A DNA stretch of 28,442 nucleotides, from positions 1-28,442 of IMG/VR virus record IMGVR_UViG_3300030060_001868; one strand, 5' to 3'. The translations under genes and the position numbers were made by a program. Position 1 is the first letter of the stretch. Each line of letters opens with the position of its first letter. Below the pieces are notes generated by a model. It was not told the origin of the DNA, did not search any database, and saw only the letters and a program-made list of their open reading frames with translations. The DNA comes from a virus. This document shows, piece after piece, positions 1 to 28,442 of the stretch.

Positions 1-1
1 C

Positions 2-43
2 GGATTACTTGTTACTCCTAAATTAGCTCAAAGAGGTTTTTAG
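2..43 (+). CDS. C-terminal end of an upstream gene (partial)
   Basis: An open frame enters the window from the left and stops at TAG (41-43). The visible residues are GLLVTPKLAQRGF. This is too little to identify the protein. In many tailed phages the gene before the portal is the large terminase subunit, so that is one possibility, but nothing in these 13 residues shows it. The next small gene starts inside this stop codon (TAGTG), which suggests it is translated in the same operon. Partial at the 5' end. Confidence 0.5.
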   Translation, partial: GLLVTPKLAQRGF

Positions 44-156
44 TGATTATCAAAATAAAAAATATATTTAAAAAAATTAAAAGAAGGCTCTTCGGAAAAT
101 TGTGCGAGTGTATGCCAAAGAAGAAAAGTAAAAGAGGGAGACCTAAAAAAAAATGA
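43..156 (+). CDS. 37-aa basic micro-ORF with AT-hook-like motif
   Basis: A GTG start overlaps the stop of the previous gene, and the TGA stop overlaps the ATG of the next gene (ATGA), so the frame exactly bridges two neighbours. The product is very rich in Lys and Arg and ends KSKRGRPKKK. The RGRP core flanked by basic residues matches the AT-hook that binds the minor groove of AT-rich DNA. An internal ATG at 112 would give a 14-residue product, MPKKKSKRGRPKKK. No promoter or ribosome site decides between the two starts. The frame placement and charge argue for a real gene; the DNA-binding role is inferred only from the motif. Confidence 0.4.
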   Translation: MIIKIKNIFKKIKRRLFGKLCECMPKKKSKRGRPKKK

Positions 157-542
157 ACTCACGATATAATTATAAAGAACTCACAAAAGAAAGAAAAGCA
201 GAATTAGAAAAGCAAAGAAAAGAGAAAAAATCAGAAAAGGAAGTAACAAAACCTAAAAAAGATAGTGGTGCAAGTTTTTCAGAAAAGTTAGGAGCATTTA
301 CACAAGTCACTGGCATAGACCCAATACAAAATTTATTAGAAGGACCTAGTCGATCAGACATAGATGCACCAGATTTAACAAGTGAAGTAAGAGCTAGAGT
401 AGAACAACAAAAAGCAAGAATAGCTTCTGCCCCAAAAATGTATCCTATGTATTATGAAAGAGCTAATAAGGGTAAATTTTTTAACAAGTCCGTAAAAGCA
501 AAATGCAAATTAGGTAGAAATAAAAAAACAAAGATATACTAA
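153..542 (+). CDS. Hypothetical protein upstream of portal
   Basis: A 129-residue protein I do not recognise. The first 40 residues are almost all charged and lysine/glutamate-rich, as in a helical or disordered arm. A middle part (about 43-75) contains the more ordered segment KLGAFTQVTGIDPIQNLLEG. The C-terminus is basic and includes MYPMYYERANKGKFF and a single Cys. A GGGAG sequence about a dozen bases upstream can serve as ribosome site. The stop overlaps the portal start (TAATG), so the two are probably translationally coupled. The position before the portal suggests a minor virion or packaging accessory role, but this is only context. Confidence 0.75.
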   Translation: MNSRYNYKELTKERKAELEKQRKEKKSEKEVTKPKKDSGASFSEKLGAFTQVTGIDPIQNLLEGPSRSDIDAPDLTSEVRARVEQQKARIASAPKMYPMYYERANKGKFFNKSVKAKCKLGRNKKTKIY

Positions 543-2917
543 TGGATGAAGAAAACACACAAATTAATGAGGAGGTGACTGATGAAGAAGTTACTGAAGA
601 AACTCCAATCGTTGAAGAAGAAGTTAATGTTGAAGTTAAAGAACCTTCTGAAGAAAACGAAGAGAGCCAAGAAGAAAAAATAAAAGAGTTAGTTGATGAA
701 GTAAAAATATTTTATTCTAACTTAGCCGAGGATATGGATGACAGAGTTCTTGGAAGAATATCAAGTGAACTAATAGCAGATTACAAAAAAGATAAAGAGA
801 GTCGAAGTGACTGGGAAAAGTCTTATACCTCTGGGTTAGACTTATTGGGGTTTAAGTACGACAATGAGAGTAGACCATTTCAAGGTGCGAGTTCCGTTAC
901 ACATCCACTACTTGCAGAATCTGTAACACAGTTTCAAGCTCAAGCCTATAAAGAATTGTTACCTTCTGATGGTCCTGTTCGTACTCAAGTGGTAGGGGAG
1001 CAAACCAGAGAAAGAGAGGAACAAGCTCAACGAGTCAAAGAGTTTATGAATTATATGATTATGGAACAGATGGAAGAGTATACTCCAGACTTTGACCAAT
1101 TATTATTTTATTTACCATTAGCTGGTTCTGCGTTTAAAAAAATATATTATGATGAAGTGATGCAAAGGGCGATTGCTAAATTTATACCAGCAGAAGATTT
1201 GATCGTTCCCTACTATGCAACCGACTTAAAAGATTGTGAACGAATTACTCATGTTGTGAAGATGAGTGAAAATGACATATTAAAAAAACAACGCACAGGT
1301 TTTTATAGAGATGTTGAAATTTTACCTAGTCGCATGGATGACGATGCGGTGCAAGAAAAATATGATTCTATAGAAGGAGTGAGTGCGAGTGCAGATAAAG
1401 AATACCAGTTTAATATTTTGGAGATGCATGTTGATTTAGATTTAGAAGAGTATGAATCAGAGGTCTCAGAAAAAAATATTAAAGTACCTTACATTGTAAC
1501 GATTGATGAAGGTTCACAAGAAGTGTTAGCTATCTATCGTAACTACGATATGAACGATGCGTTAATGAAAAGAAAAGAATATTTTGTACATTACAAGTTT
1601 TTACCTGGTCTTGGGTTCTATGGCTTTGGTTTAATACACATGATTGGTGGATTATCAAAAACTGCAACTGCTGCATTGAGACAATTATTAGATGCTGGTA
1701 CTTTGAGTAATTTACCTGCTGGTTTTAAGTCAAGAGGTATGCGAATTAGGGATGATGACCAACCTTTTCAACCAGGTGAGTTTAGAGATGTCGATGCACC
1801 AGGTGGTAATATCAAAGACCAATTCCAAATTTTACCATTTAAAGAGCCAAGTTCAGTATTATTTTCATTGTTAGGGTTTGTTGTACAAGCTGGACAGAGA
1901 TTTGCAGCTATAACAGACAATGCGATAGGCAACGATGCACAAAATAGAGCAGTTGGAACGACTATTGCCCTCTTGGAACGAGGCTCAAGGGTCATGAGTG
2001 CTATTCACAAGCGATGTTACTATGCAATGAGACAAGAATTTCGTCTTTTAGCTAGTATTTTTGGTACATATTTACCACCAATTTATCCATATGCTGTGTA
2101 TGGTGGTAATCGACTGATAAAAGTAGCAGATTTTTCACCAGAAGTGGATGTAATACCAGTTGCTGACCCAAATATCTTCTCAATGGCTCAAAGAGTCACA
2201 CTTGCACAGACACAATTACAGATTGCACAGTCAAATCCACAACTTCACAATGTTCGAGAAGCATATAGAAGGGTATACGAAGCATTAGGCACGAAACAAA
2301 TTGATAGTTTGTTAAAACCAGAAAGAATAGAACAACCTTTAGACCCAGCTATTGAAAATGCAATGGCATTACGCATGGAAATACCAAAAGCATATCCTGA
2401 ACAGAACCACGATGCACATATAATTTCACATACTGCATTTATTAAGAGTAGAATGGTACAAATTAATCCTATGGTGTATGCGTTATTACAAGCACATATT
2501 ATGGAGCATGTATCGTTTAAAGCTAGAGCTTTAATATTACAAGAATTACAAGCGAAACCAGAAACTTTACAATTACGAGAAGATAATCCAGAAGCATTTT
2601 TGGTGATAACGGAATCTTTGGTTGCTGATAAGATTGCACAATTAGTTTCTGAGTTACAATTATTAGAGGGAGCGGATGAAAAGAAAGACCCACTAGTTCA
2701 ACTTAAACAACAAGAGATGGATTTACGAGCTTTAGATATGCAAAGAAAAATTCAAGAGCATGTAGACATTGAAGAAAGAAAGATGGGAGAGTTTGAACAG
2801 AAACTTGATTTAGAAAAAATGAAACGAGAAGATAGTGAAGAACAAGGTGAAGAAAGAATACGAATAGCAGAAGAAAAATTAAAAGTAGCAAAGGAAAAAA
2901 ATGTCCAGAGTAAGTAA
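542..2917 (+). CDS. Portal protein (P22-like)
   Basis: A 791-residue protein that fits the large portal of short-tailed phages: the dodecameric ring at one head vertex through which DNA enters and to which the adaptors bind. Residues 1-60 are very acidic and glutamate-rich. The segment with RPFQGASSVTHPLLAESV (about 113-130) and the following QFQAQAYKELLPSDGPVRTQ are typical of P22-type portals in environmental phages. The core runs to about residue 690 and is followed by a long charged coiled-coil tail (about 695-791), as in portals with a C-terminal barrel. The start overlaps the upstream stop. The end overlaps the next gene by 17 nt. Family assignment is by recognition of the conserved N-terminal part and by gene order; length supports it. 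Confidence 0.88.
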   Translation: MDEENTQINEEVTDEEVTEETPIVEEEVNVEVKEPSEENEESQEEKIKELVDEVKIFYSNLAEDMDDRVLGRISSELIADYKKDKESRSDWEKSYTSGLDLLGFKYDNESRPFQGASSVTHPLLAESVTQFQAQAYKELLPSDGPVRTQVVGEQTREREEQAQRVKEFMNYMIMEQMEEYTPDFDQLLFYLPLAGSAFKKIYYDEVMQRAIAKFIPAEDLIVPYYATDLKDCERITHVVKMSENDILKKQRTGFYRDVEILPSRMDDDAVQEKYDSIEGVSASADKEYQFNILEMHVDLDLEEYESEVSEKNIKVPYIVTIDEGSQEVLAIYRNYDMNDALMKRKEYFVHYKFLPGLGFYGFGLIHMIGGLSKTATAALRQLLDAGTLSNLPAGFKSRGMRIRDDDQPFQPGEFRDVDAPGGNIKDQFQILPFKEPSSVLFSLLGFVVQAGQRFAAITDNAIGNDAQNRAVGTTIALLERGSRVMSAIHKRCYYAMRQEFRLLASIFGTYLPPIYPYAVYGGNRLIKVADFSPEVDVIPVADPNIFSMAQRVTLAQTQLQIAQSNPQLHNVREAYRRVYEALGTKQIDSLLKPERIEQPLDPAIENAMALRMEIPKAYPEQNHDAHIISHTAFIKSRMVQINPMVYALLQAHIMEHVSFKARALILQELQAKPETLQLREDNPEAFLVITESLVADKIAQLVSELQLLEGADEKKDPLVQLKQQEMDLRALDMQRKIQEHVDIEERKMGEFEQKLDLEKMKREDSEEQGEERIRIAEEKLKVAKEKNVQSK

Positions 2918-3266
2918 ATCTAATAAACCAACAGCTAATGCAATGAGAATACAGGCAGAAGAAAATAGAAAAATGCTGGAAAATATTAAACCTTTGAAAT
3001 TACCATCAAACAATATAAATAAAATTAAAAATATATTTAAGAAAAAAAAGAAGAAAGAGAAAAAAGAATACTTTATAAAAGACCCTTTTAAAAATGAAAT
3101 AGCTTCTCTTACTCCACCGAAACGAGGTCCTAATCCTCAAGGTCTTAAAAAAGGTGACTTACTAAATATTGGTTGTCCTCATCGTGAAAATGGTGTACAA
3201 GGAAGTGATATTAAGGGAGTGAAACCAATACAAGTGAAAGGTAAAAAGTTTATCGGTGTTTTGTGA
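2901..3266 (+). CDS. Hypothetical basic protein with C-terminal KGKKFIGV motif
   Basis: A 121-residue protein of unknown function. Its start lies inside the portal gene after AAAGGA, and its stop overlaps the next start (GTGA). Residues 1-65 are helical and lysine-rich, with a run KKKKKKEKKEYF. The second half is Gly/Pro-rich (PPKRGPNPQGLKKGD) and has one Cys-Pro-His. The last residues, VKGKKFIGVL, resemble the end of the 214-aa protein at 12251-12895 (RGTKFKGVF). The position between portal and capsid genes makes a small virion protein plausible. Confidence 0.7.
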   Translation: MSRVSKSNKPTANAMRIQAEENRKMLENIKPLKLPSNNINKIKNIFKKKKKKEKKEYFIKDPFKNEIASLTPPKRGPNPQGLKKGDLLNIGCPHRENGVQGSDIKGVKPIQVKGKKFIGVL

Positions 3267-3859
3267 TAGATGGTGATTCATCAGAATACAATTTTATAAC
3301 CGAAGAAATACAAAAATTAAAACTCGACCCAGTAGTGTTAACTTGTGAAATAGGTTTGCGTAGGGGGTTAGGTTCTAAAACTATTATGGATGCGGTTATT
3401 AGTCAAGGTGTTGAGCATTATCGACATGTTGCTATAGACCCTTATGGCGATTTAAAATATAAACATTACGATGACAAAGACCCTTATGTTTGTGATTACA
3501 ATGACCAAATGCGAATGGAAACTGTAAGAGAATTATACAAATATAAACAGTTTGCTTACTTTGAATTTTTAGACGAGTATTACTTTGAAACTATGAAGAA
3601 AGGTTACCCTATAACAATCAATGGTAATGTGTATCTCAAAGAAACATATAATGTTGTGCACTTGGATGGACCTCATACTTCTGAAGCAGTGCATAACGAG
3701 ATAAATTTTTTTGCTTCACGAATGACGGATAATAGTTTATTAATAATAGATGACCATGATACCATGAAGTTACAATCGGTACGATGGTTTTTAAAAAAGA
3801 TTGCATTTGAAGAAGTACGAAAAGGAGAAAGAAAATTAATTTTTAAAAGGAGTACATAA
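3263..3859 (+). CDS. Class I SAM-dependent methyltransferase-like protein
   Basis: A 198-residue protein with a Rossmann methyltransferase outline. The first strand and glycine loop are CEIGLRRGLGS (28-38). An acidic residue follows the second strand in VAIDPYGD (D59). A later strand ends VVHLDGPHT (132-139), and LLIIDDHD (159-166) closes the core. This pattern matches the Methyltransf_24 / cephalosporin-hydroxylase-like group, which usually acts on small molecules, sugars or proteins. No DPPY/NPPY motif is present, so a DNA-base target is unlikely. The GTG start overlaps the previous stop (GTGA) and the stop overlaps the holin start (TAATG). Substrate is unknown. Confidence 0.7.
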   Translation: MIDGDSSEYNFITEEIQKLKLDPVVLTCEIGLRRGLGSKTIMDAVISQGVEHYRHVAIDPYGDLKYKHYDDKDPYVCDYNDQMRMETVRELYKYKQFAYFEFLDEYYFETMKKGYPITINGNVYLKETYNVVHLDGPHTSEAVHNEINFFASRMTDNSLLIIDDHDTMKLQSVRWFLKKIAFEEVRKGERKLIFKRST

Positions 3860-4248
3860 TGGCACTAACAGCACTCATAGGACCAGCTACAAAACTAATA
3901 GGAAAATTTGTAAGAGACAAGGATAAACAAGCACAATTAGCTCATGAAATATCTACAATGGCAGAAAAACATGCACAAGAATTAGCTCTTGCACAAATAA
4001 AACTTAATACAGAAGAAGCAAAAGGTAATTGGTTTCAATCATCGTGGAGACCATTGTGTGGCTGGATTTGTGCGTTATCGCTAGGTATAAATTTCATGGT
4101 AGCTCCGATTTGTGCTGGGTTTGGTATTACTGTTCCACAAGCGGACATGTCAATCATGATGCCGCTTTTGCTCGGAATGTTAGGAATCGGAGGATTACGC
4201 AGCCTAGACAAAATAAAAAAAGTAGATACTAAAGTTATAAAAAAATGA
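3859..4248 (+). CDS. Holin-like membrane protein (3-TM GTA-holin type)
   Basis: A 129-residue protein resembling the 'holin of 3TMs, for gene-transfer release' family. Residues 1-50 form an amphipathic, charged helix with an Ala/Gln-rich stretch. The motif NWFQSSWRP (57-65) precedes the first hydrophobic segment, GWICALSLGINFMVAPICAGF (about 68-88). A second segment, MMPLLLGMLGIGGL (about 100-113), follows, then a basic tail. Such proteins open the inner membrane at lysis. AAAGGAG lies just upstream, and start and stop overlap both neighbours. The M15 peptidase that could be its partner is about 6.6 kb downstream. Confidence 0.75.
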   Translation: MALTALIGPATKLIGKFVRDKDKQAQLAHEISTMAEKHAQELALAQIKLNTEEAKGNWFQSSWRPLCGWICALSLGINFMVAPICAGFGITVPQADMSIMMPLLLGMLGIGGLRSLDKIKKVDTKVIKK

Positions 4249-4490
4249 AAAAAAGAATACATATAAATCAACATAAAATTAGAAGTAACAAAAAAAATAA
4301 TACTAATGAACAAGTCATTACTGTAAAAACATCTAAACATAATTATTATGTAGATGAGGTAGAAGTAAAAGGTTCATGTAAGGTTGTTTATAAACCAGAT
4401 AAGCCTTTATCTTGTGGAGCAAAAGTTTGGATAGAAACAAGCGATGAAGTTATTATGAAAGATAATGACTTTGTCACTAAAATTTTATAA
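4245..4490 (+). CDS. Small hypothetical protein
   Basis: An 81-residue protein I do not recognise. The first 25 residues are basic. The rest looks beta-rich, with alternating hydrophobic residues (HNYYVDEVEVKGSCKVVY, then AKVWIETSDEVIM). It contains two Cys (in GSCK and SCGAK). The start overlaps the holin stop (ATGA) and the stop overlaps the next gene (TAATG), so it belongs to the same coupled operon. No function can be assigned. Confidence 0.65.
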   Translation: MKKRIHINQHKIRSNKKNNTNEQVITVKTSKHNYYVDEVEVKGSCKVVYKPDKPLSCGAKVWIETSDEVIMKDNDFVTKIL

Positions 4491-4612
4491 TGGCAAAAAA
4501 AACAAAACACTTTGTTAAGTTAGAAACAAAAAAAATTAGAAGAAGATTTAAAGATAAACGATTGAGGCATAGAAAAAAACTAGGACCTAAAAGTCATTTA
4601 AGAATAGCATGA
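4490..4612 (+). CDS. 40-aa highly basic protein
   Basis: A 40-residue frame exactly fills the space between its neighbours. Its ATG overlaps the previous stop (TAATG) and its TGA overlaps the next start (ATGA). About half of the residues are Lys, Arg or His (for example KKIRRRFKDKRLRHRKK). There are no cysteines and no membrane segment. Such charge suggests nucleic-acid binding, but no family is recognised. The perfect coupling on both sides is the main reason to call it a gene. Confidence 0.6.
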   Translation: MAKKTKHFVKLETKKIRRRFKDKRLRHRKKLGPKSHLRIA

Positions 4613-5193
4613 TACCTTTTCCAAACAAAAAATATAATATCATATATGCTGATCCACCTTGGAGCTTTGATACATATTCAGATAAAGGCAAAGATAAAAG
4701 TGCAGACAATCATTATGAATGTCAGGATTTAGAATGGATAAAAAATTTACCTGTAACAAAAATAACACAAGATAATTGTTTGTTATTTATGTGGGTTACC
4801 TTTCCAACATTACCAAAAAGTTTTGAAGTTATATCTAGTTGGGGTTTTCAATATTCTACTTGCGGTTTTGTGTGGGTGAAAGCAAATAAAAATTATAATA
4901 AAAAACAATTAACTTTTGTAAAAGAAGAAAAGTTTGATGCTTTTTGGGGATTAGGATATTGGACAAGAGCCAATGCAGAATTATGTTTAATAGCAAAAAA
5001 AGGTTCTATAGAAAGACAATCACGAGGAGTGCATCAAATAGTATATGAGCCAATACAAGAACATAGTAGAAAACCAGATTGTGTAAAAGATAAAATAATA
5101 CAACTTTGTGGAGACTTACCTAGAATAGAATTGTTTGCTAGAAGAGAAACACAAGGTTGGGATGTATGGGGGAATGAAATATGTACGACATAG
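4609..5193 (+). CDS. MT-A70 family adenine methyltransferase
   Basis: A 194-residue protein of the MT-A70 family, whose phage members methylate adenine at N6 using S-adenosylmethionine. The catalytic DPPW motif is at residues 15-18 (IIYADPPW). The family features FMWVTFPTLP and FVWVKANK follow, then a region with GYWTRANAELCLIAKKG and the C-terminal RIELFARRETQGWDVWGNE. The protein is full length for a minimal phage MT-A70 enzyme. The start overlaps the 40-aa gene and the end overlaps the 60-aa gene. A likely role is protection of phage DNA from host restriction; target sequence cannot be read from the gene. No matching restriction gene lies nearby. Confidence 0.92.
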   Translation: MIPFPNKKYNIIYADPPWSFDTYSDKGKDKSADNHYECQDLEWIKNLPVTKITQDNCLLFMWVTFPTLPKSFEVISSWGFQYSTCGFVWVKANKNYNKKQLTFVKEEKFDAFWGLGYWTRANAELCLIAKKGSIERQSRGVHQIVYEPIQEHSRKPDCVKDKIIQLCGDLPRIELFARRETQGWDVWGNEICTT

Positions 5194-5363
5194 ATACTTT
5201 ATTAGGAATAAAAAAAATGATACAAAAAGAAATACAAGTAGCAAAAGATAATATTATCTACAGTGTAGACACAGTAGAAAATTTACAGTATGCTAGAGGC
5301 AAACTCAATGCATTAGAAGCATTGCAACAGGATATTATGAACCTGCAAAAAAATGAGGAATGA
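5181..5363 (+). CDS. Small helical hypothetical protein
   Basis: A 60-residue, probably all-helical protein. It starts inside the end of the methyltransferase gene (13-nt overlap, with a G-rich stretch upstream) and its stop overlaps the co-chaperonin start. Heptad-like spacing of Leu, Ile and Val (IDTLLGIKKMIQKEI, then ENLQYARGKLNALEALQQDI) suggests a short coiled coil. It is not recognised. It may be a small accessory or head-assembly factor, but only by position. Confidence 0.6.
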   Translation: MYDIDTLLGIKKMIQKEIQVAKDNIIYSVDTVENLQYARGKLNALEALQQDIMNLQKNEE

Positions 5364-5782
5364 TGACACTAATAACACCTAGAATTTATAAAAAAAATTC
5401 AAAAGACATTTTAGTTCCAAAAGGCACAAAACAAACAGAAGAATATTTACAAGTTATACCTAATCCAGTTGGGTATAGAATATTAGTAAGACCCTATAAA
5501 GCAAAAGAAAAAACAGAAGGTGGTGTAATACTTTCTGATAAGACAGTTGAAACAATGGAGATGACAACTGTAGTAGGTTTAGTTATTAAGATGGGGGATT
5601 TGTGTTACAAGGATAAAGAAAGGTTTCCAAATGGTCCTTGGTGTAAAGAAGGACAGTTTGTAATTTATGGTAGATATTCTGGAGCAAGGTTTAAAACTAA
5701 GTATGGCGAACATAGAATATTAAATGATGACGAAATCATAGGCACTATAAAAAAACCAGAGGACATCCTCGCATTATTTTAA
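5360..5782 (+). CDS. GroES-type co-chaperonin (Cpn10)
   Basis: A 140-residue protein with a Cpn10 core at about 34-131. VGYRILVRPYKAKEKTEGGVI (37-57) covers the first strands and the mobile loop, with a GGVIL contact motif for GroEL. GRYSGARFK and EHRILNDDEIIGTI (117-130) match the end of GroES, where DDI-type residues close the barrel. An N-terminal extension of about 33 residues and an insert around CYKDKERFPNGPWCKEGQF make it longer than bacterial GroES (about 97 aa), similar in concept to T4 gp31. Placed just before scaffold and capsid, it probably directs host GroEL to fold the capsid protein. Both ATG codons in ATGATG are possible starts. Confidence 0.85.
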   Translation: MMTLITPRIYKKNSKDILVPKGTKQTEEYLQVIPNPVGYRILVRPYKAKEKTEGGVILSDKTVETMEMTTVVGLVIKMGDLCYKDKERFPNGPWCKEGQFVIYGRYSGARFKTKYGEHRILNDDEIIGTIKKPEDILALF

Positions 5783-5791
5783 GGAGATAAA

Positions 5792-6736
5792 ATGGCACAA
5801 CAAAAATTAGAATTAAATAGAGAAGATGAAAAAGTTTCCGTAGGAGAAGATGCACACGAGGAACAATCACTAGATGTAAAACAAGAAAAAGATACAACAC
5901 AACCTGAATTAGAAGAAGTTGATTTAGGATATACTGATCCTAACAAAAAAGATACAGACTCTAAAATTGTAGAAAAAAAAGAAGAACCAGAAAAAACAAC
6001 TGATTTAAATGAAATCTCTGGCACAGTACAAAAAAGAATTGACCAACTAACGAGAAGATATAGAGAAGCCGAAAGAAGAGAAAAAGCTGCTTTAGATTAT
6101 GCAAAGGGGTTACAAGATAAATATAGTAAGGCAGAAAAAACATTAAATGTTGTTGACGACAATTATATAAAAGAATTTGATGCAAGAATAGATGCACAAA
6201 GGGAGCAAGTGAAAAGTAATTTAAAAGTAGCTATTGAAAATAATGATAGTGAAAAAATTATGGAAGCGAATGATTTACTAACTAAGTTAGCAGTAGAAAA
6301 AGAAAAATCTAGAATACTCGTAGAACAAAAAAAAGAACAAGCAACAAAACAAACGCAACAAAAAGAAGCACCACAACCAGTGGAGCAACCATCACAACCA
6401 GTAAAACAACCTTCATCTAGAGCTAAAGAATGGGCAGATGATAATAAGTGGTTTGGGCAAGATAAAGTAATGACAAGTGCTGCTTATGGAATACATGAAG
6501 ATTTAATCGCCCAAGGGTTTGACCCAGAGAGTGAAGATTACTATACTGAAATTAATTCAAAGATGAGGAACTACTTTCCTCAAAAGTTTGAAAAAGAACA
6601 ACGACCTCCTCAAACTGTCGCATCGGCAGGTAGAAAACAAGAAGGTCGCAGAACTGTGAAGCTCACTCGTTCACAGGTAGCAATAGCTAAAAAACTTGGA
6701 GTGCCGTTGGAAGAATACGCAAAATTTGTAAAATAG
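5792..6736 (+). CDS. Scaffold-like protein
   Basis: A 314-residue, very charged and largely helical protein without Cys. Residues 1-75 are acidic and likely disordered. Residues 75-195 form long helices (KRIDQLTRRYREAERREKAA). A Gln/Pro-rich linker (about 185-210) leads to a C-terminal part with SRAKEWADDNKWFG and a final basic helix (VKLTRSQVAIAKKLGVPLEEY). An acidic start, coiled-coil middle and basic C-terminus, two genes before the capsid cluster, fit an internal scaffolding protein that shapes the procapsid. A strong ribosome site, AAGGAGAT, precedes the ATG. No protease motif is visible. The call rests on composition and order, not on a clear family match. Confidence 0.6.
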   Translation: MAQQKLELNREDEKVSVGEDAHEEQSLDVKQEKDTTQPELEEVDLGYTDPNKKDTDSKIVEKKEEPEKTTDLNEISGTVQKRIDQLTRRYREAERREKAALDYAKGLQDKYSKAEKTLNVVDDNYIKEFDARIDAQREQVKSNLKVAIENNDSEKIMEANDLLTKLAVEKEKSRILVEQKKEQATKQTQQKEAPQPVEQPSQPVKQPSSRAKEWADDNKWFGQDKVMTSAAYGIHEDLIAQGFDPESEDYYTEINSKMRNYFPQKFEKEQRPPQTVASAGRKQEGRRTVKLTRSQVAIAKKLGVPLEEYAKFVK

Positions 6737-6745
6737 GAGTTCTTT

Positions 6746-7210
6746 ATGGACAAAACAAACAGAAACTCACGAACATCTACAGTGAGAGAAACACGAAAAA
6801 AACAGTGGATGCCACCATCTAGTTTAGATGCACCTCCTGCACCCAATGGTTATAAACATCGTTGGATTAGAACTGAAACTATGGGTCAAGATGATACAGC
6901 TAATGTGTCAAAAAGACAAAGAGAAGGATGGGAGTTTGTTAGAGCCGAGGAGATTAAAAATCAAATTGGTGAACATGACTATCCAGTAATTAGTGATGGA
7001 AAATATCAGGGTCTAATTGGAGTTGGTGGGCTCGTTTTGGCGAGAATACCTGAAGAGATTGTTGAACAACGCAAAAATTATTTTAAAGAAAGAACTTCAG
7101 ACCAAATGAAGGCAGTTGACAATGATATTCTAAGGGAGCAACGACCTGAGATGCCTATTAATGTTGATAGACAATCTCGTGTCACTTTTGGTGGTGGTCG
7201 TAAAACCTAA
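6746..7210 (+). CDS. Conserved-type hypothetical protein between scaffold and capsid genes
   Basis: A 154-residue soluble protein. The first part includes KKQWMPPSSLDAPPAPNGYKHRWIR (about 20-45), then GWEFVRAEEI and the small hydrophobic segment LIGVGGLVLARIPEEIVEQR (about 91-110). The C-terminus has a Gly-rich TFGGGRK. I associate this layout with a protein often found next to scaffold genes in marine short-tailed phages, but do not know its function. GGAG precedes the start. A candidate promoter follows in the gap before the next gene. Confidence 0.7.
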   Translation: MDKTNRNSRTSTVRETRKKQWMPPSSLDAPPAPNGYKHRWIRTETMGQDDTANVSKRQREGWEFVRAEEIKNQIGEHDYPVISDGKYQGLIGVGGLVLARIPEEIVEQRKNYFKERTSDQMKAVDNDILREQRPEMPINVDRQSRVTFGGGRKT

Positions 7211-7212
7211 AT

Positions 7213-7242
7213 TTTACAATCACCGTATTTGTTAATTATATT
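7213..7242 (+). promoter_or_regulatory. Candidate sigma70-like promoter before the capsid genes
   Basis: The 52-nt gap between genes holds TTTACA (7213-7218), an 18-base spacer and TATATT (7237-7242). Each hexamer has five of six consensus bases. The next ATG is 21 bases beyond. Together with the terminator at 8797 it would frame a head-protein plus capsid transcript. AT-rich DNA gives chance matches, so this is moderate evidence only. Confidence 0.4.
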
Positions 7243-7262
7243 GCACATAAGAGGAGAAAATT

Positions 7263-7856
7263 ATGGCGAATGTAGTAGAAAAATTTGGTCTTAGACCTTA
7301 TAAGAATCTAAATGGTGCGTCATGGAATAATGCTCAAAATAGGTACACAATAGCTAACAACTACGGAACTGCGATTTTTCAAGGGGATATGGTTATTCCT
7401 GTTACTGCTGGTAATATCGAAAGACATACCGCAGGAAACGCAACTCCAATAGTTGGTGTATTTAATGGGTGTTTTTACACAGACCCAACAACTAAGAAAC
7501 CAACATTTAGCAATCACTATCCTGGTAGTATAGCTGCCGATGATATTGTTGCTAATGTTATAGACGATCCAAGCACATTATTTTTAATTGATGCTGACGA
7601 AAGATTTGAAAGAAGCGATTTATTTACAAACTATAGTGTAACCAATGTTACTGGTAATACAGACACTGGTATCTCTAAAGTTCAGTTAGATGTATCTGCA
7701 ACTAGCACATCTTTTACTTTTGCATTAATGGCAGTAGACATCAGTCAAGACCCTAACAATTCAGATGTTAGTGCTGGTACTACTAATAATAATGTGATTG
7801 TTCGTATTCAAAATCATTTTTATCAGCGAAACAATGTCGCTGACACAGGAGTATAA
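7263..7856 (+). CDS. Head/decoration-type virion protein
   Basis: A 197-residue protein directly before the capsid gene. It begins MANVVEKFGLRPYKNLNGASW and is rich in Asn, Thr, Val and Gly, with beta-strand alternation (GTAIFQGDMVIPVTAGN; TSFTFALMAVDISQDPN). There is one Cys and no signal peptide. I associate this kind of protein with head structural or stabilising proteins of marine phages. A strong ribosome site (AGAGGAG) precedes it and only 3 nt separate it from the capsid gene, so equal expression is likely. Exact role (decoration or head completion) is inferred. Confidence 0.65.
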   Translation: MANVVEKFGLRPYKNLNGASWNNAQNRYTIANNYGTAIFQGDMVIPVTAGNIERHTAGNATPIVGVFNGCFYTDPTTKKPTFSNHYPGSIAADDIVANVIDDPSTLFLIDADERFERSDLFTNYSVTNVTGNTDTGISKVQLDVSATSTSFTFALMAVDISQDPNNSDVSAGTTNNNVIVRIQNHFYQRNNVADTGV

Positions 7857-7859
7857 ATC

Positions 7860-8771
7860 ATGGCAATATCTAGAAGTCAATTAGTTAAAGAGTTAGAGCC
7901 AGGTTTAAATGCCTTGTTTGGACTCGAATATAATCGTTATGAAAATGAACATGCTGAAATCTTTACTACAGAAACATCTGACAGAGCTTTTGAAGAAGAA
8001 GTAATGTTAAGCGGTTTTGGTTCTGCACCTGTAAAATCAGAAGGTGCGAATGTAGTATTTGACCAAGCTAATGAATCTTTCACAGCGAGATACACACACG
8101 AAACTATCGCATTAGCATTTGCGATTACTGAAGAAGCTATTGAAGATAATTTGTATGACAGACTAGCTGGTCGTTATACAAGAGCACTAGCTAGAAGTAT
8201 GGCAAACACCAAGCAAGTAAAAGCTGCTAATGTATTAAACAATGCTTTTGACAGTAACTTCAAAGGCGGTGATGGAAAAGAGTTATGTTCTTTATTACAT
8301 CCACTATCAAATGGTGGTGTGTTGGAAAATACTTTAAACACTGCTGCTGATTTAAGCGAAACATCTTTAGAGCAATCTTTAATTGATATAGCTGCTTTCG
8401 TAGACGAAAGAGGATTAAAGATAGCAATGCAAGGTGTTAAGTTAATAATTCCAAAGGAGTTACAGTTTACAGCAGAAAGAATTATGAAGTCACCACAAAG
8501 AGTCGGTACTGCTGATAATGACATTAATGCTATGGCAAACATGGGTATGATACCTCAAGGCTATAGAGTTAATCATTATCTAACAGATACTGATGCCTTC
8601 TTCATTATGACAGATGCACCTAACGGACTAAAACAATTTGTTAGAAGTCCTATTAAGACTGCAATCGAAGGAGACTTTGATTCTGGTAATGTAAGATTTA
8701 AAGCAAGAGAAAGATATTCTTTTGGGTTCTCTGACCCTAGAGGTATTTTCGGCTCACCTGGTGCAGCTTAA
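7860..8771 (+). CDS. Major capsid protein
   Basis: A 303-residue protein with the look of an HK97-fold major capsid protein. It starts with a short helical arm (SQLVKELEPGLNALFGLEY), followed by FTTETSDRAFEEEVMLSGFG, an acidic loop region and the long spine helix LARSMANTKQVKAANVLNNAF (about 110-130). The segment KLIIPKELQFTAERIMKSPQ (about 193-212) and the C-terminal DPRGIFGSPG are typical for phage capsid proteins. It follows the scaffold-like gene and a head protein. A clear intrinsic terminator starts 26 nt after its stop, as is common for this highly expressed gene. No large N-terminal propeptide is evident, consistent with a separate scaffold. Confidence 0.85.
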   Translation: MAISRSQLVKELEPGLNALFGLEYNRYENEHAEIFTTETSDRAFEEEVMLSGFGSAPVKSEGANVVFDQANESFTARYTHETIALAFAITEEAIEDNLYDRLAGRYTRALARSMANTKQVKAANVLNNAFDSNFKGGDGKELCSLLHPLSNGGVLENTLNTAADLSETSLEQSLIDIAAFVDERGLKIAMQGVKLIIPKELQFTAERIMKSPQRVGTADNDINAMANMGMIPQGYRVNHYLTDTDAFFIMTDAPNGLKQFVRSPIKTAIEGDFDSGNVRFKARERYSFGFSDPRGIFGSPGAA

Positions 8772-8796
8772 TCTCTATAAATAATCGGTTGGAAAG

Positions 8797-8823
8797 AAGG
8801 GGTCTTAATGACCCCTTTTTTTT
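8797..8823 (+). terminator. Intrinsic terminator after the capsid gene
   Basis: A perfect 8-bp inverted repeat, AAGGGGTC (8797-8804) and GACCCCTT (8810-8817), with a 5-base loop TTAAT, is followed by T8 (8816-8823). It closes the capsid transcript. Confidence 0.92.
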
Positions 8824-8905
8824 GCTTAAACCGAACTGATTCGTATTTTTTACAATTTAGTAATATTACAAAAATGTAGGTTTTCTGCACCTTACAGAGG
8901 TATAT

Positions 8906-8934
8906 TTGCAAATCACATTATATTACATTATAAT
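8906..8934 (+). promoter_or_regulatory. Sigma70-like promoter of the two-gene insert
   Basis: TTGCAA (8906-8911), a 17-base spacer and a perfect TATAAT (8929-8934) lie in a 139-nt gap between the capsid terminator and the next gene. From the -10 box to the ATG at 8963 the sequence is nearly the same as at the promoter at 24389, including CAAAGGA and an A run before ATGACAAA. This shared leader raises confidence. Confidence 0.7.
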
Positions 8935-8962
8935 AATATTATAAACAAAGGAGATAAAAAAA

Positions 8963-9313
8963 ATGACAAAATATAAAATATACCAACCACAAATAGACAG
9001 AAACAATGTTTCATCAGAGATTGATAAAGCATGGCAAGAAGTAATTTTTCAACATAATATAAGTAATGAGGAATTAGAACTTAATGTAAATAAACTATCT
9101 GAAAATGTTTATAAGCACACAGGTAGTATTGATGCTAATAATTTAGATGAAGTTTTTCACATTGGTAATACTGACAGAAGTAAAGTAGAAACTACTGATA
9201 TACCTTTTGTAAGTGTAAGTGTTGGCGATTTAATTTTAGATACTGAAACTCTTGAGACAAATATTGTTGCAAGATTTGGTTTTACTCCAGTAAATGTAAA
9301 GGAGATTGCATAA
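8963..9313 (+). CDS. Hypothetical protein of promoter-terminator insert, gene 1
   Basis: A 116-residue acidic soluble protein that I do not recognise. It has Asn/Glu-rich helices at about 15-50 (SSEIDKAWQEVIFQHNISNEELEL) and a strand-like C-terminal half (DIPFVSVSVGDLILDTETLE, then NIVARFGFTPVNVKEIA). The ribosome site AAAGGAGAT is strong. Its stop overlaps the start of the 64-aa gene (TAATGG), so both are co-translated. The unit has its own promoter and terminator and sits between two virion genes, as do phage 'morons' expressed independently of the late genes. Homologues of the SVGDLI-type segment occur in small AT-rich phage genes by my impression only. Confidence 0.65.
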   Translation: MTKYKIYQPQIDRNNVSSEIDKAWQEVIFQHNISNEELELNVNKLSENVYKHTGSIDANNLDEVFHIGNTDRSKVETTDIPFVSVSVGDLILDTETLETNIVARFGFTPVNVKEIA

Positions 9314-9507
9314 TGGATATGATGGAGCAAATTAACCAAGCACAAAAAGATTATAAATTTTTTTCTAATATGTTAAAAAAATTAGAAAGAATTGAAAATA
9401 AAACTGAAGGCAACAAATATGCTATGAAACAATGTGAAGATATGTTATCTAATTTAAATCAGTTTTTTGAAGATGTGGACTACACCACACAAATCACATA
9501 CGATTAA
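9313..9507 (+). CDS. Hypothetical protein of promoter-terminator insert, gene 2
   Basis: A 64-residue, wholly helical, charged protein (NQAQKDYKFFSNMLKKLERI) with one Cys and an acidic tail (FFEDVDYTTQITYD). Its start overlaps the stop of the previous gene and an intrinsic terminator follows within 21 nt. Size, charge and setting recall small host-takeover or regulatory proteins, but no family is recognised. Confidence 0.6.
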   Translation: MDMMEQINQAQKDYKFFSNMLKKLERIENKTEGNKYAMKQCEDMLSNLNQFFEDVDYTTQITYD

Positions 9508-9527
9508 TTAACTAAATTATAATAAAC

Positions 9528-9559
9528 AAAAGAGGACTTACATAGTCCTCTTTTTTTTT
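9528..9559 (+). terminator. Intrinsic terminator after the two-gene insert
   Basis: An 11-bp perfect stem, AAAAGAGGACT (9528-9538) with AGTCCTCTTTT (9544-9554), has a 5-base loop TACAT and continues into T9 (9551-9559). It ends the unit that starts at 8906 and separates it from the downstream virion genes. Confidence 0.92.
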
Positions 9560-9648
9560 GTATACTGTTATTACCAAGAATTAATAACGGATATAGACTG
9601 GCTTGGCAGACAACCCTAGAGGACTATATCTACAACTAGGAGAAAATT
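9560..9648 (+). promoter_or_regulatory. Leader with possible weak promoter and long hairpin
   Basis: This 89-nt region must restart transcription after the terminator. A weak candidate is TTACCA (9571-9576), 17 bases, TAGACT (9594-9599), each matching four of six bases. GATATAG (9590-9596) is complementary to CTATATC (9624-9630), and within that loop GG-TTG can pair with CAA-CC around GCAGA. The ribosome site TAGGAG follows. It may be a structured 5' leader for the virion gene. Confidence 0.3.
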
Positions 9649-10269
9649 ATGGGAACTACAACTTTTTCAGGTCCAGTTCGTTCCGAAAACGGATTTCAAA
9701 CTATAACAAAAAACGCAACCACTGGTGCAATTACTGTAACTAGTGGGGATAAGATGTCAGTTGAAGCTACTGGTGGTGCTGGTATTGAAGGCACTGCTTC
9801 AGTTTATGTTACACAAGTAAATAGATTAAAAAGTGATGTTACTACAAATGTTAATATTGTGGAAACTAAAATTATGATTGATTTAACTGGTCTTAAAGAT
9901 GGAGGCACTGCTGGTGATATTATCGGTAAAGATGGAGCTGGTGTTGCTTTTATTGGGCAAGTAACAACTGCAAATCAAGGAACTGTTTTTGGGGTAACGA
10001 TGGCTTGTCTTGAAACACCTGCTGGTGGTAGCACAGATATTGATTTATTTTCTGCAACTGAAGGCACTGGTGTTAATGACACTGCAATCGGTGACCTTAC
10101 TGAAACACAAATTATTGATGCTGGTGCAGCATCTGCTGGTACAGTGGTTGCTGGTGGTGATATAGTTGCTGATCAGTTTTTATATTTGGTAAGTCAAGGC
10201 ACTGGCGATGCTACTTATACTGCTGGTAGATTTTTAATAACGATTACTGGTTTTGATGCAGCTAGTTAA
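9649..10269 (+). CDS. Virion structural protein, decoration-type
   Basis: A 206-residue protein beginning MGTTTFSGPVRSENGFQ, a start I associate with head-decoration-type proteins found after the capsid gene in marine phages. It is rich in Gly, Thr, Ala and Asp, with almost no aromatic residues or Lys after residue 90. Beta-strand repeats with turns such as GAGIEG, GGTAGD and ATGGAG fill the length. There is one Cys. It has a strong ribosome site (TAGGAG) and a short gap to the next virion gene. It may cover the capsid surface or fill a threefold position; this is inferred from order and composition. Confidence 0.65.
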   Translation: MGTTTFSGPVRSENGFQTITKNATTGAITVTSGDKMSVEATGGAGIEGTASVYVTQVNRLKSDVTTNVNIVETKIMIDLTGLKDGGTAGDIIGKDGAGVAFIGQVTTANQGTVFGVTMACLETPAGGSTDIDLFSATEGTGVNDTAIGDLTETQIIDAGAASAGTVVAGGDIVADQFLYLVSQGTGDATYTAGRFLITITGFDAAS

Positions 10270-10281
10270 TAGGAGAATATT

Positions 10282-10590
10282 ATGAACTCAGATATAGGAG
10301 CAAAAACTTTAACTAGCACTGGAACTATTCAGTCTGGTCGAACAAGATTGCTATCTATTTATTATGTGGGTCATGCGTCAGCAGGTAGTTTAACATTTAA
10401 AGATGGTGGTGGAAGTGGCACACAAAAACTTGTCATAGCTACACCAGCTTCAAGTGCTGCTGACCAATATCAAGTGGATATGCCTTTAGATGGTATTCTG
10501 TTTAAAAGCGACATGCACTTGACTATTAGCAATGTAACCTCTGTTACAGTTTTTGTAACACCGATTACTGCTGATACTGATAATGGATAG
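10282..10590 (+). CDS. Small virion-type protein
   Basis: A 102-residue beta-rich protein with many Ser, Thr and Gly residues and no Cys. It shows strand pairs such as RLLSIYYVGHASAGSLTFKD and SDMHLTISNVTSVTVFVTP. Such sheets fit a small virion or tail-associated domain. TAGGAG lies 8 nt upstream. The last 8 nt overlap the next gene. It somewhat resembles the 113-aa protein at 23478-23819 in length, composition and beta pattern (both end in ...I..V......), so they may be distant relatives, but this is a weak impression. Confidence 0.6.
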   Translation: MNSDIGAKTLTSTGTIQSGRTRLLSIYYVGHASAGSLTFKDGGGSGTQKLVIATPASSAADQYQVDMPLDGILFKSDMHLTISNVTSVTVFVTPITADTDNG

Positions 10591-10891
10591 TTATACAGAA
10601 GAATTACTTGGATTAAAGCGAGGTGGGATGCCACCTCGCAAGAAAAAATATTTTAGAAGCACAAAGTCTGGAGCTGGTATGACGAAAGCTGGTGTTGAAA
10701 AATACAGAAGAGATAATCCTGGTTCTAAATTAAAAACCGCAGTTACTAAAAAGAAAAACTTAACGAAAAAAGAGAAGTCTAGAAGAAAGTCATTTTGTGC
10801 TAGAAGTTTAGGACAGATGAAAAAATTTCCGAAAGCAGCTAAAAATCCTAATTCAAGATTACGACAAGCAAGAAGAAGATGGAGATGTTAA
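10583..10891 (+). CDS. Basic two-cysteine protein (GAGMTKAGVEKYRR type, DUF6321-like)
   Basis: A 102-residue very basic protein. The core SGAGMTKAGVEKYRRDNPGSK (about 29-49) and RRKSFCARSLGQMKKFP (67-83), then NPNSRLRQARRRWRC at the end, match a widespread phage protein family I know as DUF6321-like. It has exactly two cysteines, C72 and the last residue C102. These residues and the charge suggest a nucleic-acid-binding or virion-internal protein, but the family function is unknown to me. It overlaps its upstream neighbour by 8 nt and the next ATG follows its stop at once. Confidence 0.75.
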   Translation: MDSYTEELLGLKRGGMPPRKKKYFRSTKSGAGMTKAGVEKYRRDNPGSKLKTAVTKKKNLTKKEKSRRKSFCARSLGQMKKFPKAAKNPNSRLRQARRRWRC

Positions 10892-11350
10892 ATGAAACTA
10901 TCCGAAAACTTTAGTTTGCATGAATTTACTAAATCACAAACTGCTATAAGAAATAACATAGACAACACACCAAATGAAAAACAAATATTTAATTTAAGAA
11001 ATTTATGTGTGCATGTTTTACAACCAATTCGTAATAATTTTTTACAACCAGTAATAATATCCTCTGGATTTAGGTGTGTAGAATTAAATATTAAAATTGG
11101 TGGCAGCATTAAATCACAACATGTGCAAGGTCAAGCTGCAGATATTGAAGTAGTTGGAGTAGATAATTCTCATTTATCTAATTACATAAATGATAATTTA
11201 AAATTTGACCAATTAATTTTAGAGTTTTATGATGGAGTAGACCCACACTCTGGTTGGGTTCATGTATCGTATAGTACAGAAAACAATAGACTAAAATACA
11301 TGGAGGCTTATAAAAACGAAGAAGGCAAAACTAAATATAGGATGAAGTAA
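10892..11350 (+). CDS. M15-family zinc peptidase (endolysin candidate)
   Basis: A 152-residue protein of the peptidase M15 (D-Ala-D-Ala carboxypeptidase/VanY-like) group, common as phage cell-wall hydrolases. N-terminal NFSLHEFTKSQTA (6-18) and helix FNLRNLCVHVLQPIRNNF lead to the substrate motif SSGFRC (57-62). The zinc ligands appear as H77 and D84 in QHVQGQAADIEV and H124 in GWVHVSY, with E111 in LEFYDG as likely catalytic acid. No signal peptide is present, so export would need a holin; the 3-TM protein at 3859 and the 42-aa protein next door are candidates. It could instead be virion-borne. Start follows the previous stop directly. Confidence 0.85.
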   Translation: MKLSENFSLHEFTKSQTAIRNNIDNTPNEKQIFNLRNLCVHVLQPIRNNFLQPVIISSGFRCVELNIKIGGSIKSQHVQGQAADIEVVGVDNSHLSNYINDNLKFDQLILEFYDGVDPHSGWVHVSYSTENNRLKYMEAYKNEEGKTKYRMK

Positions 11351-11478
11351 TGGAATCAGTAACACCAGAATTAATCGAAACACTACACAATATATCTTGG
11401 TTTGATGGTATCTGTTATATCATATTAGGTTTAGGAACATATGCAGTGTATAGATGGATAAAAAGTAAATGGCGATAG
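11350..11478 (+). CDS. 42-aa single-pass membrane protein next to the peptidase
   Basis: A 42-residue frame whose ATG overlaps the peptidase stop (TAATGG). After an acidic N-terminus (MESVTPELIETLHNISWFD) comes one hydrophobic segment, GICYIILGLGTYAVY (about 20-34), then a basic end RWIKSKWR. This N-acidic, single-TM, C-basic layout fits a small holin, antiholin or other lysis helper. No family is recognised. It overlaps the following basic gene by 10 nt. Confidence 0.6.
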   Translation: MESVTPELIETLHNISWFDGICYIILGLGTYAVYRWIKSKWR

Positions 11479-11627
11479 GTAGAAGTCAAATGAGACAACA
11501 AGTTTCTAAACCACCACAGAAAAAAAAGTGGTCGATGAAACGCAAGAAAAAAATTAATTGTGCTAGACCAAAAGGGTTTAGTGAGAGAGCTTATTGTCAA
11601 GGTAAAAAGAAGAGACAACGCAAGTAG
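11469..11627 (+). CDS. 52-aa basic two-cysteine protein
   Basis: A 52-residue protein with about 40 percent Lys plus Arg. The central part, INCARPKGFSERAYCQGKKK (29-48), is a motif I associate with small proteins of marine phages. It has exactly two cysteines, C31 and C43. The spacing could bind a metal together with other ligands or form a disulfide, but no histidines are present. It overlaps the 42-aa membrane gene by 10 nt. Nucleic-acid or virion role is inferred from charge. Confidence 0.65.
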   Translation: MAIGRSQMRQQVSKPPQKKKWSMKRKKKINCARPKGFSERAYCQGKKKRQRK

Positions 11628-11669
11628 ACAAGTAAGATCTAGATTGTTATTATTAGAAAAGGATAAAAA

Positions 11670-11945
11670 ATGACAAAATTATGTGAAAGAGGAAAAAGAG
11701 CTGCTAAGAAAAAATTTAAGGTTTATCCCAGCGCATATGCTAATGCGTATGCTTCAAAAATATGTGCAGGTAAAATTAAAGACCCAAGTGGTGTAAAAAG
11801 AAAAGATTTTAAAGGACCTAAACCTGCAAAGACTGGAGCTTTAATTAGCACTTATGAAGGACATGAAGTAACAAAAAGTCCTTTACAAGGAGAGTATGGG
11901 ATTAATAAAAGTGCACAACTGTATTATAAAGATTTACTTGGCTAA
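11670..11945 (+). CDS. Basic two-cysteine protein (KVYPSAYANAYASKIC type)
   Basis: A 91-residue basic protein with the motif LCERGKRAAKKKFKVYPSAY (4-23) followed by ANAYASKICAGK (24-35). This PSAYAN-xx-ASK-x-C motif occurs widely in phage proteins of unknown function. Its two cysteines are C5 and C32. The C-terminal end is QLYYKDLLG, similar to the end of the next gene (DYYKGIL). AAAGGA precedes the start, and the stop overlaps the next ATG (TAATGG). Function unknown; small basic virion protein is a reasonable guess. Confidence 0.72.
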   Translation: MTKLCERGKRAAKKKFKVYPSAYANAYASKICAGKIKDPSGVKRKDFKGPKPAKTGALISTYEGHEVTKSPLQGEYGINKSAQLYYKDLLG

Positions 11946-12238
11946 TGGCTAAGAGTGGTTTAAAAAAATGGTTTGCTCAAAAATGGGTAGACATAGGCAG
12001 TAAAAAAAAAGATGGTTCATTTGCACCTTGTGGTAGAAGTAAACAAAAAGCAGATGCGAAAAGAAAATATCCTAAATGTGTTCCTTTAGCTAAAGCTAGA
12101 AGAATGACGGAAGGACAAAGAAAAAGTGCAGTGAGTAGAAAAAGAGCAAAAGCTCAAGGAGTTGGTGGTAAACCAACAAATGTTAAAACTTTTGCAGTCG
12201 AAGGTGGGCTAGCAGATTATTATAAAGGAATATTATAA
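11945..12238 (+). CDS. Basic two-cysteine protein (KKWVDIGSKKKDGSFAPCGR type)
   Basis: A 97-residue very basic protein. It contains WFAQKWVDIGSKKKDGSFAP (9-28) then CGRS, RKYPKCVPLAKARRM (40-54) and SAVSRKRAKAQG (about 61-72). This combination is a known small-protein type of phages whose role I do not know. The two cysteines are C29 and C45. The end, DYYKGIL, resembles the end of the previous gene. Coupled to it by a one-base overlap. Confidence 0.72.
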   Translation: MAKSGLKKWFAQKWVDIGSKKKDGSFAPCGRSKQKADAKRKYPKCVPLAKARRMTEGQRKSAVSRKRAKAQGVGGKPTNVKTFAVEGGLADYYKGIL

Positions 12239-12250
12239 AGGAGTAGTGTA

Positions 12251-12895
12251 ATGACTAAAAAAGTAAGAAAAAATAAAAAAAATAAAAATAAATTCAAAGT
12301 ACAAAAACCTTTAGAGGTAAGAACTTTACCGAATATATTTAATCCAGATGGTACTTTAAATAAATTTTATAAAAAATCTGGTGGTGGAGTTTCGGAAGGA
12401 ATTAAAAATATTCAAGCAAAAGGTATGAAAGATGGTGATACTGTAGTGGTAGATGGTAAAAGAATACCAGTAATTAAACCAGAAAATAAATTTATTAAAA
12501 GAAAACCAACAAAAAAAGAAATGCAAGAAGATAGAGCTAAAAACAGACCCTCTCGTAATATTACAGGAGACAGAGCTGTAGTTAGAAGAAAGAAAAAATT
12601 TCAAAGTGATATGTTGAAAGCTGCTCAAGCTGGTTTTGGTCTTGGTAAAAAGTTTGGAGTTGAAAAACCACAGCAACAAAAACCTCTAGGAGAAATAGGA
12701 AAAAAAACTGGTGATATGATACTTTCTCCTAAAGCTGATTTAGATGGAGATGGTATGTTTAGTGAATACGAAAAGAAAAGAGGTATGGCAGTACAAAAAG
12801 CTATGGCAGAAAACGATAAACCAGTAAAGGTTGCTCAAGCAAGTCAAGGTCGTGGTATAGCTATTCGTGGAACAAAATTTAAAGGTGTATTTTAG
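12251..12895 (+). CDS. Hypothetical protein with EF-hand-like calcium loop
   Basis: A 214-residue protein with a strongly basic N-terminus (KKVRKNKKNKNKFK, 3-16) and a basic middle. At 163-174 lies DLDGDGMFSEYE, a 12-residue loop that matches the canonical EF-hand pattern: Asp at 1, 3 and 5, Gly at 6, Ser at 9 and Glu at 12. A helix follows (KKRGMAVQKAMAEND), but the preceding helix is short. The C-terminus GRGIAIRGTKFKGVF is similar to the end of the 121-aa protein at 2901-3266. Strong AAAGGAG ribosome site. It sits between the two-cysteine cluster and the adaptor genes. A calcium-binding virion protein is possible; no family is recognised beyond the loop. Confidence 0.7.
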   Translation: MTKKVRKNKKNKNKFKVQKPLEVRTLPNIFNPDGTLNKFYKKSGGGVSEGIKNIQAKGMKDGDTVVVDGKRIPVIKPENKFIKRKPTKKEMQEDRAKNRPSRNITGDRAVVRRKKKFQSDMLKAAQAGFGLGKKFGVEKPQQQKPLGEIGKKTGDMILSPKADLDGDGMFSEYEKKRGMAVQKAMAENDKPVKVAQASQGRGIAIRGTKFKGVF

Positions 12896-12903
12896 GATAA
12901 GAT

Positions 12904-13593
12904 ATGGCAACTTCTGGAACTACAGCATTTGATTTAGATATAGATGATATTATACAAGAGGCTTATGAAAGATGCGGAGTTAGAACTAATTCTGGATATG
13001 ATTTAAAATCTGCTAGAAGAAGTTTAAATATATTATTTAGTGAGTGGGGTAATAGAGGAGTACATTTATGGAAAGTAGAATTAAAAACTCAAGAGCTTAC
13101 TGCTGGAACAGCGACATATGATGCACCTACAAATGCGAATGATATTTTAGAGGCTTATATATCAACGACTACCTCTCAAACTGCTACAACCAATGATGTA
13201 TCACTAACTAAAATAAGTAGAAGTGAATATGCTGCCTTACCAAATAAAGGATCTCAAGGTCAACCTAGTCAGTATTATGTTGATAGACAAACTACACCTA
13301 AAATAACTTTGTATCAAACACCAGATGCTTCTACATATAAATGTGTGAAATATTATTATTTAAAAAGAATTGAGGATGCTGGTTCATACTCTAATGAAGC
13401 AGACATAGTATTTAGGTTTATACCTTGTATGGTTGCAGGTCTTGCTTATTATTTATCACTAAAAAGAAATCCACAATTAGTCCAACAAAATAAATTATTA
13501 TATGAAGATGAATTACAAAGAGCTTTAACAGAGGATGGACAAAGAACTTCTGTGTATATTACACCACAGAGTTATTTTCCACAAGGTGCTTAG
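12904..13593 (+). CDS. Head-tail adaptor (P22 gp4 / SU10 adaptor-like)
   Basis: A 229-residue protein resembling adaptor or tail-tube-A-type proteins that bind under the portal. Key parts are DIDDIIQEAYERCGVRTNSG (12-31), SARRSLNILFSEWGNRGVHLW (36-56) with the family-typical FSEWGNRG-hLW, then strands ending in TYDAP, and the C-terminal helices FRFIPCMVAGLAYYLSLKRN (about 167-186) followed by LYEDELQRALTEDGQR. Length is typical for such proteins (about 200-230). A related-looking protein lies at 13971. They may form two layers of the connector, or one may be a tail tube protein. Confidence 0.7.
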   Translation: MATSGTTAFDLDIDDIIQEAYERCGVRTNSGYDLKSARRSLNILFSEWGNRGVHLWKVELKTQELTAGTATYDAPTNANDILEAYISTTTSQTATTNDVSLTKISRSEYAALPNKGSQGQPSQYYVDRQTTPKITLYQTPDASTYKCVKYYYLKRIEDAGSYSNEADIVFRFIPCMVAGLAYYLSLKRNPQLVQQNKLLYEDELQRALTEDGQRTSVYITPQSYFPQGA

Positions 13594-13974
13594 ATGCCAT
13601 ATGCAAGAGGTAAATATGCAAAAGCAATATCAGATAGATCAGGCATGGCATTTCCTTATAATGAAATGGTAAAAGAATGGAATGGTTTACTGGTACATAA
13701 ATCTGAATATGAAGAAAAACATCCACAAATTAGAAGAAAACATATTAAGGGAGATGCTATAGCTTTAGCAAACGCAAGACCTAGACCTAAAGATGATGAT
13801 AAACAATTTGTGCTATATATCAGTAGTGGTTTTTTTGCAGAAAGCGGAGATAGTGGTATAAACAGTGGTGCAAGTATGACAGTAACAGACAGTAAGGATA
13901 TATTAGGAACAACTTTAACTTCTTTTGAATTAACAACATCTGTTGGAACAGATTTTACAGTGACAATAACATGA
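13594..13974 (+). CDS. Small virion-type protein between adaptor genes
   Basis: A 126-residue protein with the N-terminal block ARGKYAKAISDRSGMAFPYN (4-23) followed by EMVKEWNGLLVHKSEYEEKHPQ. I associate this block with a conserved protein of many marine phages. The SDRS position looks like where a paired-Cys motif could sit in relatives, but here both positions are Ser. The second half (75-126) is Ser/Thr/Gly-rich and beta-like. The start is immediately after the previous stop and the end overlaps the next start (ATGA). Probably a small tail or connector component. Confidence 0.6.
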   Translation: MPYARGKYAKAISDRSGMAFPYNEMVKEWNGLLVHKSEYEEKHPQIRRKHIKGDAIALANARPRPKDDDKQFVLYISSGFFAESGDSGINSGASMTVTDSKDILGTTLTSFELTTSVGTDFTVTIT

Positions 13975-14618
13975 GCATATCTCACACAAATTTTTTAACA
14001 CAAGTAAGAAACTACACTGAGGTAGATTCAAATGTTTTATCGGATACTTTGTTAGACCAATTTATAAGAAATACAGAATTGGATATTGCAAATAAAGTTG
14101 ATTATGATGATATAAGAGAATATGTCACTGCTGTAACAGGCACTCTAAAATATTTAAATGTACCTGATGATTGTTTAGTAATTCGTTCCGTACAAATTAT
14201 AAGTAGCAATGTTAGAGATTTTTTGGAAAAAAGAGATACTTCTTTTATAGCAGAATTTAATCCAAATGATTCTACAGGACAACCTAAATATTATGCTAAT
14301 TGGGATGATAAAAATATTTTATTTGCTCCAGTGCCAGACCAAGCATATGATATACAATTAAATTATATTAAAGACCCAGAGCATTTTAATTCTACGACAG
14401 ATACTTTTTTATCTAAACATCAAGAGGCTTTATTGTTACATGGTGTATTGACTGAATGTTTTAGTTATTTAAAAGGTCCTGTTGATATGTACAACTTATA
14501 CAAAACAAAGTATAATGAAGAAATACAAGACTTTGCATTGCAACAAATGGGTCGAAGAAGAAGAGCCGAGTACGATGATGGTGTACCTAGATTAAAAGTA
14601 GCTTCTCCTTCACCTTAA
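13971..14618 (+). CDS. Second head-tail connector protein
   Basis: A 215-residue protein that begins SHTNFLTQVRNYTEVDSNVLSD and has DTLLDQFIRNTELDIANKVD (about 24-43), a pattern typical of phage connector and gp6/gp11-like adaptors. It continues with strands LKYLNVPDDCLVIRSVQI and ILFAPVPDQAYDIQLNYIK. C-terminal helices (LSKHQEALLLHGVLTECFSY; YKTKYNEEIQDFALQQMGRR) follow. It shares helix-sheet-helix order with the protein at 12904, so both may have the same fold. It overlaps its predecessor (ATGA) and is followed by a strong ribosome site for the next virion gene. Confidence 0.65.
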   Translation: MSISHTNFLTQVRNYTEVDSNVLSDTLLDQFIRNTELDIANKVDYDDIREYVTAVTGTLKYLNVPDDCLVIRSVQIISSNVRDFLEKRDTSFIAEFNPNDSTGQPKYYANWDDKNILFAPVPDQAYDIQLNYIKDPEHFNSTTDTFLSKHQEALLLHGVLTECFSYLKGPVDMYNLYKTKYNEEIQDFALQQMGRRRRAEYDDGVPRLKVASPSP

Positions 14619-14635
14619 CAATAAGGAGAAAAAAT

Positions 14636-15076
14636 ATGGCAATAACAACAAGTGCAGTGTGTAATGTTTTTAAGACAGATGTTTTAAAAGGAGTGCACAA
14701 TTTCACAGCAGCACCTACTGGAAACACTTTTAAATTAAGTATGTACACTAGCTCTGCTACTTTAGGAAAATCAACAACATCTTTTACATCCGATGCTCAA
14801 GTATCTTCACCATCTGGTTACACCAGTGGTGGAAAAGCCTTGGTTGCGGTAACACCTGTGTTAAGCAGTGATACAGCAGTAGTGGATTTTGCTGATTTAT
14901 CTTTTGTGGGTGTTTCACTTACTGCAAGAGGAGCTTTAATTTATAACGACTCTGCTAGTGGCGACCCAGCAGTCGCAGTTTTAGATTTTGGTGGAGATAA
15001 AACAGCTACCTCTGGAACTTTTACAATACAATTTCCTACTGCTAATTCATCAAGTGCTATTATAAGAATAGCTTAA
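14636..15076 (+). CDS. Virion structural protein
   Basis: A 146-residue beta-rich protein with low charge and much Ser, Thr, Ala and Val. The start is MAITTSAVCNVFKTDVLKGV, then KLSMYTSSATLGKSTTSF. VDFADLSFVGVSLTARGALIY lies mid-protein, and it ends FPTANSSSAIIRIA. I associate this protein with tail or head-surface genes next to fibre genes in marine phages. AAGGAG sits 8 nt before the ATG. No catalytic motif. It may be a head fibre or tail sheet-like domain; the role is not established. Confidence 0.65.
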   Translation: MAITTSAVCNVFKTDVLKGVHNFTAAPTGNTFKLSMYTSSATLGKSTTSFTSDAQVSSPSGYTSGGKALVAVTPVLSSDTAVVDFADLSFVGVSLTARGALIYNDSASGDPAVAVLDFGGDKTATSGTFTIQFPTANSSSAIIRIA

Positions 15077-15092
15077 ATAGGAGATTTGTTCA

Positions 15093-16175
15093 GTGACTAC
15101 AAGAACAATTACTGTCACAGTTCAAAATGTCGGTGGTAATAATAAGTATTTTCTTGATGGTGTCCAACAAGACACACTTACTTTAGCTGAAGGCGGTACC
15201 TATGTATTTAATTGGTCTGCTGCAACAAGTCATCCTGTAAGATTTTCAACAACTTCTGATGGCACTCATAACAGTGGTAGTGAATATACTACTGGTGTTA
15301 CAAAAGATGATGGTAATTATTTAACCACCATACAAGTAGCTGCTTCTGCTCCAACTTTATATTATTATTGTCAATATCACTCTGGTATGGGTGGTCAACT
15401 TAACACCGAGGCTGCAAACACTTGGGGTTTATTATCTTGGAGTGAGGGTAGTTGGGGAGCTCAAAACAATATAGATGTTTCTGTTACTGGTGTTGTTTCT
15501 ACGACAGCGGTGGGTTCTGTTACTGTGGATGCAGAGATAGGACAAGGTTGGGGTAGAGGAACATGGGGTAATAGAGTTTGGGGTGGTGCTTATTCTGTAA
15601 TAGTAACAGGTGTAAGTGCAACTAGTGCAGTGGGTTCTGTTACAGCTTCTACATCAGTAACTGTTGCAGTATCTGGTGTTGCTACAACCTCTGCGGTAGG
15701 AAGTGTAACTACAACACAAGGAGTTGAAATAACTCCAACTGGACAAGAGTTAACTGGCTCGATAGGCACAGTTGATTTTGATGGAGATGCTTCAACTGGA
15801 GTGACAGGAGTTGCTATGACATCTGTAGTAGGAGAGGCAATCGTTGCACCTATTACATTAATAGATGTTACTGGAGTAGCCATGACAAGCTCTGTTGGAG
15901 ATGTTGTATTGTTAATGACAGGCACAGTGAATGTAACAGGTGTATCTTCTACATCATCGGTTGGTTCAATAACTCCAGTTTCTGGTTATGATGTTACTGG
16001 AGTAGCCATGACATCCGCAGTTGGCACACCAGCAGAAATAACTGGTACAGGCACAGTTGATGATGTTACTGGTGTAGCATTGACTACTAGTGTTGGAAGT
16101 GTAATAATAATTTCATGGAACAAAGTAGACACTGGAACTCCAGTGACTTGGACTAAAATAACAACAGCAGCATAA
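15093..16175 (+). CDS. Cupredoxin-like virion protein with VTGV tandem repeats
   Basis: A 360-residue protein with two parts. Residues 1-105 form a cupredoxin-like beta domain: NNKYFLDGVQQDTLTLAEGG, SHPVRFSTTSDGTH (46-59), YYYCQYHSGMGG (90-101). H47, C93, H96 and M99 match a type-1 copper set in order and spacing (C-x2-H-x2-M, as in amicyanin). Then come Trp/Gly segments (WGLLSWSEGSWG; WGRGTWGNRVWGG). Residues about 129-336 hold nine copies of a unit like VTGVxxTSxVGxV. The GTG start is chosen because AGGAG lies 9 nt upstream. Related cupredoxin-like domains occur in marine phage structural proteins. Copper binding is not shown; the domain might serve as a stable adhesive or fibre head. Probably a tail-associated protein. 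Confidence 0.78.
   Translation: MTTRTITVTVQNVGGNNKYFLDGVQQDTLTLAEGGTYVFNWSAATSHPVRFSTTSDGTHNSGSEYTTGVTKDDGNYLTTIQVAASAPTLYYYCQYHSGMGGQLNTEAANTWGLLSWSEGSWGAQNNIDVSVTGVVSTTAVGSVTVDAEIGQGWGRGTWGNRVWGGAYSVIVTGVSATSAVGSVTASTSVTVAVSGVATTSAVGSVTTTQGVEITPTGQELTGSIGTVDFDGDASTGVTGVAMTSVVGEAIVAPITLIDVTGVAMTSSVGDVVLLMTGTVNVTGVSSTSSVGSITPVSGYDVTGVAMTSAVGTPAEITGTGTVDDVTGVALTTSVGSVIIISWNKVDTGTPVTWTKITTAA
15477..16100 (+). repeat. Nine tandem coding repeats (VTGVxxTSxVGxV)
   Basis: Nine degenerate units start near 15483, 15602, 15675, 15738, 15802, 15867, 15934, 15993 and 16063, inside the cupredoxin-like protein gene. Two of them share a 24-base identical block (15864-15887 and 15990-16013), which indicates fairly recent duplication or gene conversion. 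The fourth is the most diverged (TGQELTGSIGTV). A beta-strand-turn-strand unit is likely. Confidence 0.85.
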
Positions 16176-16188
16176 TAAAGGATAAAAT

Positions 16189-17154
16189 ATGGCTTCAACA
16201 TACTCATCAGATTTAAAACTGGAACTCATGGCTACTGGTGAAAATGCTGGTACATGGGGAACAAAAACAAACACAAATTTAAATTTAGTACAACAAGCAA
16301 TCGGTGGATTTGAACAAGTAACAGTAGGAGATGGAGCTACAGTTGCACTAGCAATGACTGATGGCACTATATCAAACGCAAGGAACATGGTAGTCAAAGT
16401 GGCTACAGTTACTTTATCTGGAGCAACAGTTTTAACTGTGCCAGACAGTATTGAAAAAATGTATATTTTTGATGTAACTGGAGTAACTAATCCAACAAAC
16501 TTAACTATTAAAACTGCAAGTGGTTCTGGTTTTTCTCCAGACCAACAAAAAATATATTTTGCTTACGCAGATGGAACGAATATTGTTGAAGTTTCATTAG
16601 ACAGTTTGGGTGGTGCGGTAGGTACAGCAAGTTTACCAACAGTACCAGTTACAAAAGGTGGTACAGGTTTAACATCTGCTGGTTCTGCAAATCAAGCATT
16701 AAAAATGAATAGTGGTGGTAGTGCTTTAGAGTTTGGCACATTAGCAATAGCTGGTGGTGGAACTGGTGCAACAACTTTAGCTGGTGCTAATATTGTAGCG
16801 TCAAATGCAAATACAACTTTTACAAAAGCATTAAGAGGATCTACTCAAACTGCTGGTTCTCAAACTGGTAATGTTACTTTAGATTTTGACACTTACCAAA
16901 ACTTTGTTTTAACAGCAACAGGTAATGTAACACTAGATAATCCAAGCACAGAATCAGTAGGACAGTCTGGTATTATAGTATTTATTCAAGATGGTACTGG
17001 TAGTAGAACATTAAGTCTTGGTACAGATTATGAAACTGCTGGTGGTGCTGGTTTGACTATATCAACAGCCGCTAATGCAGTCGATGTCATACCATATTTT
17101 GTCAAGGCTGCTGGGTCAATACAACTAGGAGCACCTCAACTTGCGTTTGCATAG
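16189..17154 (+). CDS. Tail fibre/virion protein with GGTG-type repeats
   Basis: A 321-residue protein starting MASTYSSDLKLELMATGENAG then TWGTKTNTNLNLV, an N-terminus common in phage fibre or virion proteins, probably the attachment domain. Residues about 40-140 are beta-rich. VTKGGTGLTSAGSANQALKM (about 161-180) and AGGGTGATTLAG (about 194-205) are the fibre-type GGTG shaft motifs. The C-terminal part (about 215-321) is beta-rich, with NVTLDFDTYQNFVLTATGN and a final jelly-roll-like stretch. No Cys. AAAGGA precedes the ATG. It likely forms part of the tail or host-contact fibre. Confidence 0.72.
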   Translation: MASTYSSDLKLELMATGENAGTWGTKTNTNLNLVQQAIGGFEQVTVGDGATVALAMTDGTISNARNMVVKVATVTLSGATVLTVPDSIEKMYIFDVTGVTNPTNLTIKTASGSGFSPDQQKIYFAYADGTNIVEVSLDSLGGAVGTASLPTVPVTKGGTGLTSAGSANQALKMNSGGSALEFGTLAIAGGGTGATTLAGANIVASNANTTFTKALRGSTQTAGSQTGNVTLDFDTYQNFVLTATGNVTLDNPSTESVGQSGIIVFIQDGTGSRTLSLGTDYETAGGAGLTISTAANAVDVIPYFVKAAGSIQLGAPQLAFA

Positions 17155-17166
17155 GAGACATTACTA

Positions 17167-17979
17167 ATGCCAGTACAAGGTGAATTTTTTCAAAAACCAG
17201 CAGGAAGTAGTGGTTTTTATGACTATTTGATTTCTAATAGCTGTAGATTCGATAAAGCAGCTAGTTCTAGATTATATAGAACTTTTGGTACACCTTCAAG
17301 TGCTACAAAAATGACAATCAGTTGGTGGATGAAACATGGTATTATTCCAGATTATCAACAAGTTTTTTCTAAATCTGGAGGTTATGGTGGAGGAAATGGT
17401 GCTTCAATAACACTAAATGATAGTCTTGGTGGTTATGCTGATATAATTACTATGTATGGAATGAAAGGAAGTGGTGGAGGAAGCACAGGTGGAAATACTT
17501 ATCCTGCTAATGCGTTTAGAGATTACAGTGGTTGGACACATTGCCATTATAAGATGGACACTAGTAAAAGTGGAATGTCTGGTACTAATGCAAAAGTAGT
17601 TATGCACATTAATGGAGTAAATGCAGTATTTGTCAATACAAATGAACCTTCAGGCAATTTTGATAATTTTAATACTAATGGTGATGTTCACTCTATAGGA
17701 AATGGTAATGGTTACGACCAAGGAGATATTAGTTTAGCAGAGTTTATATTTTTAGATGGGCAGTATGAAGATTATACATCTTTTGGTGAATTTAAAGGTG
17801 GAAATATATGGATACCTAAAGACCCTAGTAGTTTAGATTTTAGTGGTAATAATTCTTTTCATTTAAAATTTGAAGATGCTTCTAACCTAGGCAATGACAG
17901 TAGTTCGAACAATAATGATTTTACATCAACAGGACTTGGTACAGATCATCAAGTTTTAGACTCACCGACCTTCTCATGA
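17167..17979 (+). CDS. LamG-like (concanavalin A-fold) tail fibre protein
   Basis: A 270-residue protein with a laminin-G/concanavalin-like lectin domain (about 20-235). Markers are LYRTFGTPSSATKMTISWWMK (about 34-54), YSGWTHCHYKMDTSK (about 119-133), VVMHINGV and the end region DISLAEFIFLDGQYEDYTSF followed by LHFKFED-type residues. These domains bind glycans. It ends QVLDSPTFS and then two in-frame stops, TGA TGA. The next gene starts 18 nt later in the same frame with SGNFCTWNALTG, and in related fibres LamG and the following domain are joined by a similar linker, as far as I recall. It could therefore be the first half of a split gene. AGGAG precedes the start. Confidence 0.72.
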   Translation: MPVQGEFFQKPAGSSGFYDYLISNSCRFDKAASSRLYRTFGTPSSATKMTISWWMKHGIIPDYQQVFSKSGGYGGGNGASITLNDSLGGYADIITMYGMKGSGGGSTGGNTYPANAFRDYSGWTHCHYKMDTSKSGMSGTNAKVVMHINGVNAVFVNTNEPSGNFDNFNTNGDVHSIGNGNGYDQGDISLAEFIFLDGQYEDYTSFGEFKGGNIWIPKDPSSLDFSGNNSFHLKFEDASNLGNDSSSNNNDFTSTGLGTDHQVLDSPTFS

Positions 17980-18000
17980 TGAAAGGAGTTAAATAGAATG
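17977..18000 (+). promoter_or_regulatory. In-frame double stop with new ribosome site between fibre genes
   Basis: TGA (17977-17979), TGA (17980-17982), AAGGAG (17983-17988), 9 bases, ATG (17998-18000). Upstream and downstream frames are the same. The ribosome site lies directly after the stops, so the second half restarts translation rather than depending on read-through. Confidence 0.75.
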
Positions 18001-19842
18001 GCATCTTCAGGAAATTTTTGTACATGGAACGCACTTACAGGAATTAAAGATGATGGTAGTTCAGGTATAACATTTGCTAATGGTAATACCAGTGCTAGTA
18101 TGACGCATAACGGAATATCTTGTTTAGGTACACATGGTATAAAATCTGGTAAATGGTATTATGAAATTAATTATCATGCTGATGGTAATTATTCAGACGG
18201 AAGGCTTCATGCAGGTTGGACTTCAGATTTAAAAGGAATAAAATATGCTTTTTTTAGACAAGCAGGAGGTTCTCCAGATAGAGAAGGTTTTGGAGTTCAT
18301 CTTTGGTTTTATAGAAACAATTATCAAGGTGGTAAAATATCATATCAATCATCAACAGATTATACAGGAAACACAGGTGCTTCAAATTCTAATTTAAAAG
18401 CAACTCAAGCAAATGATATTATTATGTGTGCCATAGATGCTGATAATCATAAAATGTATTGGGGATTAAATGGTAACTGGGGTTCAACTAATACTAATGG
18501 AGCAACAGCAACAAATTCAGATATTACTCAAGTAGATGGTTGGTCTATAGAATCAACATGGCAAGGAAGTACATGGCAACCAGCTATATGGTTTGCAGGT
18601 GCATCATCAGGAACAACTGCAATTATAAACGCAGGTCAGGACAGCACTTTTTCAGGAACAAAAACAAGTGGTTCTGCAAACGCAAGCGACTCAAATTCGG
18701 TGGGTGATTTCTATTATACACCTCCTACTAATTATCTTGCCTTATCGAGTGCGAACTTACCCATATCAGATGATATAGACCCAGCACAGACTGATGATGA
18801 TTATCCTAGTAAACAATTTGGTGTGGTTACTTATACTGGTAATTCTAGTACAAATGCTATAAGCAATTTAAATTTTAGACCAGATTTAGTATGGGTGAAA
18901 TCAAGAAATCAAGCTAGAAATTCATATCAAGCTGATTCTTCTAGAGGTACAAATAAAACTTTATCTTCTACTCTAAATGAAGAAGAACGAACAGAAACTA
19001 ATTTAACATCTTTTGATACAAATGGTTTTACTTTAAGTGATAATTATAATTATCGTCAAAACTGGAATGAAAGTGGTTATACTTATGTTGCATGGTGTTG
19101 GAGAGCTAATGCAGGAACAACAGTTAGTAATGGTTCAGGAGATATTACAAGTACAGTACAAGCAAATACTAAAGCTGGATTTAGTATAGTTACATATACA
19201 GGAAATGGAAGTGTAGCACAATCCATAGGACATGGTTTATCTTCAGGAGCACCAGAATTAATTTTTGTAAAAAATAGAACTTCAAATGATGATTGGGCAG
19301 TTTATCATCATAGTTTAGGAAATGCAGCACATTTATTATTAAATACAGCTGCTGCTCAAGTAACAAGTAGTGCTTATTGGGGAAGTTTTACTCCAACAAC
19401 TACTTTATTTAAAGTAGGTAGTGACCATAAATTAAATGCCAGTAGTGAAAATTATGTTGCTTATTGTTGGCATGGAGTTGAAGGCTACAGTAAGTTTGGA
19501 AAATTTATTGGAAATGGTAATGATGACGGATCATTTATATATCTAGGATTCAGACCCAGCTTAGTCGCAATTAAGTGGGTACAAGATGTTAATTCAGCAG
19601 AGAATTGGGGTGTTTTTGATACAGCTAGAAGTACATCAAATCCTAGTTCTAATGATAGCACTTCTCAATTACAATGGGATACAGCATCAGCAGGAAGTAA
19701 TACAAGTGCTCACAAAATTGACTTTTTATCTAATGGTTTTAAACTGCGTGGGAATGGTGGATTAAATAATTCAAATGGTGCAACATATATCTACATGTGT
19801 TGGGCAGACGCAAGTTTCAAATATCAATCAAATACTTTTTAG
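17998..19842 (+). CDS. SPRY-domain tail fibre protein with repeated C-terminal domains
   Basis: A 614-residue protein. About 25-235 is SPRY-like: GTHGIKSGKWYYEINYH (44-60), RLHAGWTSD, then IIMCAIDADNHKMYWGLNGN (141-160). After a short linker, three related segments begin at about 275 (FGVVTYTGNSS), 394 (FSIVTYTGNGSVAQSIGHGL) and 497 (SKFGKFIGNGNDDGSFIYLGF). Each has a RP-x-L/V-x-V-K or APELIFVKNR core and ends in a TYVAWCWR/NYVAYCWHG/IYMCWAD-type strand. Such repeats are common in phage tail fibres (I believe DUF7483). Same reading frame as the LamG gene before it. It probably binds host surface glycans or protein; target unknown. Confidence 0.75.
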   Translation: MASSGNFCTWNALTGIKDDGSSGITFANGNTSASMTHNGISCLGTHGIKSGKWYYEINYHADGNYSDGRLHAGWTSDLKGIKYAFFRQAGGSPDREGFGVHLWFYRNNYQGGKISYQSSTDYTGNTGASNSNLKATQANDIIMCAIDADNHKMYWGLNGNWGSTNTNGATATNSDITQVDGWSIESTWQGSTWQPAIWFAGASSGTTAIINAGQDSTFSGTKTSGSANASDSNSVGDFYYTPPTNYLALSSANLPISDDIDPAQTDDDYPSKQFGVVTYTGNSSTNAISNLNFRPDLVWVKSRNQARNSYQADSSRGTNKTLSSTLNEEERTETNLTSFDTNGFTLSDNYNYRQNWNESGYTYVAWCWRANAGTTVSNGSGDITSTVQANTKAGFSIVTYTGNGSVAQSIGHGLSSGAPELIFVKNRTSNDDWAVYHHSLGNAAHLLLNTAAAQVTSSAYWGSFTPTTTLFKVGSDHKLNASSENYVAYCWHGVEGYSKFGKFIGNGNDDGSFIYLGFRPSLVAIKWVQDVNSAENWGVFDTARSTSNPSSNDSTSQLQWDTASAGSNTSAHKIDFLSNGFKLRGNGGLNNSNGATYIYMCWADASFKYQSNTF

Positions 19843-19855
19843 GAGGTGAAATAAT

Positions 19856-20491
19856 ATGTGGGCTTATATAAAAGATAACAAAATAGAGGAGATAATTGCT
19901 AGACCTAAAGATATGGTCATAGATGATCTAAGACATTCTCGAAGAATATTTACTACATGGACTTGGGATGAACTCAATGCCATAGGTATTTATACAGTAG
20001 AATCAGGAACACAAGGTAATGATAGGTTTGAAATAACAAGTCAACCCACATACACATTTGATAGTTCTAATAAAAAAGTTACTACTAAATATACTATTAC
20101 AGATAAAGCATTAGAGGATAGTAAAGCAAAAGATGCAGATGGTAGTGACATGAAAGATGCAGAGGGTAATCAAATAATGAATTATGGTTTAAAAACAATA
20201 GCTAAAAATCAATGTAAAATTACTGCTAATGGATTAATAGCTAGATTTAATTGGTTAGTAGAACGCAGTATTTATGATAGTAGCAAAGCGATTCCTGATG
20301 CAGTAAAAACATATGTTTCTGCTATACGCAAAGACTGTAATGATATTGAAACAGAAATTACGAATGCAAGTGATATGGATGCTTTTAAAGCACTTTATGT
20401 TGATGAAATGAATAGTGATGGCACAGTTAAAACTGTAAACAGAATTAATAGGTGGACAACTGATTCAACTGTAACTGACTACATAAGATAA
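19856..20491 (+). CDS. Fibre-associated protein or tail fibre assembly-like protein
   Basis: A 211-residue protein with the strongest ribosome site in the area (AGGAGGTG). It starts MWAYIKDNKIEEIIARPKDM, then IFTTWTWDELNAIGIYTVES (about 31-50), then beta QPTYTFDSSNKKVTTKY (about 61-77), and a charged helical C-terminus with ITANGLIARFNWLVERSIYD (about 121-140). The start and TWTWDEL segment recall proteins after fibre genes that help assembly (in the broad tail-fibre-assembly/DUF4376-like sense), but the match is loose. One stop follows directly before the nozzle gene. A role with the preceding fibre is inferred from place. Confidence 0.55.
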   Translation: MWAYIKDNKIEEIIARPKDMVIDDLRHSRRIFTTWTWDELNAIGIYTVESGTQGNDRFEITSQPTYTFDSSNKKVTTKYTITDKALEDSKAKDADGSDMKDAEGNQIMNYGLKTIAKNQCKITANGLIARFNWLVERSIYDSSKAIPDAVKTYVSAIRKDCNDIETEITNASDMDAFKALYVDEMNSDGTVKTVNRINRWTTDSTVTDYIR

Positions 20492-20495
20492 TGAT

Positions 20496-22676
20496 ATGCT
20501 TAGTGAAATCCAGATTGTTGGAGGTATAAACAAACAAGTAACACCTACAGGTGCACAAGGTAAATGGGTTGATTGCGATAATGTAAGATTTCGTTATGGT
20601 TTTCCAGAAAAAATAGGTGGATGGGAGCAAACAACTTCAAGCACTTTAGTCGGTGTTGCTAGAGACATGCACATTTGGAGCGACCTTACTGGTAAAAGAT
20701 ATATAGCTTTAGGCACAAATAAAGGTTTGTTTATATATCATGATGGTTTAATGTATGATGTATCTCCGTTAGACACTAATATAACATCTTGCACATTAAC
20801 AACCACAAATAATTCAGCTACTGTAACTGTCAACAAAACAGCTCATGGACTAGAGGTAGGGGATTTATTTTTATTTTCTAGTGTTACATTACCAGGTGGA
20901 GGCACTGGTTTTGTTGGTGCAGATTTTACACAAAACACCTTTGAAGTAATAACAAGAACTTCTGATACTTTTACTGTAACAGCAGGTAAAGTAGAATCAG
21001 GTGCTGGATTTACTGCTGGTGGTAGTGTAACTTTATCTCCCTATTTTAAAGTTGGAGATGCTGTTCAAGTTATTGGTTATGGTTTTGGAACAGGTTTATA
21101 TGGAGGCACTAATCCTTCTATCACAAGCACAACTTTAAATGGTGCTTTACTCGATGATACAAACGGAACAGGTGGCTCTGGAACAACCATTACATTAACA
21201 TCAGTATCAGGTTTTAGTGGTACTGGTGGCACACTAAAAGTGGGAGAAGAGTTAATTACCTACACTGGAGTAGTAGGTAGCACAGTTACTGGAATAGTTA
21301 GAGGAGCTTCTGGCTCTACTCGTTCTGCACATAGTGATGGAGCAGTTGTAGAAGAAGCATCTAGTTTTACAGGTTGGGGTAGTGCATCACCTACTGGAGA
21401 AGTAACATTAGAACCAGCTAATTGGTCATTAGATAATTTTGGAGAAATATTAGTTGCTACAGTAAGAAATAATAAAACATTTCAATGGAATCCAAGTAGT
21501 AGTTCTGCGTTATCTACAAGAGCTACAGTTATATCTAATGCACCTATACAAAGTGTTATGACAGTTATATCAGATAGAGATAGACATTTAATTCACTTAG
21601 GAACAGAAACCACTGTTGGCACATCTAGTCAAGATAAGATGTTTATAAGGTTTTCAGACCAAGAAAATTTCTCAGATTATACACCAACTTCCACAAACAC
21701 AAGTGGTACATTTAGATTAGATAGTGGTACAAAAATAGTAGGTGCAGTTAATGCTGGTAGTTACATATTAATATTGACTGATACCTCTGCTTATATTATG
21801 CAGTTTGTAGGACCTCCTTTTACTTTTAGTATAAGACAAGTTGGAGCTAATTGTGGTTTAATATCTCAACATGGATTGGTTGCGGTAAATGGAGTTGTGT
21901 ATTGGATGGGTCAAGCAGGAGGTTTTTATTTATATGATGGCACTGTAAAAAAAATAACATGTTCTGTTGAGGATTTTGTTTTTACTACTCAAGACACAGA
22001 TGACTTAGGTTTAAACTTTGATGCTTCTGATGTAGTGTATGCTGGATATAATTCTTTATTTAGTGAAATTAATTGGTTTTATCCAAAAGCTACATCAACA
22101 CAAATTGATAGAGTGGTAAGCTATAACTATGTAGAAGGTTTGTGGACTATAGGCACATTACCAAGAACTACCTATTACGATAAAACAATTTTTGATAATC
22201 CATATGCCACTGATTATAACACATCTGCTATACCTAACTTTCCTATTATACAAGGAGTAACCAATACGAATGGTGCTACTACCTTGTATGCACATGAAAA
22301 AGGTAATAATCAAGTTTTAGCAGATGGTACACAATCAGCGATTATAGGAAGTATACAAAGTGGTGACTTTGAAGTAAGAGGACAACAAAATAATATGAAT
22401 GTTACTGGTGAGTTTTTTATGAAGATTAGTCGTTTCATACCAGACTTTAGAGCTTTAGTAGGTAATGCAAAAGTTACAATTAATTTAAAAGATTTTCCAA
22501 GTGATACTGAGGCTAGTAGTAGTTTAGGACCTTTTACTGTAAGTAATTCAACTCAAAAGGTAGATACCAGAGCTAGGGCAAGAGCTTTAAATTTAAAAAT
22601 CGAAAATGAAACAGTTAATGAAAACTGGAGGTACGGAACATTTAAAGCTGATGTTCAAGCGGATGGTAGAAGATAA
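20496..22676 (+). CDS. Tail nozzle / P22 gp10-like stabilisation protein
   Basis: A 726-residue protein starting MLSEIQIVGGINKQVTPTGA and DCDNVRFRYGFPEKIGGWEQ (about 27-46), the typical start of phage stabilisation proteins that close the tail end (P22 gp10-like; tubular-tail-B in T7-like phages). It is beta-rich throughout, with a beta-propeller-like feel (repeated Trp/Tyr in short strands, such as TGKRYIALGTNKGLFIYHDG). A Gly/Thr/Ser-rich insert at about 100-290 (TLTTTNNSATVTVNKTAHGL and later GFSGTGGTLKVGEELITYTG) looks like added surface domains. The last 100 residues include NMNVTGEFFMKISRFIPDFR. No ribosome site stands out; the start lies 5 nt after the previous stop. Confidence 0.65.
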   Translation: MLSEIQIVGGINKQVTPTGAQGKWVDCDNVRFRYGFPEKIGGWEQTTSSTLVGVARDMHIWSDLTGKRYIALGTNKGLFIYHDGLMYDVSPLDTNITSCTLTTTNNSATVTVNKTAHGLEVGDLFLFSSVTLPGGGTGFVGADFTQNTFEVITRTSDTFTVTAGKVESGAGFTAGGSVTLSPYFKVGDAVQVIGYGFGTGLYGGTNPSITSTTLNGALLDDTNGTGGSGTTITLTSVSGFSGTGGTLKVGEELITYTGVVGSTVTGIVRGASGSTRSAHSDGAVVEEASSFTGWGSASPTGEVTLEPANWSLDNFGEILVATVRNNKTFQWNPSSSSALSTRATVISNAPIQSVMTVISDRDRHLIHLGTETTVGTSSQDKMFIRFSDQENFSDYTPTSTNTSGTFRLDSGTKIVGAVNAGSYILILTDTSAYIMQFVGPPFTFSIRQVGANCGLISQHGLVAVNGVVYWMGQAGGFYLYDGTVKKITCSVEDFVFTTQDTDDLGLNFDASDVVYAGYNSLFSEINWFYPKATSTQIDRVVSYNYVEGLWTIGTLPRTTYYDKTIFDNPYATDYNTSAIPNFPIIQGVTNTNGATTLYAHEKGNNQVLADGTQSAIIGSIQSGDFEVRGQQNNMNVTGEFFMKISRFIPDFRALVGNAKVTINLKDFPSDTEASSSLGPFTVSNSTQKVDTRARARALNLKIENETVNENWRYGTFKADVQADGRR

Positions 22677-22679
22677 TGT

Positions 22680-23024
22680 ATGGATGTCAAAAAGGTAATA
22701 AGTTTTGACAAAGGAGTAGTATGGAAAAGTGACCATACTTCAAACCCTTATGCAATCGTTTTAAAGGCAAAAAAAATATGGAGATTTACAAAAACAGAAA
22801 ACCCTAAATCTTATGATTTTTTTGTAAAATTAATTGATGAAAATGCGACAATTTTTAAATGGGGTTTACAAAAACAAAAATCATTTAAAGTATTTTATCA
22901 CAATGAATACTGTTATTTTTACTCTCCTAATGATATAATATATAGGGTGGTTATCAAAGAAGAAGATAAAAAGAAAAAAGTAAAAAAAACAAAAAAAAGT
23001 AAAAAAGATAAAATGGTGTATTAA
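22680..23024 (+). CDS. Hypothetical protein with a lysine-rich tail
   Basis: A 114-residue basic protein. The ordered part (1-90) shows alternating aromatic and charged residues (KSYDFFVKLIDENATIFKWG, then FKVFYHNEYCYFYSPNDIIY), suggesting a small beta-sheet domain. The end is a run of lysines (KKKKVKKTKKSKKDKMVY). The ATG at 22680 is used; the ATG at 22676 gives only a short frame. Stop and next start overlap (TAATG). Not recognised; possibly a virion or DNA-contact protein. Confidence 0.6.
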   Translation: MDVKKVISFDKGVVWKSDHTSNPYAIVLKAKKIWRFTKTENPKSYDFFVKLIDENATIFKWGLQKQKSFKVFYHNEYCYFYSPNDIIYRVVIKEEDKKKKVKKTKKSKKDKMVY

Positions 23025-23317
23025 TGAATAAAAAAGACCCATTAAAAGGAACAGGGAAGAAACCAAAAGGAAGTGGCAGAAGATTATATACGGATGAAAA
23101 CCCTAAAGACACAGTACGAATAAAATTTAAAACACCTACTGATGCAAGAGAAACTGTTAAGAAAGTAAAAAAATTAAATAAATCTTTTGCAAGAAAAATA
23201 CAAATATTAACAGTTATGGAGCAAAGAGCAAAAGTTATGGGAAAATCTAAAGTAGTAGAAATAGCAAAAAAAGGTAAAGAATCAATTAGAAGAGAAAAAC
23301 AAAGGAGCACCGCATAA
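23024..23317 (+). CDS. Small basic hypothetical protein
   Basis: A 97-residue protein, mostly Lys/Arg with helical regions. The start DPLKGTGKKPKGSGRRLYTD is glycine- and lysine-rich. The helix RETVKKVKKLNKSFARKIQI (about 42-61) and the C-terminal helix (VVEIAKKGKESIRREKQRS) follow. There is no cysteine. Coupled to both neighbours by overlapping start or stop codons. DNA-interacting role is possible from charge, nothing more. In composition it is similar to the two-cysteine cluster but lacks the cysteines. Confidence 0.6.
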   Translation: MNKKDPLKGTGKKPKGSGRRLYTDENPKDTVRIKFKTPTDARETVKKVKKLNKSFARKIQILTVMEQRAKVMGKSKVVEIAKKGKESIRREKQRSTA

Positions 23318-23481
23318 TGTCAAAAATTATTACTTTTATACCAGAGCCTAAAGAAGAATATAATTTAGAAAATCAAAGATTAATAAATTTAGCGATCACA
23401 CAAATTATAGATAAACTAAATACTTCTTATCAACAAGAAATCAAAAACGAACAACAAGCATTTGAGTTTTTTATATCATGA
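23317..23481 (+). CDS. 54-aa hypothetical protein
   Basis: A 54-residue frame whose ATG overlaps the previous stop (TAATG) and whose TGA overlaps the next ATG (ATGA). AAAGGAG lies 13-19 nt upstream. It starts MSKIITFIPEPKEEYNLENQ and continues with an acidic helix (LAITQIIDKLNTSYQQEIKN), ending AFEFFIS. It fills the space exactly, which is the main evidence. No function is apparent. Confidence 0.6.
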   Translation: MSKIITFIPEPKEEYNLENQRLINLAITQIIDKLNTSYQQEIKNEQQAFEFFIS

Positions 23482-23819
23482 CGATACAATTTAAAAATGC
23501 TGGTTTTAATTTAACCACCACTGGTACAACTTCTGTTTTAACAGCTCCTACTAATGGGAGATGTTTAGTAAAACAAATACAAGCACATAATGGTTCAACA
23601 GGAAATGTAAATTTATCAACGCAAGTAACTGATACGAGTGCTACAGCAACTTTTAGAATAGATAATGCATCTATTGCAGCTAATACAACAAGACAAATAA
23701 TATCGCAAACTTTAGTATTAGAAGAGGGTGATGTTATAAAAATGACCGCTGGTACAGCAAACGAAATACAAGGTATTATATCGTATGCTTTATTGGATAG
23801 GTCGCAAGAAAATGGTTAG
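23478..23819 (+). CDS. Small virion-type protein
   Basis: A 113-residue beta-rich protein starting MTIQFKNAGFNLTTTGTTSV. It has one Cys in GRCLVKQIQAHNGSTGNVNL (about 28-47), then TFRIDNASIAANTTRQIISQ and TLVLEEGDVIKMTAGTANEI, a jelly-roll-like pattern. I associate this with small structural proteins in marine phages. It is similar in length and beta pattern to the protein at 10282. Its end overlaps the hydroxylase start by 8 nt (ATGGTTAG). Confidence 0.6.
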   Translation: MTIQFKNAGFNLTTTGTTSVLTAPTNGRCLVKQIQAHNGSTGNVNLSTQVTDTSATATFRIDNASIAANTTRQIISQTLVLEEGDVIKMTAGTANEIQGIISYALLDRSQENG

Positions 23820-24381
23820 CAAACTTTCAGATTCTATTTTTTTACTAAAAAGTTTTGTCACAAAAGATTGGGCAAACAATATAGTGAAGTATGCTGATTT
23901 AGTTTGCAAACAAAAAGCAACAGTATTGGGAGAAAAAAAACATATTAAAGATACTAAGATCAGAGATGTTTTAACATATGGGTTTAGCGAAAATGTTGAA
24001 CAAGATATAATTTATTTAAATTATTTAGTAGATGTTATATCTAAAGCACTAGAAGAATACATGAAGTTTTTTACTTATATAAATCCTCGTATGCGTATGG
24101 ACAGTGCTAACCTTTTAAAATATGAAGTTGGTAATTATTATAAAACACATATAGATGCTCATACCTCTGTAAACCGAATCGTTTCTGTAATTATTAATTT
24201 AAATCAAGATTACGAAGGCGGTGGTATAATTTTTTATGAAAATAAAACGAGAGTGCCATATACTAAATGTGAGTTAAAAACTGGGGATTTGCTTATGTTT
24301 CCGAGCACTTTTCTATATCCACACAGTGTGCAACCCATAACTAAAGGTAATCGATATTCTATAGTTGCATGGTTGAATTAA
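23812..24381 (+). CDS. 2OG-Fe(II) oxygenase (prolyl 4-hydroxylase-like)
   Basis: A 189-residue dioxygenase of the prolyl 4-hydroxylase-like family, which uses 2-oxoglutarate, O2 and Fe(II). The iron ligands appear as H113 and D115 in THIDAH and H171 in YPHSVQP. The 2-oxoglutarate contact is R181 in GNRYSIVAW. YEVGNYY (104-110) and the strand VSVIINLNQDYEGGGIIFYE (124-143) are typical. The frame also reads from an ATG at 23785, but that lies deep in the previous gene; the ATG at 23812 has an 8-nt overlap and is more likely. The substrate is unknown: a virion or fibre protein, host protein or modified base are all possible. It begins the accessory block. Confidence 0.85.
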   Translation: MVSKLSDSIFLLKSFVTKDWANNIVKYADLVCKQKATVLGEKKHIKDTKIRDVLTYGFSENVEQDIIYLNYLVDVISKALEEYMKFFTYINPRMRMDSANLLKYEVGNYYKTHIDAHTSVNRIVSVIINLNQDYEGGGIIFYENKTRVPYTKCELKTGDLLMFPSTFLYPHSVQPITKGNRYSIVAWLN

Positions 24382-24388
24382 TATCTTG

Positions 24389-24418
24389 TTGACATTATGT
24401 GATAAGATTTGATATAAT
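24389..24418 (+). promoter_or_regulatory. Consensus sigma70 promoter for the 264-aa gene
   Basis: TTGACA (24389-24394), an 18-base spacer and TATAAT (24413-24418) are both perfect consensus hexamers. Eight bases after the hydroxylase stop, it precedes CAAAGGA and the ATG at 24441. A start upstream at 24399 lies inside the promoter and is unlikely. The region from the -10 box to the start codon resembles the promoter at 8906. Confidence 0.85.
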
Positions 24419-24440
24419 AAGTTATAACAAAGGAAAAAAA

Positions 24441-25235
24441 ATGACAAACAATTATTATTACATTACAACTGGACAATTTCAAAGAGTTGAACTTTACGAT
24501 ATAGCTAATGCCAAATCGCATTACTATTCAACTGGTGGCAATAAAATGTATGTTTTGAGACATTCATTTGAAGATTATAATGGTACAGTTAAAGATTGGT
24601 ATGTTAAGACTTTATCTAAAAATATAGATGTTGCAATCGAGAAAGCTAAAGAATGGGTCAAAGAAAATGGTGAAAAAAATCACGATTTAATAATTAATAG
24701 CGATTATCAAGAAGTAGACCCTAATGACACAATTCCTCAATGGGTTAAAGATATTAAAAAAAGCAATCAAATAGAAAAGGATAAAGCAAAAGAACGAGTA
24801 AAGAAATGGGAAGCTGAGAAAAAACAAAGAGAATTAGAGAAAGAGAAAAAACATAAAAATATTTTATCAGAATTATCTAAATCTGAGTATGTGGGTCAAC
24901 CTAAAGATAGATTGGAAAAAAAACTCACTGTTACATTTTTTAAATGTAAAGAAGTAGACCCTTATTGTTATGGAGCTGCTTCTTATGTGAATATTATTAC
25001 TTTAGTAGATGAAGAAAAAAATATTTATTCTTATATTGGTACATCTGACTTAGGTTGTGATGAGGAGCTTGTCGGTAAAACTTTTAACATAAAATTTACA
25101 GTAAAAAAACATTCTTTATATACACCTAAATTTGCAAGAGACTATCACGACTTTAATGAAGGAGAGTACACAAGAAAATATGATTTTAAAGGTGCAAAGC
25201 AAACTATAATACAAAGACCTAAAGTAATAAATTAG
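24441..25235 (+). CDS. Hypothetical protein of the second promoter-gene-terminator unit
   Basis: A 264-residue protein that I cannot place in a family. Residues 1-85 look like a small folded domain with NYYYITTGQFQRVELYDIAN, AKSHYYSTGGNKMYVLRHSF and DVAIEKAKEWVKENGEKN. A highly charged coiled coil covers about 105-150 (EKDKAKERVKKWEAEKKQRE). A C-terminal beta-like domain follows (about 160-264), with KEVDPYCYGAASYVNIITLV and DLGCDEELVGKTFNIKFTVK, perhaps OB-like. Start at 24441 is chosen from AAAGGA and the promoter. The stop lies within its terminator. Own promoter and terminator suggest expression independent of the late operon. Function unknown. Confidence 0.75.
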   Translation: MTNNYYYITTGQFQRVELYDIANAKSHYYSTGGNKMYVLRHSFEDYNGTVKDWYVKTLSKNIDVAIEKAKEWVKENGEKNHDLIINSDYQEVDPNDTIPQWVKDIKKSNQIEKDKAKERVKKWEAEKKQRELEKEKKHKNILSELSKSEYVGQPKDRLEKKLTVTFFKCKEVDPYCYGAASYVNIITLVDEEKNIYSYIGTSDLGCDEELVGKTFNIKFTVKKHSLYTPKFARDYHDFNEGEYTRKYDFKGAKQTIIQRPKVIN

Positions 25236-25250
25236 GTCTTTTATTTTTTT
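25213..25250 (+). terminator. Intrinsic terminator overlapping the stop of the 264-aa gene
   Basis: A 10-bp stem, AAAGACCTAA (25213-25222) with TTAGGTCTTT (25232-25241), a 9-base loop and a T-rich run to 25250. The stop codon TAG (25233-25235) is part of the stem. Confidence 0.85.
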
Positions 25251-25302
25251 ATGTAGTGTGATACTTTATAATTAATTTTTATTCAAATCTAATCTCCAAT
25301 TC

Positions 25303-25330
25303 AACCCTAACTATTTAGTTAGGGTTTTTT
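25303..25330 (+). terminator. Second, tandem intrinsic terminator
   Basis: A perfect 10-bp stem, AACCCTAACT (25303-25312) with AGTTAGGGTT (25317-25326), a 4-base loop ATTT and T6 (25325-25330). With the hairpin 90 nt upstream it gives a tandem stop before the next gene. Confidence 0.9.
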
Positions 25331-25331
25331 A

Positions 25332-25360
25332 TTGATATATCCTTAAATTTATGCGATATT
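25332..25360 (+). promoter_or_regulatory. Candidate promoter for a possibly leaderless transcript
   Basis: TTGATA (25332-25337, five of six), 17 bases, GATATT (25355-25360, four of six) begins right after the tandem terminators. A start point about seven bases downstream of the -10 box would fall at the ATG 25368, which has no ribosome site. It is weak, but something must restart transcription here. Confidence 0.3.
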
Positions 25361-25367
25361 AAGTGCT

Positions 25368-25562
25368 ATGAAAATAATTCACTGTGCATCTGAAACCACT
25401 TATCGTAACAAGAAAACAAATACTGTATACAAAACTAAAGAAGATGCAGAGCATGATGTCAACAATCCTAACACAGACACTAAGCAAGAAGATATAGCAG
25501 TAGACACAAAAATTATAGTACCACCAGAAGCATTACAACTAAAAAGCGACACAAAAGAATGA
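25368..25562 (+). CDS. Small acidic hypothetical protein
   Basis: A 64-residue protein of a type I associate with marine phages. It reads MKIIHCASETTYRNKKTNTV, then YKTKEDAEHDVNNPNTDTKQ, where the repeated YRNKKTNTVYKTKEDAEHD is a small Cys-containing beta-helix motif. The rest is acidic. It lacks a ribosome site, and the stop overlaps the SET-domain gene (ATGA). Function unknown. Confidence 0.65.
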   Translation: MKIIHCASETTYRNKKTNTVYKTKEDAEHDVNNPNTDTKQEDIAVDTKIIVPPEALQLKSDTKE

Positions 25563-25876
25563 AAGTAAAATACGATAGGTTTTACTATAAACCATTGCCA
25601 GAGGAAGTGTACATAGATAAAAGTAAAATAGAAGGACATGGTATTTTTGCATCTTGTGAAATAAAAGCAAAACATGATTTAGGAAGCACACACATTAAAG
25701 TACCTATGATAGTTGGATATATAAGAACACCTTTAGGTGGATTTATAAATCACTCTAACAAACCAAATTGTTATTTATGCGTCACGCAAGATTGGGATGA
25801 TTATGTGGTATACAATGTAATAACATCACGAAAAATAAAAAAAAATGAAGAAATAGTATTGGAGTATGGAAGATGA
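25559..25876 (+). CDS. SET-domain protein (putative lysine methyltransferase)
   Basis: A 105-residue minimal SET domain. SKIEGHGIFASCEIKAKHDL (22-41) holds the N-terminal G-x-G of the SAM site. GGFINHSNKPNC (60-71) is the knot motif NHS-xx-PNC (N64, H65, S66, N70, C71), which contacts SAM. The end, IKKNEEIVLEYGR (93-105), gives the conserved E-I-x-x-x-Y (Y103). These are the family signatures. Compared with eukaryotic SET proteins the inserts and post-SET zinc region are missing. Such small SET proteins occur in bacteria and phages; the substrate is unknown (capsid, host or DNA-binding protein). It is coupled to the glycosyltransferase by ATGA. Confidence 0.85.
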   Translation: MKVKYDRFYYKPLPEEVYIDKSKIEGHGIFASCEIKAKHDLGSTHIKVPMIVGYIRTPLGGFINHSNKPNCYLCVTQDWDDYVVYNVITSRKIKKNEEIVLEYGR

Positions 25877-26802
25877 CACCACAAGGCGGAACAGAAATAC
25901 AACATAGATTTTTAGAACATTATGTTGATGAGGATTTACTTAAACATTTTCAGATATGTACTTCTATACCAGATAAAATACCTACAGATAATAATAAAAT
26001 AAATATACTGTGGCAAAAAAATAGTTATGACCAACCTAATATAGCACCTTGGTTTAAAGATAAAACTAACCACAGTAAGTACGATTGGTATATTTTTAAT
26101 TCACATTGGAACTATGAAAAGTTTCGATATATGTTTGATATACCTTTACATAAATGCCATGTCATAAAAAATGGTGTTAACAATTTTCCAGTACGAACAG
26201 AATTTAAAAAAGGCAACAGAGTGCGTATGTTGTTTCATGTTACACCTTGGAGAGGACTAAATGTGTTGTTAGGTGCAATGTCGTTACTAAAAGATTGTAA
26301 TGTTGAAGTAGATGTATTTAGTTCCTGTAAAATTTATGGAGAAGATTTTGCTAAACAAAATGAAAGTGCGTATGAGCCATTGTATGAACAAGCTAGAAAA
26401 TTAGAGAATGTAAATTATATTGGTTACAAAGAGCATTCTTTTATACAAAAATTTATGTATCGCTATCATATGTTTGCATATCCTAGTATCTGGGAGGAGA
26501 CTAGTTGTAACTCAGCATTAGAAGCTATGGCGAGTGGTTTGTATTGTATTGTAACAAATTATGGTGCACTATATGAAACTTGTTCTGAGTTTCCCATCTA
26601 TGTTACATACGATAAGAATTTTAAAAACTTGTCTCTTGCATTTGCTCATGCGATACGAGAAGCAGTGGACATGATGCACGAACCAGAGATACATGAACAC
26701 TTAATTATGCAACAAGAGTTTATTAAACGATTTTACAGTTGGGAAAAGAAAAAGTTAGAGTGGACTAGTTTTTTACAAGGAGTGTTGAGTGCAAAAAAAT
26801 AG
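25873..26802 (+). CDS. Glycosyltransferase, GT4-like (GT-B fold)
   Basis: A 309-residue glycosyltransferase in the GT4 style. The N-terminus TPQGGTEIQHRFLEHYV (2-18) matches the family's G-G glycine pair. WYIFNSHWNYEKFRYMF and HVIKNGVN (96-103) mark the linker. The C-terminal donor site has VTPWRGLNVLLGAMSLL (123-139) and the EX7E motif in WEETSCNSALEAMASGL (207-223, E209 and E217). GT4 enzymes use nucleotide sugars and retain the anomer. It is shorter than the usual 350-400 aa, and starts without much of an N-terminal Rossmann domain. Acceptor unknown; could be host glycan, virion protein or a hydroxylated residue made by the nearby oxygenase. Confidence 0.85.
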   Translation: MTPQGGTEIQHRFLEHYVDEDLLKHFQICTSIPDKIPTDNNKINILWQKNSYDQPNIAPWFKDKTNHSKYDWYIFNSHWNYEKFRYMFDIPLHKCHVIKNGVNNFPVRTEFKKGNRVRMLFHVTPWRGLNVLLGAMSLLKDCNVEVDVFSSCKIYGEDFAKQNESAYEPLYEQARKLENVNYIGYKEHSFIQKFMYRYHMFAYPSIWEETSCNSALEAMASGLYCIVTNYGALYETCSEFPIYVTYDKNFKNLSLAFAHAIREAVDMMHEPEIHEHLIMQQEFIKRFYSWEKKKLEWTSFLQGVLSAKK

Positions 26803-27601
26803 CGAAGTTATTGATCTAGAAAAAAAAGATATTCGTTTATTTGTTGCAACACCAGTACATAGCGATGTAACTATACACTATATGCAATCTGTAATTAAAT
26901 TACAAACTATGTGCCATCAAAAAAATGTATCGTTTACTTTACAATTAATGAAATCAAGTTTAGTAACACAAGGTAGAAATTTATGTGTAGCACAATTTTT
27001 AGATAGTGATTTTACACATTTGCTTTTCATAGATAGTGACATTCTATTTAGTGCTGATTCTATATTTAAGATGATAGAAAAAGATATGGATTTACTTAGT
27101 ATACCTTATCCAATGAAAATAGTGCAATGGGAAAAAATATTTAATAAACATAAAGATTATCCAGATAGAACTATATTAGAAGCTAGTACCAGTGGTAATA
27201 TGTTTCCAGTAAGAATAAAAGACCAAGAACACGATATTAAAGTAGATAATGAAATGATTGAATTATCACATACACCTACTGGATGTTTAATGTTACAAAG
27301 AAGTGTATTAGAAAAAATGATTAAACACTATCCAGAGTTGAATATCCGCCAAGAAACTGTGGTTGACGGAGAAAAGATATTAAAACCTAATCTCTATAAT
27401 TTTTTTGATACTTACTACGATAAAGAAACTAAGCGATACTATGGTGAGGATTTTGCTTTTTCTAGGCTATGGAATAAAATTGGTGGTAAGTGTTATGCTC
27501 TAATAACAGAATATATTACCCATGTCGGTGAGTTCCAATACACTGGTAGACTTATTGACGAAATGATTCCCCAAAGTATTGATACTTCGCCTAAGAAATA
27601 G
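26789..27601 (+). CDS. Glycosyltransferase, GT-A fold
   Basis: A 270-residue protein with a GT-A-like nucleotide-sugar site. DIRLFVATPVHSDVTIHYMQ (14-33) opens the fold. LVTQGRNLCVAQFLDSD (58-74) and LLFIDSDILFS (78-88) follow, the latter with the DxD metal motif D82-S83-D84. The C-terminal part has TPTGCLMLQRSV and YYGEDFAFSRLWNKIGGKCY, a GxxF-type acceptor region with ED. It may belong to GT2 or a related family (Anp1-like). The GTG start is preceded by AAGGAG at 6 nt spacing, and it overlaps the GT4 gene by 14 nt, so both are co-translated. The two may act in series on one acceptor. Confidence 0.8.
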   Translation: MQKNSEVIDLEKKDIRLFVATPVHSDVTIHYMQSVIKLQTMCHQKNVSFTLQLMKSSLVTQGRNLCVAQFLDSDFTHLLFIDSDILFSADSIFKMIEKDMDLLSIPYPMKIVQWEKIFNKHKDYPDRTILEASTSGNMFPVRIKDQEHDIKVDNEMIELSHTPTGCLMLQRSVLEKMIKHYPELNIRQETVVDGEKILKPNLYNFFDTYYDKETKRYYGEDFAFSRLWNKIGGKCYALITEYITHVGEFQYTGRLIDEMIPQSIDTSPKK

Positions 27602-27607
27602 TAGAAT
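27579..27607 (+). promoter_or_regulatory. Candidate sigma70-like promoter before the last gene
   Basis: TTGATA (27579-27584), a 17-base spacer and TAGAAT (27602-27607), each five of six consensus bases, lie across the glycosyltransferase stop. A transcript would begin about 25 nt before the ATG at 27640. AT-rich sequence makes chance matches possible. Confidence 0.4.
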
Positions 27608-27639
27608 ATACCTAACAAATATATATATAGGAGAAATTT

Positions 27640-28442
27640 ATGACACCTTTAATACCCATAGCTGCTGGAGTAGGAAGTTTTCTCTTAGCAAAAGCAAGTG
27701 GAGCAAGTAATAGAGATGCATTAATAGCTGGTGGGATAGGTGCTTTAGGTGCTTATGGTTTAGCAGGTGGTCAATTTGGAACTGGTAAGGCATTATTAAC
27801 AGGAGCAGATGCAACTACAAAAGCTGGATTGTTAGGTATTGGAGCACAATCAGCACCAGTGGCAATAGCAGGAGGATTAGGAGCAGGAACTTTAGTAAGT
27901 GGTATGATGCAACCAAAACCAGCACCAGTAGATATGTCTGGACAACAATTTAAAACAGGTTTTCAAGGTGTTGACCCACAAGCATACGCACAAGCCACAG
28001 AAAATTTACAAGGAATTACACAAACCGCATCCTACGCACCAGACCCCTCGCAACAAGGTACAGTGACACCTAGTGTATATGATTTTGATAATACACAAAT
28101 GTACACAGCGAAAGAAGGAGGGTTAGCTGAGATAAAAAGATTTAAAGAAGGTGGAGTAAATTACTTACCTAGTAAAAAAGAACACGATGAGGGCGATGTT
28201 AATAATTATGTAAGAGCTACTGGATATGTAGAAGATGGTAGTGGAACTGGTGACAAAGATACAGATACCATGTTAGCACAATTAGCAGATGGTGAGTTTG
28301 TAAGTAGAGCAGATGCGGTATTAGGTGCTGGTATTATGGAAGGAGCAAACCCAGAAGATTTTAAAGAGATGAGAAAAATGGGAGCAAAGTTTTTTTATAA
28401 ACAACAAGACCAGTTGAAGAGAATATACGATATTACTTCATG
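27640..28442 (+). CDS. Glycine/alanine-rich virion-type protein (partial, 3' end cut)
   Basis: An open frame of 267 codons with no stop before the window ends. TAGGAG precedes the ATG. Residues 1-90 are Ala/Gly-rich with hydrophobic stretches (PIAAGVGSFLLAKASG; LIAGGIGALGAYGLAGG; PVAIAGGLGAGTLVSGMM), as in an amphiphilic or membrane-active internal virion protein. A Gln/Pro-rich linker leads to a charged domain with DTDTMLAQLADGEFVSRADA (about 205-225), a motif I know from marine-phage virion proteins near the tail end. The last visible part (EMRKMGAKFFYKQQDQLKRIYDITS as two segments) is helical. It could be an ejection protein that crosses the membrane. Partial at the 3' end. Confidence 0.65.
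   Translation, partial: MTPLIPIAAGVGSFLLAKASGASNRDALIAGGIGALGAYGLAGGQFGTGKALLTGADATTKAGLLGIGAQSAPVAIAGGLGAGTLVSGMMQPKPAPVDMSGQQFKTGFQGVDPQAYAQATENLQGITQTASYAPDPSQQGTVTPSVYDFDNTQMYTAKEGGLAEIKRFKEGGVNYLPSKKEHDEGDVNNYVRATGYVEDGSGTGDKDTDTMLAQLADGEFVSRADAVLGAGIMEGANPEDFKEMRKMGAKFFYKQQDQLKRIYDITS

Follow-up and report, generated by a model that had tools for sequence, protein, structure and literature searches.

Does a marine phage tail carry a working copper site, or only a protein fold that resembles one? The question is raised by a single gene in a stretch of 28,442 nt, positions 1 to 28,442 of IMG/VR record IMGVR_UViG_3300030060_001868; by "the window" we mean this whole stretch. The gene product, a protein of 360 residues, can be divided into an N-terminal cupredoxin domain and a repetitive C-terminal part. 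The initial annotation placed four residues resembling the ligands of type-1 copper, H47, C93, H96, and M99, in the N-terminal domain; this numbering is exact for ORF 15093–16175, and the C-x2-H-x2-M order and spacing are indeed those of amicyanin. The gene and its parts are as follows.

15093..16175, + strand: virion (tail-module) protein, 360 aa, GTG start (PHROG matches to virion structural and baseplate/tail-fibre connector families)
15093..15410, + strand: cupredoxin domain, residues 1–106 (AlphaFold2 model; Foldseek against the PDB; IMG/VR relatives)
15231..15233, + strand: H47, putative first His ligand, with the near-invariant Pro48 next to it at 15234–15236 (sequence, homologues)
15369..15371, + strand: C93, putative Cys thiolate ligand at the end of a strand (sequence, AlphaFold2 model)
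15378..15380, + strand: H96, putative second His ligand (sequence, homologues)
15387..15389, + strand: M99, putative axial Met ligand (sequence, homologues)
15411..16175, + strand: C-terminal Trp-rich segment and "VTGVxxTSxVG" beta repeats (sequence)

C93 is the sole Cys of the protein, and two of its three His are ligands. Close homologues have a possible start at the codon position that matches the start of ORF 15093–16175. Chance could be ruled out as the origin of the H...C-x2-H-x2-M motif, since a His followed by C-x2-H-x2-M 31–71 residues on was obtained in only 2 of 200,000 shuffles of the window protein.

Genomic setting and distribution

The gene lies in a structural module, and the following neighbors should be kept in mind when interpreting it.

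13971..14618, + strand: SU10-type adaptor (head-tail; PF24175, E=1e-18)
14636..15076, + strand: phrog_644 family protein, conserved gene adjacent upstream (PHROG)
16189..17154, + strand: phrog_31104 family protein, conserved downstream gene (PHROG)
17167..17979, + strand: phrog_27411 family protein (PHROG), with a cupredoxin fusion in L097, L100, L102, L103, and L133
17998..19842, + strand: DUF7483 virion/tail-fibre protein (PF24299, E=3.6e-102), with a cupredoxin fusion in eight related loci

The order of these genes (SU10-type adaptor, phrog_644, cupredoxin gene, phrog_31104, phrog_27411, DUF7483) is retained in relatives. In the five fused loci, the cupredoxin domain is found between phrog_27411 and DUF7483, and in three further loci it is joined with DUF7483; elsewhere, it occurs in a T7-type tail fibre (AP013543) and in a fibre of P-SSM2, where it follows collagen repeats. 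Both the structural module and the tail-fibre and baseplate fusions of relatives thus mark the product as a tail or virion protein. A tail-fibre homologue in S-SCSM1 (L164) is annotated "virion protein"; the virions of this phage have been analyzed by mass spectrometry, and the ORF is unnamed in the main text of the paper that describes that work. We also considered the gene at 14636–15076 as the partner half of fused relatives of 250–270 aa, and ruled it out because the sequence differs.

Several other features of the window deserve mention. The SU10 adaptor family is matched by two different ORFs one gene apart (12904–13593 and 13971–14618), and a DNA methyltransferase-like ORF (4609–5193) is found between the portal and capsid genes. 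A 2OG-Fe(II) oxygenase gene (23785–24381) lies downstream of the tail module, and P-SSM2 (L156) likewise has a gene named piuC near a cupredoxin-bearing tail fibre.

Related stretches in IMG/VR number more than 500. Among 50,697 phage records, the only matches were in marine cyanophages, pelagiphages, and virus records that are marine or uncultured, and a search of plasmids gave no match to the domain. As far as their sequences tell, hundreds of related marine phages hold the four putative ligands as a set. Each of the 16 virus records searched possesses exactly one copy of the domain, and the proteins that carry it differ. In a P-HM1 protein (PHM1_104, L155:2159–5330), a subtilase (PF00082, E=2.3e-28) is joined to two cupredoxin domains, and PF00127 matches one of these below threshold.

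One relative (L013) provides a useful comparison, in that its domain protein is ~90% identical to that of the window, whereas identity is 37% for the phrog_27411 protein next to it. The domain is, therefore, unlike a fast-evolving host-range determinant, and the contrast would fit a role that is conserved rather than host-specific.

Fold and family membership

Residues 1–106 were modeled with AlphaFold2 fed with 29 homologous sequences, giving a mean pLDDT of 95.4 and a pTM of 0.87. In this model (strands assigned by DSSP), H47 lies just ahead of strand 49–52, C93 closes strand 89–93, and H96 and M99 fall within the loop preceding strand 101–105. This predicted placement is the cupredoxin arrangement, that is, a beta-sandwich in which a His precedes a middle strand, a Cys ends the penultimate strand, and the His/Met pair occupies the next loop.

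A Foldseek search of the PDB with the model returned type-1 copper proteins or copper nitrite reductases as all of its top 17 matches, including plastocyanin, pseudoazurin, rusticyanin, and copper nitrite reductase; a pseudoazurin carrying an engineered amicyanin loop ranks tenth. The best E-value is 9.3e-4, with TM-scores to known cupredoxins of only ~0.4–0.6 and an rmsd of 5–7 Å. Structure prediction might have placed the ligands apart; at the level of strands, the predicted topology and the Foldseek matches fit a type-1 site instead. The model of the full-length protein is of low confidence (pLDDT 46.9), and the repeats at 15411–16175 are not interpreted from it. Among giant viruses (pithovirus- and marseillevirus-like), short "beta-sandwich proteins" (BFVD A0A481Z6J5, A0A481YVH3, and A0A481Z7Q7) also structurally resemble the domain.

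The link to cupredoxins is strong by fold but weak by sequence. Searched by sequence against the PDB, neither the window protein nor a profile of close relatives gave a significant cupredoxin match, and a deep profile gave weak matches to copper proteins (9cck, E=0.01; plastocyanins, E=0.16–0.4). When a 51-member family profile was compared with amicyanin using hhalign, the four ligands came into register (E=0.0013, probability 19%); they were also in register in a sequence search with a SAR86 homologue, for which plastocyanin was the first match (E=0.016). The window protein has no cupredoxin match in Pfam or NCBIfam: it does not match PF00127 (Copper-bind) at the gathering cut-off, below which the domains of P-HM1, SAR86, and K189A do match, nor does it match TIGR02657 (amicyanin), to which S-RIM14 gp9 shows a weak match (E=0.1).

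How, then, should one classify the domain? It possesses the type-1 ligands (two His, a Cys, and an axial Met/Gln, in the order H...C..H..M) and the C-x2-H-x2-M loop of amicyanin. The Asn that follows the first His in amicyanin is replaced by Pro48 in the window and by Pro in 266 of 273 homologue domains. Amicyanin passes the PS00196 pattern, [GA]-x(0,2)-[YSA]-x(0,1)-[VFY]-x-C-x(1,2)-[PG]-x(0,1)-H-x(2,4)-[MQ] (PMC517927), whereas the window domain fails it, and so do the motif-bearing homologue domains (0/388 pass).

The domain is best filed as a separate cupredoxin family, which is neither amicyanin nor plastocyanin by curated model and which probably descends from type-1 cupredoxins and would work like them. 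Its approximate signature, as read from the homologues, would be H-P-[FLIV]-x-[FLI] ... P-x(0,2)-L-Y-Y-x-C-x2-H-x2-M-x-G. With Pro at the second-sphere Asn position and no Pro ahead of the second His, the site need not be of the ordinary blue kind.

Conservation of the four ligands

Search motifs that contain the ligands would bias any count of their conservation, a problem controlled here by three scans with patterns that omit the ligands being tested. Patterns from the half ahead of H47 recovered 74 distinct domains, 72 of which have all four ligands, the two exceptions being truncated before C93. With patterns from the middle of the domain, H47 is retained and all four ligands are present in 75/75 distinct domains, and a ligand-free pattern for the cyanophage gp9-type subfamily found all four in 57/57 distinct sequences. 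By these counts, there is no free loss of the ligands among homologues.

The codons of the ligands vary silently (Cys, TGT in 258 and TGC in 130; His96, CAT in 205 and CAC in 183; His47, CAT in 212 and CAC in 161), and such variation at invariant residues indicates diverged genes in which the ligands are under selection. Positions 94, 95, 97, and 98, between the ligands, vary freely among homologues, and the H47–C93 spacing takes values between 41 and 56 with the ligands retained.

Grouping at 60% identity of the 423 distinct domains that span all four ligand columns gave 54 clusters. Four ligands are present in 44 of these, three in one, and one or none in nine; clusters that have lost exactly two are absent (0/54). 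The three-ligand cluster is a SAR86 protein in which Met is replaced by Gln, a known axial ligand in working copper proteins. Random re-dealing of the losses, a control that ignores relatedness, never yields this all-or-none split. Eight of the nine ligand-poor clusters represent one domain of a cyanomyovirus baseplate protein, and the other is in phage PSS2; because these are mostly one orthologous domain, one should count about two or three independent losses, not nine.

The ligand-free domain retains other features of the family, for example, the G-x-T-Y-x-F strand, and the fold is thus independent of the ligands. Because the ligands stay or go together, and their loss leaves the fold intact, an active metal site is favored over a relic or a role in packing. 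The suggestion made at the outset that this might be a former copper site is disfavored on the same grounds, as drift under relaxed constraint sits poorly with the three scans and with the all-or-none clusters.

The baseplate wedge protein encoded after gp9 in cyanomyoviruses (L161:809–5216, L162:812–5204, and L165:1349–5231) has two copies of the domain. One copy has all four ligands; in the other, none or almost none of them are left and the fold pattern is kept, so that it offers a natural metal-free control.

Candidate roles and known systems

Sequence, predicted fold, conservation of the ligands as a unit, and tail-gene context are the basis of the explanation to which we lean, with somewhat better than even confidence: a cupredoxin family, unnamed until now, that has a working type-1-like copper site and would provide a rigid contact surface on the tails of marine phages. 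It is likely that the domain binds copper; for the presence of copper in the mature virion, we regard the chances as evenly balanced. That the copper would serve to stabilize a contact surface, rather than to carry electrons, is proposed tentatively and with some doubt.

The bacterial cytosol, in which virions assemble, is nearly devoid of free copper, and the site would therefore probably be loaded after lysis. Copper entering at that stage would clamp the ligand loop, and the clamped domain would form a rigid, exposed beta-sandwich tip that may touch a common feature of the host surface.

Should copper be bound, a tail metalloprotein would be present in marine cyanophages and pelagiphages already sequenced by the hundreds, where such proteins now go under the annotation "hypothetical" or "baseplate wedge tail fibre connector," and infection would be tied to a trace metal that is scarce at sea. 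The proposal is directly testable, since the domain is also present in gp9 of isolated cyanophages. A bolder version, in which marine phage tails, those of the abundant cyanomyoviruses included, bear a functional copper redox center that governs adsorption or genome release through its metal state or copper content, seems unlikely; were it true, copper would be a cofactor of infection in the ocean.

The main alternative to a copper-clamped contact surface is an adhesive cupredoxin-like fold without metal, whose conserved residues would serve packing or a binding surface and whose native virions would be copper-free. Assembly in a cytosol almost without free copper speaks for it, as do the ligand-free copies of the fold in cyanomyovirus baseplate proteins; those same copies, however, show that the fold does without the four residues, and it is hard to see why two His, a Cys, and a Met would be kept as a unit, with the positions between them free to vary, if no metal were held. 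We consider this alternative improbable. Zinc, iron, or nickel might occupy the site in vivo instead, and cupredoxins may indeed take up zinc in recombinant hosts, but two His, a Cys, and a Met in the cupredoxin fold and order are the copper set, and Met is a poor ligand for zinc, so that another metal is very hard to credit.

Two further readings accept copper and give it a different task, and both are less supported than the contact surface. The copper might exchange an electron at the host envelope, its change of state triggering a shift in conformation during adsorption or DNA release. In favor of such a redox module, the ligand set matches that of electron carriers, and the Met-to-Gln change in SAR86, the sole single-site deviation, is one that occurs in working copper proteins; yet no conserved redox partner is seen nearby, the cellular homologues adjoin housekeeping-like genes, and the domain sits in tail proteins of very diverse types, all of which leave the idea with a low probability. 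Tail copper might otherwise act as bait, a copper Ferrojan Horse that steers the phage to receptors with which metal-starved ocean bacteria take up or bind copper. The restriction of the domain to marine phage and virus records and its terminal position on tail fibres and connectors are consistent with bait, but the same domain is also present on cellular lipoproteins, for which bait makes no sense, and we know of no receptor that would suit this reading, to which we give little credence.

The contact surface that we prefer can be set against several known systems. Amicyanin uses His53, Cys92, His95, and Met98, a C-x2-H-x2-M loop, with Asn54 and Pro94 as second-sphere residues that tune the site (PMC12723479). 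The phage domain shares with amicyanin (PDB 1aac; TIGR02657) the H...C-x2-H-x2-M order, the loop length, the beta-sandwich topology, and the ligand register, but it has Pro in place of Asn54 and a variable residue in place of Pro94, and it is part of a tail protein, whereas amicyanin is a free periplasmic electron carrier. Plastocyanin and pseudoazurin (PF00127) are the best fold matches of the domain, though sequence similarity is marginal and their location and role are different. Their loop is C-x2-H-x4-M.

The cellular copies belong for the most part to lipoproteins of SAR86, K189A, SAR92, and Marine Group II archaea, in which the C-terminal domain is ~45–58% identical and has all of the ligands; these proteins differ from those of phages in having a signal peptide with a lipobox-like Cys and a chromosomal context. 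Judged by eye, the neighbors of the cellular copies are housekeeping-like, with no copper system seen among them. The lipoproteins (L349, L354, L376, L380, L393, and others) often have poly-Gly past the lipobox-like Cys, and cadherin/collagen repeats.

According to the initial annotation, structural proteins of marine phages are known to have cupredoxin-like domains, but we found no paper in open-access texts that reports a cupredoxin domain in any phage structural protein. The Ferrojan Horse hypothesis likewise has a metal borne on the phage tail, though it concerns iron and does not involve a cupredoxin copper site (PMC11705849). Among phage proteins, the gp9 "baseplate wedge tail fibre connector" of marine cyanomyoviruses (phrog_677; S-RIM14, Syn33, and ACG-2014b) possesses the domain with its four ligands at the C-terminus, behind an N-terminal part that is T4 gp9/10-like (PF07880), whereas in the window protein the domain is N-terminal and the remainder is rich in repeats.
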